A model generated the notes under the pieces. The model was not told the origin of the DNA and made no database searches. It saw nothing but the letters and a program-made list of their open reading frames with translations. From Methanobrevibacter gottschalkii DSM 11977 (GTDB lineage: Archaea > Methanobacteriota > Methanobacteria > Methanobacteriales > Methanobacteriaceae), in assembly GCF_003814835.1 (NCBI RefSeq), contig NZ_RKRG01000002.1, positions 186,001 through 250,000 of the forward strand: a stretch of DNA of 64,000 bases, in the 5' to 3' direction. Made by a program: the position numbers and the translations under genes. Below, in pieces: positions 1-64,000 of the stretch. How positions within the stretch are numbered: position 1 is the first letter of the stretch; each line of letters begins with the position of its first letter.

Positions 1-659
1 ATGCAATAATTTTTGAGAGGAATCTTCCAAATCCTGCTGATTTAGTTAGGGGGGAAATTGAAATAAATGAGGAAGATTGCATATATTGCTCTTTTTGTGC
101 AGATATGTGTCCTGCTGAAGCAATTACAATTAAAAATATTCCCATATCTTCTGTTGATAAATTAAATAATTTTATTGATGTTGATTCTTCTAAATGTATT
201 TTCTGTGGTGTTTGTAAAAAGGTTTGTCCTGAAAATGCTATTAAGCAAATCTGTTCTACATGCATGTTAAATGAAGAAATTGAAGTTCCGGAAATTACTG
301 GAAATGTAATGATTTTAGAAGATTTATGTGTATATTGCTCATGGTGTTCTGAAGTTTGTCCTGTTGATGCAATTGATATAACTAAACCATTTGATGGTAC
401 TTTGGAATTAGTTGAAAGTGAAGAAAAAATCTGTAAGGGTGATTCTTGTCATGCTTGTCAAGATGTTTGCCCATGCAATGCAGTTTCAATTGTTGATGGA
501 AAATCTGTAACTGATTTATCTTTCTGTAATTTATGTGGTGCTTGTGTGAAAGCATGTCCACAAGATATTAGAATTTTAACAAGAACTGATTTGAATTTAG
601 AAAATATCAATTCTGAATCTTGGAATGATATTTTAACTTCAATTCTAGTTGGAAAATAG
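1..659 (+). CDS. Polyferredoxin, 3' part (5' end outside window)
   Basis: The open frame runs in from the left edge (frame 3) without a start codon, so the gene is truncated at 5'. The visible part carries at least five cysteine-rich [4Fe-4S] motifs, for example CIYCSFCADMCP, CIFCGVCKKVCP, CVYCSWCSEVCP and CNLCGACVKACP, with one variant motif CKGDSCHACQDVCP. Such multi-cluster proteins act as cytoplasmic electron wires in methanogens, in formylmethanofuran dehydrogenase (FwdF-type), in energy-converting hydrogenases (EhbK-type) or with hydrogenases (MvhB). The missing upstream genes would decide which. Its stop codon lies inside a perfect hairpin. Confidence 0.85.
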   Translation, partial: AIIFERNLPNPADLVRGEIEINEEDCIYCSFCADMCPAEAITIKNIPISSVDKLNNFIDVDSSKCIFCGVCKKVCPENAIKQICSTCMLNEEIEVPEITGNVMILEDLCVYCSWCSEVCPVDAIDITKPFDGTLELVESEEKICKGDSCHACQDVCPCNAVSIVDGKSVTDLSFCNLCGACVKACPQDIRILTRTDLNLENINSESWNDILTSILVGK

Positions 660-678
660 AGAGGTTTACTCTCTATTT
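654..678 (+). terminator. Hairpin terminator over the polyferredoxin stop codon
   Basis: Perfect 10-base arms, AAATAGAGAG at 654-663 and CTCTCTATTT at 669-678, with the 5-base loop GTTTA. The TAG stop (657-659) sits inside the left arm, and an AT-rich, T-rich stretch follows. The right arm also reaches the end of the convergent gene ending at 677, so it may serve both directions. Confidence 0.6.
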
Positions 679-859
679 ATATTTTATTTATTAAGAAATC
701 TCTTTCTGTTTTTAACAAATTTTGAATATTTGTCTGTGTTTTTTCAGTTATATTTGATATATAACTTGCTATTAGGAGTACAACAACAATTAAACCACCA
801 ATGATTAAAATTAACTCAGCACTCCCTTGGCCTTTGCTGTCAATTCTTTTTCTAAACAT
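677..859 (-). CDS. Small class III signal peptide (pilin-like) protein
   Basis: A 60-residue protein with a short basic N-terminus, the motif GQGSAELILI and then one hydrophobic helix. This is the class III (prepilin-type) signal pattern found in euryarchaeal pilins processed by EppA-type peptidases, where cleavage falls before the conserved Q. After the helix only about 30 polar residues remain, so it is either a minimal pilin or a pseudopilin. The ATG at 859 was taken; an upstream in-frame TTG (874) exists and neither has a clear ribosome binding site. It overlaps the end of the next gene, so coupled translation is likely. Confidence 0.65.
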   Translation of the reverse strand: MFRKRIDSKGQGSAELILIIGGLIVVVLLIASYISNITEKTQTNIQNLLKTERDFLINKI

Positions 860-1058
860 GGGTTCTGTTGTCAAGTATGGTATTTCTTACATCAATTATG
901 TCATCTTTAGCTTTTAAACTGACATCACTTGTTTCCATATATGATCTGTATATTGTTAATGCAAGTAGTGCGATTACAAGCACACCTCCAAAGAGCAATA
1001 TATATTCGGCAGCACCTTGTCCAGAATTTTCTTTGATGAGTTTTTTCATATTTTTCAT
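852..1058 (-). CDS. Small class III signal peptide (pilin-like) protein
   Basis: A 68-residue protein with a basic N-terminus followed by SGQGAAEYILLFGG and a hydrophobic segment, the classic QxxxE motif of class III signal peptide proteins (Pfam DUF361 type) exported as archaeal pilins. A GGTG ribosome binding site lies seven bases before the ATG at 1058. It forms a two-gene unit with the similar gene at 677-859. No peptidase gene is in view, so the assembly partners must lie elsewhere. Confidence 0.7.
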   Translation of the reverse strand: MKNMKKLIKENSGQGAAEYILLFGGVLVIALLALTIYRSYMETSDVSLKAKDDIIDVRNTILDNRTHV

Positions 1059-1177
1059 GTTTTTTCACCAGTATTAAATTGGATTTTTTAATATATTAAT
1101 ATTACTATATTATAAAAAAGTAATACTAATCTCTTTTTTAATTTTTCTTTAACTATTTTCGTGTTTTTCTTCCATTA

Positions 1178-1188
1178 GATTTATAAAT
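1178..1188 (+). promoter_or_regulatory. TATA box for the 1252 gene
   Basis: GATTTATAAAT is a good archaeal TATA element. Transcription would start near 1210 and leave a leader of about 40 bases before the GTG start at 1252. Confidence 0.45.
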
Positions 1189-1251
1189 AGTTATTTAGAT
1201 ATTATATAGTAGTTAAATATAGAGTGATTAAAAAGTTATAAGGGTGAAATC

Positions 1252-2400
1252 GTGGGAAATACAATAAAATTAGTTTCAGGTTTTATTTTATTTGTAATTG
1301 GTGTTCTCATAGCTTATGAGGCAAGTGTGTATAATTTATTAGATATCTTATTAATAATTGGTTTAATCATTGCAATTGTAGGAATAATTATGATGATTAG
1401 TCATTTTGTGGAATCTAATGCGGATAGGACAACAAATAAAATTAAAGAGTTTTTAGAGTCTAAAGAAAGTAATTCAAGTTTTGAAAGAAAAAATTTTACT
1501 GGTGAAGAACCTTTAAAAATCCGTCATGATTATAATGATTTTGACGATGCAGAATATGATGACTTAGGCATTGAAGATTATAATGATTCAACTCCTAGTG
1601 AGTATTATGGAGATTCTTTTGAAGATAATCCTAATAGAGTATTAAGAACTGTTCCAAGGCAAGAAAAAGAATTAAATTTAGATAACCAGCTAGTTTTCAC
1701 TCCTAATTATGGAAGGCCTTTGAAAGTTACTAGAACTCCTAAAAAACGTCAATCAGATTATTTTGAAAAAGAAATGCCTCCGTTTGTTGTGGAAACTGAT
1801 AAATCTGATGAAATTAAACGTGCTTTAGAAGAACCAACTCCTGTTGAAAAAGCTGTTAATAATCATACATTGGCTCCTGAAGTGAAACAGCCTAGAGATA
1901 TTAAAATTGATATTAATGACCCTGAGAGTTTACCTGTTCCAAAATCACTCAGTAGCCATATACTTTGTAATGATTCTGTTATTACTTCACAAGAAGCTTT
2001 TGACCAATTAGCAATTTATGTTAATAAAGAAATCATGTTGGAAATTCCTTCTTTAAATGAATTATCAGATAGATTCTTATCTCATGTTCCTACAAGTTAT
2101 TCAAGAGTAATTATTGATGAATTTGATACATCAGACATGTCTTATATGTTTTTAATTTCATCTCTTTTAAAACAAGGTGTTCATATTAAGACTGTCCCTA
2201 AAGTTCATACAGTTAATTTAATCACTGATGATTCTCATGCAATGATTATATCTGAAGGTCAGAATGATATGGAATATGGTGCGATATATGATGACAGGAA
2301 GTCTATTTCAAACATTCGTGCTAGTTTCGAAAAAACTTGGAATATTGCATCTAACTTAGATGAGAATATTATTATGGGTTCTGTTGGGGGATCTGCTTAA
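1252..2400 (+). CDS. Membrane-anchored protein of unknown function
   Basis: 382 residues from a GTG start preceded by GGGTGA. Residues 5-50 form two adjacent hydrophobic helices. They are followed by a long acidic, low-complexity linker rich in D, E, N and P (about 60-230) and a folded C-terminal alpha/beta region (about 235-370). The topology suggests an N-terminal membrane hairpin with a cytoplasmic domain. No family could be assigned. The stop overlaps the ATG of the next gene by one base, so it is translationally coupled to a metallo-beta-lactamase fold hydrolase. Confidence 0.7.
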   Translation: MGNTIKLVSGFILFVIGVLIAYEASVYNLLDILLIIGLIIAIVGIIMMISHFVESNADRTTNKIKEFLESKESNSSFERKNFTGEEPLKIRHDYNDFDDAEYDDLGIEDYNDSTPSEYYGDSFEDNPNRVLRTVPRQEKELNLDNQLVFTPNYGRPLKVTRTPKKRQSDYFEKEMPPFVVETDKSDEIKRALEEPTPVEKAVNNHTLAPEVKQPRDIKIDINDPESLPVPKSLSSHILCNDSVITSQEAFDQLAIYVNKEIMLEIPSLNELSDRFLSHVPTSYSRVIIDEFDTSDMSYMFLISSLLKQGVHIKTVPKVHTVNLITDDSHAMIISEGQNDMEYGAIYDDRKSISNIRASFEKTWNIASNLDENIIMGSVGGSA

Positions 2401-3119
2401 TGGAAATAAGATGGTTGGGTCATTCGGCATTTGAAATAATCAGTGATGATAATGTTAGAATATTAATAGATCCGTTTATTAGTAATAATCCTACTTGCCA
2501 AGTCCCTGTAGAGGAATTAAATCCAGATATTATTTTGCTTACTCATGGACATTCTGATCATTTTGGTGATGCTTTAGAAATATCCAATAGTACTAATGCT
2601 CCTATTGCATGTATTCACGAAATTTCACTCTTTTTAGCTAAACAAGGAATTAGGAATATTAGTGTTAATATTGGTGGTTCTTTTGTATATAGGAACATTA
2701 AATTTACAATGCTCGAAGCTAAACATTCTTCTGATATTGACATGGTTGAAGAAATCGCTCCTGGTGGAACTGCTGCAAGCTTTTTAATAACCTTTGAAGA
2801 TGGAACTAAAATATATCATTGTGGTGATACAGGACTATTTGGTGATATGAAGAATATTATTGGTGCAATATATAAACCTGATGTGGTAATGATACCAATA
2901 GGGGATAAATTTACTATGGGTCCTTTTGAAGCTGCTTTAGCTTCCATGTGGATGAATCCGAAAGTTGTTATTCCAATGCATTATAATACATTTCCACCAA
3001 TAGAACAAGACCCTGCAATTTTTGCTAATTTTGTAAGTCAGTTTAACCCGAATATTGATATTGTGGTTATGAATCCTGATGAATATTTTGAATATAATCC
3101 TGAAGATTATCAGGATTAA
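2400..3119 (+). CDS. UPF0173-type metal-dependent hydrolase (metallo-beta-lactamase fold)
   Basis: 239 residues. The metal-binding motif THGHSDHFGDA (HxHxDH) is near residue 50, a second ligand region HCGDTGLFGDM is near residue 140, and PMHYNTFPP lies near the C-terminus. This is the layout of the compact UPF0173 proteins, for which no substrate is established. The start is fixed by the one-base overlap with the upstream stop. The gene ends with a four-base convergent overlap with the Rqc2-like gene on the other strand. Confidence 0.88.
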   Translation: MEIRWLGHSAFEIISDDNVRILIDPFISNNPTCQVPVEELNPDIILLTHGHSDHFGDALEISNSTNAPIACIHEISLFLAKQGIRNISVNIGGSFVYRNIKFTMLEAKHSSDIDMVEEIAPGGTAASFLITFEDGTKIYHCGDTGLFGDMKNIIGAIYKPDVVMIPIGDKFTMGPFEAALASMWMNPKVVIPMHYNTFPPIEQDPAIFANFVSQFNPNIDIVVMNPDEYFEYNPEDYQD

Positions 3120-5122
3120 TTTTTTTCATATTTTTTTCTTAGATGATACTCTTCATCGATATCGCATTTTCCTGATGGTAATACTCTTATAATATCATCA
3201 AGTGTTAATAAATCATCTTCATTAATCTTATTTATTATTTTTTTAGCGATCGCTTCTTTTTTTGCAAATCCCGGTTTTAATACAACATAATTATCACAAT
3301 GGGCTTCAAGTGCTTCAACTGGTCCCGCCATTATTCTTTTACCTTCATAATCAACAATTCCAATAGCTAATTTTACCCTTGCACTTCTTATATAATTACG
3401 ATGTCCCCGTATTACAAAAGATCCTTTAGATAAAAATTCACCTGCTTCAGGTGTTTTTGTAACTTGATCTGGATGAACCCAGAATACATCTTGGGTTGTG
3501 AATCCCATTGACCAAGCAGATGAAAATGCTGCGGCAAATTCCCCTGATTCTTTGATGATATTGTCATTTAATTCATTACCGTTTAACTTTATTGCAGTTG
3601 AACTTGCACCATGTATATCTGCATGTAAATAAATATCATTTGGTTCTAGATACTTCTTAACAACCATTTCATTGCTGTTAGCATCACGTCCACCGATAAC
3701 TAATATGTTATCTGAGCTAATGAACCATCTTAACTTTTCATACCATTTTAAATCTTTTTTAATTCTTTTTTTAGGTAATTCTACCTGTTCCATCGCTATG
3801 TCCTTTTTGGATTTAATGTCATCAAGTTGTTTTTTAGTATTTTCAATAGCTATTATTGCACCTTTTGTTTTTCTTTTTGCTTTTTTAGCTTTTTCATAAT
3901 ATATTTCAGCATTTTCAGGTATTGTTGATTTAGGATTTATATTCAATGCAGTATCATCAATATTCAGTGTTAAAATACCCATTTTATCAATGGATTCATA
4001 AATCTGAGCTTCAGGCATTCCCTCCTTCTTAGCTTTTTTTAGTATTTTGCCAATTTCTTTAAAAGAATAGTCATTACTCCAAGCAGTGTTTATAACATTT
4101 ATTATATTTTCAATGGTGGAATAATTAGAATAAATAACCTCTCCTTTATGTTGACTTTCTTCTATAGTTCTTGTAAAATTATCAAGGGTTTCTTGTTGTA
4201 ATTTTAATCTTTTTTCAAACTTATTTACTTTTTTATTCCATGCTGCTTCTTTTACATTTTTTATGGTGCTGTTTACTTTTTTAGAATAAAATTCATCACA
4301 GGCCTCATTAAAATCTTTATAAAAAGTTTTTTCAAAATCAGCATATTTAACAAGATCTAATGGAATAACATCTTCTTTTGAATCTTTTTTTACAATTTGT
4401 GGTTTAATTGCTCCTTTTTTAAGATTATCAAATAACTCTTTAAGGCATTTATAGATTTCTGCAGTTTGAGTATCTGTTAATTGTGATGTAAGTGTGTTTT
4501 TATCAATTTCAATGATTCCATTGGCTCTTTGAATAATTTCTTCAGCATATAAGCTTCCAAGCCCATTCATTGCAAGAGTTCTTACAACATCACTTTCTGC
4601 ATTTTTGAATAATTTTTTTAATTCTTCTTCAGTAATTGTGATAGGGTTTATTCCTCGTTTTTCAGGAAATTTGTATTCTCTTTTAGAACTAATGTCTCTT
4701 GCACTTAACTGTTTTCTTTTTAAAGGTTGAATAATATTGTTTTCATCATCTAAAAGGATTATATTTCCTTTATCAAATAATTCAACAATTATTGTGTAAT
4801 ATTTATCTTTTTTAACTTTAATTTCAATTACACGATCAAATTCATGCTGTTTAATACTTTCAACATGAGCTCCTTTAATTCTTTTTCTTAAAAGCATGGG
4901 AAATGATGGGGGAATGGTGGGATTTTCAAGAGGATATTGGCTGGTGTGTATTCTAGAACCACATTGCATTACTAAATCAATTCTGCCAGTTCCAGGAACA
5001 TGGAATCTGATTACTACAATATCATTTGCAGGTTGGAATGATTTATCTACTCTGGCACCACTTAATAAATTATTTAGTTCATCACTTATTGTATAAATGT
5101 CTACATTGGACATGGATTTCAT
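3116..5122 (-). CDS. Rqc2/NFACT-family ribosome quality control protein
   Basis: 668 residues with the archaeal NFACT layout: an N-terminal NFACT-N domain (about 1-200), a long charged coiled-coil middle (about 280-440) and the NFACT-R (DUF814) domain around residues 465-600 with IGGRDANSNEMVVKKYL and HADIHGASS. Homologues bind the large subunit after stalling and recruit tRNA (eukaryal Rqc2, bacterial RqcH). The ATG at 5122 was chosen over the upstream in-frame start at 5143, because GGTG lies six bases before it and the conserved N-terminus begins just after. Confidence 0.9.
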   Translation of the reverse strand: MKSMSNVDIYTISDELNNLLSGARVDKSFQPANDIVVIRFHVPGTGRIDLVMQCGSRIHTSQYPLENPTIPPSFPMLLRKRIKGAHVESIKQHEFDRVIEIKVKKDKYYTIIVELFDKGNIILLDDENNIIQPLKRKQLSARDISSKREYKFPEKRGINPITITEEELKKLFKNAESDVVRTLAMNGLGSLYAEEIIQRANGIIEIDKNTLTSQLTDTQTAEIYKCLKELFDNLKKGAIKPQIVKKDSKEDVIPLDLVKYADFEKTFYKDFNEACDEFYSKKVNSTIKNVKEAAWNKKVNKFEKRLKLQQETLDNFTRTIEESQHKGEVIYSNYSTIENIINVINTAWSNDYSFKEIGKILKKAKKEGMPEAQIYESIDKMGILTLNIDDTALNINPKSTIPENAEIYYEKAKKAKRKTKGAIIAIENTKKQLDDIKSKKDIAMEQVELPKKRIKKDLKWYEKLRWFISSDNILVIGGRDANSNEMVVKKYLEPNDIYLHADIHGASSTAIKLNGNELNDNIIKESGEFAAAFSSAWSMGFTTQDVFWVHPDQVTKTPEAGEFLSKGSFVIRGHRNYIRSARVKLAIGIVDYEGKRIMAGPVEALEAHCDNYVVLKPGFAKKEAIAKKIINKINEDDLLTLDDIIRVLPSGKCDIDEEYHLRKKYEKN

Positions 5123-5206
5123 TGTTAACACCTTTTTTATCAATACCTTAATATATTATAACTCACTAAAATCATATTAATATATTTAATTTAATGGAGG
5201 ATATCA

Positions 5207-5479
5207 ATGGACATAACTGTTAAAGTCACAAGTATTCATATTGTTGCAGGTATAATTGCTGCTCTCATTTCCACTGGTTTAACATTAGGCTGGTTTGGAT
5301 TTAAAAATGATATTTTTGCATTTTTTATTGCTGTAATTATATTGTATTTCGTTGGTCAAGCTTGTCAAAAAATAGCTGGTGATGAAATTTCCGGATTTTC
5401 CCAATGGTTATGGGATGGAATTGCACCATTCTATTTTACATGGGTTATAGCATACACTATTTTCGCCATCTACCTATAA
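5207..5479 (+). CDS. Small membrane protein, possibly EMC6-like
   Basis: 90 residues with three hydrophobic helices (about 8-28, 35-53, 68-88) and a short loop containing GDEISGFSQWLWDG. The size and topology fit the small archaeal EMC6-like membrane proteins that may partner EMC3/YidC-type insertases, but this is inferred from pattern and not from a decisive motif. GGAGG precedes the ATG by about seven bases. The last bases overlap the convergent DUF2070 gene. Confidence 0.7.
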   Translation: MDITVKVTSIHIVAGIIAALISTGLTLGWFGFKNDIFAFFIAVIILYFVGQACQKIAGDEISGFSQWLWDGIAPFYFTWVIAYTIFAIYL

Positions 5480-7294
5480 ACCACCAAAGAATATCCATAT
5501 AAATGCAATTAGTAATGCTGTAATCAATAAAACTGGAGCTATAATTTTACTCACTGCAACTACTGAACTAATTGTTGAAATTAATTCAGTTGAATTTTTT
5601 GGGCCGAAAGTGTTAAGATTTTCTATTTTTTCAGTTCCAGTTCCAACTTCTACTTTTTCTAAATCTTTTATTGCCTCTTCGATACTAATTCTGACATATT
5701 CTATAATTTCAGGTCTTTTTGCAATTCCAATAGGATTGTATCCTCTAGAAAGTGTATTAACAGTATGTGTGTCAGTTGTCATTACTTCAATTTCATCTAT
5801 TTCCAAATCACTTACTGCATCAATAATTTCTTGTCTAAATCCAATTTCCATATTGTTTGCATCGAAAAGTACATATGCGGTTCTTTGATTGCCGACTTCA
5901 ACAATCATTGTTTTTATACCACTGTCTCCGACACCATCATGTTTATCTAAGGATTCAAGGTTATCTTCATAGCAGCCTACTTTTACATCATATCTTCCCT
6001 GTTTAGGATTAATTGTGTCAATAACATCAATTAACTGGAATACTTCTGAATTTCCAGGCAAGATTTCTCCACTTTCAGGAGTGAAGGAGTTATGGCAATC
6101 TACAATTATTGAATCTTCAACATTGCAACGGCTTCTGCTTTGAGCCATCATAGTCAATCCAACACCAAATTCAATATCATCAACTGCATCCGGAGCAAAA
6201 GTTGATAAAATAACCATACCCTTATTAAATAATTGAACACCGATATTTGCTTTTTCAACATTATACCTTATAAATCTACTTGCATTTGATGAATATTCTA
6301 CAGTTTTCAATCCGTTTCTTACAGACTCTTCAATTTTATCAATCTCTGATACTGCAATTGGGTTAAAATCATGTGTTGATGGTCCATGAGCAACCATAGT
6401 GAAATGGTCAAATTTATTAGCCAATAACGTTGGCATATTTGATCCCCCAAGATCCCCTAAAGGCCCAGGGTGAACAGAAGGAGATATAAATAATGCTTTT
6501 ATTCCATTTTCAGTTTTAAAACTAACAAATGTGACGATTGTATCAATAGCTTCACTCATATTTTCAAATAATCCTTCAAGGGAATTTGATCCTTCATTCA
6601 TATGGGCAATAAATAAACTTAATAAATCCAAAACACCAATACCTAAGTTCTTCTTAAATGGGGATGCAATAACTTTAATGAATGCATATATTGCCATAAC
6701 AAATATTATTGCAGCAACTATTGCTTTTAAAGTTATTTGTAAAATTGCAGGTCCAATAAAACTTGTGTCAATGAATAAAAATGTAATTAATGTATACATT
6801 GCTAATATGAGTAATGGCTGAATTAAACCAGTAATTGCAGCAGTTACAAATCTAACTTTTGATGTGGCCCAGAAAACTAATGTGCCGAATCCATAAATTA
6901 AAACACAACCGAATAGCATTGAGTTTAAAAATAAATCTATTTTTAGTATTTGGGAAATTATACATCCGATAATTATGATTATTCCAAGTATTGTCATTGA
7001 AAGAACAGATAAAAACATTGAGTGTTTAATTTTTAAATTGATTCCATGAACAACACTAATTGTCTGCTGATTCAATGCACCACTCATTATGGAAGAAATT
7101 CCAAATACGATTAAACCAAACAACCCTCCTGCAATAAAATCTTCTAAAATGCCCATAGTCGGATTCAAATCTATTAAATAATAGATGCTTCCAATTAAAA
7201 AACTAATAATTAGCATTCCTATTATTGAGAATTTGGTTTTTGGCAAGGTTTTAATATATTTTGATAATCCTGCAACACTACTCATACTTGACAT
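5474..7294 (-). CDS. DUF2070 family membrane protein
   Basis: 606 residues: an N-terminal block of about six to seven transmembrane helices (residues 20-210), a large soluble domain (about 230-560) with HPGPLGDLGGSNMP and DCHNSFTPESGEILPGN, and a final C-terminal helix. This matches the archaeal DUF2070 proteins, whose role is unknown. The conserved His and Asp motifs in the soluble domain suggest an enzyme or metal site, but this is inference. A GAGG site precedes the ATG. Confidence 0.85.
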   Translation of the reverse strand: MSSMSSVAGLSKYIKTLPKTKFSIIGMLIISFLIGSIYYLIDLNPTMGILEDFIAGGLFGLIVFGISSIMSGALNQQTISVVHGINLKIKHSMFLSVLSMTILGIIIIIGCIISQILKIDLFLNSMLFGCVLIYGFGTLVFWATSKVRFVTAAITGLIQPLLILAMYTLITFLFIDTSFIGPAILQITLKAIVAAIIFVMAIYAFIKVIASPFKKNLGIGVLDLLSLFIAHMNEGSNSLEGLFENMSEAIDTIVTFVSFKTENGIKALFISPSVHPGPLGDLGGSNMPTLLANKFDHFTMVAHGPSTHDFNPIAVSEIDKIEESVRNGLKTVEYSSNASRFIRYNVEKANIGVQLFNKGMVILSTFAPDAVDDIEFGVGLTMMAQSRSRCNVEDSIIVDCHNSFTPESGEILPGNSEVFQLIDVIDTINPKQGRYDVKVGCYEDNLESLDKHDGVGDSGIKTMIVEVGNQRTAYVLFDANNMEIGFRQEIIDAVSDLEIDEIEVMTTDTHTVNTLSRGYNPIGIAKRPEIIEYVRISIEEAIKDLEKVEVGTGTEKIENLNTFGPKNSTELISTISSVVAVSKIIAPVLLITALLIAFIWIFFGGL

Positions 7295-7406
7295 AATTTT
7301 CCTCGTTATTATTTTTAGCCATTAAATTTATTAAATCTAAAAATTTTATATAAAATATAATTATATTTTTTTTAATAAATATTTATTACTAATTAAAGGT
7401 GAATTG

Positions 7407-7928
7407 ATGGAAAGAAAATTAAATGTACCAATTAAAGATGAAAATTTAAATGAATTGAAAGCTGGAGATGTAGTTTATTTAACAGGTAACATTTTAACTG
7501 CAAGAGATCAAGCTCACAAAAGAATTATTGAACAAGGTGCTCCATTTGATATTTCAGGTGCAGCATTGTTCCATGCAGGACCTATTGTCACAAAAGAAGA
7601 TGAAAACTATAAAATGGTCGCTATTGGTCCAACTACTTCTATGAGAATGAATCCATATCAAAGTGATGTTTTAGATATGGGGGCTAAAATTATAATTGGT
7701 AAAGGTGGAATGGATGATACTGTAAGAGAAGCATTAGTTAGAAATAATGCAATTTATGTAGTGGCAACTGGAGGTTGTGCTGCATTATATGTAGATGCAG
7801 TGGAAAAAATTGAAGGTGTTGACTGGTTGGACTTAGGAATGCCTGAAGCTATTTGGAATTTAAAAGTTAAAAATTTCGGTCCTCTTATAGTGGCTATGGA
7901 TAGTGAAGGTAACAGTTTATATGATTAA
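7407..7928 (+). CDS. Fumarate hydratase/tartrate dehydratase beta-type subunit
   Basis: 173 residues resembling the FumA C-terminal/TtdB beta subunit of class I [4Fe-4S] fumarases. Visible motifs are [20 protein letters not shown] and [11 protein letters not shown] near the N-terminus, [12 protein letters not shown], then GKGGM. It works with a separate alpha subunit in the reductive branch of the incomplete TCA pathway of methanogens. The alpha gene is not adjacent. The ATG at 7407 is preferred to the TTG three bases earlier because of its spacing from AAAGGTG. Confidence 0.9.
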
Positions 7929-8014
7929 CTTTTTAAAAAGGAATACTTATATATAATTTAGTTTCATACTATATCTTAATAAAATTAGAGACTATAAATT
8001 ATGGTTGTGTTATT

Positions 8015-8344
8015 ATGGCTGATATTAATGAACTCGCAGAAAAAAAATTGAAATCAAGAATGACAAAAATTAGAAAGTGTAACAGAGAACCCGAAGAAAA
8101 AGCAAAATTTTCAGAAAAATTAGGTGTTTCTTTTGATGTAGAATTCCATAATAAAAATCCTGATAAACTTGCAGATGGTATAACTTTCATTACAACACCT
8201 GAAGGTAGGATTTTATTAGCAGAATATTACTATGAAATTCCTGAAACTCAGGAGTATACTTCTTTACCTATTGATGAGAAAAAATTAAAATCAATATTGG
8301 AATTCTTTGATGAATATAAATTAGAATTTGATGACTCTGATTAG
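8015..8344 (+). CDS. Conserved hypothetical protein
   Basis: 109 residues, charged, with a basic N-terminal half and an acidic C-terminus (DEYKLEFDDSD). There are no cysteines beyond one near residue 24, no membrane segment and no motif I recognise. Its TAG stop directly abuts the ATG of the SelA-like PLP enzyme gene, so the two are almost certainly co-translated and may be functionally linked. Confidence 0.7.
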   Translation: MADINELAEKKLKSRMTKIRKCNREPEEKAKFSEKLGVSFDVEFHNKNPDKLADGITFITTPEGRILLAEYYYEIPETQEYTSLPIDEKKLKSILEFFDEYKLEFDDSD

Positions 8345-9499
8345 ATGATAGTTAATAACTCTTTAGATGAAGTTAAAAAAAGAGATAATGCTCTTACAAT
8401 CATCAAAAATCTTGTTGAAACTAAAGGCAGGTCTTCTTTATTTGATTTAACAGGTCTGGCAGGTGGATTTATCGCATCTTCTTCTGAAATTAGTCTTTTA
8501 GAAACATATGTTGGTCCGGCTATTTTTGAAGATGCTATTCAAGAAGTTGGAAAGGAACATATGGGTGGTGAAAAAGTCCTTGCAGTAAATAGGACTTCTT
8601 CAGGCATACTTGCTACAATATTATCTCTTGTTAGTAAAGATTCTAATGTAGTGCATTATCTTGCTGAATTACCTGCTCATCCATCTATTCCAAGAAGCTG
8701 TAACTTGGTTGGTGCTAATTACTTTGAAACTGATGTTTTTGAAGAGTTTTCAATACCGAATAATACTTCATTAGTTGTCATCACCGGTTCCACTATGGAT
8801 CATAAGGTAATTGATGAAGAGGAGTTTAAACAAATTATTGAAATGGCACATGCAAAAGATATTCCTGTCATGGTTGATGATGCATCTGGTGCAAGACTTA
8901 GAACAGTTGTATTTAATCAAGCTAAAGCTTGTGATTTGGGTGCGGATATTGCAATCACAAGCACTGATAAATTGATGCCTGGTCCAAGAGGAGGATTGAT
9001 GTCCGGTCGTGCAGAATTAATTGATGAAATTAAAATTAAAGTTAATCAATTCGGTCTTGAAGCTCAACCACCTGCAGTTCTTGCAATGGTGAATGGTATT
9101 AAAAATTTCAAAGAAGAAAATTTAATTAAAAGTTTCAAAAGAAAAGATGAATTATATAAATTATTATCTTTAAAATTTAGCAATTTTAAAAAATCACCTA
9201 CAGGGGTCATGATTTATCCTGAAGGATTAAGTAGTGAAATTAATGTTCCACATAAGTTATCTGATGATGATTTGGCATATGTATTCTCGTTTATTCTATT
9301 AAGAGATTATGGAATAATCACAATTCCACCAGTTTCAATGCCCGGCGCATCAGCCACAATAAGATTTGAATTATCATCAAGTGATGCAGTTAATTTAGAT
9401 TTAAACAGTCTAGGTAAAAAAATAGTATCTGCATTTGAAAAATTACAAGATATAATTACAAATGAAGAAAAATGTAGGGAGATTGTATTTAATTCTTGA
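8345..9499 (+). CDS. SelA-like PLP-dependent enzyme (MJ0158 / TIGR03576 type)
   Basis: 384 residues of fold-type I PLP architecture. VDDASGARLRT holds the Asp that contacts the pyridine nitrogen, and the lysine of ITSTDKLMPGPRGG is the likely Schiff-base residue. The pattern fits the archaeal MJ0158 family, which resembles bacterial selenocysteine synthase SelA but has no proven selenocysteine role in archaea. No gap separates it from the preceding hypothetical gene, and the 3' end overlaps the convergent biotin ligase gene by about eleven bases. Confidence 0.85.
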   Translation: MIVNNSLDEVKKRDNALTIIKNLVETKGRSSLFDLTGLAGGFIASSSEISLLETYVGPAIFEDAIQEVGKEHMGGEKVLAVNRTSSGILATILSLVSKDSNVVHYLAELPAHPSIPRSCNLVGANYFETDVFEEFSIPNNTSLVVITGSTMDHKVIDEEEFKQIIEMAHAKDIPVMVDDASGARLRTVVFNQAKACDLGADIAITSTDKLMPGPRGGLMSGRAELIDEIKIKVNQFGLEAQPPAVLAMVNGIKNFKEENLIKSFKRKDELYKLLSLKFSNFKKSPTGVMIYPEGLSSEINVPHKLSDDDLAYVFSFILLRDYGIITIPPVSMPGASATIRFELSSSDAVNLDLNSLGKKIVSAFEKLQDIITNEEKCREIVFNS

Positions 9500-10406
9500 T
9501 TATACATTCTCCAGAAATTACTTTTTCTAATGTCCCATCAATTTTTTCAACAACAAGCGCCCCTTCTCTACTAATGCCTAACACATAGCCATCATAATAT
9601 TTATTGAATGGTTCTCTGACTTCTACAATTTTTCCAATTGAGTATGAACGTTTTCTCCATTCTTTTAAGATTTCTTCATATCCTTCATGATCAAAAAGTT
9701 CACTAATTTTTTCGAATTCTTCTAAGAAAAGTTTAATTAAAAGATTTTCATTTTCTTTTCTTCCAAGTTCTATTTCAAGGGTGGTGCTGCCATTTTTTAA
9801 TTCTTCTGGGAATTTTTCAATATCCACATTTGCATCAATACCCACTCCGATAATTACATTTTCAATTGTGTTGAATTTTGCCACAGCTTCGGTTAATATG
9901 CCGCAAATTTTTTTACCATTAATCAGGATGTCATTTGGCCATTTGATCTCAGGATTTTTAATTCCAACTTTTTCAAGAGTTTTTGCAACTGCAACACCTG
10001 TAGCCAATGTTATTAAAGGAAGTTTAGAGTGATCTACATGAGGATTTAAAACAATGGATAACCATACTCCACCTAATGGTGATTTCCATGATTTTCCAGA
10101 TCTGCCTCTTGCAGCTGTTTGTTTTTCAGAGATGATAACACTACCGTCTGCAATATTATTGGTTGACAGGAATTTGGCTATAGTATTTGTTGATTTAACT
10201 TCGTTGAATACATATAAATTTTTTCCAATGTATTTTGTATTCAGATTTTTTGAAATTTCATCAGCAATAATATGTTCTGTTTTTTGTTTTCCAATTTCTT
10301 CAACTAGATTTTTGAAGTCATTGATGTCAACTTGTTTTATTTCATCAATAGTTTCAGTAGAAAGTTTACCCTCTTTTTTTAATAAGTTCATTATTTCTTC
10401 TTTCAT
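9489..10406 (-). CDS. birA: Biotin-[acetyl-CoA carboxylase/pyruvate carboxylase] ligase
   Basis: 305 residues. The catalytic domain shows the biotinyl-AMP loop GRSGKSWKSPLGG, the motif KWPNDILINGKKICGILTEA and a C-terminal SH3-like domain. The N-terminal 70 residues are an extra region that could be a degenerate helix-turn-helix. It would biotinylate the carboxylase carrier subunit (PycB). It lies directly downstream of pycA on the same strand; a pycA-ligase operon is known from Methanothermobacter. Confidence 0.92.
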   Translation of the reverse strand: MKEEIMNLLKKEGKLSTETIDEIKQVDINDFKNLVEEIGKQKTEHIIADEISKNLNTKYIGKNLYVFNEVKSTNTIAKFLSTNNIADGSVIISEKQTAARGRSGKSWKSPLGGVWLSIVLNPHVDHSKLPLITLATGVAVAKTLEKVGIKNPEIKWPNDILINGKKICGILTEAVAKFNTIENVIIGVGIDANVDIEKFPEELKNGSTTLEIELGRKENENLLIKLFLEEFEKISELFDHEGYEEILKEWRKRSYSIGKIVEVREPFNKYYDGYVLGISREGALVVEKIDGTLEKVISGECIIKN

Positions 10407-10419
10407 TGACGAATCCCCG

Positions 10420-11913
10420 TTATTTTTTTTGCATATTGTGGCTTCTTGCCATATTCTGATAAGATCCTACAGCTGCAGATATTGCGGCTATTTTTTTTCC
10501 AGGCATAAATGTTGATTTTAATCTGTTAACATATTCATGATCTTCTGCAATAACATTTTCCATTTCTTTTTCAATACCTTTTTTATAAGTATCAATAAAG
10601 TGAGTATTCAGGTCACCTGAAATAAAGTTAGGATTTCTTAAAATAGCTTTATGGAATGGGATTGTAGTTTTAACGCCTAAAATGATATATTCACTTAATG
10701 CTCTTTTCATTCTATTAATTGCATCATTCCTGTCTCTTCCATAGGCAATTAATTTTGAAATCATTGAATCATAAAATGTTGGAATTGTATAATTCATGTA
10801 TACTCCACTGTCTAAACGTACACCTGGTCCTCCGGGAGATCTGTAACCTGTAATTTTACCGGGATTTGGTGCAAAGTCATTAAGAGGATCTTCAGCATTA
10901 ATACGACATTCAATTGCATGTCCTGTTATTTTAATATCTTTTTGTTCATAGCTTAATTCATCACCATTGGCTATTAAAATTTGTTGCTTTATTAAATCAG
11001 TGTTAGTAACAAGTTCAGTAATAGGGTGTTCTACTTGAATACGTGTATTCATTTCAAGGAAGTAATATTGTCCATTATCATATAAAAATTCAACTGTACC
11101 TGCACTAGTATAACCTATATATTCGGCAGCTTTAACTGCACTTCCGCCCATTTCATCTCTTAATTCTTCAGTCATAATAGGGGATGGAGCTTCTTCTAAA
11201 AGTTTCTGATGTCTTCTTTGAATAGAACATTCACGATCGCCAACGTGGATTACATTTCCATGTTCATCTGCCAAGAGTTGGAATTCAATGTGGCGTGGCT
11301 TTTCAAGATATTTTTCAATAAATACTGTTGAATCACCGAAGTTAGTTGATGCAACAGATTGTGTAGATTCAATTGCACGTACAAGTTCATCTTCCTCATA
11401 AACTGCACGCATACCAATACCTCCACCACCTGCAGAAGCTTTTACAATTACAGGATATCCAATTTGACGAGCTATATCTTTAGCTTCTTCAATATCTGTA
11501 ATACCTTCTGGTGTACCTTCAATTACAGGAACGCCTGCTTTTTTCATAAGTGCTTTGGAAGTAATTTTATCTCCCATTTTATTAATTACATCTCCACTTG
11601 GTCCGATGAGTTTAATTCCATTCTTTTTACATTCTTCACCGAATTTTGAATTTTCAGCTAAAAATCCGTATCCTGGGTGAATTGCATCTGCACCGGATTC
11701 AAGTGCAATATTAATAATTTTTTCAATATTTAAGTAAGATTTCGCAGGTGAAGGATTTCCTAATGGGTAGCTTTCATCTGCATAATTTGTATAAAGAGAA
11801 GTTTTATCGGCATCGGAGTATATGGATACACTTTTAATATCAAGTTCACGACAAGCACGCATAACTCTTATTGCAATTTCTCCTCTATTTGCAATTAATA
11901 CTTTTTCAAACAT
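10420..11913 (-). CDS. pycA: Pyruvate carboxylase subunit A (biotin carboxylase)
   Basis: 497 residues with the complete biotin carboxylase pattern: [18 protein letters not shown] at the N-terminus, the ATP-grasp glycine loop [12 protein letters not shown], the active-site stretch [14 protein letters not shown] and RIQVEH-linked residues. It carboxylates biotin on PycB to make oxaloacetate, the entry to the reductive TCA branch. ATG at 11913 with GAGG just upstream is preferred to an in-frame TTG at 11925. PycB is not in the window. Confidence 0.93.
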
Positions 11914-12104
11914 TTGAAACCTCAAATTAATTTTTCATATGAATAGTTATATATTATTAATTAATATATTAAATGTTTGATTAATGGAAAAATTGAAGTA
12001 TTTTTCCAGAACTTTAAAATTGTTAAAAATTTTATTTGTTTGTGTTTTTTTCTATTTTCAATATAAAAAACAATATATTTATATACTGATTAATATATAC
12101 TCTA

Positions 12105-12185
12105 TATTAATATATTCTCTGAGTATGAAAAAGTTGGTAGCATAAAAAGAAGCTACAGATATTATAACTGATATAATATCTTGTA
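12105..12185 (+). ncRNA. Candidate small RNA with two hairpins
   Basis: Downstream of TTTATATA (12078-12085), a transcript starting near 12105 would contain GTAGC (12137-12141) paired with GCTAC (12152-12156). This is followed by a perfect 9-base stem, GATATTATA (12158-12166) with TATAATATC (12172-12180). No coding potential was seen. This is a structural inference only; AT-rich DNA produces such repeats by chance. Confidence 0.25.
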
Positions 12186-12226
12186 AATGTGTAAATTAAT
12201 GAGTGATATATAAATGTAGGGAAATC

Positions 12227-12234
12227 TTTATATA
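12227..12234 (+). promoter_or_regulatory. TATA box of the RNA methyltransferase gene (leaderless)
   Basis: TTTATATA preceded by a purine-rich GGAAA (BRE-like). The ATG at 12259 lies about 28 bases from the box centre, which is the usual distance to the transcription start. The mRNA is therefore probably leaderless, and no Shine-Dalgarno sequence is present. Confidence 0.55.
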
Positions 12235-12258
12235 CTTTATTTAATATAATTTAAAGTA

Positions 12259-13086
12259 ATGTATAAAGATGAGCTATCTATATTTATTCCGAACTCATTT
12301 CTTTCGGAGTCTAAAGATCTTAAAATCCGTACTTATAAGGTAGGTATTTTGGGCAGAGCTTTAGCTATTTTTCAAGCGGATAATGTTATTATTTATAATG
12401 ATGATAATGTTAAAAATGAAGATGGAGAAATGGATGGAGAATTTATTGCTGAAATTTTGAATTATATGAATACTCCTCAATATTTGAGGAAAAAAGCATT
12501 TCCTATAAGATCTGAATTAAAGCATGTTGGTATTCTCCCACCTCTCAGAACTCCTCATCATCCTATTAATAGTCAACCAGACGTGGGTGATTATAGACAA
12601 GGTTTTACTGTTAAGAGAAATAAGAAAGGAACTTATGTGGATATAGGTATGGATAAACTTGCATTCTGTAAAGAGCAACTTTCTGTTAAAAGAATTTTTG
12701 ACTTTAAGATTACTAAAATTGCTAAGAAAGAAGTAATAGTCACACCTGATAAACCAGATGACGTTTACTGGGGATATAATGTTATATCTTCTACTAAGAG
12801 TCTTAAAAATAGCTTAAAATTAATTAAACCTGATCTTGTTGTTGAAACTACAAGATATGGGGATTATATTAATTCTATTTTTGATGAATTAAAATCAAAA
12901 CTCAATGAATCTAAAAGTATTGCTATTTTATTTGGTGGCCCATATTCTTCAATTCAAGAGGATGTTTCTAATCCAAATTGGGATTTGTTTAAATTAAATA
13001 CTATTCCTGGACAAGGAACTGAAACTGTTAGAAGTGAAGAGGCTGTTGTCGCTACACTTTCTTTATTCAATTGTATGAGATTTTAA
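12259..13086 (+). CDS. SPOUT-type RNA methyltransferase (putative RNA uridine N3 methyltransferase)
   Basis: 275 residues with the pattern of archaeal DUF171/C9orf114-type SPOUT enzymes: an N-terminal IFIPNSFLSE strand, the segment KKAFPIRSELKHVGILPPL, an inserted OB-like region (about 120-185) and a C-terminal knot region with FGGPYSSIQED and NTIPGQGTETVRSEEA. It would methylate rRNA using S-adenosylmethionine. The position immediately upstream of rpl3 is a common archaeal arrangement and supports a ribosome-related target. Confidence 0.85.
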   Translation: MYKDELSIFIPNSFLSESKDLKIRTYKVGILGRALAIFQADNVIIYNDDNVKNEDGEMDGEFIAEILNYMNTPQYLRKKAFPIRSELKHVGILPPLRTPHHPINSQPDVGDYRQGFTVKRNKKGTYVDIGMDKLAFCKEQLSVKRIFDFKITKIAKKEVIVTPDKPDDVYWGYNVISSTKSLKNSLKLIKPDLVVETTRYGDYINSIFDELKSKLNESKSIAILFGGPYSSIQEDVSNPNWDLFKLNTIPGQGTETVRSEEAVVATLSLFNCMRF

Positions 13087-13424
13087 TTCTCGTGATTTAT
13101 TAGTTTTACACTCTAATAGATAACTTGCTCAACTTTTTATACATGGATATTTTTAGGACTTTCTAAAAATAATCTTAGCACAGAATTATTTATACATTAG
13201 ATATATTCTTTATTGTGCTCCAATTGAATTTAACTCAATAGAGTATATTAGAATTTAATATTTATCTAGTTGTAATTTTGCTTACAGCTATTTATTAACT
13301 CGATGAGATTGTATTTATTAGAATCTTGTCAAAATTTATTAGTAGTTATTAAATTAACTATTAAGCTACAAAAATTAAAATAATTTAAAAAATAAGGAAA
13401 AATATTAATAAGGAGGTTAATTAA
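13087..13424 (+). promoter_or_regulatory. Promoter and long leader of the ribosomal superoperon
   Basis: No gene is visible. TATA candidates lie at 13135-13144 (TTTTTATACA) and 13186-13198 (TTATTTATACATT). Between them is a perfect inverted repeat with 9-base arms (13148-13156 and 13163-13171). If the second box is used, the mRNA has a leader of about 200 bases before rpl3, long enough for feedback control. GGAGG lies just before the rpl3 start. Confidence 0.5.
13148..13171. promoter_or_regulatory. Inverted repeat upstream of rpl3
   Basis: TATTTTTAG and CTAAAAATA separated by the 6-base GACTTT; all nine positions pair. It sits between two TATA candidates, so it could be an operator or the terminator hairpin of the upstream methyltransferase gene. 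The absence of a following T-run favours the former. Confidence 0.4.
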
Positions 13425-14435
13425 ATGGTAAGACATCACCAGCCAAGAAAAGGGTCTGTTGCTTTTAGTCCAAGGAAAAGAGCAGCTAAAGAAACCCCTA
13501 GAGTAAAATCTTGGCCTCAAATTGATGAACCAAAATTACTCGGCCTCGCAGGTTATAAAGTCGGTATGACTCATGTTTTAATGACTGATTCCGATAAAAA
13601 CTCTCCAACTAATGGTATGGAAGTTTTCACTCCAGTAACTGTATTGGAAGTACCTCCGGTCGTAGTAATGGGAATTAGAGCTTATGAAAAAACTTCTCGT
13701 GGATTGAAAGTAATCACCGAAGTTCTTGCAGACAATTTAGATAAAGAACTTTCAAGGAAAATCTCTCTTCCTAAAGAATACAATAAATCTGAAGCTATTG
13801 CAAAAATACAAGGTGCATTAGAAAACACAGAAGAAATTAGGGTATTAGTACATACAAATCCAAAAGTAACTAGCGTACCTAAGAAAAAACCAGATATATT
13901 TGAATGTGGTATTGGAGGATCCAATCCTGAAGAAAAATTGAATACTGCATTAGAATTATTAGGTAATGAAGTAAAAGCTAGTGAAATCTTCAATGAAGGA
14001 GAATTTGTTGATGCTATCGCAACTACTAAAGGAAAAGGATTCCAAGGTGTAGTTAAAAGATGGGGAATTAGAATTCAATATGGTAAAGCTGTAAGAGCAG
14101 GTAAAGGTAGACACGTAGGTTCTATCGGGCCTTGGACTCCTAGAAGAACCATGTGGACTGTAGCTCAAGCAGGTCAAATGGGATACCATAAAAGAACTGA
14201 ATTCAACAAAAGGATTTTAAAAATTGCATCAGCAGATGAAGTTGATCAAATCAATCCTGATGGGGGATTTATAAAATATGGACTTGTTAAAAATGATTAT
14301 GTTTTAGTTAAAGGATCCCTTCCAGGACCTTCTAAAAGATTAGTAATTTTAAGACAACCTATTAGACCTAATAATAAAGCTGAGGATATCCCTCAAATTA
14401 ATTATATTAGTACTAAATCTAAACAAGGGGCATAA
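13425..14435 (+). CDS. rpl3: 50S ribosomal protein uL3
   Basis: 336 residues, typical for archaeal/eukaryal uL3. It starts MVRHHQPRKGSVAFSPRKRA, and the central signature GKGFQGVVKRWG and GPWTPRRTMW loops reach the peptidyl transferase centre. It opens the superoperon, with a strong GGAGG site and a long leader. rpl4 follows after two bases. Confidence 0.97.
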   Translation: MVRHHQPRKGSVAFSPRKRAAKETPRVKSWPQIDEPKLLGLAGYKVGMTHVLMTDSDKNSPTNGMEVFTPVTVLEVPPVVVMGIRAYEKTSRGLKVITEVLADNLDKELSRKISLPKEYNKSEAIAKIQGALENTEEIRVLVHTNPKVTSVPKKKPDIFECGIGGSNPEEKLNTALELLGNEVKASEIFNEGEFVDAIATTKGKGFQGVVKRWGIRIQYGKAVRAGKGRHVGSIGPWTPRRTMWTVAQAGQMGYHKRTEFNKRILKIASADEVDQINPDGGFIKYGLVKNDYVLVKGSLPGPSKRLVILRQPIRPNNKAEDIPQINYISTKSKQGA

Positions 14436-14437
14436 TC

Positions 14438-15202
14438 ATGAAAGTTAATGTTTATTCTATTAATGGGGAAGTTAAAGAAGAAATTGAACTTCCAGCTATT
14501 TTTGATGAAGTATACAGACCAGATTTAATCAAAAGAGCTGTACTTTCTGCACAATCTGCAAGAGTACAACCATGGGGTAACGATCCAATGGCAGGTAAAA
14601 GAACTTCTGCTAAAGGTTGGGGTTCAGGTAGAGGAACCGCTAGAGTGCCTAGGATTAAAAATGGTTCTAAAGCAGCATTTGTACCAATGGCAGTTGGTGG
14701 TAGAAAAGCACACCCTACTAGAGCTGAGAAAAATCATCATGAAAAAATCAACATAAAAGAAAGAAGATTTGCAATAAGATCTGCTGTTGCAGCAACTACT
14801 AATAAAGAAATTGTTGAAAACAGAGGTCACAAAGTTGCAGATTTAGAACAAGTTCCTATCATTGTTGAAGATGAAATTGAAGCTGTTAAAACTGCTAAAC
14901 AAACTCGTGAAATTTTCCAAAACTTAGGTGTTTACGACGATATACTACGTGCTAAAGAAGGAAAAAGAATCAGAGCAGGTAGAGGTAAAACCAGAGGAAG
15001 AAAATACAAAAAAGTAAAAGGACCTCTTGTAGTTGTTGGTGAAAATAAAGGTATCCATTTAGGTGCAAGAAACCATGCAGGTGTAGATGTTGTGGTTGCT
15101 GAAAACTTAAATGCTGAATTATTAGCACCAGGTACCCATGCAGGAAGACTTACTATTTACACTAAATCAGCAGTTGAAAAATTGGGAGGTTTATTCCAAT
15201 AA
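14438..15202 (+). CDS. rpl4: 50S ribosomal protein uL4
   Basis: 254 residues of archaeal/eukaryal uL4 (L1e). The extended tunnel loop contains PWGNDPMAGKRTSAKGWGSG and RVPRIKNG. The loop lines the exit tunnel near uL22. It is packed between rpl3 and rpl23. In bacteria uL4 is the autoregulator of this operon; whether that holds here is unknown. Confidence 0.96.
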   Translation: MKVNVYSINGEVKEEIELPAIFDEVYRPDLIKRAVLSAQSARVQPWGNDPMAGKRTSAKGWGSGRGTARVPRIKNGSKAAFVPMAVGGRKAHPTRAEKNHHEKINIKERRFAIRSAVAATTNKEIVENRGHKVADLEQVPIIVEDEIEAVKTAKQTREIFQNLGVYDDILRAKEGKRIRAGRGKTRGRKYKKVKGPLVVVGENKGIHLGARNHAGVDVVVAENLNAELLAPGTHAGRLTIYTKSAVEKLGGLFQ

Positions 15203-15225
15203 TTATTGGAAGATAGGTGATTATT

Positions 15226-15486
15226 ATGAATGCATACTCAATTATTATTAAACCTCATGTTACTGAAAAAACCATGAACTTAATTGATCAAAATAATGTG
15301 ATTACTTTTGTGGTAAATCGTGAATCTAATAAAAGTCAAATCAAAAGAGCTTTTGAAGAATTATACGAAGAAAAAGTAGCTAAAGTTAATACTCATATTA
15401 CTACTAAAGGTGTAAAAGTAGCATACATCAAACTTGTTGAAGAAGAAATGGCAGAAGAACTCGCTGTCAGAATAGGTGTATTCTAA
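15226..15486 (+). CDS. rpl23: 50S ribosomal protein uL23
   Basis: 86 residues. It contains IIKPHVTEKTMNLID and the conserved NKSQIKRAFEELY, and forms part of the docking platform for signal recognition particle and SecY at the tunnel exit. The ATG at 15226 with GGTGA seven bases upstream is chosen; an in-frame GTG at 15217 is part of that ribosome binding site. Confidence 0.95.
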   Translation: MNAYSIIIKPHVTEKTMNLIDQNNVITFVVNRESNKSQIKRAFEELYEEKVAKVNTHITTKGVKVAYIKLVEEEMAEELAVRIGVF

Positions 15487-15498
15487 GGAGGAATTTGA

Positions 15499-16224
15499 AT
15501 GGGAAAACGATTAATACATCAAAGAAGAGGAAGAGGAACTCCTGCTCACCGTGTTGCTTCTCATCGTTTCAAAGATAAAATTAGATACAGATCTTACGAT
15601 GCATTAGAAAAAGAAGGCAGTATCAAAGGTAAAGTTATTGATATATTACATGATCCTGCAAGAACCGCTCCTATTGCTGAAGTAAAATTCGAAAATGGTG
15701 AAAAGAAATATATCCTAGCACCTGAAAGCATCCAAATTAATGATGAAATTGAATGCGGTATTTCCGCTCCTATTAAATTTGGTAACACATTACCACTTGC
15801 TGAAATTCCTGAAGGTACTCCAATTTATGATATTGAAAACACACCTGGTGATGGCGGACGTTTTGTAAGATCTTCTGGAACTTATGCTTCTGTAGTTACT
15901 CATGATGCAAATCAAGCTGTTGTTGAATTACCATCTGGAGAATTAAAATACTTAAATCCTAATTGCCGTGCAAGTATTGGTGTAGTTGCTGGTGGAGGTA
16001 GAAAAGATAAACCATTCCTTAAAGCTGGTAAAAGATGGCATGCTTATAAAGCTAAAGGTAAGAAATTCATGACTGTTAGAGGAGTAGCAATGAATGCTGT
16101 AGATCACCCTCATGGGGGAGGTAACAGACAACATCCTGGTCGTCCAACTACTGTTTCAAGACATGCACCGCCAGGAAGAAAAGTTGGTTCAATTGCAGCT
16201 AAGAGAACAGGTTTAAAAAGATAG
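15499..16224 (+). CDS. rpl2: 50S ribosomal protein uL2
   Basis: 241 residues. The N-terminal basic stretch MGKRLIHQRRGRGTPAHR and the C-terminal signature MNAVDHPHGGGNRQHPG near residue 195-212 include the histidine associated with peptidyl transferase activity. Archaeal length. AAGGAGG precedes the start by six bases. Confidence 0.97.
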   Translation: MGKRLIHQRRGRGTPAHRVASHRFKDKIRYRSYDALEKEGSIKGKVIDILHDPARTAPIAEVKFENGEKKYILAPESIQINDEIECGISAPIKFGNTLPLAEIPEGTPIYDIENTPGDGGRFVRSSGTYASVVTHDANQAVVELPSGELKYLNPNCRASIGVVAGGGRKDKPFLKAGKRWHAYKAKGKKFMTVRGVAMNAVDHPHGGGNRQHPGRPTTVSRHAPPGRKVGSIAAKRTGLKR

Positions 16225-16239
16225 ATAGAGGGTGTTTCA

Positions 16240-16650
16240 TTGGCAAGAAAAATATTTAAATATAAAGGTTATACTCTTGAAGAACTTCAACAAATGTCTT
16301 TAGAGGAAGTAATGGAATTATTCCCTGCAAGACAAAGAAGATCTTTAAAAAGAGGATTCTTACCAAGACAACAAATTGTTTTGGATAAAATGAGAAAATT
16401 AAATAAAGAAGGAACTAAAGATGGTCGTCCTGTTGTTATTAGGACCCACTGTAGAGACATGATTGTTATACCTGAGATGGTTGGAACCACTTTTGGTATT
16501 TATGATGGTCAAAATTTTGTTGAAGTTACTATTGCGCCAGAAATGATTGGTCATTACTTTGGTGAATACGCACCAACAAGAAAAAGAGTTCAACACGGAG
16601 ACCCAGGTATGGGTGCTACTAGATCATCCATGTTTGTACCACTTAAATAA
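16240..16650 (+). CDS. rps19: 30S ribosomal protein uS19
   Basis: 136 residues, archaeal type with an N-terminal extension before the conserved core. [15 protein letters not shown]-type residues and the motif [20 protein letters not shown] are visible. It sits on the 30S head near the A-site finger. The start is TTG at 16240, preceded by GAGGGTG; no ATG is in a plausible position. Confidence 0.95.
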
Positions 16651-16662
16651 GGAGATTAGAAC

Positions 16663-17127
16663 ATGGCTAACAAATATGCTTATAATGAAGAAGTTGATGA
16701 AGCAAAAACTGCACGTGCTATGGCAAAATCTCTTAAGATTTCTCCAAAACACAGTGTTGAGATTTGCAGTGCAATCAGAGGAATGGATGTAGGTAAAGCT
16801 AAAGATTACTTAGAAGATGTTATTGAAATGAAAAAAGCAGTTCCTTTCAAAAGACACAACAAAAAAGTTGGTCACAGAAAAGGACTCAAAGGATGGGCTT
16901 CTGGTAGATACCCTGTAAAAGCTGCTGAACAAATATTGAAAGTTTTAGAAAATGCAGAAGCTAATGCAGAGTACAAAGGTATGGATACTGAAAAATTATT
17001 CATTGAACATATCTCAAGTCATAAAGGTGTTGTAATTCCAGGATATATCCCAAGAGCATTCGGTAGAATGACTCCATTCAATACACCTACTACTCATATT
17101 CAAATTGTATTACAGGAGGCTAACTAA
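16663..17127 (+). CDS. rpl22: 50S ribosomal protein uL22
   Basis: 154 residues. The archaeal uL22 core is visible, with [34 protein letters not shown] and the tunnel-lining beta hairpin ending [17 protein letters not shown]. It ends with a one-base overlap (TAATG) with rps3, indicating coupled translation. Confidence 0.96.
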
Positions 17128-17882
17128 TGATAGAAAAAGATTTTGTCACAGAGGGCCTTAAAAGAACTAGAATTGATGAATACTTAGAAAAAGAACTAGA
17201 AAGAGCTGGATACGGTGGTATGGATGTTCAAATTACTCCTTTAGGAACCATGGTTGTTGTTTATGCAGAAAGACCTGGTATGGTTATTGGTAGAGGGGGT
17301 AAAAATGTAAGAGCTATTACCAACACTCTTAAAACTGATTTTGGTTTAGATAATCCTCAAATTGAAGTTAAAGAAGTTGAAGTTCCTGAACTTAATCCTA
17401 AAATCATGGCTTACAAAATATCTAATATGTTACAAAGGGGAATGCACTTCAGAAGAGTTGCTTACTCAACCATTCGTAGAATTATGGGTGCAGGAGCTCA
17501 AGGTGTTGAAGTAACCATTTCTGGTAAAATTAGAGGTTCAAGATCTGCTGTAGCTAAATTCGTTGAAGGATACATTAAAAAATGTGGTGAACCTTCAATC
17601 AGATTAGTTGAAGAAGGTTTTGCTACTGCTCAATTAAAACCTGGTGTTTTAGGTATTTATGTAAGAATTATGCCTCCAGAAACTGTATTACCTGATTCTG
17701 TTGAAATTCTTCCTCCTAAAATAATCATCGAAGAAGATGGTGAAGTTACTGAAGAAGAAATTGATATTGAAACTGAAGAAGTCATCGAAGAAGATATCAT
17801 TGAAGAAGTCGAAGACCTCGATGAATTAGAAGAAGTTGTTGAAGAAGAATCTACTGAAGAAGTAGAGGAAGACGATAGTTAA
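17127..17882 (+). CDS. rps3: 30S ribosomal protein uS3
   Basis: 251 residues. An N-terminal KH domain has VIGRGGKNVRAITN; the C-terminal domain includes SGKIRGSRSAVAKFVEGYIK. It closes with an unusually long acidic tail of about 50 residues, mostly E, D, V and I. Acidic tails occur on uS3 of several Methanobacteriales. It helps form the mRNA entry site. Confidence 0.96.
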   Translation: MIEKDFVTEGLKRTRIDEYLEKELERAGYGGMDVQITPLGTMVVVYAERPGMVIGRGGKNVRAITNTLKTDFGLDNPQIEVKEVEVPELNPKIMAYKISNMLQRGMHFRRVAYSTIRRIMGAGAQGVEVTISGKIRGSRSAVAKFVEGYIKKCGEPSIRLVEEGFATAQLKPGVLGIYVRIMPPETVLPDSVEILPPKIIIEEDGEVTEEEIDIETEEVIEEDIIEEVEDLDELEEVVEEESTEEVEEDDS

Positions 17883-17916
17883 ATTTCAATTTAATTATCT
17901 TAAAAGAGTTGGAACA

Positions 17917-18123
17917 ATGGCGATTTTAAGAAGTAAAGAAATTTGGGACATGGAAGTTGATGAGATTCAAGATAAATTAGTTGAACTCAGAGCTGAATTA
18001 TCCAAAAACATTTCTAAAAGTGCAGCTGCCGGGATTAATGAAAATCCTGGGAAAATTAGAGAATTAAAAAGAACTATTGCTCGTGTTCTTACAATAATGA
18101 ACGAAAAACAAAAGGAGAATTAA
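17917..18123 (+). CDS. rpl29: 50S ribosomal protein uL29
   Basis: 68 residues, two-helix protein with ELRAELSKNISKSAAAG and NPGKIRELKRTIARVLT. It lies beside the tunnel exit with uL23. A 34-base gap separates it from rps3, and its stop directly abuts the start of the initiation factor gene. Confidence 0.94.
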   Translation: MAILRSKEIWDMEVDEIQDKLVELRAELSKNISKSAAAGINENPGKIRELKRTIARVLTIMNEKQKEN

Positions 18124-18462
18124 ATGTCAAAAATTTGTGATGTATGTGGGCTTCCTGAAGAACTTTGTGTTTGTGAAGAAATTGCACGTGAAGTTCAATC
18201 TTTGAAAGTTTTTACTGTAAGGAGAAGATTTGGAAAACTCATGACTATTATCGAAGGTATAGATGAACACGATATCGACATAAGAGAACTCACAAAAACC
18301 CTTAAAGCAAAATGTGCTTGTGGGGGAACTGCTAAAAATGGTCAAATAGAACTCCAAGGAGATCATAAAGTTAAGGTCAAAAAAGTTTTATCTGACATGG
18401 GTTTCTCATCTGATACTATTGAGATTCGTGAATCTAAGAAAAATAATAAGAAAAGGAGATAA
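18124..18462 (+). CDS. Translation initiation factor aIF1 (SUI1 family)
   Basis: 112 residues. A short N-terminal zinc-ribbon-like stretch CDVCGLPEELCVCEE (four cysteines) precedes the SUI1 domain with KVFTVRRRFGKLMTIIEGID and CACGGTAKNGQIELQGDH. It monitors start codon selection on the 30S subunit. No gap separates it from rpl29, and 82 bases follow before rnp1. Confidence 0.93.
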   Translation: MSKICDVCGLPEELCVCEEIAREVQSLKVFTVRRRFGKLMTIIEGIDEHDIDIRELTKTLKAKCACGGTAKNGQIELQGDHKVKVKKVLSDMGFSSDTIEIRESKKNNKKRR

Positions 18463-18544
18463 TTCATCTATTCGATATGTTTTTCAATTAAATTATTGTA
18501 ATTCTGCATAATTTATTGTAAATGTTATATTAAGAGATGATACT

Positions 18545-18823
18545 ATGATTACTTCAAATAATTTGGTTCATCATGAATTCATTGGATTAAGAATTCATGC
18601 CATGAATCCGAAGAATCCTTCTCTTAATTTAAAAGGAACAGTTATTGATGAGACAAAAAATACCATAATTATTGAAGAAGAAGATAACAATGAAAAAATG
18701 ATTCCTAAAAATGGAACTTTTTTCGTGTTTGAACTTCCGAATGGGGAAAAAATTAAAATTGATGGTAATATTTTGTCTATTCGTCCTGAAGATAGAATAA
18801 AAAAAAGATTTAAAAAAATATAA
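18545..18823 (+). CDS. rnp1: Ribonuclease P protein component 1 (Rpp29/Pop4)
   Basis: 92 residues. The Rpp29 fold is recognisable from [20 protein letters not shown], the strand [15 protein letters not shown] and the terminal [13 protein letters not shown]. It binds RNase P RNA, paired with Rpp21, for tRNA 5' processing. Its position before rps17 is the standard archaeal order. Confidence 0.92.
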
Positions 18824-18834
18824 ACGGTGATAAT

Positions 18835-19152
18835 ATGGTTGGGCTTAACGTTCAAGAACCAGAAACTACATGTAATGACCCTAACTGCCCTTTCCATGGA
18901 ACTTTATCTGTAAGAGGTCAAGTTCTTGAAGGAATTGTTGTAAGTAACAAAGCAGAAAGAACTATTACTGTTGAACGTAGTTACTATAAATTCATTAAAA
19001 AATACGAAAGATATGAAAAAAGGAAATCTAAAATCAATGTTCACAAACCAGATTGCTTGAATGTGAATGTTGGTGATTCTGTAAAAATTGCAGAATGTAG
19101 ACCATTAAGTAAAACTAAACATTTTGTTTTAGTTGAAGTTAAAGGAGAGTAA
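18835..19152 (+). CDS. rps17: 30S ribosomal protein uS17
   Basis: 105 residues. The archaeal N-terminus [17 protein letters not shown] precedes the OB-fold core [19 protein letters not shown]. The ATG at 18835 follows GGTGATAAT. Eleven bases separate it from rnp1. Confidence 0.95.
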
Positions 19153-19157
19153 ATATT

Positions 19158-19556
19158 ATGAAACCATTAACCTCAAGTGTAACTAAAGCATTACCAATTG
19201 GAGCAACCCTCCAGTGTGTTGATAATACTGGTGCTCGTGAAATCGAAATTATTTCTGTAAAAGGATTTAAAGGAGTAAGAAGAAGACTCGATGTTGCTGG
19301 TGTTGGAGACTTAGTTGTTGCTTCTGTTAAAAAAGGAACTGCTGATATGAGAAGAGAAGTTGTCAATGCAGTTGTAGTTAGACAAAAAAAGGAATATAGG
19401 CGTGCTGATGGTCTTCGTGTTAAATTTGAAGATAATGCTGCTGTTATTATTACTCCAGAGGGTATTTTAAAAGGATCTGAAATTAGAGGTCCTGTTGCAA
19501 AAGAAGCAGCTGACAGATGGCCTAGTGTAGGTAGTGCTGCTAATATTTTAGTATAG
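19158..19556 (+). CDS. rpl14: 50S ribosomal protein uL14
   Basis: 132 residues. The uL14 signature is visible: [20 protein letters not shown], then [13 protein letters not shown] and [13 protein letters not shown]. It lies at the subunit interface and contributes an inter-subunit bridge. Five bases separate it from rps17. Confidence 0.96.
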
Positions 19557-19564
19557 GTGAAAAA

Positions 19565-19915
19565 ATGTCAATTCAACCAAGAAAACAAAGAAAAGCTCGT
19601 TATACTGCTCCTGCTCATGCACGTGGTAAATATTTAAGTGCTTCTGTAAGTAAAGATTTAAGGGAAAAAGTTGGTAAAAGATCTTTACCGGTTATAACAG
19701 GAGACAAAGTTAGAGTTGTCCGTGGAGACTTTAAAGGACATGAAGGAGAAGTTCTCACTGTAGATTATACTTCTTATAAAGTTACTATCGAAGAAGTTAC
19801 TTTATCTAAACCTGATGGAACTGTCACTTTCCTTCCAGTCGATCCATCTAACTTAGTAATTATTGATGCAAATTTAAAAGACGATAGAAGAATTAAAAAT
19901 AAAGGAGATAATTAA
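19565..19915 (+). CDS. rpl24: 50S ribosomal protein uL24
   Basis: 116 residues with the KOW motif [18 protein letters not shown] followed by [14 protein letters not shown]. It is an early assembly protein of the large subunit near the tunnel exit. The next gene starts one base after its stop. Confidence 0.95.
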
Positions 19916-19916
19916 T

Positions 19917-20645
19917 ATGGCTAAAATGGGATCTAGAAAACATCTTAAAAGATACAAAGCACCAAAATCTTGGCCTATTCATCCTAAAGAAGATACTTGG
20001 ACTGTAAAACCTTCCGCAGGTTCTCATTCCATTAATGATTCTATTCCATTAACTTTAGTTATTAGAGATGTTTTAAAATTAGCTGATAATGCAAGAGAAG
20101 CAAAAAGAATTATCAACTCCGGTAACATTTTTATAAATGGAATCATTGTTAAAGATTATAAATTCCCAGTAGGATTTATGGATGTTCTTGACATTCCAAA
20201 AACTGAAGAATCTTATAGAGTTCTTTTAGATAGAAAAGGAAGATTACAATTAAAATTAATTGAAGATGCAAGTGCTAAATTATCTAAAATTGTTAACAAA
20301 ACCACTATTAAAGGTGGAAAAACTCAATTAAACCTTCATGATGGTAAAAATGTTATCATTGATGAAGATGCTTACTCTGTTGGGGATGTTATTTGTTTAA
20401 AAGTACCTGAACAAGAAATTGTTGAAGCATATCCTTTACAAGAAGGAGCTACTATCCTTGTTACTGGTGGTAAACACACCGGTGAATTAGGTACTGTATC
20501 TGAAATTATTGAAAACAAATCCACTAATCCAAATACTATTATCATTGAAAATAGTGCTAAAGATGAATTCTTAACTTTAAAAGAATATGCATTTGTAGTT
20601 GGTAATGATGCACCAGTAATTGATTTATTGGAGGTTAATAAATGA
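19917..20645 (+). CDS. rps4e: 30S ribosomal protein eS4
   Basis: 242 residues, the eukaryote/archaea-specific S4e with an S4-like RNA-binding segment (about 40-95, [18 protein letters not shown]), a central region and a C-terminal KOW-like domain containing [17 protein letters not shown]. It overlaps rpl5 by four bases (ATGA). Confidence 0.96.
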
Positions 20646-21154
20646 ACCCAATGAATGAAGTACGTATTGAAAAAGCTACTGTAAGTATCGGTGTTGGTGA
20701 AGCAGGTGAAAAATTATCTCGTGCTATTACTCTTTTAGAAAATATGTTCGATCAAACTCCTGTTAAAACTTTTTCCAAAGTTACTAACCCAGAATGGGGA
20801 ATTAGGAAAAAACAACCTATCGCATGTAAATTAACTTTACGTGGAGAAAAAGCAGATAAAGCTATTGATATGGTATTGGAAGGTATTAGTAGAAATATTA
20901 AACCTACTCAATTTGATGCACAAGGAAACCTTTCTTTTGGTATTAAAGAACATATTGATATTCCAGGTATGAGATATAATCCAGATATTGGTATTTTCGG
21001 TATGAATGTTTCTGTTACTTTTGAAAAACCAGGTTACAGAATTTCTAGAAGAAAAATCCAACAAAAGAAAGTTCCTCAAAAACATAGGATTTCTAAAGAA
21101 GAAACTATGAAATTTATGGAAGAAAACTTTAAAGTTAATTACGTAACTGAATAA
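20642..21154 (+). CDS. rpl5: 50S ribosomal protein uL5
   Basis: 170 residues. It shows [37 protein letters not shown] and [17 protein letters not shown], the 5S rRNA-binding protein of the central protuberance. The start at 20642 overlaps the rps4e stop and has GGAGG eight bases before it; a second ATG three codons later is possible. Confidence 0.96.
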
Positions 21155-21163
21155 GGTGATATT

Positions 21164-21307
21164 TTGCCAAGAAAATACGGAAAAGCTGCTAAAAAATGTA
21201 GTCGTTGTGGAGACCACTCTGCTATGATTAGTAGATATGGATTAAACTTATGCAGACAATGTTTTAGGGAAATTGCTCCTAAAATTGGATTTAAAAAATA
21301 TAATTAG
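21164..21307 (+). CDS. rps14: 30S ribosomal protein uS14 (zinc-binding type)
   Basis: A 47-residue protein too short for most gene finders: [18 protein letters not shown] and so on to KIGFKKYN. Two CxxC pairs (CSRC and CRQC) form the zinc site of archaeal uS14. It starts with TTG at 21164, preceded by AAGGTGAT, and ends with TAG at 21305-21307. It fills the standard slot between rpl5 and rps8. Confidence 0.95.
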
Positions 21308-21318
21308 AGGTAATTACT

Positions 21319-21711
21319 ATGAGTCTTATGGATCCTCTTGCTGATGCTTTAACTAATATTAGAAATAACGAATTACAAGTAAATGGTTCTTGTGTTATTT
21401 CTCCAGCTTCAAAATTAATTGGACAAGTTTTAAGCACAATGCAAAAAGAGAATTATATTGGTAATTTTGAATATGTTGATGACAATAGGGCAGGTAAATT
21501 CACTGTTGAATTAATAGGTAACATTAACAAATGTGGTGTTATCAAACCTCGTCATGCTGTTAAGAAAGATGAATTTGAAAAATTTGAAAAAAGATATTTG
21601 CCAGCAAAAAACTTTGGTATTTTAATCGTCACTACTCCTCAAGGAATTATGACTCACAATGAGGCTAAAGAAAGAGGAATTGGTGGACGTTTGTTGGCTT
21701 ACATGTATTAG
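21319..21711 (+). CDS. rps8: 30S ribosomal protein uS8
   Basis: 130 residues. It has [14 protein letters not shown] at the N-terminus and the C-terminal signature [18 protein letters not shown]. It binds the central domain of 16S rRNA. Eight bases separate its stop from rpl6. Confidence 0.95.
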
Positions 21712-21719
21712 GTGATAAT

Positions 21720-22256
21720 ATGGTAGTAGCTGCAGCTATAAGGGAAGAAATTGCAATCCCTGAAGGCGTTGAAGTTATAATTGAAAACAATGAGGTTTCT
21801 GTAAAAGGACCTAATGGAGAAGACTCCAGAAAATTTACTTATCCTAATGTAAATATTAAAGAAGAAGAAAATGTTGTTATTTTAGAAACTGTATTTCCTA
21901 AAAAGAAAGATAAAGCAATGATTGGAACCACAAGGGCACACATTAACAATATGATTGTCGGAGTAACTGATGGTTTTACTTACCACATGAAAATCGTATT
22001 TGCTCACTTTCCAATGACTGTAAAAGTTCAAAAAGATACTGTAGTAATTGACAACTTCCTCGGGGAAAGACACCCAAGAACTGCTAAAATTGTTGGTTCT
22101 GCTAAAGTAGCAGTTAAAGGTGATGAGGTAACAATTACCGGTATTAATAAGGAACATGTTGGTCAAACTATGGCTAATTTAGAACAAGCAACTAAAATTA
22201 AAGGAAGAGATCCTAGAGTATTCCAAGACGGAATATATTTAATTAGCAGGGAATAA
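21720..22256 (+). CDS. rpl6: 50S ribosomal protein uL6
   Basis: 178 residues with two tandem alpha-beta domains. IPEGVEVIIENNEVSVKGPN and the C-terminal KIKGRDPRVFQDGIYLI are visible. It is located near the sarcin-ricin loop and the factor-binding site. ATG at 21720 follows GGTGATA. Confidence 0.95.
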   Translation: MVVAAAIREEIAIPEGVEVIIENNEVSVKGPNGEDSRKFTYPNVNIKEEENVVILETVFPKKKDKAMIGTTRAHINNMIVGVTDGFTYHMKIVFAHFPMTVKVQKDTVVIDNFLGERHPRTAKIVGSAKVAVKGDEVTITGINKEHVGQTMANLEQATKIKGRDPRVFQDGIYLISRE

Positions 22257-22270
22257 ATTCGGTGATTTAA

Positions 22271-22600
22271 ATGGCTAATAAAAGATTTAAAAGACAAGAA
22301 TATGCTCGTTATAAAAAACTTGGAATCAAATGGAGACGCCCTAGAGGTAAAACCAGTAAAATGAGAAGATATGAAGCTGGTAAACCTGACATGCCGGCAA
22401 TTGGTTACAGAACCCCTAGAGCTATTAGGGATTTACACCCTTCAGGATTCAAAGATGTTCTTGTTCATAATATGCAAGAATTAGAAGACTTAGATCCAGC
22501 TACTGAAGCTGCTAGAATAAGTGCTTCTATCGGGAAAAGAAAAAAAGATTTAATGCTTGCAAAAGCATTAGAACTTGGTATTAAAGTTTTAAATAAATAA
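22271..22600 (+). CDS. rpl32e: 50S ribosomal protein eL32
   Basis: 109 residues: FKRQEYARYKKLGIKWRRPR then GYRTPRAIRDLHPSGFKDVLV, the eL32 signature. It is somewhat shorter than many archaeal eL32, which carry a longer N-terminal tail. It is followed by the only large gap within the first half of the superoperon, 123 bases with several hairpins. Confidence 0.94.
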   Translation: MANKRFKRQEYARYKKLGIKWRRPRGKTSKMRRYEAGKPDMPAIGYRTPRAIRDLHPSGFKDVLVHNMQELEDLDPATEAARISASIGKRKKDLMLAKALELGIKVLNK

Positions 22601-22723
22601 ATCATAATTATAAGCAATCAATTCCGGGTTTTTATGAATTGATATAGCTATTAAATTAAATTAAAAAAGGGAATTTAGATTTTATCTAAATTTATCAGCT
22701 ATGCTGTATGGAGGATTATATAT
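22601..22723 (+). promoter_or_regulatory. Structured spacer between rpl32e and rpl19e
   Basis: Within an otherwise tightly packed operon these 123 bases can fold into three helices. ATCAATTC (22617-22624) pairs with GAATTGAT (22636-22643). AATTTAGAT (22672-22680) pairs with ATCTAAATT (22684-22692) around a TTT loop. An outer helix pairs ATAGCT near 22644-22649 with AGCTAT near 22697-22702. A GGAGG site for rpl19e lies just downstream. It may be a regulatory or processing element. Confidence 0.4.
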
Positions 22724-23179
22724 ATGAATCTTACAACTCAAAAAAGATTAGCTGCTAGTATCCTCAAAGTAGGACTTAATCGTGTTTGGATTGATCCAGA
22801 AAGATTAGAAGAAGTATCTATGGCGATTACTAGAGAAGGAGTAAAGCAGTTAATTAATGATGGAGCTATTAAAGCAAAACCTCAAAAAGGTATTAGTAGC
22901 TACAGATCTAAGAAAATTAAAGAACAAAAAGCAAAAGGAAAAAGAAAAGGTAGAGGTAGTATTAAAGGAGCTAAAAAAGCACGTACTCCTAAGAAAAAAG
23001 CTTGGATGACTACTATCAGAGCTTTAAGAAAAGATCTTAAAGAAATGCGTGAAGATGAAGTAATTGATGTTACTACCTACCGTAAATTATATAAAATGGC
23101 TAAGGGTGGCGCATTCAGAAGTAAATCTTACATGAGAAACTATGCCCGTGACCATGATTTAATTAAAGGAGATGAGTAA
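22724..23179 (+). CDS. rpl19e: 50S ribosomal protein eL19
   Basis: 151 residues. QKRLAASILKVGLNRVWIDP at the N-terminus and a very basic middle (KEQKAKGKRKGRGSIKG) identify eL19, an all-helical protein with a long tail that bridges to the small subunit. Good GGAGG site upstream. Confidence 0.95.
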   Translation: MNLTTQKRLAASILKVGLNRVWIDPERLEEVSMAITREGVKQLINDGAIKAKPQKGISSYRSKKIKEQKAKGKRKGRGSIKGAKKARTPKKKAWMTTIRALRKDLKEMREDEVIDVTTYRKLYKMAKGGAFRSKSYMRNYARDHDLIKGDE

Positions 23180-23181
23180 AC

Positions 23182-23763
23182 ATGGCACATGGAACTAATT
23201 ATAAAGTAGCTTTCAGAAGAAGAAGAGAAGGTAAAACTGATTATGCAGCAAGAATGAAATTAGTCAGTTATGACAAACCTCGTTTAGTTGTTAGAGTTTC
23301 TAACTCTCATGCTACTGTTCAGGTTATTAATTATGCTCCTGAAGGAGATTTAACTGTAGCTTCAGCTGTAAGTAAACAATTAGCAAAATATGGTTATTTA
23401 GGACATACTGGTAACCTTACTTCATTTTACTTAACTGCTTATCTTTGTGCTAAAAGAGCATTAGCTAAAGGTGTTGAAAGTGCAATTTTAGATATTGGTT
23501 TAAAATCTCCAATTAAAGGATCTAAAGTCTTTGCAGCTCTTAAAGGTGCTGTTGATGCAGGTTTAGAAATTCCTCACGGTGATTTCATTTTCCCAGAAGA
23601 TGATCGTATTAATGGAGGACATATTGCTGCATATGCTGAATCTTTAGATGCTGAAGAAGTTGCTAAAAAATTCTCAAAGTATTTTGAAAGAGGTCTCAAT
23701 CCTAAAGATTTACCTGCAAACTTTGAAGAAACTATTAAAAATATTGATGAGGCAGGGGAATAA
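23182..23763 (+). CDS. rpl18: 50S ribosomal protein uL18
   Basis: 193 residues, archaeal/eukaryal length. It has [32 protein letters not shown] and [20 protein letters not shown]. It binds 5S rRNA with uL5 in the central protuberance. Two bases lie between it and each neighbour. Confidence 0.95.
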
Positions 23764-23765
23764 CT

Positions 23766-24407
23766 ATGAGTTTTAATATTGATGAATGGGAACCTAAAAC
23801 TAAATTGGGTAGATTAGTTAAAGATGGAACCATTACTGATATCGATGAAATCTTTGAAAAAGGTCTTCCGATTATGGAATTAGAAATAGTTGATGCTTTA
23901 ATTCCAGATTTAGAAGAAGAAGTAATGGATGTTAACTTAGTTCAAAGGATGCATAAATCTGGTAGAAAAGTTAATTTCAGAGTAATTGTTGCTGTAGGTA
24001 ATAAAAATGGTTATGTGGGATTAGGCCAAGGCAAAGCTAAAGAGGTTGGTCCTGCTATTAGAAAAGCTGTAGACAATGCTAAATACAATCTTATTAAAGT
24101 AAGAAGAGGTTGTGGAGATTGGGGTTGTGTATGTGGAAGAGAACATACTGTACCATTTAAAGTACAAGGTAAAACCAGTAGTGTAAGTGTAAACTTAATC
24201 CCTGCACCTGCAGGAGTAGGTTTAGTAATTGGTGATGTTGGTAAAACTATTTTAAAACTCGCCGGTATTCATGATGTATGGTCCCAATCATTTGGACAAA
24301 CTCAAACTACTGTAAACTTCGCTAATGCAGTGTTTGCTGCTTTAAAAGAATTAAGTAATGTAAAAGCAAGTCAAGAAGACCTCAAAAAAATGGGCGTTAA
24401 CTACTAA
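23766..24407 (+). CDS. rps5: 30S ribosomal protein uS5
   Basis: 213 residues. The double-stranded RNA-binding domain carries [20 protein letters not shown], and the core continues [19 protein letters not shown]. It contributes to decoding accuracy at the mRNA entry channel. A cysteine-rich stretch CGDWGCVCG (around residue 117) is a common archaeal feature. Confidence 0.95.
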
Positions 24408-24418
24408 ATGGTGATTAT

Positions 24419-24877
24419 ATGTTTTTAGTTATTAGAGTTAGAGGAACTACTGGTGTTATTAAAAATATTGCAAACACCTTAGACATGTTAAGACTTAACA
24501 GAATCAGCCATGCAGTACTCGTTGAAGAAAATCCTAGTTTTGAAGGTATGCTTCAAAAAGCTAAGGATTACATCACTTGGGGTGAAATTGATGCAGAAAC
24601 TTTATCTGCACTCATTGCTAAAAGAGGAAGACTCCCAGGTAATGTAAAAGTCACTGACGAATACGTTGCAGAAAATACTGATTACAAAGATATTGCTGAT
24701 TTAGCTCAAGCTTTAATTGAGTCTAAAGTTAAATTAGCTGATGTTGGAATTAAACCTGTATTCCGTTTACACCCTCCTAGAAAAGGATATAAAGATATTC
24801 GTTTATCTGTACAAGAAGGTGGATCCTTAGGTTACAGGGGAGAAAACATTAAGGAACTAGCAAAGAAAATGCTTTAA
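24419..24877 (+). CDS. rpl30: 50S ribosomal protein uL30
   Basis: 152 residues, archaeal-type uL30 with a long C-terminal extension ending [18 protein letters not shown]. The core has [20 protein letters not shown] and [17 protein letters not shown]. Eleven bases follow rps5, with a GGTGAT site. Confidence 0.95.
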
Positions 24878-24892
24878 ATCGGGTGTATATTT

Positions 24893-25330
24893 ATGATTAG
24901 AACAAAACGTAAAATTAACAAACAAAGAGGTTCTAGATCCAACGGTGGAGGCTGTACTAAAAAACGTAGAGGTGCAGGTAACAAAGGTGGAAAAGGAAAA
25001 GCAGGTATGGGCAAACAACATTGGACCTGGACTGTAATCCATGATCCTAACCACTTTGGTAAACATGGTTTTAAAAGACCTCAAAAAATGATTAATAAAG
25101 TCAATGCTGTTAATTTAAATTATTTGGAAGAACAAGCTGATAAATTACTTGCAAATGGTAAAGCATCTCAAGATGGTGACGCTATTGTAATTGATGTAAC
25201 AGAATTAGGTTACGACAAAGTTTTAGGTAAAGGTAAAATTACTAAAACTTTCAAAATTTCAGCTCCTCAATTTTCAGCATCTGCTGTTGAAAAAATTGAA
25301 GAATTAGGAGGAGAAGCTATAGAATTATAG
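24893..25330 (+). CDS. rpl15: 50S ribosomal protein uL15
   Basis: 145 residues. The glycine/lysine-rich N-terminus (GAGNKGGKGKAGMGKQHWTW) and the C-terminal APQFSASAVEKIEELGG identify uL15. The stop codon is inside a perfect hairpin followed by a T-run, so part of the transcription probably ends or is attenuated here before secY. Confidence 0.95.
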   Translation: MIRTKRKINKQRGSRSNGGGCTKKRRGAGNKGGKGKAGMGKQHWTWTVIHDPNHFGKHGFKRPQKMINKVNAVNLNYLEEQADKLLANGKASQDGDAIVIDVTELGYDKVLGKGKITKTFKISAPQFSASAVEKIEELGGEAIEL

Positions 25331-25342
25331 CTTTTTTCTCTT
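25314..25342 (+). terminator. Hairpin plus T-run over the rpl15 stop codon
   Basis: AAGCTATA (25314-25321) and TATAGCTT (25326-25333) pair fully around the loop GAAT, and TTTTTTCTCTTTT follows. TAG at 25328-25330 is in the right arm. It lies between rpl15 and secY, so it may act as an attenuator rather than a complete stop. Confidence 0.6.
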
Positions 25343-25363
25343 TTATATTATTAGAGGAAAAAA

Positions 25364-26725
25364 ATGTCATCACTAGAATTTTTAGAGCCAGTCTTTAAAA
25401 TTGTTCCAGAAGTAAAATCTCCTGTTCATAGAGAAGATTTTAATGAAAAACTTAAATGGACTGCTCTTGTTTTAGTTTTATATTTTATATTAACTCAAAT
25501 TCCATTATATGGGTTAGCTCCTGGAGCTATTGATTCATTTGCTCAGTTAAGAGCAGTTATGGCAGGAAGTTTCGGTTCCATCCTTACATTAGGTATTGGT
25601 CCGATTGTTACTGCATCTATTGTTTTACAATTATTAGTTGGTTCAAATCTTTTGGATTTGGATTTATCTTCTCATAAGGATAAATCTCATTTCCAAGCTA
25701 CTCAAAAAATTCTTTCTATAGTTTTTACATTTTTTGAAGCAAGTGTTTTAGTATTAACTGGTAATTTAGTACCAATTGATGGTTCTTACACTTTAATATT
25801 GATCATCCAACTTGTTGTCGGGGCATTAGTAATTATTTATCTGGATGAAGTGGTTTCAAAATGGGGATTCGGTAGTGGTATTGGTTTATTCATTGCTGCT
25901 GGTGTATGTCAAGCCATTATTGTAGGTACTTTCAGTATCTTGAATGGTTCAGATGGATTATTAGCAGGTATTATTCCTAAATTTATCCAACTTGCTACCG
26001 GCGGTACTTTTGACTTCTCAATTTTAGTTCCATTAATAGCAACTATTATTGTATTTGTAGTTGTTTTATACGGTGAGGCTATGAAAGTAGAAATTCCTAT
26101 ATCTCATGGTCAAGTTAAAGGTCATGGTAGAATTAGGGGATCTGTTGGTAAATATCCATTAAAATTTGTTTACTCAAGTAATATGCCAGTAATTTTAACT
26201 AGTGCATTGCTTGTAAACGTTACTTTATTTGCAAATGTTTTCCAAAAAATTGGTGTTCCAATTCTAGGACATCTTCAAAATGGTAAAGCTGTTGATGGTA
26301 TTGCCTGGTTATTGTCCACACCTAACTTAACCATGTTTATTACAGAACCGATTCATGTTCTTGTATATGCATTATTTTTCATTGCTTGTTGTATATTATT
26401 CTCATATTTATGGGTTGAAATCAGTGGATTAAATGCTAAAAAGATTTCTGAGCAGCTTCATAAATCCGGTATTCAAATACCAGGGTTTAGAAGTAGTAAA
26501 CGTCAATTATATAAAATTTTGAAAAAATATATTCCTGCACTTACCATTATAAGTGGTGTTTATGTAGGTCTCATTGCTTTCCTTGCAGATTTAACTGGTG
26601 CTTTAGGTGGAGGTACTGGTGTATTGCTTACTGTAGGTATTCTTCATAAACTTTATGAAGAAATGGCTCAAGAACAGCTTATGTCTGCAAATCCTGTTCT
26701 TAGGAAAGTTTTAGGAGGAGATTAA
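25364..26725 (+). CDS. secY: Preprotein translocase subunit SecY
   Basis: 453 residues with about ten hydrophobic helices. Signature regions include the plug/TM2 segment GSFGSILTLGIGPIVTASIV and ISHGQVKGHGRIRG in the cytoplasmic loop, plus the final TGALGGGTGVLLTVGI helix. It forms the membrane protein-conducting channel, with partners SecE and Sec61beta encoded elsewhere. AGAGG precedes the ATG. Confidence 0.96.
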   Translation: MSSLEFLEPVFKIVPEVKSPVHREDFNEKLKWTALVLVLYFILTQIPLYGLAPGAIDSFAQLRAVMAGSFGSILTLGIGPIVTASIVLQLLVGSNLLDLDLSSHKDKSHFQATQKILSIVFTFFEASVLVLTGNLVPIDGSYTLILIIQLVVGALVIIYLDEVVSKWGFGSGIGLFIAAGVCQAIIVGTFSILNGSDGLLAGIIPKFIQLATGGTFDFSILVPLIATIIVFVVVLYGEAMKVEIPISHGQVKGHGRIRGSVGKYPLKFVYSSNMPVILTSALLVNVTLFANVFQKIGVPILGHLQNGKAVDGIAWLLSTPNLTMFITEPIHVLVYALFFIACCILFSYLWVEISGLNAKKISEQLHKSGIQIPGFRSSKRQLYKILKKYIPALTIISGVYVGLIAFLADLTGALGGGTGVLLTVGILHKLYEEMAQEQLMSANPVLRKVLGGD

Positions 26726-26740
26726 TTTTTCTCCTTTTTT
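26716..26740 (+). terminator. Short hairpin plus T-run after secY
   Basis: AGGAG (26716-26720) pairs with CTCCT (26731-26735), with additional G-T pairs outward, and TTTTTT follows. The secY TAA stop is in the loop region. It is a weaker stem than the rpl15 one, so probably partial termination. Confidence 0.4.
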
Positions 26741-26766
26741 CTTTTAACAATATGCGGGGGATTAAA

Positions 26767-27327
26767 TTGAAATTAGTAGTATTAACTGGTATTCCAGGTT
26801 CTGGAAGTACAACTTTACTTAATAAAGCTTTAGAACAAGTTGATTATGTTCATTTAAATTATGGGGACATAATGACTGAAATTGCAATTAATGAAAATAT
26901 TGCTGATAATAGAGATTCTTTAAGAAAATTACCAGCTGAAACACAAAAAAAAATTCAAGCTAAAGCAGCAAAAGAGATTAAACAAAGATCTGAAAATGAT
27001 AACGTTATTGTAGATACTCATTGTACTATTAACACACCTGCCGGATTTTTACCGGGGCTTCCAAATTGGGTTTTAGAACAATTACAACCGGATCTTTTTA
27101 TTTTAATTGAAGCTAATGCTGATGAAATCATTTACAGAAGATTAAATGATGATACTCGTCAAAGAGATGTTCAAAAAGCTAAAGAAATTCAGTTACATCA
27201 AGAAATGAACAGAGCAACTTCTATGGCTTATGCAACTTTAACAGGTGCTACTGTTAAAATCGTCGAAAACCATGATAATCATTTAGATTCTTCTGTTTCA
27301 AAATTAGTGGATGTTTTAAATTTATAA
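26767..27327 (+). CDS. adkA: Archaeal adenylate kinase AdkA
   Basis: 186 residues from TTG at 26767, chosen because GGGGG lies six bases upstream and the protein then starts directly with the fold. An ATG at 26752 is in frame but lacks a ribosome binding site. The P-loop reads GIPGSGSTTLLNKAL; HLNYGDIM and DTHCTINTPAGFLPGLP are typical of the archaeal AdkA type. It interconverts ATP, AMP and ADP. Its position after secY is standard. Confidence 0.9.
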   Translation: MKLVVLTGIPGSGSTTLLNKALEQVDYVHLNYGDIMTEIAINENIADNRDSLRKLPAETQKKIQAKAAKEIKQRSENDNVIVDTHCTINTPAGFLPGLPNWVLEQLQPDLFILIEANADEIIYRRLNDDTRQRDVQKAKEIQLHQEMNRATSMAYATLTGATVKIVENHDNHLDSSVSKLVDVLNL

Positions 27328-27346
27328 ATTATTATTGAGGTATATT

Positions 27347-27925
27347 ATGTTTGATATTATGGGAATGATCTATGGTGTTTTGAATACTATTTTCGATCCG
27401 ATTCTTGCTATGGATCCGAATCCAAGTAATCCGGCATTAACTGTATTGATTATTGCATTTATTGTATCTTTAATTACAACTATTGCTAATAAATATTTGG
27501 TTGATCAAGATGCATTAAATGAAAAACAAGCAAAAATGAAAGAGTTCAATAAAGAACTTAGGGATGCTCAGAAAAGAGGTGATGGTAAAAAAATTGCTGA
27601 ACTTCAAGCTAGACAAACTGAAATGATGAAAGAAAATACTGCGATGATGTCAGAACAATTTAAACCAATGATTGTTACTTTTGTTCCGATTATTTTAATA
27701 TTTTTCTGGATGAGAGCATCTGCAATTCATGATTTGGTAATTATATTGCCTACTACTGTATATTGGGTTACTTTAACTCCTCTTTGGCATGTAATTGGCA
27801 GTATGTTCTATGGTGGTCAAGCTACTATTCCATATGGGATTGGTTGGTTATTATGGTATATGATTTGCACTTTCGGTATGAGTCAAATTTTAAGAAAATT
27901 CCTAGGATTCAAACAAGGGTTCTAA
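27347..27925 (+). CDS. EMC3/TMCO1-type membrane insertase (DUF106)
   Basis: 192 residues. An N-terminal helix (about 30-50), a charged coiled coil (about 55-95: KQAKMKEFNKELRDAQKRGD) and further membrane helices at about 110-125, 130-150 and 165-185 match the archaeal DUF106 proteins, relatives of YidC/Oxa1 and EMC3. It lies downstream of secY, consistent with membrane protein insertion. ATG at 27347 with GAGG preferred to TTG at 27335. Confidence 0.88.
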   Translation: MFDIMGMIYGVLNTIFDPILAMDPNPSNPALTVLIIAFIVSLITTIANKYLVDQDALNEKQAKMKEFNKELRDAQKRGDGKKIAELQARQTEMMKENTAMMSEQFKPMIVTFVPIILIFFWMRASAIHDLVIILPTTVYWVTLTPLWHVIGSMFYGGQATIPYGIGWLLWYMICTFGMSQILRKFLGFKQGF

Positions 27926-28039
27926 ATACTCCTAAAAACTATACCTTTATTAATAATGAGGAATATATATTATAATATTCTATTTTGAATACGCTATTAC
28001 ACAATTATTAATTTATTAAAAATTATTATAGGTGATTAA

Positions 28040-28306
28040 ATGCCTGCTAATAGGTTTAGATCAAGATCATATAAAAGAGTTCATAAAAAAACTCCTGGTG
28101 GAGTAAATGTTTTAAGATATAAAAAGAAAAAACCATCTAAGCATGTTTGTGCTGAATGTGGTGCAGTATTACATGGTGTTCCTCGTGGACGCCCATATGA
28201 AATTAGAAAATTATCAAAAACAGCTAGAAGACCTAGTCGTCCATATGGTGGGTACTTATGCTCAGCTTGTACCCGTAAACATTTCAAAAAAGAGGCTAGA
28301 AAATAA
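28040..28306 (+). CDS. rpl34e: 50S ribosomal protein eL34
   Basis: 88 residues with a zinc site from CAEC and CSAC pairs, starting [20 protein letters not shown]. An AT-rich 114-base gap with a TATA-like palindrome (about 27961-27980) precedes it, so an internal promoter is possible. Its stop overlaps the cmk start by one base. Confidence 0.95.
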
Positions 28307-28827
28307 TGATTATTACAATCGGCGGATTAGCTGGAACTGGAACTACTACACTTGCTGAAGTTTTAAGTGAAAAATTAAATGTTCCTTATATTTCTGCAGG
28401 TTTTATCTTTAGGGAAATGGCTGCTGAAAGAGGGATGAGTGTTTTAGAATTCAGTGAATTTGCTGAAGGTAATGCTGAAATTGATAAGGAAATTGACAAG
28501 CGTCAAGCTGAAAAAGCTAAATCTTCAGATAATTTAATACTTGAAGGAAGATTATCTGCATTTTTTGTTGAAAATGCTGATTTGAAGATTTGTTTAATGA
28601 CTCCATTTGAGGTTAGATCTAAAAGAATAGCTCAAAGGGAAGGTAAATCTGTAGATGTGGCTAAAAACGAAATTATCATTCGTGAAGAAAGTGAATCTTT
28701 AAGATACAAAGAAATTCATAATATTGATATTCGTAATATGGAAATTTATGATTTAATTATAAATACTGATAGCTTTAATCCAGAAAGCATATCAGAAATC
28801 ATTACAACAACATTAAAGGTGATATAA
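28306..28827 (+). CDS. cmk: Cytidylate kinase, archaeal type
   Basis: 173 residues. The P-loop GGLAGTGTTTLAEVL, YISAGFIFREMA and LEGRLSAFF are as in the short archaeal CMP kinases. It phosphorylates CMP and dCMP. It overlaps rpl34e by one base and directly abuts rpl14e, so it is translated as part of the ribosomal operon. Confidence 0.92.
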   Translation: MIITIGGLAGTGTTTLAEVLSEKLNVPYISAGFIFREMAAERGMSVLEFSEFAEGNAEIDKEIDKRQAEKAKSSDNLILEGRLSAFFVENADLKICLMTPFEVRSKRIAQREGKSVDVAKNEIIIREESESLRYKEIHNIDIRNMEIYDLIINTDSFNPESISEIITTTLKVI

Positions 28828-29049
28828 ATGGCATCAATTGAAGTAGGTAGAGTATGTGTTAAAACTGCTGGTAGAGAAGCAGGCAAAAAATGTGCGATTG
28901 TTGAAATTATTGATGAAAATTTTGTAGAAGTAATTGGTGAAGCTGTAAAAAACAGAAGATGTAATGTAGCTCACTTAGAACCAACTGCAGATTCTATCGA
29001 TGTTTCTGGTGATGCAGAATCTATCAAGGCAGCCTTAGCTGACTTATAA
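28828..29049 (+). CDS. rpl14e: 50S ribosomal protein eL14
   Basis: 73 residues: IEVGRVCVKTAGREAGKKCA and KNRRCNVAHLEPT, the SH3-like eL14 fold, short archaeal form. It is followed by a hairpin and T-run and then cbf5. Confidence 0.94.
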   Translation: MASIEVGRVCVKTAGREAGKKCAIVEIIDENFVEVIGEAVKNRRCNVAHLEPTADSIDVSGDAESIKAALADL

Positions 29050-29055
29050 TTTTAA

Positions 29056-29090
29056 ATGAATAATTAAATTTATTCATATCTTTTTTTATT
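29056..29090 (+). terminator. Hairpin plus T-run after rpl14e
   Basis: ATGAATAA (29056-29063) pairs with TTATTCAT (29070-29077), six-base loop, followed by ATC and eight T residues. It is probably a partial or complete end of the superoperon transcript ahead of cbf5. Confidence 0.5.
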
Positions 29091-29126
29091 TAACTATTTT
29101 TTTATTTATTCATTCAAGGGTTTTTT

Positions 29127-30092
29127 ATGAAGTTCAATAGAATGGTCAAATCTAAAAGTTTCACTTCTCCGGATTTCGGGTGTAAACCAGAGGAAAGAGA
29201 GATTTCCGAATATATTTCTAAAGGTGTAATCAATTTAGATAAGCCATCCGGTCCAACTTCGCATGAAATTGATTCTTGGGTTAAAAGAATTTTATCTTTA
29301 GAAAAATCAGGTCATGGTGGAACATTAGATCCTAAGGTGACTGGAATTTTACCAGTTGGGTTAAATGATGCGACAAGAGCAATACAATTGTTATTGACTG
29401 CTCCAAAGGAATATGTTTGTTTGTTAACATTGCATCAAGATGTTCCCGAAGAAAGAATCCGTGAAGTTTTTGCTGAATTCACAGGTAAAATTTATCAACT
29501 TCCTCCGGTTAAATCCGCTGTTAAACGTGAATTAAGAACACGTAATATTTACTATGCAACTATCTATGAAATAGATGGGCGTGATGTTTTATTCAGAATA
29601 GGTTGTGAGGCAGGAACTTATGTTAGAACTTACTGCCATAATATCGGTGAAGCGTTAGGTGTTGGAGCACACATGGCGGAACTTAGAAGAACCCAAGTCG
29701 GTTCATTTAATGAAAAAAACAATTTGGTAACCTTGCAAGATGTAACTGATGCATATCATTTTTATATTGAAGATGGTGATGAATCGTTTTTACGTCAAGC
29801 AATCATGCCGATGGAGATGGCTGCTGATTATTTGCCGAAAGTCATTGTTAAAGATTCTGCTGTTGATGCAATTTGCCATGGTGCAGATTTAGCTTGTGGT
29901 GGTATTGCAGAACTTACAGATAATATCCAAAAGAATGATATTGTAGCAATTTTAACACTTAAAGGTGAGTTAGTTGGTGCTGGTTCTTCATTATTAACTT
30001 CAGGTGAAATTTTAGAATCTGATTCAGGTTTTGCTGTTAATGTTTCTAAAGTATTAATGAAACCCGGTACTTATCCGAGATTCTGGAAATAA
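29127..30092 (+). CDS. cbf5: tRNA/rRNA pseudouridine synthase Cbf5 (TruB family)
   Basis: 321 residues. The catalytic Asp is in GHGGTLDPKVTGILPVG near residue 72, preceded by GVINLDKPSGPTSHE. The C-terminal PUA domain starts about residue 235. It is the catalytic subunit of H/ACA guide RNPs (with Nop10, Gar1, L7Ae) and can also make tRNA pseudouridine 55. Confidence 0.94.
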   Translation: MKFNRMVKSKSFTSPDFGCKPEEREISEYISKGVINLDKPSGPTSHEIDSWVKRILSLEKSGHGGTLDPKVTGILPVGLNDATRAIQLLLTAPKEYVCLLTLHQDVPEERIREVFAEFTGKIYQLPPVKSAVKRELRTRNIYYATIYEIDGRDVLFRIGCEAGTYVRTYCHNIGEALGVGAHMAELRRTQVGSFNEKNNLVTLQDVTDAYHFYIEDGDESFLRQAIMPMEMAADYLPKVIVKDSAVDAICHGADLACGGIAELTDNIQKNDIVAILTLKGELVGAGSSLLTSGEILESDSGFAVNVSKVLMKPGTYPRFWK

Positions 30093-30215
30093 CTTTATTT
30101 TCACTAAATTAAAAACTATTTTTTTCTTAATTCTTTAAAGCCGTATTCTACAAATTATATTCAAAATTTTTATTTTAATGTGGGATGGAATTTATTTAAA
30201 AAAGAAATGAAAGAG

Positions 30216-31982
30216 CTAAAACGCTCCTCCACCTCCTCCTCCAGATCCTCCTCCAGATCCACCGAATCCACTAGAGTCAGATGGGTTTGCTGAAATTTCA
30301 CCAGTTGAAAATGCCATATTCATCATTCCATATCCCCCGTAATAATGATACATGAATAATCCATCATTATCATAATCTGAAATGTTTGGCACTTGCAGTT
30401 TCATTGATTCGTAAACTTTGTCTGCTACTCCGAGAGCAGCACCATAAATTAGGTACTTCTTCCAAATAATTATTGATTCTGGAGGATGTTCTTTAATTAA
30501 ACTGTTGTCTTCTAAAAAATTCTTCAAATTTTTCCATTTGAGATAGTATACTCTACCTTCTTCTGTCCATCTTCCAAAGATATCATCATCTGACATGGTG
30601 ATTACTATTGAAAATATTATTAAAAATATTCCTCCAGCTATACTATATAATCCGTTATTTAGATTTGTTATAAATCCAAGAACAATTAATGCTATAGCGA
30701 AAGGTATTCCTAATAATCCGATTACATTCATTATTGAAGAACCTCTGTCATCAAAAAATCTTGATACATCCATATCATTTTCAACTGATGATTCCCATTC
30801 TCTAATTTTTTCCATAAACCATTTACCATTTGTTTCTGAAGATAATTGTCCATTAAGTGTTGAAAGATTTAAAATATTATTTGTTGAAAAGTGGTTAAGA
30901 GTGTCAAATACAATTTGTTCACTTGCACTCAATCCTGCCTTGTTATTCAATGTTAACATTAAGTCTTTGGTATTGCTTTCAATATTTTCTTGTGAGGATA
31001 ATGTAATGAATTTTCTATCAATAAGATTCATTATTGAAGCTTCAAATCCTTTAATATTCGGATGTCCAATGCTTATTTTATTTTCAATCAGTGCATTAAC
31101 TATTTCCGGAGGATCATTTGTGGGCAAATCTCTTTCGTAAATTCCATCATAATTAACTTCTGGTTCTCTACCATATTTCAAGTATACTATTATAGCACTT
31201 ATGGGGCTTATAAGAGTTAATAATCCTAAAACTAAATAAGTTGTATTCCAAAAGTCACGTTCGTTAATGGTGTTTTTTAAGTTTTTCATAATCATGTCAT
31301 GACCATTTTGATTTACATGTTTTGCATTTGGGGATTTATTAAAATCATCAACTGGCATTAAAACAAGTAACTCATAATATTCGCCTTTCGGAATGTATGA
31401 ACTTTCTGCAGTTATTGTGTTTCCTTTTAAGGATGAAGTATCATTGTACTCGGAGGGGGTTAAATAATATTCATTTCCATTATTTCCAGGTAAATGTACT
31501 GTTGCTTTTAAATTGTTAGCTCCAACATCCCATTCTTCACCCCAAAGTTTGTATTGAAGTCCACTAACATCATTAAAAATAGTTACTGCACCAATCAAAT
31601 CGTAGCTAATGTAGACTTTTACATTACAATCTTTTATACCTTTAGTATGGGCTGCATCGGAATATAAATAAATTTTTACATGTTTATATCCATCATCATC
31701 ACTTTCTTCATATGTGGCATATGCACCATCAACATGAATTTTAATATTCTCAATGCTTTCTCCGGATTTTAGAGGTATGTCCCTATAAACTCCATTAAAA
31801 GCTCCATCAAATGAATAATCATACTGTTCTTCTACATGTAGTAGTCCATTATTTTTAACTGTTAAATCTGTTATCACTTGATCTATTGAATAGCTTCTAT
31901 CATCATCTGCAGATACAAATGTAACTGTTGAAAATAATATTAAAAAAAGTAAGATTATAACAAATGTGTTTTTAACATTCAT
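30216..31982 (-). CDS. DUF2207 domain membrane protein with glycine-rich tail
   Basis: 588 residues. A signal peptide/first helix (about 6-25) is followed by an extracytoplasmic DUF2207 domain (to about 225), a membrane helix near 245-265, a soluble region, two more helices (about 430-475) and a C-terminal tail made almost only of Gly and Ser. Homologues often pair with LemA; the function is unknown. The ATG at 31982 is chosen because GAGGG lies just before it; two in-frame codons upstream belong to that site. The stop region carries a small GAGC/GCTC hairpin and a T-run. Confidence 0.85.
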   Translation of the reverse strand: MNVKNTFVIILLFLILFSTVTFVSADDDRSYSIDQVITDLTVKNNGLLHVEEQYDYSFDGAFNGVYRDIPLKSGESIENIKIHVDGAYATYEESDDDGYKHVKIYLYSDAAHTKGIKDCNVKVYISYDLIGAVTIFNDVSGLQYKLWGEEWDVGANNLKATVHLPGNNGNEYYLTPSEYNDTSSLKGNTITAESSYIPKGEYYELLVLMPVDDFNKSPNAKHVNQNGHDMIMKNLKNTINERDFWNTTYLVLGLLTLISPISAIIVYLKYGREPEVNYDGIYERDLPTNDPPEIVNALIENKISIGHPNIKGFEASIMNLIDRKFITLSSQENIESNTKDLMLTLNNKAGLSASEQIVFDTLNHFSTNNILNLSTLNGQLSSETNGKWFMEKIREWESSVENDMDVSRFFDDRGSSIMNVIGLLGIPFAIALIVLGFITNLNNGLYSIAGGIFLIIFSIVITMSDDDIFGRWTEEGRVYYLKWKNLKNFLEDNSLIKEHPPESIIIWKKYLIYGAALGVADKVYESMKLQVPNISDYDNDGLFMYHYYGGYGMMNMAFSTGEISANPSDSSGFGGSGGGSGGGGGGAF

Positions 31983-31996
31983 ATAATCCCTCATGT

Positions 31997-32554
31997 TTAA
32001 AATTCTACTTTAGGAACTGTCCTTTCTGCTTCCGGAGCTTCAAAATAGTCTTCTATTTTATAACCAAATATTCTTGCAAGTATGCTGCTTGGAAACTGTT
32101 GGCATGCATTATTATATTTTAAAACAACATCATTATAGAACTGTCTTGAATAAGCAATTTTATCTTCAGTTTCACTTAACTCGTTTTGTAATTGTTGGAA
32201 ATTACTATTAGCTTTTAAGTCAGGGTAATTTTCAGCAACAGCGAAAAGTGATTTTAATGCACCAGTCAATTGGTTATCTGCAACACTTGTTTCTTTAATG
32301 GATGAAGCATTCATAACACTATTTCTGGCTTTTGTTACTTCTTCAAGAACTCCTTTCTCATGAGAAGCATAACCTTTTACTGTTTCAACAAGATTCGGTA
32401 TTAAATCATTTCTTCTTTTAAGCTGAACATCAATTTGTGCATAACTGTTCTTAACACGATTTCTAAGTCCAACAAGATTATTGTACATATGTATTAATGT
32501 AACTATAATAAATAAGACTACTATTATAATTACTATAGTTAGTATAAAATCCAT
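31997..32554 (-). CDS. lemA: LemA family protein
   Basis: 185 residues: one N-terminal membrane helix (about 3-25) and then long helices with [20 protein letters not shown] and [19 protein letters not shown]. LemA proteins are membrane-anchored helical proteins often linked to surface proteases or DUF2207 partners. It forms an operon with the DUF2207 gene 14 bases downstream. Confidence 0.92.
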
Positions 32555-32576
32555 ATTATCACTAATATTAATATTA

Positions 32577-32588
32577 TTTATATAAAAT
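32577..32588 (-). promoter_or_regulatory. TATA box of lemA (leaderless)
   Basis: On the minus strand the sequence reads ATTTTATATAAA, about 25 bases before the lemA ATG at 32554, which lacks a Shine-Dalgarno sequence. A leaderless transcript is likely. Confidence 0.45.
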
Positions 32589-32763
32589 ATAAACTTTGTT
32601 TTTTAAATTTATTAATGGGATTAATCTAATTATTATTATAATAATAATGTAATTTTAAAGATTGCTGCCATAATCAATACATTTATATATGTGAAAATAA
32701 ATATATTATTTTATCATATTATTCTAGACAATATGATTTGCAGGTATTTGCTAACTATTTTAT

Positions 32764-32848
32764 GCCGAGATAGTCTAGCCTGGTAAGGCGCGAGACTGGA
32801 AATCTCGTGGGCGTTCAGCCCTCCTGGGTTCAAATCCCAGTCTCGGCG
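32764..32848 (+). tRNA. tRNA-Ser (anticodon GGA)
   Basis: 85 nucleotides. The acceptor arm GCCGAGA pairs with TCTCGGC, discriminator G. The anticodon stem CGAGA/TCTCG encloses the loop CTGGAAA with anticodon GGA (32798-32800). A long class II variable arm (GTGGGCGTTCAGCCCTCC region) is present, and the T arm CTGGG/CCCAG has loop TTCAAAT. No CCA is encoded and no intron is seen. It reads UCC and UCU serine codons. Confidence 0.97.
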
Positions 32849-32914
32849 TTTATTAGTTTTTAACTATATTTTTTTAACTTTATAAAATACTTGTTAGACT
32901 GATATTTTTGCACT

Positions 32915-32935
32915 CTTAGTTATATTATAACTAAG
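32915..32935. promoter_or_regulatory. 21-base palindrome at the rps13 promoter
   Basis: CTTAGTTATA and TATAACTAAG flank a single central T: ten paired positions each side. A TATA-like TTTATAAC (32936-32943) follows immediately, so a protein bound here would touch the promoter. Candidate operator. Confidence 0.5.
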
Positions 32936-32978
32936 TTTATAACTGTTGAAAGAACTGTGTTTTGTTAATCAAAACATT

Positions 32979-33008
32979 CGAATCTATAATTCGCGTCTCG
33001 TAGATTCG
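32979..33008 (+). promoter_or_regulatory. Stem-loop in the rps13 leader
   Basis: CGAATCTA (32979-32986) pairs fully with TAGATTCG (33001-33008) around a 14-base loop containing TTCGCGTCTC. It ends ten bases before the GGAGG of rps13. Placement suggests a translational control site, perhaps for uS4 or uS13 binding; inferred. Confidence 0.45.
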
Positions 33009-33030
33009 CTCTATAAATGGAGGTTATTTG

Positions 33031-33480
33031 ATGGAAGACGATTTTAAGCATTTAGTGCGTATTTCAAGAAAGGACGTAAATGGTAATAAAACCATTGAAC
33101 AAGCTTTAACTGAAATTAAAGGTGTAGGAATCTCTTTATCTAAAACTATGTGCCGTACTTTGGACTTAGATTTAGATGCTAAAATTGGATACATCGCTGA
33201 TGAAGATGTTTTAAGAATTGAAGAAATTTTAGAAAACCCTCAAAAATTTGACATTCCTAGATGGATGTTGAACCGTAGGGAAGACTATGAAACTGGTGAT
33301 GACATTCACTTAATTGAATCTGATCTTGATATGACTTTAAGAGATGATTTAAATAGAATGAAAAAGACCAGAAGTTACAAAGGTAGAAGACATGAAGTTG
33401 GTTTACCTGTTAGAGGTCAAAGAACCAAGTCTACTTTCAGAAAAAGTTCTTCAGTTGGTGTAAAACGTTCACGTGGATAG
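33031..33480 (+). CDS. rps13: 30S ribosomal protein uS13
   Basis: 149 residues: [32 protein letters not shown]-type helix region and a basic C-terminus with [18 protein letters not shown] at 33031 with GGAGGT six bases before. First gene of the second ribosomal/RNA polymerase operon. Confidence 0.96.
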
Positions 33481-33543
33481 ACATGGAACTTTTTTTTAAG
33501 AAATTTAATATTTTAAATTCAATTTTATAAAGGAGATGTTTTA

Positions 33544-34083
33544 ATGGGACAACCTAGAAAATCAAGGAAAAAGTATAATACACCACCACATCCTTGGAAT
33601 GCGGAAAGAATTAAAAATGAAAATAAATTAATGACTAAATACGGCTTAAAAAATAAAAAAGAAATTTGGAAAGCCGATACTTTAGTCAGAAGATACAGTA
33701 GGGAAGCAAGATATTTGCTTGGTTTTTCCACTGATCAGATGCAAGAAGAAAAATTAGAATTATTAGGACACTTAGCTAGAACTGGTATTTTGCCTGAAGG
33801 TGCTGCTCTTGAAGAAATCTTAGATTTAAATGTAGAAGATATCTTAAGAAGAAGATTACAAACTATTGTATACAATAAAGGTTTAGCTCGTACTCCTAAA
33901 GAAGCAAGAATGTTTGTTGTACATGGACACATAGCTTTAAATGGTAAAAAAATCAACTCACCAAGTTATGTTGTTTTAAAAGGTCAAGAAGATGATATTG
34001 GATTCTACCGTTCTTCACCTGTAGCTAAACAAATTGAAGAGTACAACAATAGTAAATCTGATAAAGTTAATACTGAGGAATAG
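33544..34083 (+). CDS. rps4: 30S ribosomal protein uS4
   Basis: 179 residues, archaeal type. It begins [19 protein letters not shown] and carries the S4 RNA-binding domain around residues 100-150 ([20 protein letters not shown]). It is a primary 16S rRNA binder and, in bacteria, the autoregulator of the matching operon. Confidence 0.96.
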
Positions 34084-34094
34084 AGGGTGTAATC

Positions 34095-34487
34095 ATGGCA
34101 AAAGATGAAAAATGGGGTATAGCTAATATTTACTCATCATTCAATAACACTATTATTACTGTAACAGACATTACTGGTGCTGAAACTATTTCCCAATGGT
34201 CTGGTGGAAAAGTTGTACGTGCAGACAGACAACAAGCTTCACCTTTTGCGGCTATGGCTGCTGCAACTAGAATTGCGGATGATGCAAAAGAAAAAGGATT
34301 CGTTGGTTTACATATTAAAGTAAGAGCTCCTGGTGGAAATGGACCTAGAAGTCCAGGTCCTGGTGCACAAGCTACTATTCGTGCTTTAGCAAGAGCCGGA
34401 ATTAAAATAGGAAAAATAGAAGATATTACTCCAATTCCTCACGATGGTACTGGAAGACCTGGTGGTAAAAGAGGAAGAAGAGTTTAG
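34095..34487 (+). CDS. rps11: 30S ribosomal protein uS11
   Basis: 130 residues: [40 protein letters not shown] and the C-terminal [19 protein letters not shown]. Located on the 30S platform. Directly followed by rpoD. Confidence 0.96.
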
Positions 34488-34502
34488 ATGGAAGGGTTTA
34501 AT

Positions 34503-35306
34503 ATGGAGATAGAAGTTAAAAGTCAAAAGGATGATGAAATAGTATTCATTGTTCGTGATGCAGAAGTACCTTTTGTTAATGCAATTAGAAGATGTGCTAT
34601 GGTTAATGTACCAAAAATAGCTATCGAAGATGTAAATATTATTAGAAATGATTCTGCTATGTTTAATGAGGTGCTTGCTCATAGACTTGGTTTAACTCCT
34701 TTAGTTTCTGATCTTGATGCTCTTGAAGGGTTATCTTTACCGGAAGATGATGATTGGGAAGAGTATACTAATGGAATCATGTTCACTTTAAAGGAAGAAG
34801 GACCTAAAGTAGTTTATTCAAAGGATTTAATATCTTCAGACTCAAAAATTAAACCAGTATACGATACCATTCCTTTAGTAAAACTTAAAGACAATGAAAA
34901 ACTCAATATAGAATCTGTTGCAAAAGTTGGATATGGAAAGGATCATGCAAAATGGATGCCAACCACTGTCTGTGCTTATAAACAATATCCTGAAATCACT
35001 TTTAATGATGATTTAGAAATTGATTATGATTGTGCATCTGCATGTCCTAGAGGTGTTTTAAAATCTGATAAGAGATCTAAAAAGATTAAAATTTTAGACA
35101 TTGAAAACTGTTCTATGTGTAAAAGTTGTGTAAGAGCTTCAACTAATGGCTACATTAATGTAGGGTATCGTGAAAATGATTTCATATTTAGAATAGAAAC
35201 TGATGGATCAATGCCTCCTAAAGAAGTTTTATTAAAAGCTTGTGAAGTATTAGGTGAAAAAGCAGATAAGTTTATCAGATTTAGTGAAGAAGGAGGAAGT
35301 AAATAA
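34503..35306 (+). CDS. rpoD: DNA-directed RNA polymerase subunit D (Rpo3)
   Basis: 267 residues. The alpha-like domain includes VPFVNAIRRCAMVNVPKIAI. An inserted ferredoxin-like domain (about 170-220) has CASACPRGVL and CSMCKSCVRA. Counting ligands, CxxCxxC of the second motif plus the CP cysteine of the first can hold one [4Fe-4S] cluster; the other site is degenerate. It assembles with subunits L, N and P. ATG at 34503 with AAGGG is preferred to the ATG at 34488. Confidence 0.94.
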   Translation: MEIEVKSQKDDEIVFIVRDAEVPFVNAIRRCAMVNVPKIAIEDVNIIRNDSAMFNEVLAHRLGLTPLVSDLDALEGLSLPEDDDWEEYTNGIMFTLKEEGPKVVYSKDLISSDSKIKPVYDTIPLVKLKDNEKLNIESVAKVGYGKDHAKWMPTTVCAYKQYPEITFNDDLEIDYDCASACPRGVLKSDKRSKKIKILDIENCSMCKSCVRASTNGYINVGYRENDFIFRIETDGSMPPKEVLLKACEVLGEKADKFIRFSEEGGSK

Positions 35307-35671
35307 TGGCTAAAAAGATTATAAAAACTAATCCTAACCTTATTGAACTTATTAATAAACTTTATGAACAATCAAGAAATGAAAATGCAGCTATTTGGAA
35401 AGATGTTGCAAAAAGACTTGAAAGGTCTAATAGAAGAACCGCTGAAGTAAATTTGTCTGATATTGCAAGACATGCTGAAGCTGGTGAAACTATTTTAGTA
35501 CCGGGTAAAGTTTTATCAAATGGTAATTTAACAGAAAAAGTAGATGTTGTAGCATTAAAATTCTCAGCTAAAGCGCAAGAAAAAATTGAAAGTGCTGGTG
35601 GAGAATGCATTGCAATTGATGAAATAATCGAATCTAATCCTAAAGGATCAAACATTAGGATTATGGAATAG
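35306..35671 (+). CDS. rpl18e: 50S ribosomal protein eL18
   Basis: 121 residues: [39 protein letters not shown] and [17 protein letters not shown], an eL18 of the uL15-like fold. It overlaps rpoD by one base. Confidence 0.95.
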
Positions 35672-35679
35672 GTGTTATT

Positions 35680-36102
35680 ATGATTATTGACGGAGAAGGA
35701 TGCGTTTTAGGAAGATTAGCTAGTGTAACTAGTAAAAATCTTTTAGAAGGCGAAGAAGTAATTATTATTAATGCTGAAAAAATTATGTTAACTGGTAATA
35801 AGGATTGGGCTTATGCTAAATACAAACAAAGAGTTGACAGGGCAAGTATTTCTAACCCTCGTGATTTAGGTCCTAAATATCCTAGAAGACCGGACGATAT
35901 ATTTAGAAGAACTGTAAGAGGTATGTTGCCTTTCAAAAAATCTAAAGGTAAAACTGCATTCAAAGGATTAAAAGCGTTTGTTGGCGTACCTGCTGAATAT
36001 GCTGATGTAGAACTCACTGCAGTTCCTGAAGCAGAATATAAAAATATTAAAAAAGGTATCGAATTAGGAGAAATCTCCAAACTTTTAGGAGCTACCTTTT
36101 AG
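35680..36102 (+). CDS. rpl13: 50S ribosomal protein uL13
   Basis: 140 residues: [37 protein letters not shown] and [11 protein letters not shown]. It is an early assembly protein of the large subunit. Eight bases after rpl18e. Confidence 0.95.
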
Positions 36103-36120
36103 ATAGATGGATGTGTAATT

Positions 36121-36522
36121 ATGGTTAAAGTTATTCATACTAGCGGAAAACGTAAAACAGCTATCGCAAGAGGTACTGTTCGTGAAGGAACTGGTAAAGT
36201 TAGAATTAATAGAATTCCTTTAGAACTTTATTCTCCAGAGCTTGCTAACTTAAAATTACAAGAACCATTAACCTTAGCTGGTGATTTAGCTAATGAAGTG
36301 GATATTAATATCCATGTTATTGGTGGAGGAGTAATGGGTCAAGCTGAAGCTGCACGTATGGTTATTGCAAAAGGGCTTGTTCAATGGTCACAAGATATGG
36401 ATTTAAAAGAAAAATTCACTCAATATGACAGGACTATGTTAGTTGGTGACCCAAGACGTTCTGAACCTAAAAAATATGGTGGTCCTGGTGCAAGAGCTCG
36501 TAAACAAAAAAGTTACAGATAA
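36121..36522 (+). CDS. rps9: 30S ribosomal protein uS9
   Basis: 133 residues: [20 protein letters not shown] and the C-terminal [11 protein letters not shown] whose last basic residue reaches the P-site tRNA. A six-base hairpin (TACAGA 36514-36519 with TCTGTA 36527-36532) covers its TAA stop and is followed by a T-rich tract. Confidence 0.96.
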
Positions 36523-36545
36523 TTTTTCTGTACCTTTTATATTTT
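36514..36545 (+). terminator. Small hairpin plus T-rich tract over the rps9 stop codon
   Basis: TACAGA pairs with TCTGTA, with stop TAA (36520-36522) at the loop edge, then CCTTTTATATTTTATTT. It is a weak stem; since rpoN follows, only partial termination or processing is expected. Confidence 0.35.
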
Positions 36546-36568
36546 ATTTAATTTAAAAGATGATGTAA

Positions 36569-36739
36569 ATGATTCCTATTAGATGTTTAAGTTGTGGAAA
36601 ACCAGTATCAGCAGTTTTTGATGAATATAATAAAAGAGTTGCTGCTGGAGAAAAATCTAAAGATGTTTTAGATGACTTAGGTTTAACTAGATATTGTTGT
36701 AGAAGAATGCTAATTTCTCATGTGCAAACATGGGAATAA
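36569..36739 (+). CDS. rpoN: DNA-directed RNA polymerase subunit N (Rpo10)
   Basis: A 56-residue protein: MIPIRCLSCGKPVSAVFDEY to HVQTWE. The zinc site is CLSC plus the CC pair in RYCCRRML. It sits with subunits D and L in the assembly platform. GATGATG precedes the ATG; the ribosome binding site is weak. Its slot after rps9 is conserved. Confidence 0.95.
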   Translation: MIPIRCLSCGKPVSAVFDEYNKRVAAGEKSKDVLDDLGLTRYCCRRMLISHVQTWE

Positions 36740-36814
36740 TTTACATGTGTAGGGATATTTTTAATAAAAAATATAATCTTGGTAAAATATATACCTAAAA
36801 TGGAAGTAATATTC

Positions 36815-36997
36815 ATGGATGTTGAAAAAAAATTAACAAGGTTTGAAAGAGCTAGACTTCTCGGAGCTAGAGCAATTCAAATATCAATGGGTGCTAAACC
36901 TTTAGTTGAAATTAAAGATTCTTTGGATCCTATTGATATAGCTTACGAAGAACTTAAAGCTGGAGTTTTACCATTAGATGTTATTAGATATGAATAA
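36815..36997 (+). CDS. rpoK: DNA-directed RNA polymerase subunit K (Rpo6/omega)
   Basis: 60 residues: [20 protein letters not shown] and [20 protein letters not shown] are the omega/Rpb6 core, which clamps the largest subunit. The ATG at 36815 gives the compact archaeal length; in-frame ATG at 36800 would add a short, unconserved leader. The stop lies inside a perfect ten-base hairpin. Confidence 0.92.
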
Positions 36998-37016
36998 ATA
37001 GTTGTTCTATTTATTC
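36992..37016 (+). terminator. Perfect hairpin over the rpoK stop codon
   Basis: GAATAAATAG (36992-37001) pairs at all ten positions with CTATTTATTC (37007-37016), loop TTGTT. TAA (36995-36997) is within the left arm. An AT-rich tract follows. It probably ends the rps13-rpoK transcript. Confidence 0.55.
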
Positions 37017-37131
37017 CTAATATTTATTTAAAAAAATAAAAAATACCAATATAACTCTATAAATTAACTTACTGATTTTTTCGGAGTATAGGTTAGTTGG
37101 TAATAAATTAATTGGCACTGAGGTGTTTTTT

Positions 37132-38376
37132 TTGGTTAGTATAATAGAAGACGTCCAAGTTCGAAAGATTTTGGATAGCAGAGGAAACCCTACTATAGAA
37201 GTGGATGTAATTACTTGGAATAGTAAGGGTAGAGCTGCTGCACCTAGCGGAGCGAGTACTGGCTCATATGAAGTAGTACCATATCCTAAAGGTGGGATTG
37301 ATGAAGTTGTTAGTGAAATGGAAGATTTAATTGCTTCTGAACTTATTGGAATGGATGCTGAAGATTTAGTAACTATTGATGAAGTATTAAAAGAAGTTGA
37401 TGGAACTGATAATTTATCTGCTATTGGTGGTAATACTACTGTTGCTATTTCAATGGCAGTGGCTAAAGCTGCAGCTGCATCTTATAATATGCCATTATAT
37501 AAATACATTGGTGGAAATTTAGTAAATGAATTACCTTTCCCTTTAGGAAACATGATGAATGGTGGAGCACATGCGGGTATTAATGCACCGGATATTCAGG
37601 AATTTTTAGTTGTTCCTGTTGGAGCTACTAATATTTCTGATGCAGTTTTTGCAAATGCTTCTGTTCATAAAAGATTAAAGGAGTTAATTCAATCTAAAGA
37701 TTCAAACTTTACTGGCGGTAAAGGTGATGAAGGTGGATGGGTGCCTAACATTTCAAATGATGCTGCTTTAGAAATTCAAGCTCGTGCTTGTGAAGAAGTA
37801 GGGGATGAATTAGGTATTGAAATTAGACCTTCACTTGATATTGCTGCATCCGAATTATGGAATGCAGCTGAGCAAAAATATATTTATGCTCAAGATGGTA
37901 TTAAAAGAGATACCGGAGATCAAATTGATTTCGTAAAAGATATTATTGATACTTACAATATGTTTTATGTGGAAGATCCATTTGATGAATCTGACTTTGG
38001 AGGATTTTCTCAATTGACTGCGAAAGTTGGAGATAAATGCCTTATCTGTGGTGATGATTTATTTGTGACAAATAAAGAATTATTGGCTAAAGGTATTGAA
38101 ATGAAAGCTGCAAATGCTATCATTATTAAACCAAATCAAATTGGTTCCTTATCTGAAACTTATGCTACTGTTAAATTAGCTAAAGAGAATAATATTGTCC
38201 CTGTTGTATCACATAGGTCTGGTGAAACTACTGATGAAACTATCGCTCATTTGGCGGTTGGTTTTTCATCGCCATTGATTAAAACCGGAGCTATTGGTGG
38301 GGAAAGAATAGCTAAATTAAATGAACTAATTCGTATTGAAGAGGAACTTCCAAATCCAACTATGAACAAATTTTAA
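37132..38376 (+). CDS. eno: Enolase
   Basis: 414 residues. [10 protein letters not shown], the metal-ligand region [25 protein letters not shown] with the catalytic lysine, and [18 protein letters not shown] are all present. It interconverts 2-phosphoglycerate and phosphoenolpyruvate in gluconeogenesis. The start is TTG at 37132 with GAGGTG six bases upstream; the GTG at 37123 is inside that site. Confidence 0.95.
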
Positions 38377-38399
38377 AAATAGTTTTGGGGAGAATAATT

Positions 38400-38594
38400 A
38401 TGGCTAAAGTAACTATTGATTATGATAAATGTGATGGTGCAGACTGTGCAGAATGTTCTGACGTCTGTCCTATGGAAGTATTAGTTCTTAAAGGAGACAA
38501 AATTGAAATTGTTGATCCTTCAGAATGTAGTTATTGTGAAGTATGTATGGATGTATGTCCAAATGATTGTATTAAAATTGAAGATGATTTTTAA
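38400..38594 (+). CDS. Two-cluster ferredoxin
   Basis: 64 residues with two [4Fe-4S] motifs. The second, CSYCEVCMDVCP, has the normal CxxCxxCxxxCP spacing. The first, CDGADCAECSDVCP, has four residues between the first two cysteines instead of two. It is a general low-potential electron carrier. It sits between eno and rps2, a recurrent arrangement in Methanobacteriales. GGGGAG precedes the ATG. Confidence 0.9.
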   Translation: MAKVTIDYDKCDGADCAECSDVCPMEVLVLKGDKIEIVDPSECSYCEVCMDVCPNDCIKIEDDF

Positions 38595-38606
38595 ATAGGT
38601 GATAAA

Positions 38607-39209
38607 ATGGCAAATGATGAACTTTTAATAGATTTAGATAATTACTTAGCAGCTGGTTTACATATTGGTACTCAACAAAAAACCAGTGATATGGAAAAAT
38701 ATATATTCAGAGTAAGATCTGATGGTTTATATGTATTGGATATTCAAAAAACTGATGAAAGAATCAGACAAATTGCAAAACTTTTAGCAAAATATGACCC
38801 AGAAGATATTTTAGTAGTTGCTACCAGACAATATGGTCAAGCTCCTGTTAAGAAATTCGGTGAAATCACCGGTGCAAAAACTATTCCTGGCAGATTCATT
38901 CCAGGTACTTTAACTAATCCAAATTATGCTAAATTTATTGAACCAAAAGTTATTGTTGTAACTGACCCAAGATCTGATGCACAAGCAGTTTTAGAATCCA
39001 AACAAAATGGAATTCTTGTTGTTGCATTATGTGATACTGAAAATTTACTTAGTTTCGTTGATATTGCAGTACCTGTTAACAACAAAGGTAGAAAAGCTAT
39101 TGCTTTAGTTTACTGGTTACTTGCAAGACAAATTTTAAGAGAAAGAGGAGACATTCCTGAAGACGGTGACTTAGATATTGATTCCACTGACTTTGAACTT
39201 AAATTTTAA
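38607..39209 (+). CDS. rps2: 30S ribosomal protein uS2
   Basis: 200 residues, archaeal/eukaryal type: [33 protein letters not shown] and [14 protein letters not shown]. Binds the 30S body-head junction. Acidic C-terminus. Confidence 0.95.
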
Positions 39210-39218
39210 GTGAGTTAA

Positions 39219-40067
39219 ATGTTAAGACAACCTGCTGTAGCCGGATCATTTTATCCAAATGATGCTGAAAATCTAAAAAAAATCATTGAGAGTTGTTTTT
39301 TAGATAAATCGGGTGTTGGTTTCATACCTGAATTAAATAAGTTTAATGGTAAAGATTATCCTATCAATGTTATGGTTCCACATGCAGGTTATCAATATTC
39401 TGGTGCAATAGCTTCTCATAGCTATTGTGACATCGTTAGAAATGGTTTTCCTGAAGTTTTTATTATTATAAGTCCAAATCACACTGGATTAGGTAGTGAA
39501 ATTTCTGTTTTTAATGAAGGTGAATGGATAACACCTTTAGGGGATGTAGAAGTTGATAATGAATTTGCAAATGAGATAATTTCTATTTCTGATATTGCAA
39601 GTTCAGATTTTCATGCCCATGTCCATGAACACAGTATTGAAGTTCAACTACCTTTCCTTCAATATTTTTCTTCTGATTTTAAAATTGTTCCAATTACTAT
39701 GGGAACACAAACATTTGCAACTTCAAATGATTTGGCTAATGCCATTTTTGAAGCTGGAAATAAGTTAAGTAAATCTTATTGTGTTATTGCAAGCACTGAC
39801 TTATCTCACTTTAACAATCAAGAGAAAGCAAATAAAGTTGATGGCTTTGTTTTAGAAGATATTGAAGAGATGAATGAATTCAAATTGTTTGAAGAAGTTG
39901 TTCAATATAATATTACTATGTGTGGTTATGGTCCTGTAATGACCAATATTTCACTTTCTAAAAGATGTGGGAAAAATTCTTGTGAAATATTAGCATATCA
40001 AACTAGTGGGGATGTCACTGGTGATTTTAGCTCTGTTGTGGGATATGCTTCAGGAGTTTTTAAATAA
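39219..40067 (+). CDS. MEMO1 family protein (AmmeMemoRadiSam protein B)
   Basis: 282 residues. It starts LRQPAVAGSFYPNDAENLKK; HAGYQYSGAIASHSY and ASTDLSHFNN give the conserved histidines of the Memo fold, which resembles non-haem iron dioxygenases. In prokaryotes it is thought to act with an AMMECR1-like protein and a radical SAM enzyme. The biochemical role is unproven. It starts nine bases after rps2. Confidence 0.92.
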   Translation: MLRQPAVAGSFYPNDAENLKKIIESCFLDKSGVGFIPELNKFNGKDYPINVMVPHAGYQYSGAIASHSYCDIVRNGFPEVFIIISPNHTGLGSEISVFNEGEWITPLGDVEVDNEFANEIISISDIASSDFHAHVHEHSIEVQLPFLQYFSSDFKIVPITMGTQTFATSNDLANAIFEAGNKLSKSYCVIASTDLSHFNNQEKANKVDGFVLEDIEEMNEFKLFEEVVQYNITMCGYGPVMTNISLSKRCGKNSCEILAYQTSGDVTGDFSSVVGYASGVFK

Positions 40068-40078
40068 GGTGTTTTTTT

Positions 40079-41041
40079 ATGATTGCAAAAGCTTCTGCTC
40101 CGGCAAAAACTATATTGTTTGGTGAACATTCAGTTGTTTACGATGAACCTGCAATTGCAGGAGCGGTTAATAAAAGGGCTTATATTACAATTAAAGAGTC
40201 CAAATCTGATAAATCTATTTTTAGAGCTCCAGATATAGGTTTTGAAGCTGAATTACTTTCAAAACAGAAAAAATACATTTTAACAAAGGGAAAACCTGGT
40301 ATTATTAGATATATTTTAGAATCTCTTTACAGAGCACATGACCACTCTCCAATCGACATAACATTATCATCAAATGTCCCTATTGGTTCTGGGCTTGGTT
40401 CATCAGCAGCAGTTACTGTAGCTACACTTGCTGCATTATATAGGTATCATAATATTCGGTTTAATAAGAAATCTTTAGCACATGATGCCCACATGGTAGA
40501 ACAAGCTGTTCAGGGGGTAGCCAGTCCTCTTGACACATTGGTTTCTACTTATGGGGGTCTTGTATATTTGTCTAGGAATAAAAAAGTTGAACATTTTAAA
40601 GTAAACTTTAATGCTCCATTGGTTGTAGGTTTTACCACTAAACATGGAAATACTGGAAAAATGGTTAAAGATGTTAAAAATTTAAAAAATAGAAATCCAA
40701 AAATTATCAATCCTGTGATTACTGCAATGGGTAATTTAACTAATTATGCTAAACAAGCTATTTTGAAAAAAGATTATAATAAAGTTGGAGAATTAATGAA
40801 TATCAATCATGGATTTTTGGATGTTATTGGTGTAAATACATTAGAATTATCTCGTATGGTATATAATGCAAGAGAAGCTGGAGCTATCGGTTCTAAAACT
40901 ACCGGCGCCGGTGGCGGAGGAAGTATTATTGCACTTTGTCCGGGAAAAGTTGATGAAGTTGCAAATGCTATTGCTCGTGATGATAGTATTTTAAAAGTTA
41001 GATTTACTAGAAGAGGTGTCTCTTCAAGGGTTTATAAGTGA
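40079..41041 (+). CDS. mvk: Mevalonate kinase
   Basis: 320 residues of the GHMP kinase family: SAPAKTILFGEHSVVYDEPA, the ATP loop PIGSGLGSSAAVTVATLAAL, and TTGAGGGGSIIALCPG. It phosphorylates mevalonate for isoprenoid lipids. First gene of the lipid group; the next gene starts four bases after its stop. Confidence 0.95.
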   Translation: MIAKASAPAKTILFGEHSVVYDEPAIAGAVNKRAYITIKESKSDKSIFRAPDIGFEAELLSKQKKYILTKGKPGIIRYILESLYRAHDHSPIDITLSSNVPIGSGLGSSAAVTVATLAALYRYHNIRFNKKSLAHDAHMVEQAVQGVASPLDTLVSTYGGLVYLSRNKKVEHFKVNFNAPLVVGFTTKHGNTGKMVKDVKNLKNRNPKIINPVITAMGNLTNYAKQAILKKDYNKVGELMNINHGFLDVIGVNTLELSRMVYNAREAGAIGSKTTGAGGGGSIIALCPGKVDEVANAIARDDSILKVRFTRRGVSSRVYK

Positions 41042-41045
41042 TTTC

Positions 41046-41846
41046 ATGATTATTTTAAAAATTGGTGGAAGTAGTTTAACTAATAAAGATTCCTCTAAAA
41101 GTGAAGTTAATTCTGATAGTCTTAAAAGAATTGCTTTAGAAATTAAATCTTCTTTAGATAATTCTGCAAAAGAATTAATTGTTGTTCATGGTGCGGGATC
41201 ATTTGGACATCCACCTGCTAAAAAATATAAAATCGGCGAGGTATTTGATAAATCAGAATATCCTCAAAAAAGAATTGGATTTTGTGAAACTCAGAATGCT
41301 GTTAAAAAATTAAATATGTATGTATGTGAAGCATTCATTGAACAAGGTTTACCTGTTGTTGCAATTCCTGCTTCAAGTTTCATGACAGCTACTAATAAAA
41401 GAATAACTCATGGGGATTTAGATTCTTTTAATAAATATTTGGAAAAAGGTTTTATTCCTGTAATTTATGGTGATGTTGTTCTAGATGATGAATTGGAATT
41501 TTGTGTTATTTCTGGTGATCAATTAATTCAATACCTTGCAATGAATTTAAATCCTAATCAGGTAATTCTCGGAACAGATGTTGATGGAGTTTATAATAAA
41601 AACCCAAAAACTCATGATGATGCTATATTTTTTGATAAATTATCTTCACTTGAAGAGTTAGATGCATTTGAAGGAACTACAAATGTAGATGTCACTGGTG
41701 GAATGATTGGGAAAATTAAAGAATTATTATATTTAGCAGATTTGGGAATTGAATCTAAAATAATAAATGCGGAAGTTGAAGACAATATTTTTAAAGTATT
41801 GGAAAACGAAGATGTAAAAGGAACTGTGATTTCAAGGGGGAAGTAA
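41046..41846 (+). CDS. ipk: Isopentenyl phosphate kinase
   Basis: 266 residues of the amino acid kinase fold: [32 protein letters not shown] with the characteristic His, and [12 protein letters not shown]. It makes isopentenyl diphosphate from isopentenyl phosphate in the archaeal mevalonate pathway. ATG at 41046 is preferred over an in-frame start inside mvk. Confidence 0.93.
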
Positions 41847-41847
41847 C

Positions 41848-42894
41848 ATGATTTCAGATAGAAAATTAGAGCATTTATTAATTTGTGAAAATTATGATGT
41901 TTCATTTAAAAATAAAACTAATGGTTTTGAAGATATTGAATTGATCCATAATGTTTTACCTGAAATTGACAAACAGGAAATTGATTTGTCCACTTCTACT
42001 TTTGGTAAAAAATTAGATTCACCTCTTTTTATTACAGCCATTACTGGAGGACATCCTGCTGCAAAAGAAATCAATAAACAATTAGCTATTGCTGCTGAAA
42101 ATAATAATATTGCATTAGGTGTTGGATCTCAAAGAGCAGCATGTGAACATCCGGAACTTGAGGATACTTATACTGTTGTTCGTGAAAATGCTCCTAATTG
42201 TTTACTTGTTGGGAATATAGGTGCACCTCAATTAAATTTAGCTGAAAAAGCAGTTGAAATATTGGATGCAGATATTCTAGCAATTCATTTAAATCCTCTT
42301 CAAGAATCAATACAGCCTGAAGGTGATTTGGATGCAAGGGGATATCTTGATTTAATCAGTCAAATTACAAATTCAGTCAACATTCCAATTATTGCAAAAG
42401 AAACTGGCTGCGGTATATCAGCAGAATCTGCAGAAGCACTAGTCGAGGCAGGTGTTGATTTTATTGATATTGAAGGTGCTGGTGGAACTAGCTGGGCGGC
42501 TGTTGAAACATACCGGGCTGAAGATAGATATTTAGGAGAAATATTTTGGGATTGGGGAATTCCAACTGCGGTTAGTACAGTTGAAGTTACTAATGCTATT
42601 GATGTTCCAGTAATTTCATCTGGAGGAATTCGCAGTGGTCTTGAAGCGGCCAAAGCAATTGCTCTTGGAGCAGATGCTGTTGGTATGGCTTTACCTTTCT
42701 TAAAAAATTCTACCTCACAGGAACAATTAAACAAATTTATTTCAAGATTCAATGAGTCATTAAGAATTGCAATGTTTCTAGTGGGAGCTAGTAATATTGA
42801 TGAATTAAAAGAATCTAAGTTAGTTATTCGTGGAAAAACAAGGGAGTGGCTTAATGAAAGAGGTATTAACACAAAAAATTATTCAAGGAGATAA
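41848..42894 (+). CDS. fni: Isopentenyl-diphosphate delta-isomerase, type 2 (FMN)
   Basis: 348 residues. Motifs [46 protein letters not shown] and the FMN phosphate region [20 protein letters not shown] are as in FMN- and NAD(P)H-dependent IDI-2. It isomerises IPP to DMAPP. One base lies between it and ipk. Confidence 0.95.
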
Positions 42895-42897
42895 AAC

Positions 42898-44241
42898 ATG
42901 AGCGTTGAAGTAATCGCTATTGGAGGATACCAAGAAGTTGGGAAGAACATGACTGCTGTCAAAGTTGGTGAAGATGTCATCATTTTTGATATGGGTATCC
43001 ATTTGGACAGAATTAGTATGCATGAAGATACAGATATCGATAGAATGCATAGTTTAGATTTAATCGAAAGAGGAGTTATTCCTGATGATACATTAATGAA
43101 AGATGTAGATGGAAAAGTCAAAGGAATAATCTTTTCACATGGTCATTTAGACCACATTGGTGCTGTTGCTAAATTAGCACATAGATATGATGCACCATTA
43201 ATTGGAACTCCGTATACTGCTGCTTTAATTGAAAAACAAATTAAAGGTGAACGCAAATTCAAAGTAAATAATCCAATTAGACCTTTAAATGCAGGTAGTA
43301 AATTAAAACTTTCAAAAGATATTACTTTAGAATTTGTCCAATCAACTCATAGTATTCCACAAGCAGTATTTCCGGTTTTACACACTCCGGAAGGAATTAT
43401 TGTTTATGCTTTAGATTTTAAATTTGACAATCATCAAAAAGTATCTCCTCCTCCTGATTATAAGAGATTAAGAGAATTAGGTAGGGAAGGAGTACTTGCT
43501 TTAATAGTGGAAACAACTAATTCTACTAATTATAATGAAGTTAAAACTCATTCCGAGCGTATTGCTCGAAATATATTGGAAGATGTAATGAGAGGACCTC
43601 TTCAAGAGAAAACTGGTATGATAGTCACTACATTTTCATCTCATGTTGAACGTGTACAAGCTATTGCAGATATTGCTAAAAAAAGTCACAGAGAAATATT
43701 TTTCCTAGGAAGATCAATGGAAAGGTTCTGTGGTATTGCACAAAAGTTAGGTATTTTAAAATTACCTAAGAATGCTAGTATTTATGGATCTCCTAAAGCA
43801 ATAAATAGAGCTTTATTGAGGGCCGATGAGGATAGGGCTAATTATTTGCTTGTAACTACAGGTCACCAAGGTGAACCTGATGCATTACTTCCAAGAATAG
43901 CTAATGGTAGAACACCATTCAATATTAAAAAAGGAGATAATGTAATTATTTCAGCACCTATTATTCCAAATCCAACTAATGCTGCAAATAGGCATATCAT
44001 GGAAAGAAGATTAAAATTAAAAGGTGCAAGAATTTATCCTAATGCTCATGTTTCTGGGCATGCTGGAAGAGAAGATCACAGAGAATTTTTACGCATGTTA
44101 AAACCTCAGCATATCATACCAGCACATGGAGACTTAACAATGCTTTCAGCTTATGCAGAACTTGCAGAAGAAGAAGGATATAGAATTGGATATGATATTC
44201 ACATCTTGAGAAATGCTCAAGCACAAGTTTTTAAAAGTTAA
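42898..44241 (+). CDS. Ribonuclease J family exo/endonuclease
   Basis: 447 residues of the metallo-beta-lactamase/beta-CASP fold. The zinc motif [19 protein letters not shown], the beta-CASP region with [10 protein letters not shown], and the C-terminal [11 protein letters not shown] and IIPAHGD are present. It lacks the KH or CPSF-like extension, so it is the short archaeal RNase J type acting 5' to 3' on RNA. It is embedded among lipid genes. Confidence 0.92.
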
Positions 44242-44254
44242 AAGAGGGATGTAT

Positions 44255-45235
44255 ATGAGTGATGTAAAAAAAATACTTGGAAATTATTCCACTGATATTA
44301 CAAGAACAATTGAAGAAGAATTATCAGCAATTACTCCTAATAATCTTGCAGAAGCATCAGTTTACCTTACAAGAGCTGGTGGTAAAATGCTTAGGCCTGC
44401 TTTAACATTAATTGCTGCTGAGGCTGTTGGTGGTAATCGTGAATCTGCATTAAAATCTGCAGCCGCAATTGAATTGATCCATACATTTTCACTTATTCAT
44501 GATGATATTATGGATCAGGATGATATGAGGAGAGGAATGCCTTCTGTTCATAAAGTTTGGGGTGATGATGTAGCAATTCTTGCAGGAGATACATTATTTT
44601 CAAAAGCTTTTGAAATTATCATTGGAAATAAAGGAACTACCTCTGATCAGAATAACAAATCTTTAGCTACTGTTGCTGATGCTTGTGTAAAAATTTGTGA
44701 AGGTCAGGCATTAGATATGGGCTTTGAAGAAAGATTTGATGTAACAGAAGATGAATACATGGAAATGATTTTCAAAAAAACTGGTGCATTAATTGCAGCG
44801 GCTACTAAAGTTGGAGCTATTATGGGTGGGGCATCAGAAGGAGTCATTGATGCTATGTATGAATATGGTCGTTTGATTGGTCTTGCTTTCCAGATTCAGG
44901 ATGATTATCTTGATTTAGTATCTGATGAAGAAACATTAGGCAAACCAATTGGTTCTGATATTGGTAAAGGTAAAATGACCGTTATTGCAATTAAAGGTTT
45001 GGCTAGTGATGATACTGGCAGATTGCTTGAAATCTTAAAAGATGATGAAAACTCAAATGAAGATATAACTGAAGCAATCGATATTTTAACAAAATGCGGC
45101 GCTATTGAATATGCTCGTAATTTGGCATTAGAATCTATTAAGCAAGCAAAAGAAGTACTTGAAATATTAGATGATTCTTCATCTAAACAAATGCTTGTAG
45201 ATATTGCAGATTTTGTACTTGAGAGAAGTGCATAA
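44255..45235 (+). CDS. idsA: Short-chain isoprenyl diphosphate synthase (FPP/GGPP synthase)
   Basis: 326 residues. The first Asp-rich motif [14 protein letters not shown] and the second [19 protein letters not shown] are intact. It makes farnesyl and geranylgeranyl diphosphate for archaeal ether lipids. ATG at 44255 with GAGGG six bases upstream; an in-frame ATG inside the RNase J gene is rejected. The stop codon is inside a hairpin. Confidence 0.93.
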
Positions 45236-45256
45236 TTTTTCTCTCACTTTTTTATT
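45220..45256 (+). terminator. Hairpin plus T-run over the idsA stop codon
   Basis: TGAGAGAA (45220-45227) pairs with TTCTCTCA (45239-45246), and CTTTTTTATTTTT follows. TAA (45233-45235) is in the loop. Likely end of the lipid gene transcript. Confidence 0.6.
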
Positions 45257-45304
45257 TTTCATTTTTTTTATCAGGATTAATCGTAATACTTATCATAATT
45301 TATA

Positions 45305-45340
45305 CATGATTAATTATGATATTTCATGATTAATTATGAT
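45305..45340. repeat. Two tandem 16-base repeats with 20-base period
   Basis: CATGATTAATTATGAT occurs at 45305-45320 and again at 45325-45340, separated by ATTT. A period of 20 bases puts both on about the same DNA face within two turns. Possible regulator binding sites upstream of cassette 1. Confidence 0.6.
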
Positions 45341-45502
45341 AATTATTTTTTTTAATATATGCTCTTTGATTATAAATCAAAATTCAATATCTCATTTATT
45401 TTTAATATTCTTATTTTATAAATGGATATTTTCAGTATAATTTAATTAAATAAATTTATATTTGATTTAAACTCTTTAAATTCCCTAGGTTTAAGAGACA
45501 AG

Positions 45503-45511
45503 ATTTATATA
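45503..45511 (+). promoter_or_regulatory. TATA box of cassette 1
   Basis: TTTATATAT, followed by TAATAC and GTATTA in inverted order ten bases apart. The sequence from here on aligns with the region from 49071 before copy 2, marking the left edge of the duplication. Confidence 0.45.
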
Positions 45512-45592
45512 TGTAATACCATATATACAGTATTAATTATTTAATTAAAGTTCTTAATTAGATAATTGACATATAAAATAGTTTGGGAGTAT

Positions 45593-45780
45593 ATGGAGAT
45601 ATAACATAAGATAATGGATTGATTAGAACAAATTTTATCGTATGATTGAGTTTGATGATATTATCGAATATGTTTTGGTGAAGTGAAATAAGTTTTGACA
45701 TTATTTCAAGATAATGTGAAAATTTAGATTTAAACTTTATGATTGATGGAAATTTCATTGGGTTAGTCAAAAATTTAATC
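45593..45780 (+). pseudogene. Decayed copy of the small gene at 49172-49537
   Basis: The start region GGGAGTATATGG aligns with GGGGAGAGTTATGG of the intact gene; GGATTGATTAGA and GAAATAA-TTTTGACAT-ATTT-AAGAT, then ATTTAAACTTTA, are shared in order. The copy here has a TAA at the fourth codon (45602-45604), several indels, and has lost roughly the last third. It precedes cassette 1 exactly as the intact gene precedes cassette 2. Confidence 0.7.
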
Positions 45781-45863
45781 TAGATTATACTTTTTTTAGT
45801 AGCTATGATGTTCTCATTATAGAACATGTTTTACTCCCTTTAACTACTTTTTGGTGATGTATT

Positions 45864-46877
45864 ATGTTGGAGATTAAGCATACATTATGCCCTTCCTGTA
45901 GTGTTGGTTGTGGGATTAATGTAGTTTTAAAAGAGGGGAATGTTGTCGGGACTTTTCCCTATAAAAGACATCCGGTTAATTCTGGAAAAAATTGTTTAAA
46001 TGGGAGAAATTCAATTGAATGTTATTTAAACAAATTTGAAGATATTAATGTGGATGATGTTGTTGCAGATGTTTTAAAAGAGTTGAAATCTGCTGATGCA
46101 TCTAGTGTTACTGTTGTTTGTTCAGGTAATAATGATGTTGAGGAAATTAAGGCTATTAAAGAATTTGCAGAATCTAATAATTTTAATTTGGCATTTTATG
46201 CTGATAATTTAAAAAATTTTGATGATGTTGCAACATATGATGATGTTGCTGATGCAAGCAAAATATTTGTTATTGGTGATCTTTTGTTTGAAAATCCTTT
46301 GATTGGTAGGAGGATTGTTCATGCAAAGCAGAATGGTGCTAAAATTTATGCATTGGGGAAGACTGAAAAATCTGTTACATTCAATATTGCAGATGAAACT
46401 TTCAACACTTCTGTAGTTGATTTTTTGGATGCTAATGATTCTAATATTGATGAATCCTCTGTAATTGTATTTAATTATGTTGATTCAGCCGAGGATTTAG
46501 ATAAAATTGAATCTATTGGATGTAAATCTTTTCCTGTTTTCAGCAAATCCAATTCTAAAGGTGCATTGGATATTGTTGAAGTTAAATCTTTAGATGAAAT
46601 GATGGAATTGCTGGAAAATACTAAAGTTTTATTGGTATTCAATGATGATATTGCTGATGAAATAGATTTTGATTTTACTAAAATCTCTAAAATTATAAGT
46701 TTCGCTCCATGTGAAAATAACACAACAAAAATCTCAGATATTGTTGTACCTATTAAAACATGGCTTGAAAAAGACGGATCATTTGTAAATGCAATGGGTG
46801 ATACTCAAACTTTCACCACTGTCATAGATTCAGATGTATTAAGTGAAATCGAAGTAATTGAAAAACTAAATAGTTAA
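45864..46877 (+). CDS. Truncated formate dehydrogenase alpha-like protein (cassette 1)
   Basis: 337 residues. The N-terminus has the molybdopterin-oxidoreductase [4Fe-4S] ligands C9, C12, C16 and C44 with YKRHPVNSGKNCLNGR. A middle segment FVIGDLLFENPLIGRRIVHA and a late segment PIKTWLEKDGSFVNAMG also match FdhA. Full FdhA has about 680 residues; the molybdopterin and active-site Sec/Cys region is absent, and residue 46 is Asn where FdhA/NarB-type proteins usually have Lys. Catalysis on formate is unlikely; electron relay is inferred. It resembles the flp (formate dehydrogenase-like) proteins of Methanothermobacter as I recall them. Confidence 0.85.
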   Translation: MLEIKHTLCPSCSVGCGINVVLKEGNVVGTFPYKRHPVNSGKNCLNGRNSIECYLNKFEDINVDDVVADVLKELKSADASSVTVVCSGNNDVEEIKAIKEFAESNNFNLAFYADNLKNFDDVATYDDVADASKIFVIGDLLFENPLIGRRIVHAKQNGAKIYALGKTEKSVTFNIADETFNTSVVDFLDANDSNIDESSVIVFNYVDSAEDLDKIESIGCKSFPVFSKSNSKGALDIVEVKSLDEMMELLENTKVLLVFNDDIADEIDFDFTKISKIISFAPCENNTTKISDIVVPIKTWLEKDGSFVNAMGDTQTFTTVIDSDVLSEIEVIEKLNS

Positions 46878-46890
46878 GTCGGTGATTAAT

Positions 46891-48033
46891 ATGAGTTATG
46901 TTTTAGCAAAATCTAAAGATGATGATATTCTTAGTGCAGGTGAATGTGGCGGAGCGGTAACTAGTATTCTTAAATATTTGCTTGATGAAAAACTTGTTGA
47001 TGGTGTTTTGACATTAAGGCCATTTGATGATATTTATGACGCTATGCCAGTATATGTGACTGATTCTGATGATTTGATAAGTACTGCGGGGTCTTATCAC
47101 TGTGCTCCTACAATGATTGGGGATATTATTGAAAGATTCATTGATGATGATACTAAAATTGCAGTCACTGTTAAACCTTGTGACATGAGGGCTATGAAAG
47201 AGCTTATAAAAAGGCACAGAATTAATGATGATAATGTTTATTTCATTGGTTTGAATTGTGGTGGAACTGTTTCTCCTGTTAGTGGTAGAAAAATGATTGA
47301 TTTATTCTATGAAGCAGATCCTAATGATGTTGTAAGTGAAGAGATAGATAAAGGTAAATTCATTATCGAGCTTGCAGATGGTGGGGAAGAAGCAGTAAAA
47401 ATTCATGATCTTGAAGCAGAAGGATATGGGCGCCGTAACAATTGTCAAAGATGTGATGTAAAAATTCCAAGAATGGCGGATATTGCTTGTGGAAACTGGG
47501 GTGCTGAAGATGGCTGGACATTCATTGAAATCAATGATGAAAAAGGTCAAAAGTTAGTTGATGGTGCTAAAAAAGTGGGCATTCTTGAAACTAAAACTCC
47601 TAATGATGCGGCGGTGGAAGGAAGAAGCAAAGTTGAAAACATCATGATTAAAATGGCAAAAAAGAACCAAGATGCAACTTACCCATTGGTTAGTGAAAGG
47701 GATGAATGGAGCCGCTGCATCGGTTGCTATGCTTGCCGTGATATTTGCCCTGTCTGCTGGTGTTTTGAAAACTGCGAATTAAACAAATCTTACTTCAAGG
47801 ATGAGGCAAACGCATTTTCAAGTCCTATTGCTTTTCAGGGTGTAAGACTGTCTCATATGAGTTTCAGTTGTTGTGATTGCGGTCAATGTGAAGATGTATG
47901 TCCAATGGATATTCCTGTTTCACTAATTTTTGACAAATTACAGAAAAAATACTATGGAAGAACTGGTTATGTAGCTGGAGTTTCAGAGGATATCAAACCT
48001 CCTTTATACAGTCCAGAAAAAACAGAATTATAA
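46891..48033 (+). CDS. FdhB/FrhB-like F420-dehydrogenase beta subunit (cassette 1)
   Basis: 380 residues. The FrhB/FdhB fold that binds FAD and F420 spans about 10-290 ([52 protein letters not shown]). A C-terminal ferredoxin region has [20 protein letters not shown] and [12 protein letters not shown]. It would exchange electrons with coenzyme F420. The ATG at 46891 with GGTGA is preferred; it gives the same 380 residues as copy 2. It lies 13 bases after the FdhA-like gene. Confidence 0.9.
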
Positions 48034-48044
48034 AGGTGTTTTTC

Positions 48045-48446
48045 ATGTCTGAAGATTTAAAAATTGTAGGTTTATTGTGTAATTGGTGTTGTTATGGTGG
48101 TGCGGATACTGCAGGAACTGCACGTATGCAATATCCATCAAATATTAGAATTATTCGTGTAATGTGTTCTGGGAGAATTAATCCGTCAATGGTCTTTAAA
48201 GCATTTCAGGAAGGTGCTGACGGCGTATTTGTAGGCGGGTGTCATATTGGTGACTGCCACTATGATGCAGGTAACTACAAATGGTCTAGAAGATCTAAGA
48301 TTGTTGAAGATATTCTTGAGGAATTTGGTATTGAAAAGGAAAGATTCCGTCATGAATGGATTTCAGCATCTGAAGGTGAAAAATTCCAAACAACAATGGA
48401 AGAATTCCACAAAACATTAACCAAATTAGGACCATTAGAATTATAA
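48045..48446 (+). CDS. mvhD: MvhD-type [2Fe-2S] iron-sulfur subunit (cassette 1)
   Basis: 133 residues. [32 protein letters not shown] and [13 protein letters not shown] are the MvhD/VhuD signature. This family docks on HdrA and passes electrons to the flavin-bifurcating heterodisulfide reductase. Association with an FdhB-like protein implies F420H2 as donor rather than H2; inference. AAGGTG precedes the ATG at 48045. Confidence 0.92.
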
Positions 48447-48514
48447 TTATTGGTCTTATTTAGAGATAAAATATTTAGAATTAAATTATATATGCATTGA
48501 TAAATTCTCATCTC

Positions 48515-48686
48515 AGCCGATAACTATTAATTTTAAGCATTACCGATTGATAGTTATCAACTTTTCTCCATCAATGTAGAATATTTAATTCAAAAAAAGA
48601 AAAATATATTTGAAATTAGTATAGGTTTCTTTTTACTGTCTACAATCGGCTATTAAAGTTAATCTTTAATAGCTATCCATTTTTTG
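48515..48686 (+). ncRNA. Conserved structured element after cassette 1
   Basis: Aligns with 52301-52475 after cassette 2. Shared blocks: AGCCGATAACTA, AGCATTACC, TTTCTCCATC-ATGTAGAA, ATATAGGTTTCTTT, ACTGTCTACAAT, CTATTAAAG/CTTTAATAGCTATC. Helices: GATAACTAT (48519-48527) with ATAGTTATC (48550-48558); TGTAGA (48575-48580) with TCTACA (48639-48644); GCTATTAAAG (48649-48658) with CTTTAATAGC (48664-48673), followed by a T-run like a terminator. It is either a 3' untranslated element or a separate small RNA. Confidence 0.55.
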
Positions 48687-49070
48687 TATTTCTTATAGTC
48701 AAGTATTACTTTTTTTAAATTTTTTATGAATTAGAGTAGTATTATTTTACTGAAAAGTATTACAAATATTTTATTCTCCGTATTTTACATTGTTTAGTGT
48801 AATTTCAATTCAAATAATTTATTTCACGTTGATATATCTTGATGATATTTGTTTAATTTTTTAAAATGATATTTGTTCTTATTTTGTATTGAGGTGATGA
48901 ATGGTGTTTATTTTTTATATTTTTTAAATTATTAATTTCCTTGATTTAACTGTTTAAACATAATTATTTTTGATAAATTGAATTTCAATCTATTTTGACT
49001 AAAAAATATTAATTTTCAATTAGTTATATCTGATTTAAACATAGAATTCCCATAAAATTATTTAAAAACA

Positions 49071-49078
49071 TTTATATG
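49071..49078 (+). promoter_or_regulatory. TATA box of cassette 2
   Basis: TTTATATG about 100 bases before the small gene at 49172; the following 40 bases align with those after the cassette 1 TATA box (45503). A leader of about 70 bases is predicted. Confidence 0.45.
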
Positions 49079-49171
49079 GTTATTACTTGTTAGTATTGTA
49101 TAAATTATTTGATTATTTTTGTAGTTGGATAATTTTTTTATTAATTATTAATAAATAAGTTGGGGAGAGTT

Positions 49172-49537
49172 ATGGAAATTTATATGCAAAAAATTGGATT
49201 GATTAGACAAAGTTTGAACCCTAAAAATTCAAGTTTGGATTTGGATATTGATTGGAATATTGAGTATGTTCATAGAAATCAAAATGAAATAAATTTTGAC
49301 ATCAATTTAAGATCAATTGAAAACTTTAATTTAAACTTTAAAATTGAAGGGGTTATTGTATTAGATTTATTTGAAATTTTTATTCAAGAAGATGTTTCTC
49401 AAATAATTTTTCATCGTGCATGTAATGTTCTTATGGATATGATATCTTTAACCCGTCAATCAAGTCATATTTTATCAAATGAAGATAAATATCCGGATAT
49501 AGGCAGTGAACATATTCCAAAAACTCTCTATAACTAA
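49172..49537 (+). CDS. Small protein of unknown function, leader gene of cassette 2
   Basis: 121 residues from ATG at 49172 with GGGGAG five bases upstream. The pattern is several beta strands (DIDWNIEYVHRNQNEINFDI, NFNLNFKIEGVIVLDLFEIF) followed by a helix (IIFHRACNVLMDMISLTRQS) and a polar tail. This order resembles SecB-like proteins, but I cannot claim the family. No cysteine ligands are visible apart from one. Sixteen bases separate it from the FdhA-like gene, so it is part of that operon. A decayed copy stands before cassette 1. Confidence 0.65.
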   Translation: MEIYMQKIGLIRQSLNPKNSSLDLDIDWNIEYVHRNQNEINFDINLRSIENFNLNFKIEGVIVLDLFEIFIQEDVSQIIFHRACNVLMDMISLTRQSSHILSNEDKYPDIGSEHIPKTLYN

Positions 49538-49553
49538 TATTTGGTGATGTATT

Positions 49554-50570
49554 ATGTTGGAGATTAAGCATACATTATGCCCTTCCTGTAGTGTTGGTTG
49601 TGGGATTAATGTAGTTTTAAAAGATGGAGATATTGTCGGGACTTTTCCCTATAAAAGACATCCGGTTAATTCTGGAAAAAATTGTTTAAATGGGAGAAAT
49701 TCAATTGAATGTTATTTAAACAAATTTGAAGATATTAATGTGGATGATGTTGTTGCAGATGTTTTAAAAGAGTTGAAATCTGCTGATGCATCTAGTGTTA
49801 CTGTTGTTTGTTCAGGTAATAATGATGTTGAGGAAATTAAGGCTATTAAAGAATTTGCAGAATCTAATAATTTTAATTTGGCATTTTATGCTGATAATTT
49901 AAAAAATTTTGATGATGTTGCAACATATGATGATGTTGCCGGTGCAAGCAAAATATTTGTTATTGGTGATCTTTTGTTTGAAAATCCTTTGATTGGTAGG
50001 AGGATTGTTCATGCAAAGCAGAATGGTGCTAAAATTTATGCATTGGGGAAGAGTGAAAAATCTGTTACATTCAATATTGCAGATGAAACTTTCAACACTT
50101 CTGTTGAGGAATTTTTAGATAAAAATGCAAATGAGTTTGATGATTCCTCAGTAATTGTATTTAATTATGTTGATTCAGTTGATGATTTAGATAAAATTAA
50201 TGAACTTAATTGCAAAAAATTACCTGTTTTCAGCAAATCCAATTCTAAAGGTACATTGGATATTGTTGAAGTTAAATCTTTAGATGAAATGATGGAATTG
50301 CTGGAAAATACTAAAGTTTTATTGGTATTCAATGATGATATTGCTGATGAAATAGATTTTGATTTTACTAAAATCTCTAAAATTATAAGTTTCGCTCCAT
50401 GTGAAAATAACACAACAAAAATCTCAGATATTATTGTGCCTATTAAAACATGGCTTGAAAAAGACGGATCATTTGTAAATGCAATGGGTACTTGTCAGGA
50501 GTTTACTGCTGTTGTGGAATCAGATGTATTAAGTGAAATCGAAGTAATTGAAAAATTAAATGGAAACTAG
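49554..50570 (+). CDS. Truncated formate dehydrogenase alpha-like protein (cassette 2)
   Basis: 338 residues, the twin of the protein at 45864. All four cluster cysteines and Asn46 are retained. Protein differences are concentrated in about 180-220 (SVEEFLDKNANEFDDSS here versus SVVDFLDANDSNIDESS) and near the C-terminus (MGTCQEFTAVVESDV versus MGDTQTFTTVIDSDV). That both copies are intact and equally short shows the truncation is the functional form. Confidence 0.85.
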   Translation: MLEIKHTLCPSCSVGCGINVVLKDGDIVGTFPYKRHPVNSGKNCLNGRNSIECYLNKFEDINVDDVVADVLKELKSADASSVTVVCSGNNDVEEIKAIKEFAESNNFNLAFYADNLKNFDDVATYDDVAGASKIFVIGDLLFENPLIGRRIVHAKQNGAKIYALGKSEKSVTFNIADETFNTSVEEFLDKNANEFDDSSVIVFNYVDSVDDLDKINELNCKKLPVFSKSNSKGTLDIVEVKSLDEMMELLENTKVLLVFNDDIADEIDFDFTKISKIISFAPCENNTTKISDIIVPIKTWLEKDGSFVNAMGTCQEFTAVVESDVLSEIEVIEKLNGN

Positions 50571-50579
50571 AGTGGTATT

Positions 50580-51722
50580 ATGAGTTATGTTTTAGCAAAA
50601 TCTAAAGATGATGATATTCTTAGTGCAGGTGAATGTGGCGGAGCGATAACTAGTATTCTTAAATATTTGCTTGATGAAAAACTTGTTGATGGAATTTTCG
50701 CATTAAGGCCATTTGATGATATTTATGACGCTATGCCAGTATTTATAACAGATTCTGAAGATTTGATAAGTACTGCGGGGTCTTATCACTGTGCTCCTAC
50801 AATGATTGGGGATATTATTGAAAGATTCATTGATGATGATACTAAAATTGCAGTCACTGTTAAACCTTGTGACATGAGAGCAATGCATGAACTTGTAATT
50901 AGGCACAGAATTAATGATGATAATGTTTATTTCATTGGTTTGAATTGTGGTGGAACTGTTTCTCCTGTTAGTGGTAGAAAAATGATTGATTTATTCTATG
51001 AAGCAGATCCTAATGATGTTGTAAGTGAAGAGATAGATAAAGGTAAATTCATTATCGAGCTTGCAGATGGTGGGGAAGAAGCAGTAAAAATTCATGATCT
51101 TGAAGCAGAAGGATATGGGCGCCGAAATAATTGTCAAAGATGTGATGTAAAAATTCCAAGAATGGCGGATATTGCTTGTGGAAACTGGGGTGCTGAAGAT
51201 GGCTGGACATTCATTGAAATCAACAGTGAAAAAGGTCAAAAGTTAGTTGATGGTGCTAAAAAAGTGGGCATTCTTGAAACTAAAACTCCTAATGATGCGG
51301 CGGTGGAAGGAAGAAGCAAAGTTGAAAACATCATGATTAAAATGGCAAAAAAGAACCAAGATGCAACTTACCCATTGGTTAGTGAAATGGATGAATGGAG
51401 CCGCTGCATCGGTTGCTATGCTTGCCGTGATATTTGCCCTGTCTGCTGGTGTTTCGAAAACTGCGAATTAAACAAATCTTACTTCAAAGATGGAACAAAT
51501 ATGCCTCCGAGTCCTATTGCTTTTCAGGGTGTAAGACTGTCTCATATGAGTTTCAGTTGTTGTGATTGCGGTCAATGTGAAGATGTATGTCCAATGGATA
51601 TTCCTGTTTCACTAATTTTTGACAAATTACAGAAAAAATACTATGAACGGACTGGTTATGTAGCTGGAGTTTCAGAGGATATCAAACCTCCTTTATACAG
51701 TCCAGAAAAAACAGAATTATAA
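50580..51722 (+). CDS. FdhB/FrhB-like F420-dehydrogenase beta subunit (cassette 2)
   Basis: 380 residues, nearly identical to 46891-48033. All cysteines of the [16 protein letters not shown] and [11 protein letters not shown] clusters and the NCQRCDVK motif are kept. Differences: [20 protein letters not shown] here, HELVIRHR, and DGTNMPPSP in the loop before [10 protein letters not shown]. It follows the FdhA-like gene by nine bases. Confidence 0.9.
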   Translation: MSYVLAKSKDDDILSAGECGGAITSILKYLLDEKLVDGIFALRPFDDIYDAMPVFITDSEDLISTAGSYHCAPTMIGDIIERFIDDDTKIAVTVKPCDMRAMHELVIRHRINDDNVYFIGLNCGGTVSPVSGRKMIDLFYEADPNDVVSEEIDKGKFIIELADGGEEAVKIHDLEAEGYGRRNNCQRCDVKIPRMADIACGNWGAEDGWTFIEINSEKGQKLVDGAKKVGILETKTPNDAAVEGRSKVENIMIKMAKKNQDATYPLVSEMDEWSRCIGCYACRDICPVCWCFENCELNKSYFKDGTNMPPSPIAFQGVRLSHMSFSCCDCGQCEDVCPMDIPVSLIFDKLQKKYYERTGYVAGVSEDIKPPLYSPEKTEL

Positions 51723-51734
51723 AGGGGTGATTTT

Positions 51735-52139
51735 ATGTCTGAAGATTTAAAAATTGTAGGTTTATTGTGTAATTGGTGTTGTTATGGTGGTGCGGATACT
51801 GCAGGAACTGCACGTATGCAATATCCTCCGAATATTAGAATTATTCGTGTAATGTGTTCTGGAAGGATTAATCCGTCAATGGTCTTTAAAGCATTTCAGG
51901 AAGGTGCTGACGGCGTATTTGTAGGCGGGTGTCATATTGGTGACTGCCACTATGATGCAGGTAACTACAAATGGTCTAGAAGATCTAAGATTGTTGAAGA
52001 TATTCTTGAGGAGTTCGGTATTGAAAAGGAAAGATTCCGTCATGAATGGATTTCAGCATCTGAAGGTGAAAAATTCCAAACAACAATGGAAGAATTCCAC
52101 AAAACATTAACCAAATTAGGACCATTAGAATTAAAATAA
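51735..52139 (+). CDS. mvhD: MvhD-type [2Fe-2S] iron-sulfur subunit (cassette 2)
   Basis: 134 residues, differing from copy 1 at only a Ser/Pro near residue 29 and one extra C-terminal Lys. Same cysteine signature (CNWCC, CSGR, GCHIGDC). AAAGGGGTGA precedes the ATG. Followed by two strong hairpins not seen after copy 1. Confidence 0.92.
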
Positions 52140-52157
52140 TTATTTCCGGCCATTAAT

Positions 52158-52184
52158 GTAAATAACTATCTTATAGTTATTTAC
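52158..52184 (+). terminator. 12-base hairpin after mvhD copy 2
   Basis: GTAAATAACTAT (52158-52169) and ATAGTTATTTAC (52173-52184) pair at every position around CTT. It lies 18 bases after the stop. No T-run follows directly, so it may be a processing or stability element. Confidence 0.4.
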
Positions 52185-52199
52185 TTCCTCCTAATTGTC

Positions 52200-52234
52200 T
52201 TTCTAAGATTAGTATCTTTTACTAATGTTAGAAA
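52200..52234 (+). other. Second hairpin after mvhD copy 2
   Basis: TTTCTAA, one mismatched G, ATTAGTA; loop TCTTT; TACTAAT, mismatched G, TTAGAAA. Fourteen of fifteen positions pair. No counterpart was found after copy 1. Confidence 0.4.
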
Positions 52235-52300
52235 AATAGTTAAGTAGAGAATATTTAATTATTTTTCGAATTAATTAGGTCTATATTGATAACATCATTT

Positions 52301-52475
52301 AGCCGATAACTAATTAATTGTCAGCATTACCAATTTTTTAGTTATAATTTTTCTCCATCGATGTAGAAATAATTAATCAAATAAAAAAGAGAAATATATG
52401 AAATTCATATAGGTTTCTTTCACTGTCTACAATAGCTATTAAAGCTTCTCCCTTTAATAGCTATCTATTTATTTA
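52301..52475 (+). ncRNA. Conserved structured element after cassette 2
   Basis: Counterpart of 48515-48686. Helix 1: ATAACTAA (52306-52313) with TTAGTTAT (52338-52345); its ninth pair is A-T here but T-A in copy 1, a compensatory change. Helix 2: TGTAGA (52362-52367) with TCTACA (52426-52431). Helix 3: ATAGCTATTAAAG (52432-52444) with CTTTAATAGCTAT (52452-52464) around a loop that differs from copy 1, then a T-rich tract. Confidence 0.55.
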
Positions 52476-52566
52476 CTTTTCTTTAACTTTTTTAAAAATT
52501 TTATTATTATCACTATGCTTAAGTTATTTATTCTGATTTTTGGATGGTTTTGGTTTTGTGGATTGT

Positions 52567-52624
52567 GGTTAAAAAAATAAAAAAGAGAAATATGGAATTA
52601 TCTTGATGGGATAATTATTTCTCT
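52567..52624 (-). terminator. Terminator hairpin over the mrtA stop codon
   Basis: AGAGAAAT (52584-52591) plus AATTATC (52596-52602) on the plus strand pair with GATAATT and ATTTCTCT (52610-52624), a 15-pair stem with a four-base bulge and a seven-base loop. The mrtA stop (52598-52600) is inside the stem. On the minus strand a T-rich run follows (52567-52583). Confidence 0.65.
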
Positions 52625-54253
52625 TTCTCCTGCAGGCATAAATTCTCTTAATGCGCCTTTTGCAATTTCTTTTCTTGGATGTCTAAAATCAAAAGTAAGA
52701 TGATGATCTGCAAATGCAATCTTAATTAATGGATTTGTACAGAATGCATCTCTTCTTGCTGCATGAGGAGCCTGTGCAATACCAGCATATTCTGGCTGAT
52801 GGCCAACATTCATTGCATAGTTCGGGTAGTTTGGACCTCTTAACTCGTGGATTAAACCTTCATCACTTCTAATTGATAAAGAATTTGATGCACCCGCTTG
52901 GTCTTGTAAATCATAACCATAAAATCCAAGTCTAGAATGTGTTTCTTTGTGTAAAATCATACTTAAATACCAACCATTCACACCTGCATTGGAATTTCCA
53001 GTAGCAAATGCAGTTGAACATCCTGCTGCTGCAGACACTACCGAAGCTCTTTGAGAACCTCCAAAATGAGTTTCTAAGAGGGTTGGTGTTTCATATTGTT
53101 CTAATCCGTAAAGAGTGACTTCAGTTGATATGTCACGAACAGTGTCCATACTTAAATCAGCTTGACACATTCCATATTTCTTTTCAACATAATCTTTACC
53201 ATAATAAAGGAAATCGTCTAAAATATCATCAGTATATGCTGCACTTGCATATTGGGTAAATCCTACACCACCTGACATGTATGATCCTAACCACACTTGG
53301 TCGTATAATGCTGCAGCTGCTGCAATAACTTCTAGGGAAACTTCACAGGGGTCATCTGATATTCTGGATGTTTGAACCATATCTGCTAATGTACCGAATG
53401 CTACACCACCAGGTTCGTTAGGTCCTCTTGCACGTCTTGATGGTAAAAATGCACCCATTCCAATAACATCTGCATGTTTTGCAGCATATGAGAAATCTGC
53501 AATTGCTGCTTCTCCTGCACATAATTTGTATGCATTAATAAAACTCATACCAATTTGCATTGCTGACCATCTGGAAACTGTACCTCCATCACAAGCTCTT
53601 ACTACAAGTGTTGGAACTCTACTTACTTGATAAGTTTTATTTCCAACATAGCTTTTAAGCATCTCAGCTTGTTCTTCTGGAAACTCCTTGTTAATGTCAA
53701 TTAATAGTCTTTTATCTAATTCATCAGCTAAATCATCATTTCCAGTAAATATTTTTGCATAACAATCATCTACAAGACCCGGATGTACTTCCACCATATG
53801 TTCTTGTACTACGGCACCACCGGGAAGTGCATGGTTAATGTTTTCCATATATTCGTTTATTGTTTCGGGAGTTACTTCTACACCTAATCTTTCTTGAAGT
53901 ACTGAATGTGCAGTATCCATTCCAACAATAATTGTTCTTTTAATATCATCAACTAATTGTTGGATTGCAGAGTTGTTACAAAAGTGTAAATCATCACCTT
54001 CGACATAATCTTCGGTTCCTGAAATTTTATATGCCATTAATTGTCTTTGACCTAAAGGTACACCAATATCAGGATTATAAAAAGGAATGTTTCTTTCTTT
54101 AGCCAATTTTTCAGCAGCTTCATTAAATTCTCTTTTCCTAGCAGATTGTTTCCATCCGTCAAAGCAATAGAAACTGGTGTGGTCATTTTCCTGATCTTCG
54201 CCTTTAAATTTTTTATTCAGTGCGCTTAAAAATTTTTTATTCTCCAAACCCAT
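52598..54253 (-). CDS. mrtA: Methyl-coenzyme M reductase II, alpha subunit
   Basis: 551 residues, full length. Active-site segments are present: [20 protein letters not shown] (methylhistidine and methylarginine region), [14 protein letters not shown] with the catalytic Tyr, and [15 protein letters not shown] with the thioglycine Gly and Asp. The residue after DLQDQ (residue 453) is Ala, where many McrA have the S-methylated Cys. With MrtB and MrtG it binds F430 and makes methane and CoM-S-S-CoB. ATG at 54253 with GGTGA is chosen over GTG at 54262. Confidence 0.93.
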
Positions 54254-54254
54254 T

Positions 54255-55049
54255 TCATTCACCTAACTTCTTTTTCAAGTCTTTAAAAAATACTCCCATA
54301 CCATATCCTCCTTCTGTACGTGCAGTATGTATATTTTCTATAACTTCAAGCGCTTCTTTATCTTGTCTCATACCAATATTGTCTTCTCTATATATTGTGG
54401 TAATTTCTTTTAGATATTCTTCATCTAATGGAACACCTACATCTATAGCTTCATCTAATTGACGTCCGACCTGGTCTTTTATGTAGTAAACATGACCATC
54501 TTCTTCATTAAAAATATATCTTTGAAGACCATCAAACATTAAACCGTTTTCATCAAGTCTTAAAGAGTGTCCATGCACAGTAGCTCCTCTCATACCACAT
54601 CTTGCAGGGTCAAAAATATCTGTTTCAACTAATTCTTTAGATATTTTTTCTAAATCTTGCTCTCTTATTTCAATAACTTGTCTTCCAGATAATGTTCCTG
54701 TGTCTACTCCCCTATATCTCCACATATATGTTCTTGCTCGATCGTATGGTTGTGCTGGAGCATTATACATTGAATCTGCAAATTGGATGTATCTTACTCT
54801 AATTCCTTCAGCAGCTCCAGGAGTAGGTTCTATGATACTTTTAATAATATCGCCATCATCTTCCATTTCAGCCAATGGGGGATGTACAGTTTTATAACTT
54901 TCACCAGGGTTTCTGTGGCCTAAAATTTTTACAAGTCCTTCATCAGAAACGGATCTAATTTTTTTGAATTCATGTTCTGGATTCATATGCTTTCTTCTAT
55001 TTTCAGCAATTATTGTTTCACCAGGACAATATTGTGCTTTATATTCCAT
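54255..55049 (-). CDS. mrtG: Methyl-coenzyme M reductase II, gamma subunit
   Basis: 264 residues: [40 protein letters not shown] and [18 protein letters not shown] are typical McrG/MrtG. It closes the F430 pocket. No mcrC gene lies between it and mrtD (17-base gap), which marks this as the isoenzyme II operon. Its end overlaps the upstream region of mrtA, whose ribosome binding site is within its last codons. Confidence 0.93.
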
Positions 55050-55066
55050 AATTCACCTACATAATA

Positions 55067-55561
55067 TTATTTAATAACTTTGACTGTTTCAGAAGTTTTT
55101 GAATGTGAATCTACTAAACCAATGTAACGTCTGTCAATAGAATTTTCGAAATTGTTTCCATATTTTAAATAATCTGAAATCGTTGTTTTTGTCCGTGTAA
55201 ATACTCCGATTAATATATAATAATCGCATGGCATGTGTGTTTCTAAAATGTCTTTTAGATTATTCATAAATTCTTTTAATTCTGACATGTCTACAGTAAC
55301 AATTATTTCCCCAACCATCACTCGTAACTCAACATCACATCCTTTAACATTTATTTCCTTTCTATCAGTGTGATTTACAACATGTCCTTTACCCGGTCCG
55401 TAAAAAACCTTTTTTGGAATAGAAGGACCATGTATTAAGACTCTTTGTTGACCTTTTAATTTATAAATCTCATTTAAAATCTTTTCGGTTGTTTTAGGTT
55501 TTAAAAATCTGTATGGAGTAATTTTAACATCTATAACATTAATTTGTTCTGATTCATCCAT
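55067..55561 (-). CDS. mrtD: Methyl-coenzyme M reductase operon protein D
   Basis: 164 residues: IDVKITPYRFLKPKTTEKIL, RVLIHGPSIPKKVFYGPGKG and ELRVMVGEIIVTVD fit McrD/MrtD, a non-structural protein implicated in assembly or cofactor delivery. ATG at 55561 with AGGTG five bases upstream replaces a longer frame beginning inside mrtB. Confidence 0.92.
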   Translation of the reverse strand: MDESEQINVIDVKITPYRFLKPKTTEKILNEIYKLKGQQRVLIHGPSIPKKVFYGPGKGHVVNHTDRKEINVKGCDVELRVMVGEIIVTVDMSELKEFMNNLKDILETHMPCDYYILIGVFTRTKTTISDYLKYGNNFENSIDRRYIGLVDSHSKTSETVKVIK

Positions 55562-55571
55562 AAAAACACCT

Positions 55572-56903
55572 TCAAAGTTTATCTTTAATTTCTCCTGCAA
55601 TTTTTGCTACATTGGGGATTGGATTTCTAAGATTGTCTATGGTGCCATAAACAGTTCCGATTAATGCTGATGTCCTTTGAACTGAAAACATTTGAGTACC
55701 TGCATCTAAACACATTGCTGCTGATGCACATGGGATTGCAGTTCCTTTTGCATGTCTTGTTACCACATGGTTTCCATGGAAAGTTCCGGGTCCTCCACCA
55801 CCATAAATTGAATGTGAGAAGAAACTGAATCCTACACCAACACCTTCTGTTCTACCATAATCCACTCCTGGAAGTCCAGTTTCATATTCTAACATGTCAT
55901 TATAGTATAATACTGTTGATGCTACTGCCTGTGCGGCTCTTGCAGCCCCTACATTAATAATTACTGCTGCAAGTAAACCTGCAGCAGCATATGCATTCCA
56001 TAATGCCCAATCAATAGGTTCATACATATTATATCCTGAGGGCATTTTTTTAGCTACTTTAATGATTTTATCTTCAATTGCTCTTCCAACTAATGTTTGG
56101 ATAACTGTACCTACTGTTCCTTTACCATTTTCTTTAACTATATCAAATACAAGGTTATTTGCATTTAATCCTTGATAAGCTAAAGTCAATAAATGCATTC
56201 TTTCAAAAGCTCCTGTAGCATCACCTGTTTCAAACATTGCAGTTTGCTCCATAATTGAAGATAATGCAGCAGCATTTAAAGTTTGTTTATTTGTAATAGC
56301 CACTACGTGATTTGCCATAATGTTTCTTAAACCATATCCCAATCCTTCTAAAAGAACGGGTGGTCCAAGTAATGCACTAATATTTGACCCTGAAAGGTCA
56401 ACTGTTCTTGGGTATGCTCCCATTACTGCAGTTTTAATGGTTGATGCATCAAACATATTAATTTCAAAGCTGTCAATGATTGATTGAATGGTTGCTGCAC
56501 TTGTTTGTAAAGTAGATACACTGTAATCTGCGGCTACATTTAATCTTTCAAATGGGAGTTGAACTAATAACTGTTGTCCACCATTAATGAGATTGACTGT
56601 GGTGTCATCATCTTCATTAACCTGTAGTATTTTTTTAATTTTTGTTGCAATTAATTCTGCATTTTTAACAATAGGTAAATCTAATTCACGGCCTGGAATA
56701 TAAGTGGATTTTCCACCCATTGCACCTGATTTTAAACCTTTTTCAATTCCTACTAAATTAACAGCGGCTGATCTTTTAATATCATATATCATCTGTTGTA
56801 TAGCAGAATTTTTAAGGGGACTAATAGATTCAAGGGGTACTGATTCTTCAATAATTTTCCCATCTGGACCATATAAATCTAAATTGTCATCATATATTTT
56901 CAT
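55572..56903 (-). CDS. mrtB: Methyl-coenzyme M reductase II, beta subunit
   Basis: 443 residues: [40 protein letters not shown] and the C-terminal [20 protein letters not shown] with the coenzyme B-contacting region. First gene of mrtBDGA, with AGGAGG before its ATG. Two palindromes and a cluster of AAGTATTA words lie upstream. Confidence 0.94.
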
Positions 56904-56933
56904 TAGCTACCTCCTAAAAAATCATATTAAATA

Positions 56934-56952
56934 ATTAGTGCATTGCACTAAT
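56934..56952. promoter_or_regulatory. Palindrome in the mrtB leader
   Basis: ATTAGTGCA and TGCACTAAT around a single T, nine paired positions each side. It lies 31 bases before the mrtB start, downstream of the predicted transcription start, so it could act as a roadblock operator or form an RNA hairpin. Confidence 0.5.
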
Positions 56953-56974
56953 CTTTAATACTTGTTTTAATAAT

Positions 56975-56995
56975 GATTATTTTAGTAAAATAATC
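56975..56995. promoter_or_regulatory. Palindrome at the predicted mrtB transcription start
   Basis: GATTATTTTA and TAAAATAATC flank one G: ten paired positions each side. With the TATA box at 57016-57027 transcription should begin around 56990-56995, inside this palindrome. Confidence 0.5.
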
Positions 56996-57015
56996 GTAAT
57001 TAGTTACTAGTAATA

Positions 57016-57027
57016 CTTATATAAATT
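57016..57027 (-). promoter_or_regulatory. TATA box of the mrt operon
   Basis: Minus strand reads AATTTATATAAG. It predicts a leader of about 90 bases to the mrtB ATG. A 10-base palindrome TTACTAGTAA (57004-57013) lies just downstream of it. Confidence 0.5.
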
Positions 57028-57488
57028 TTTCTTCAATTGAAAAGGTTTAAAATTTATTTGATTCTTATTTTACTAAATTTTAAGTCTATTATCTAAGTTT
57101 AAGCTGATGTATGTTTTTTTATTTTGAAAAAAAAGATTAGTAATATTATTTTATTAAAAAGTATTATTTTTATATTTTTATATTTTTACCCTATTCAATA
57201 ATATTTTAGAAAATTAGTGGAAATTATAATACGTCTTGTTTAAATAGGTGTTTTTTGTCCTTTTTTGAATTAAAATATCTATAATTTTTATTTTACTTCA
57301 AATATGGTTATTGGTATTGATGATTTTGTAAAAAGTAATAAGTATTACACTGTGAATTTGTACTAAGTATTATTTTTTCTTAAAAAAATTGATTAAAATA
57401 ATAATTTTTTAATATAAAAATTAAATTGAATAAAATATTTTGTTTTTGTAATTAAGATATAACTTTATAAAATCAGATATATTAAAAA

Positions 57489-57670
57489 AATAGAAGTAAA
57501 GTTTTGACTTCTATTGGTTTGGCAAAGTTTGATGATGAAGTCAATTTTACTTATATTTTTTCAACTTATGATGTAAATTGGTTTGTTTTGTGCAACAACC
57601 AAATTACTTTTAATAGTAATAATTATATAAATGTTTGTTTTAGTGATTGTATCACTCCATACTTATTTTT
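57489..57670 (+). ncRNA. Candidate short transcript upstream of the nicotianamine synthase gene
   Basis: TATA-like CTTTATAAA at 57463-57471 would start RNA near 57490, exactly at AATAGAAGT (57489-57497), which pairs with ACTTCTATT (57507-57515). A second hairpin AGTGAT-TGT-ATCACT lies at 57642-57656. A 66-codon frame (57504-57704) starts with TTG, lacks a ribosome binding site and is probably not translated. Weak evidence. Confidence 0.2.
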
Positions 57671-58141
57671 CATTATAACTTCTCAATTTTTATTATATTT
57701 TTAAATAACAAAGGAACTGTTTTTTATTTTATTGTACGAAGTTTATTTGTGCTTTATTTGATTTTGTATATTTATTAATTTTCTGTTATTTTTTATTATT
57801 TTTTAATAAACATTCATTTTATGTGTTAAATCTAATATTTAGTTTATTTTAATTAGTATTTGGTAGATATTAGATAATTTCATCTTTTTATTTCGAATTT
57901 TATTAGTTTAAATTCATTTTGTATTTTGTAATACTTTTTTTAAATTTAATAATATTTAATTATTATTTATTTTAAAATAATTATTATTTTTTTCAAACTC
58001 AATTCATTATAATATATTTTATTAAAGTGTGTTTAAAAAATTTTTAATTTATATTAATTCTTAATTTAAAATTATTACTATGGTTAACTTTATAAATGGG
58101 ATATATGATAATTTTATTTATAATTGTTTTAAGTGATACAA

Positions 58142-58963
58142 ATGAGTTGTTATAAATATTGGGGTAAACTCGAAGAAATTGCTAATAAGTTATCCTCATA
58201 TGGTGATTTAGATAAATATGGTGATTCTGCATTAGATGATGTGGATATTAACGAAATTATTGAAATTTTAGATGATGTTGAAATTATTGCTCATGATAAA
58301 ACAATAGATTTTGATTCTGCAAAGCATATTCTTGATGATGAAAAAATGAATAAGGCGTTGAAATTAATTAGAAAATTCTATGTTTATGTTGGTGCAAGAC
58401 TCGAAACCGAAAAGGCAATTGAAATGTTAGAATCGGATGATCTTGATACAAATCTAGAATCATTTGAATTTTATGACCGTTATGTTGGATTGTTAAATAA
58501 TGAAAGTCAATTAGCTAAATTCAATGAAAATAAAACATTCGTGTTTTTAGGCTCCGGTCCACTTCCAATTACTTTAATGATGTTTAATGAATTGTTTGGA
58601 TGTAAATGTATTGGAATTGAACAGCAAGAAGATGTTGCTGAACTTTCAAGAAAACTTTTAAAGAAATTAGGTCTTGAAAATGAAATTGAAATTATAGTTG
58701 GGGACGAAACCACTATTGAATCATTGGAATATGATATTTTAATGGTTGCTGCTTTAGCAGAACCAAAAGAAAGGGTATTCTCAAATATCTGGCAATATGT
58801 TGATGAGAAAACTCCTGTAATATATAGGACTTATACTGGAATGAGAGCAATTTTATACTCCCCAGTTTTGGATAAGGATACAAGAGGATTCCATAAAGAG
58901 GTAATGATCCTACCAACAGGAAATACAAATAACACTTCTGTTTTAATTAGAAAAATAGTTTGA
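58142..58963 (+). CDS. Nicotianamine synthase-like methyltransferase-fold protein
   Basis: 273 residues. A helical N-terminal part (1-115) and a Rossmann-like domain with FVFLGSGPLPITLMMFN, CIGIEQQEDVAELSRKLLKK and RTYTGMRAILYSPV match the archaeal nicotianamine synthase-like proteins (studied in Methanothermobacter), which join aminobutyrate units from S-adenosylmethionine into a metal-chelating product. A nickel or other metal role near mrt, whose F430 needs nickel, is attractive but inferred. ATG at 58142 with AAGTGAT. Confidence 0.88.
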   Translation: MSCYKYWGKLEEIANKLSSYGDLDKYGDSALDDVDINEIIEILDDVEIIAHDKTIDFDSAKHILDDEKMNKALKLIRKFYVYVGARLETEKAIEMLESDDLDTNLESFEFYDRYVGLLNNESQLAKFNENKTFVFLGSGPLPITLMMFNELFGCKCIGIEQQEDVAELSRKLLKKLGLENEIEIIVGDETTIESLEYDILMVAALAEPKERVFSNIWQYVDEKTPVIYRTYTGMRAILYSPVLDKDTRGFHKEVMILPTGNTNNTSVLIRKIV

Positions 58964-59055
58964 TTTTTTTTATAGATTGGTATTATGCTTATGCATATAA
59001 CTTTTTTATTTTTTTATAGATATTCTTATTACTTATTTTTATATAATATAATTTC

Positions 59056-59841
59056 ATGAAAGGAATTTTGGGCGCAATTTGTGGAGATATCATTGGATCA
59101 ACTCGTGAGTTTAATCCAATTAAAACAAAAGATTTTAAACTTTTCAAACGTAAATCTACATTCACTGATGATACTGTAATGACATTAGCTATTGCAAACT
59201 GGTTAATTGAAGATACAGCCTCTGAAAGTATATTGATTAAACAGTTACAATATTGGGGAAATAAATATCCTGATTCAGGTTATGGCGGAAGATTTAGAAA
59301 TTGGTTAAAAGAAATTGATCCGAAACCTTACGGGAGTTGGGCTAATGGATCTGCAATGAGAGTTTCTCCCTGTCCCTGGGTTGCAAATTCCTTACAGGAA
59401 TCTCAAAAATTAGCTAAATTGTCAGCTATTGTAACTCATAATCATCCTGAGGGAATAAAAGGGGCACTTGCAACTTCAGATGCAATTTATCTTGCAAAAA
59501 CTGGTGCTGGTAAAGAGAAGATAAAACATCATATTGAATCTCATTACAGTTATGATTTATCTCGTAGTGTAGATGAAATAAGGACTAATTATTCTTTTGA
59601 TGTTTCATGTGCTGGAAGTGTTCCAGAATCTATAATCTGCTTTTTAGAAGGAGTTTCATTTGAAGATACAATTAGAAATGCAGTTTCACTTGGTGGTGAT
59701 GCAGATACACAAGCAGCTATTGCTGGAAGCATTGCATCTGCATATTGGGATATTCCAAAAAATATTTCGTATAAGTCAATTAACCGTTTGAATTATGATT
59801 TGCTAAATGTTTTAGTTAATTTTGAAGAAAAGTTCATGTAG
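59056..59841 (+). CDS. ADP-ribosylglycohydrolase (DraG family)
   Basis: 261 residues. ICGDIIGSTREFNPI, FTDDTVMTLAIANWL, NGSAMRVSPCPW, HNHPEGIKGA and SLGGDADTQAAIAGSIASA give all metal-binding motifs of the dinuclear Mg/Mn hydrolase. It removes ADP-ribose from protein or other targets; no matching transferase is in view. Convergent with and overlapping the trmB-like gene by eight bases. Confidence 0.92.
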   Translation: MKGILGAICGDIIGSTREFNPIKTKDFKLFKRKSTFTDDTVMTLAIANWLIEDTASESILIKQLQYWGNKYPDSGYGGRFRNWLKEIDPKPYGSWANGSAMRVSPCPWVANSLQESQKLAKLSAIVTHNHPEGIKGALATSDAIYLAKTGAGKEKIKHHIESHYSYDLSRSVDEIRTNYSFDVSCAGSVPESIICFLEGVSFEDTIRNAVSLGGDADTQAAIAGSIASAYWDIPKNISYKSINRLNYDLLNVLVNFEEKFM

Positions 59842-60616
59842 TTTTTTTCTTTTTATTTTGTATTTTATGTAATTGGTTCATGAATCGCTCATCATAATTT
59901 CTTGCAATATCTTCATATTTGTTCCAAATTCCAATTGCGGTTTCTGGAAGAACAGTTCTTTTGTCTTCACTAAATTTAGTATATGTATGCATCATTTCTT
60001 TTGAATCAGAAATTAATACTTTAACAAATGGAATGTCTGCTTTGTGAACTGGCATGTCATTGTCTTTAAAAAATTTGATAATGTTGAATGTTTTATTGTT
60101 AATACAGCAAGTTGGTGAAGCAAGTATATTGATATTTAAGTTTTTTCTTTTTTTGAGTATTTTAACTAATGCTTCTCCTTCTTCTTCAAATAAAAATCCG
60201 ATTCTCATGTTAATTGAATGTTTAGCGCGAGTAATGATTTCTAATTCTTGATTTATGATTTTATCAACACCATAAATCCTCCAAATAGGGGCTTGAACCT
60301 GACTCATTCCATTTTCATATACATTTGTTAGTCTAGTTATTGTATCATCCAGTTCTGTAGTCAATCTGTTTTTTTCAAGACTTAATACTTCAACTGGGGA
60401 TTTAACATTGTAAGTTAAAGGTCTTCCATCTTCAACATCAATGTAATTTTTTTGGATTAGTCCTTTGAGTACATCATATATTTTACTTCGAGGAATCCCT
60501 GATTTTTCAGATATTTCTGTTGCATTTGATGAGATTAATGAAACGAGTGTTACATATGCTTGAGCTTCATACATAGTAAGACCAATTCCTTTAAGTATAG
60601 CTATATTTTCATCCAT
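59834..60616 (-). CDS. TrmB family transcriptional regulator
   Basis: 260 residues. N-terminal winged helix (about 8-75: GLTMYEAQAYVTLVSLISSN, ATEISEKSGIPRSKIYDVLK), a short coiled coil (75-105) and a C-terminal effector-type domain (IWRIYGVDKIINQELEII onward). It is divergent from hcp and shares a 118-base promoter region, so it is the first candidate regulator of hcp. No Shine-Dalgarno; likely leaderless. Confidence 0.92.
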   Translation of the reverse strand: MDENIAILKGIGLTMYEAQAYVTLVSLISSNATEISEKSGIPRSKIYDVLKGLIQKNYIDVEDGRPLTYNVKSPVEVLSLEKNRLTTELDDTITRLTNVYENGMSQVQAPIWRIYGVDKIINQELEIITRAKHSINMRIGFLFEEEGEALVKILKKRKNLNINILASPTCCINNKTFNIIKFFKDNDMPVHKADIPFVKVLISDSKEMMHTYTKFSEDKRTVLPETAIGIWNKYEDIARNYDERFMNQLHKIQNKKKKTT

Positions 60617-60734
60617 ATTTATTGTATTGTTGGATTTATAATATAATACTTACCATTACAACTCATAAAGTGACAAAATGTTTATATAGTATTTTGTTCT
60701 AATTTTATCTAACGATAATTATGAGGTAATTATT
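60617..60734. promoter_or_regulatory. Divergent promoter between the TrmB regulator and hcp
   Basis: Minus-strand TATA 60635-60646 lies about 25 bases from the regulator ATG. Plus-strand TATA 60681-60688 (TTTATATA) serves hcp. ACAAAAT (60673-60679) and ATTTTGT (60691-60697), a perfect inverted repeat, bracket the hcp TATA box with an 11-base spacer. Confidence 0.6.
60715..60733 (+). promoter_or_regulatory. Hairpin holding the hcp ribosome binding site
   Basis: ATAATTA and TAATTAT pair around the loop TGAGG, which is the Shine-Dalgarno sequence itself, one base before the ATG. The whole predicted leader is this hairpin. Being all A-T it should melt easily; a temperature or protein effect is possible but unproven. 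Confidence 0.35.
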
Positions 60735-62042
60735 ATGGCAGATGGCTTAGATATGTTTTGTTATCAATGTTCTCAGACTGCTCATGGTACTGGCTGTACT
60801 ATAAGTGGTGTTTGTGGTAAAAAACCAACCGTAGCAAGATTACAAGATAATTTAATCTTTACTATGAAAGGAATTAGTGCATACAACTACAATGCAAATG
60901 TTTTAGGAAAATACAATCCTGAAATTGATGCATTTTTAACTAAAGGTTTGTATACTACTTTAACTAATGTTAATTTCGATGCTGAGGATTTAGTTGCTCT
61001 TGCATTGGAAGCAGGTAAAATCAGTGTGGATGTAATGAGATTGCTTAAAGATGCACACATCGAAGCATATGGTGAACCACAACCTGTGGAAGTAAAAGTA
61101 GGTGCACAAGAAGGACCTGCAATTATTGTAACTGGTCACGACTTAAAAGCATTGGAAGAATTATTAAAACAAGTTGAAGGTACTGATGTTAAAGTTTACA
61201 CTCATTCCGAAATGTTACCTGCTCATGGATACCCTGGACTTAACAAATACGAAAATTTAGTAGGTCAATTAGGTGGAGCATGGCACGATCAAAGAACAAT
61301 CTTCAAAAAATACAATGCAGCTATTGTTGGAACCAGTAACTGTGTATTACCGGCACTTGATGCATATAAAGAAAGAATGTTCACCATGGATGTAGCTAAA
61401 CTTGAAGGAGTAAAAACTATTGAAAATTATGATTTCTCTGAAGTAATTGAATGTGCAAAATCTTTAGGATCATTAGAACCTGAAGAATTAACCACTCTTA
61501 CTACAGGTTGGAGTGCAGGTGCTATTGTTGAACATGCTGATGCAATCAAAAAATTAGTTGAAGAAGGTAAAATAAGAAGATTCTTCGTTGTCGGTGGATG
61601 TGACAAAGCATCAAAACACAACAACTACTATAGGGAATTTGTACAAAACTTACCGCAAGATACTGTTATCTTAACATTAGCATGCGGAAAATACAAATTT
61701 AATGACTTAGATTTAGGTGATATTGAAGGAATCCCAAGATTATTAGATTTAGGTCAATGTAATGACACCATTGTTGCAGTTGATGTGGCATTAGCTTTAT
61801 GTGAATTATTTGATATGGAATTAAATGAATTACCATTAACTATTGTTCTCAGTTGGATGGAACAAAAAGCAGCGGCAGTACTATGGGCTTTACTCTATCT
61901 TGGAAAAACTGACATGTGGCTTGGACCTATTCTTCCTGCATGGTGTAATGAAGACATTTTAAATGTCTTAGTTGAAAATTACAATTTGACTCCAACTTCT
62001 GGTAATGCATTAGTAGATATCAAAAAAATTATGGGGGAATAG
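60735..62042 (+). CDS. hcp: Hybrid cluster protein (hydroxylamine reductase)
   Basis: 435 residues, the short archaeal/thermophile class lacking the extra helical region. The N-terminal cluster ligands C9, C12, C21 and C27 ([13 protein letters not shown]) are in place, and later ligand segments [22 protein letters not shown] and GQCND fit the hybrid Fe-S-O cluster. It reduces hydroxylamine in vitro and probably handles nitric oxide or related stress. Two bases upstream of a cupin gene. Confidence 0.94.
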
Positions 62043-62044
62043 TT

Positions 62045-62374
62045 GTGAATGAGGATATTAAAGCTAAGTCTTTAAATATCCAATTTTTATTGGACTATCA
62101 AAAAGATAGTGTTGTCAGTCGTGAAATAATCAAAAAAGAGTTAGGTACAGTCACATTCTTTGCTTTTGATCAAGGTCAAGGATTGTCTGAACACTCAGCT
62201 CCTTTTGATGCAATGGTTCAAATTATTGATGGTGAAGCTGAAATCACAATTTCTGGTAAAAAAAATACTGTTTGTGCAGGTGAAATAATTATCATGCCAG
62301 CAAATGAACCGCATGCACTTCAAGCTGAAAATTGCCCATTTAAAATGATTTTAACCATGATTAAATCAGATTAA
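62045..62374 (+). CDS. Small cupin domain protein
   Basis: 109 residues, single cupin barrel: LSEHSAPFDAMVQIIDGEAE and GEIIIMPANEPHAL, with His residues suitable for one metal. GTG start at 62045, two bases after hcp, so co-transcribed with it. In other anaerobes such cupins accompany hcp; substrate unknown. Confidence 0.88.
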   Translation: MNEDIKAKSLNIQFLLDYQKDSVVSREIIKKELGTVTFFAFDQGQGLSEHSAPFDAMVQIIDGEAEITISGKKNTVCAGEIIIMPANEPHALQAENCPFKMILTMIKSD

Positions 62375-62422
62375 TTTCATTTTAAATTTTTTATACCTAA
62401 ATAAGAATATACCACGTGTATT

Positions 62423-62475
62423 AACCATGATTATTGGATGGAATTTTATCCAATTCTTATGGTTTTTAGTCTCTT
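62423..62475. terminator. Hairpin between the convergent cupin and methyltransferase genes
   Basis: AACCAT (62423-62428) with ATGGTT (62459-62464) and ATTGGAT (62433-62439) with ATCCAAT (62448-62454), separated by an internal loop, then TTTAGTCTCTTTTT. It may stop transcription from both sides. Confidence 0.6.
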
Positions 62476-62505
62476 TTTATCAAATTAAAAACAAGAATTT
62501 GGTGG

Positions 62506-63318
62506 TTATTTTCTCCACCAAATCAAAATCCAATCAGCTTTGTCTTTAACATTATAATATTTTTTACTTTTTCTATTGTAAGTAAGAATTCTTTCTAAAT
62601 ATTTTTCAAGAAGCTCTTTTTCTTTATCATTGTATAAATCAAGTCTAAATTTACCATTGTCCATTGCTTCTTTGATACTATCATATTCACGATAATTGCT
62701 TAAGTCAAATCTTTCAATATTTGCATAAATTCCTAAATTAAATAATATGTTAAAGAAAAAGTTGTAATCTGGGAAATCTTCAGTTTTAATCCCTATTTCT
62801 TTTTCAAAATCTTTTTCGATTTTCTTATTTTCAGGTCCAAAAATAGTTATGAAAACATACTTGTTTGCAATTTTATTTAGTTCAGATAATGTTTTATCAA
62901 TGGGAACAATACCGTTTAGTGATCTTGAGCAAATTACTACATCTACATTTCCAATTTCATCATAAGTTATGTCTTCAATTGGTTTTAGAATTGTTTCAAT
63001 ATTATTTATATTATTTTCAATAGCTCTTTTTTTGAGATATTCAAGCATTTTAGGAGAAGAATCAATTCCTATTACTTTTCTTACTTTTTCAGCTATTGGG
63101 ATAGTGACTGAACCTTCACCACAACCGACATCTAAAACAGTATCATTTTCATCAAGTATTAATTTTTCAAATAATGCATCTTGATAGTCATCTTTTCTGG
63201 TTCTTTTATAAAAACCAGGCGCTGCTTTATCCCAATCTTTATTTTTTTTATTTTTTAAGCGTTCAGCCCAAAAATTCACCCAATCTACATCATTTGGGTT
63301 GTCAATACATTGTTTCAT
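62506..63318 (-). CDS. Class I SAM-dependent methyltransferase
   Basis: 270 residues. Motif I VLDVGCGEGSVTIPIAEKV near residue 60, VIGIDSSPKMLEYLKKRA and VDVVICSRSLNGIVPIDKTL. The N-terminal VDWVNFWAERLKNKKNKDWD is shared by a group of archaeal methyltransferases of unknown substrate. ATG at 63318 with AAGGTG; GTG at 63324 is within that site. Coupled to the aldo/keto reductase gene upstream. Confidence 0.88.
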   Translation of the reverse strand: MKQCIDNPNDVDWVNFWAERLKNKKNKDWDKAAPGFYKRTRKDDYQDALFEKLILDENDTVLDVGCGEGSVTIPIAEKVRKVIGIDSSPKMLEYLKKRAIENNINNIETILKPIEDITYDEIGNVDVVICSRSLNGIVPIDKTLSELNKIANKYVFITIFGPENKKIEKDFEKEIGIKTEDFPDYNFFFNILFNLGIYANIERFDLSNYREYDSIKEAMDNGKFRLDLYNDKEKELLEKYLERILTYNRKSKKYYNVKDKADWILIWWRK

Positions 63319-63320
63319 AT

Positions 63321-64000
63321 TCACACCTTTGTTTTCCCACTTAAAACATTTTGATAATCTTCATAGTTTGATTTTAAAAGTTCAGGTATGTCAAGTTCAT
63401 ATGGGCATTTATCAACACATGAATAGCATTCAGTGCAGTCTTTTGTTTTTTCCATAATTTTTTGAGTTTTTTCATCTAAACTGGGTTCTGTCGGAAAACG
63501 TCTAAGCCATAAAGACATCCTTGAACATAAACTAATATTAATTTCTTCTGGACAAGGCATACAGTATCCACAACCTCTACAGAAGTTCACTCCAAGTTCT
63601 TCCTTATCTTTTTCAATATATTCTTTTAAATCAGCGGTTAAAATAGTATTGGCATCATAAGATAGAAATTCATCAAGCTCTTCTAATTCTTGAATCCCCC
63701 ATATTGGTAAGACATTATCAAATTGATTCATATATGCAAAACTGGCTTGGGAATTTTTAATTAATCCCCCGCCCATTCCTTTCATAGCAATAAAACCAAC
63801 ATCTAATTGCCTACATTTTTCAACAAGGTTTAACTCTTCTTCACCACTTAAGTATGAAAATGGGTATTGTAATGTTTCATAAAGTCCGCTATCTAGTGCT
63901 TCATGTGCATGTGTTATTTTATGGGTTGTAATTCCAATGTGTTTCACTGTTCCTTCTTCTTTAGCCTCAAGCATTGCTTTATATAATTCATCATCTTCTT
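63321..64000 (-). CDS. Aldo/keto reductase with C-terminal [4Fe-4S] domain, partial
   Basis: The frame continues past the right edge without a start, so the N-terminal half is missing. The visible part has the late TIM-barrel strands (HIGITTHK, VGFIAMKGMGGGLI, PIWGIQELEELDEFL) followed by a ferredoxin-like tail with CRGCGYCMPCP and CTECYSCVDKCP. This is the archaeal/clostridial iron-sulfur aldo/keto reductase type; substrate unknown. The stop is next to the methyltransferase start. Confidence 0.9.
   Translation of the reverse strand, partial: EDDELYKAMLEAKEEGTVKHIGITTHKITHAHEALDSGLYETLQYPFSYLSGEEELNLVEKCRQLDVGFIAMKGMGGGLIKNSQASFAYMNQFDNVLPIWGIQELEELDEFLSYDANTILTADLKEYIEKDKEELGVNFCRGCGYCMPCPEEINISLCSRMSLWLRRFPTEPSLDEKTQKIMEKTKDCTECYSCVDKCPYELDIPELLKSNYEDYQNVLSGKTKV

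Follow-up and report, generated by a model that had tools for sequence, protein, structure and literature searches.

A promoter module shared by mrtB and a predicted antisense RNA directed at mcrB in Methanobrevibacter

The mrtB promoter of Methanobrevibacter gottschalkii contains a module made up of a TATA box, a TATTACT motif and a potential hairpin. A second copy of this module lies further upstream, where it precedes a predicted small RNA (asR) complementary to the beginning of mcrB, which encodes the other methyl-CoM reductase isoenzyme. The complementarity recurs in related genomes and always lies on the mrt-sense strand. The reading favoured here, to which a probability of roughly 0.6 is attached, is that when mrt is switched on an antisense RNA is made as well and blocks the translation of mcrB.

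The region would then represent the start of a small mrt regulon, in whose promoters the TATA box is followed at once by an invariant TATTACT and a hairpin runs from the predicted transcription start. A putative factor would read the TTATTACT element and switch the module on, so that mrt and an RNA of about 120 nt would be made together from the same strand. Pairing of this RNA with the mcrB mRNA over the start codon region would block translation, and the synthesis of isoenzyme I would fall. Depending on the species, the antisense would be carried by a separate small RNA, by the mrt 3'UTR or by the mrtB 5' leader. If this is correct, the choice between two methane-forming enzymes would be explained by an antisense tied to the mrt promoter module, and an RNA of about 120 nt with a defined target makes the isoenzyme switch testable in gut and rumen methanogens. 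The chances are evenly balanced for the wider proposal that isoenzyme II silences isoenzyme I by RNA in Methanobrevibacter-type methanogens, and that the 3'UTR of an operon with FdhA-like, FrhB-like and MvhD genes may also aim at the mcrB leader.

Promoter and leader of the mrt operon

The window (the whole 64-kb stretch of DNA analysed) holds an mrtBDGA operon on the minus strand (52598–56903), recognised from its ORFs and from Pfam matches to MCR_beta, MCR_D, MCR_gamma and MCR_alpha. It comprises mrtB (55572–56903), mrtD (55067–55600), mrtG (54255–55049) and mrtA (52598–54262); Pfam finds no mrtC in it, and a second McrB is encoded elsewhere in the same genome. Upstream of mrtB, on the same strand, the TATA box TTTATATAA (57017–57025), conserved in an alignment of eight promoters, is followed directly by GTATTACT (57009–57016), the window form of TTATTACT. 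Its TATTACT is invariant in all eight aligned sequences and is also found in the remaining promoters of the module group. The usual archaeal TATA spacing places the mrtB start at about 56995, the first base of a 21-bp palindrome (56975–56995), which would fold into a hairpin, SL1, at the 5' end predicted for the mrt mRNA. A second leader hairpin, SL2 (56924–56961), seen in RNA folds, has a 19-bp palindrome as its upper part and is followed by the mrtB ribosome-binding site AGGAGG (56910–56915).

An earlier note on this DNA had described three nested palindromes at this promoter, each of nine to ten pairs and hard to obtain by chance. The two longer ones are exact: the 21-mer over the predicted start has ten pairs and a centre (GATTATTTTA-G-TAAAATAATC), and the 19-mer in the leader (56934–56952) nine pairs and a centre (ATTAGTGCA-T-TGCACTAAT). 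The third, TTACTAGTAA (57004–57013), has five pairs only, its left half being the TTACT of GTATTACT, and the three stand in succession, none inside another. The 64-kb window contains 11 perfect palindromes with arms of at least 9 and four with arms of at least 10. The 1229-bp intergenic region (84% AT) was shuffled 2000 times and scored per 157 bp: at least one palindrome with an arm of at least 9 occurred in 3.25% and with an arm of at least 10 in 1.3%. None of the 2000 had two palindromes (arms of at least 9, one of at least 10) within a 157-bp piece, while the real pair spans 62 bp. Thus chance does not account for the 21-mer and the 19-mer, as the note had supposed. For even palindromes with arms of at least 5 the expectation is 0.82 per 157 bp, and TTACTAGTAA by itself therefore carries no meaning.

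Among 67 genomes of the genus, 15 have an mrtB-like gene (G000, the genome of the window, and G135, G098, G060, G112, G057, G093, G072, G100, G130, G054, G020, G122, G069 and G111), in pieces or partial in G069, G122 and G111. In six of the 15 (G098, G112, G100, G130, G122 and G111) mtd lies directly 5' of mrtB; in G057 (C1:1503057–1503878) and G093 (C58:10859–11680) it lies directly 3' of mrtA. The mrtB of G069 (C13:3060–24504) is in two parts about 21 kb apart, as if by insertion of an element. TATA box, TATTACT and inverted repeat are present at eight of the nine free-standing mrtB promoters of the genus, G020 being the exception, and the repeat also occurs at the mrtB promoter of G014, from another genus. 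Conservation among relatives, proposed earlier as a check, is thus borne out for the 21-mer. In the eight-sequence alignment the repeat arms are nearly invariant and the leader downstream is not conserved; the 19-mer is kept as a structure and not as a sequence, and the right half of TTACTAGTAA in part of the relatives only. The repeat measures 19, 20, 21 or 25 nt, and its inner pairs are altered in both arms (TTTA/TAAA, TAT/ATA, TTC/GAA).

In all nine mrtB leaders the fold begins with a hairpin corresponding to the 21-mer; the pairing that follows mostly takes the form of one long hairpin, closing just 5' of the ribosome-binding site. Behind the first hairpin the leader is more stable than its shuffles in all nine (z −1.7 to −4.2), against control means of +0.12 upstream of the TATA box (n = 9) and −0.26 for mtd leaders (n = 17). 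RNA hairpins are therefore preferred for both palindromes, with TTATTACT as a DNA-level element. A hairpin near the expected start, itself a predicted position, is predicted in all 22 promoters folded, with paired changes judged by eye; its mean z is −2.5 for mrtB (n = 9), −2.4 for the small RNA (n = 4) and −3.4 for the FdhA-like operon (n = 6), whose hairpins have 15 G.U among 83 pairs. Since pairing is kept while length varies and G.U pairs occur, the 21-mer is read here as a hairpin with which the mRNA begins, inside a common promoter module, and not as a rigid operator. In the fold of the window leader the 19-mer appears as the tip of the second hairpin. Rfam gives no match up to E 1 in 56800–57300 and, across the whole window at gathering scores, one tRNA and nothing more.

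These two hairpins in all nine leaders, and the stability that remains there beyond the controls once the first is set aside, would also be expected if the palindromes were visible parts of two stem-loops that merely stabilise the mRNA or tune translation. This simpler explanation, compatible in part with the preferred one, has slightly less than an even chance of being sufficient. It leaves unexplained the invariant TATTACT, the promoter held in common with the small RNA and the antisense itself, and structure is present in the mcrB leaders too (mean z −1.36, n = 16, L120 not included). Alternatively, mrt may be switched by a dimeric transcription factor with the 21-mer as its operator, and the antisense further upstream would not be involved. 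GATTATT and TATTACT are indeed conserved in sequence although the leader diverges, and the same signature precedes several promoters. An operator would have a fixed half-site spacing and sequence, however, whereas the repeat ranges from 19 to 25 nt and the arms vary in several members, those of the window small RNA in both halves (GGTTGTT). Furthermore, the G.U pairs of the FdhA-like operon hairpins fit RNA better than DNA, and the other two of the three strict copies of the repeat in the own genome lie within ORFs. An operator of this kind is considered unlikely.

The second module copy and the predicted antisense RNA

A covariance model of the mrtB promoter recovered five mrtB promoters at E ≤ 1e-4; it missed those of G057 and G093, both recognisable by eye, and found that of G072 only at E 0.86. 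In G060, G054 and G135 weaker second copies appeared (E 0.003, 0.023 and 0.195 in the three genomes), about 570–700 bp further upstream than the first. In the window the second copy, about 600 bp upstream of the mrtB promoter and likewise on the minus strand (57615–57631), consists of a TATA box (57631–57623) and TTATTACT (57622–57615). Where the small RNA is predicted to start, the hairpin (57578–57603) has diverged arms, GGTTGTT as against GATTATT in relatives. The predicted RNA itself (asR, 57484–57602, about 120 nt) contains no long ORF. Within it, 17 nt (57520–57536) are perfectly complementary to positions +2 to +18 of the genome's own mcrB, with interrupted pairing reaching 57547, and sequence and fold indicate a terminator-like hairpin (57484–57512) followed by seven T. 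The predicted RNA is encoded on contig C2 and its proposed target mcrB on C1, away from one another.

The order of elements is the same in G060, G054, G135 and the window: TATA box and TTATTACT, start hairpin, ATCATCAAACTTTGCC or a near form, hairpin and T run, ATCATCAAACTTTGCC being the reverse complement of the mcrB start (GGCAAAGTTTGATGAT). G069 has a like arrangement with TTTAAATAATTATTACT, in which one core change is compatible with G.U pairing. An alignment of the five small-RNA genes matches at the promoter and at TCAAAnTTTGCC, its mean column identity being 48%; the genes are syntenic and probably of one origin. In folds of seven antisense RNAs the core is wholly unpaired in three, and 9–10 of its 16 bases are unpaired in the other four. 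The small-RNA genes of G000, G060, G135 and G069 have a second conserved block, approximately CAATTTYTACATC, behind the first hairpin.

The 12-mer TCAAACTTTGCC was sought in the 67 genomes of the genus, matches at contig ends being assumed to be cut mcrB genes. In the own genome it occurs just twice, at mcrB and in asR, and it lies upstream of mrtB in four genomes (G000, G060, G054 and G135). G072 has it in the 3'UTR behind mrtA, and G093 behind mtd in an mrtBDGA-mtd unit, in both cases within the loop portion of a long stem in the 3'UTR. The mrtB 5' leader of G020 contains 15 nt of this mcrB antisense, 80 nt before the ATG. The antisense thus has three placements, a separate RNA gene, a 3'UTR and a 5' leader; those in the 3'UTR and the 5' leader would have arisen separately or by rearrangement of the RNA gene. 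Six further matches, in G057, G069 (C5), G093 (C2), G107, G125 and G091, fall within long reading frames and are taken as chance. A search allowing up to two mismatches in 11 genomes gave no further convincing non-coding copy, G057 included.

In 15 genomes the mrt flanks were compared with the own mcrB from −40 to +50 and with shuffled mcrB starts, those of G032 and G052 being unparsed and left out. Perfect complementarity of 13–23 nt is present in eight of 11 genomes of the genus, always on the mrt-sense strand and between mcrB −6 and +30: 23 nt in G054, 19 in G093, 18 in G135, 17 in both the window and G072, 15 in G020, 14 in G060 and 13 in G069. Shuffled starts gave means of 9–10 nt and maxima of 11–14 nt in the matching regions (40 shuffles), so that G069 equals the largest of its 40 shuffles and G060 is barely above. 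When G.U pairs and a few mismatches are tolerated, with the genus consensus mcrB as target, ungapped complementary segments reach 30 nt in G060, 31 in G069 and 28 in the window; G020 is modest in this comparison (z 1.5). The test found no antisense in G057 (11 nt), G098 (10) and G112 (9) within the genus, nor in G017 and G029 outside it (9 nt each). G057 has the module and lacks the antisense in its mrt flanks. By promoter type, the antisense accompanies eight of nine free-standing promoters and none of six fused to mtd (Fisher p 0.0014, a guide only, as the genomes are related and some contigs of the fused type are cut). Covariation of the pairing is poorly testable, since the genus shows almost no variation at the mcrB start.

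The complementary stretch might be a relic, a functionless fragment of the mcrB start copied beside mrt. On the opposite strand, the window and G069 read LAKFDDE and LAKFDDK, resembling the MAKFDDK of McrB, from which the antisense probably began as an inverted copy of mcrB. That it remained functionless is improbable, however, as the core is conserved while its flanks diverge, nearly always the same bases of the mcrB start are covered, and all eight cases lie on the same strand in three different places. Chance complementarity in AT-rich DNA, for which the six reading-frame matches among 67 genomes might speak, is a very remote prospect given perfect matches of 13–23 nt against shuffle means of 9–10 and maxima of 11–14, and given the agreement of position and strand across genomes. 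The earlier note had seen in the palindromes the site that decides between the isoenzymes; a control region of mrt with an apparent link to that choice is upheld, three operators are not. The element most likely to act on the other isoenzyme would be that at about 57484–57631, outside the 56934–57027 to which the note referred.

Comparison with known systems

The conditions under which each methyl-CoM reductase isoenzyme is used are named as a gap in the available sections of a review (PMC10658910). In Methanothermobacter, the accessible text of one paper describes Mrt as favoured early and Mcr late in growth, answering to H2 (PMC3087415). The choice between two isoenzymes in response to H2 is the same there (PMC3087415, PMC10658910), but the regulator proposed on the mcr promoter is a protein, IMPDH VII (MTH126), and the section available mentions no RNA (PMC3087415). 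The Tfx protein of Methanothermobacter offers a parallel in that its control site lies downstream of the fmdECB promoter, and this methanogenesis operon too has an isoenzyme counterpart; Tfx is, however, a DNA-binding protein and concerns another enzyme, as far as the accessible text goes (PMC3087415).

Trans-acting small RNAs of methanogens that pair with mRNAs are represented by sRNA162 and sRNA154 of Methanosarcina mazei, as outlined in the available parts of the sources (PMC3510493, PMC11549558). By comparison, asR is predicted to target methyl-CoM reductase I and shares its promoter module with isoenzyme II, while in some Methanobrevibacter genomes the predicted antisense sits within the mrt transcript itself. 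Structured 5' leaders in Methanolobus psychrophilus likewise make leader RNA structure a regulatory layer, but the excerpts available describe no antisense to an isoenzyme gene (PMC5378194). A literature search returned no small RNA against mcr and no palindrome at mrt.

Candidate regulon and the mcrB leader

Judged by the promoter signature, mrt, mtd and the FdhA-like/FrhB-like/MvhD module would belong to an isoenzyme II regulon. The pattern TTTATANNNNTATTACT gave 45 matches in nine genomes as against 38 for its reversed control; it is therefore weak alone, and members were picked by context. In the window a TATA box with TTATTACT (49071–49087, plus strand) and a hairpin at about 49102–49135 precede the operon at 49160–52139, which encodes a small protein and FdhA-like, FrhB/FdhB-like and MvhD-like proteins. 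The module stands before such an operon in G000 and G093, and before the same small-protein gene in G072, G069, G060 and G020. One copy of mtd, in G072, has both module and hairpin, and in G060 and G135 the module precedes a stretch 5' of a gene whose sequence was recognised by eye as truA-like. Several further matches to TTTATANNNNTATTACT precede other genes, many of them secreted-looking, and are not counted as members. A regulon defined by the repeat alone (GATTATTN3-9AATAATC) was rejected; the pattern occurs at three places in the own genome, two of them inside ORFs. Among 12 mtd loci scanned there was no perfect copy of the repeat; near-matches with one or two mismatches, not checked individually, occur at eight. 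The window has two closely similar tandem FdhA-like/FrhB-like/MvhD clusters (45864–48446 and 49554–52139), only the second of which is preceded by an mrt-type module.

The mcrB 5' leader is conserved across Methanobacteriaceae (the own leader, L002, and 48 other distinct leaders) and consists of a closing stem GTATACCA...GGTATAT, a variable hairpin and AGGAGGGAAAAAATG. Rfam gave no match at mcrB leaders in the three loci tested, and from its sequence this looks like an undescribed structured leader. RNAalifold on 18 mcrB leaders found 14 pairs, of which a single one has both its bases changed; this result establishes neither covariation nor a three-way junction drawn by eye.

Directly behind the MvhD stop, many genomes have AGCCATAT, which is complementary to the mcrB leader at around −113 to −97. 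Cases include L188 and G069 (L282), and in G069 both sides differ matchingly (CCGCC against GGCGGGC). Genomes that lack mrt have the complementarity too, an adjacent hairpin has arms resembling part of it, and the window copies of the FdhA-like operon 3'UTR do not have it. That this 3'UTR may be aimed at the structured mcrB leader is regarded as a lead. Behind the MvhD-like gene, in the window (52140–52480) and in other genomes, lie about 300 nt of conserved non-coding sequence rich in hairpins (TTGTCTTTCTAAGATTAGTA ... GGTTTCTTTCACTGTCTACAATAGCTATTAAAG).
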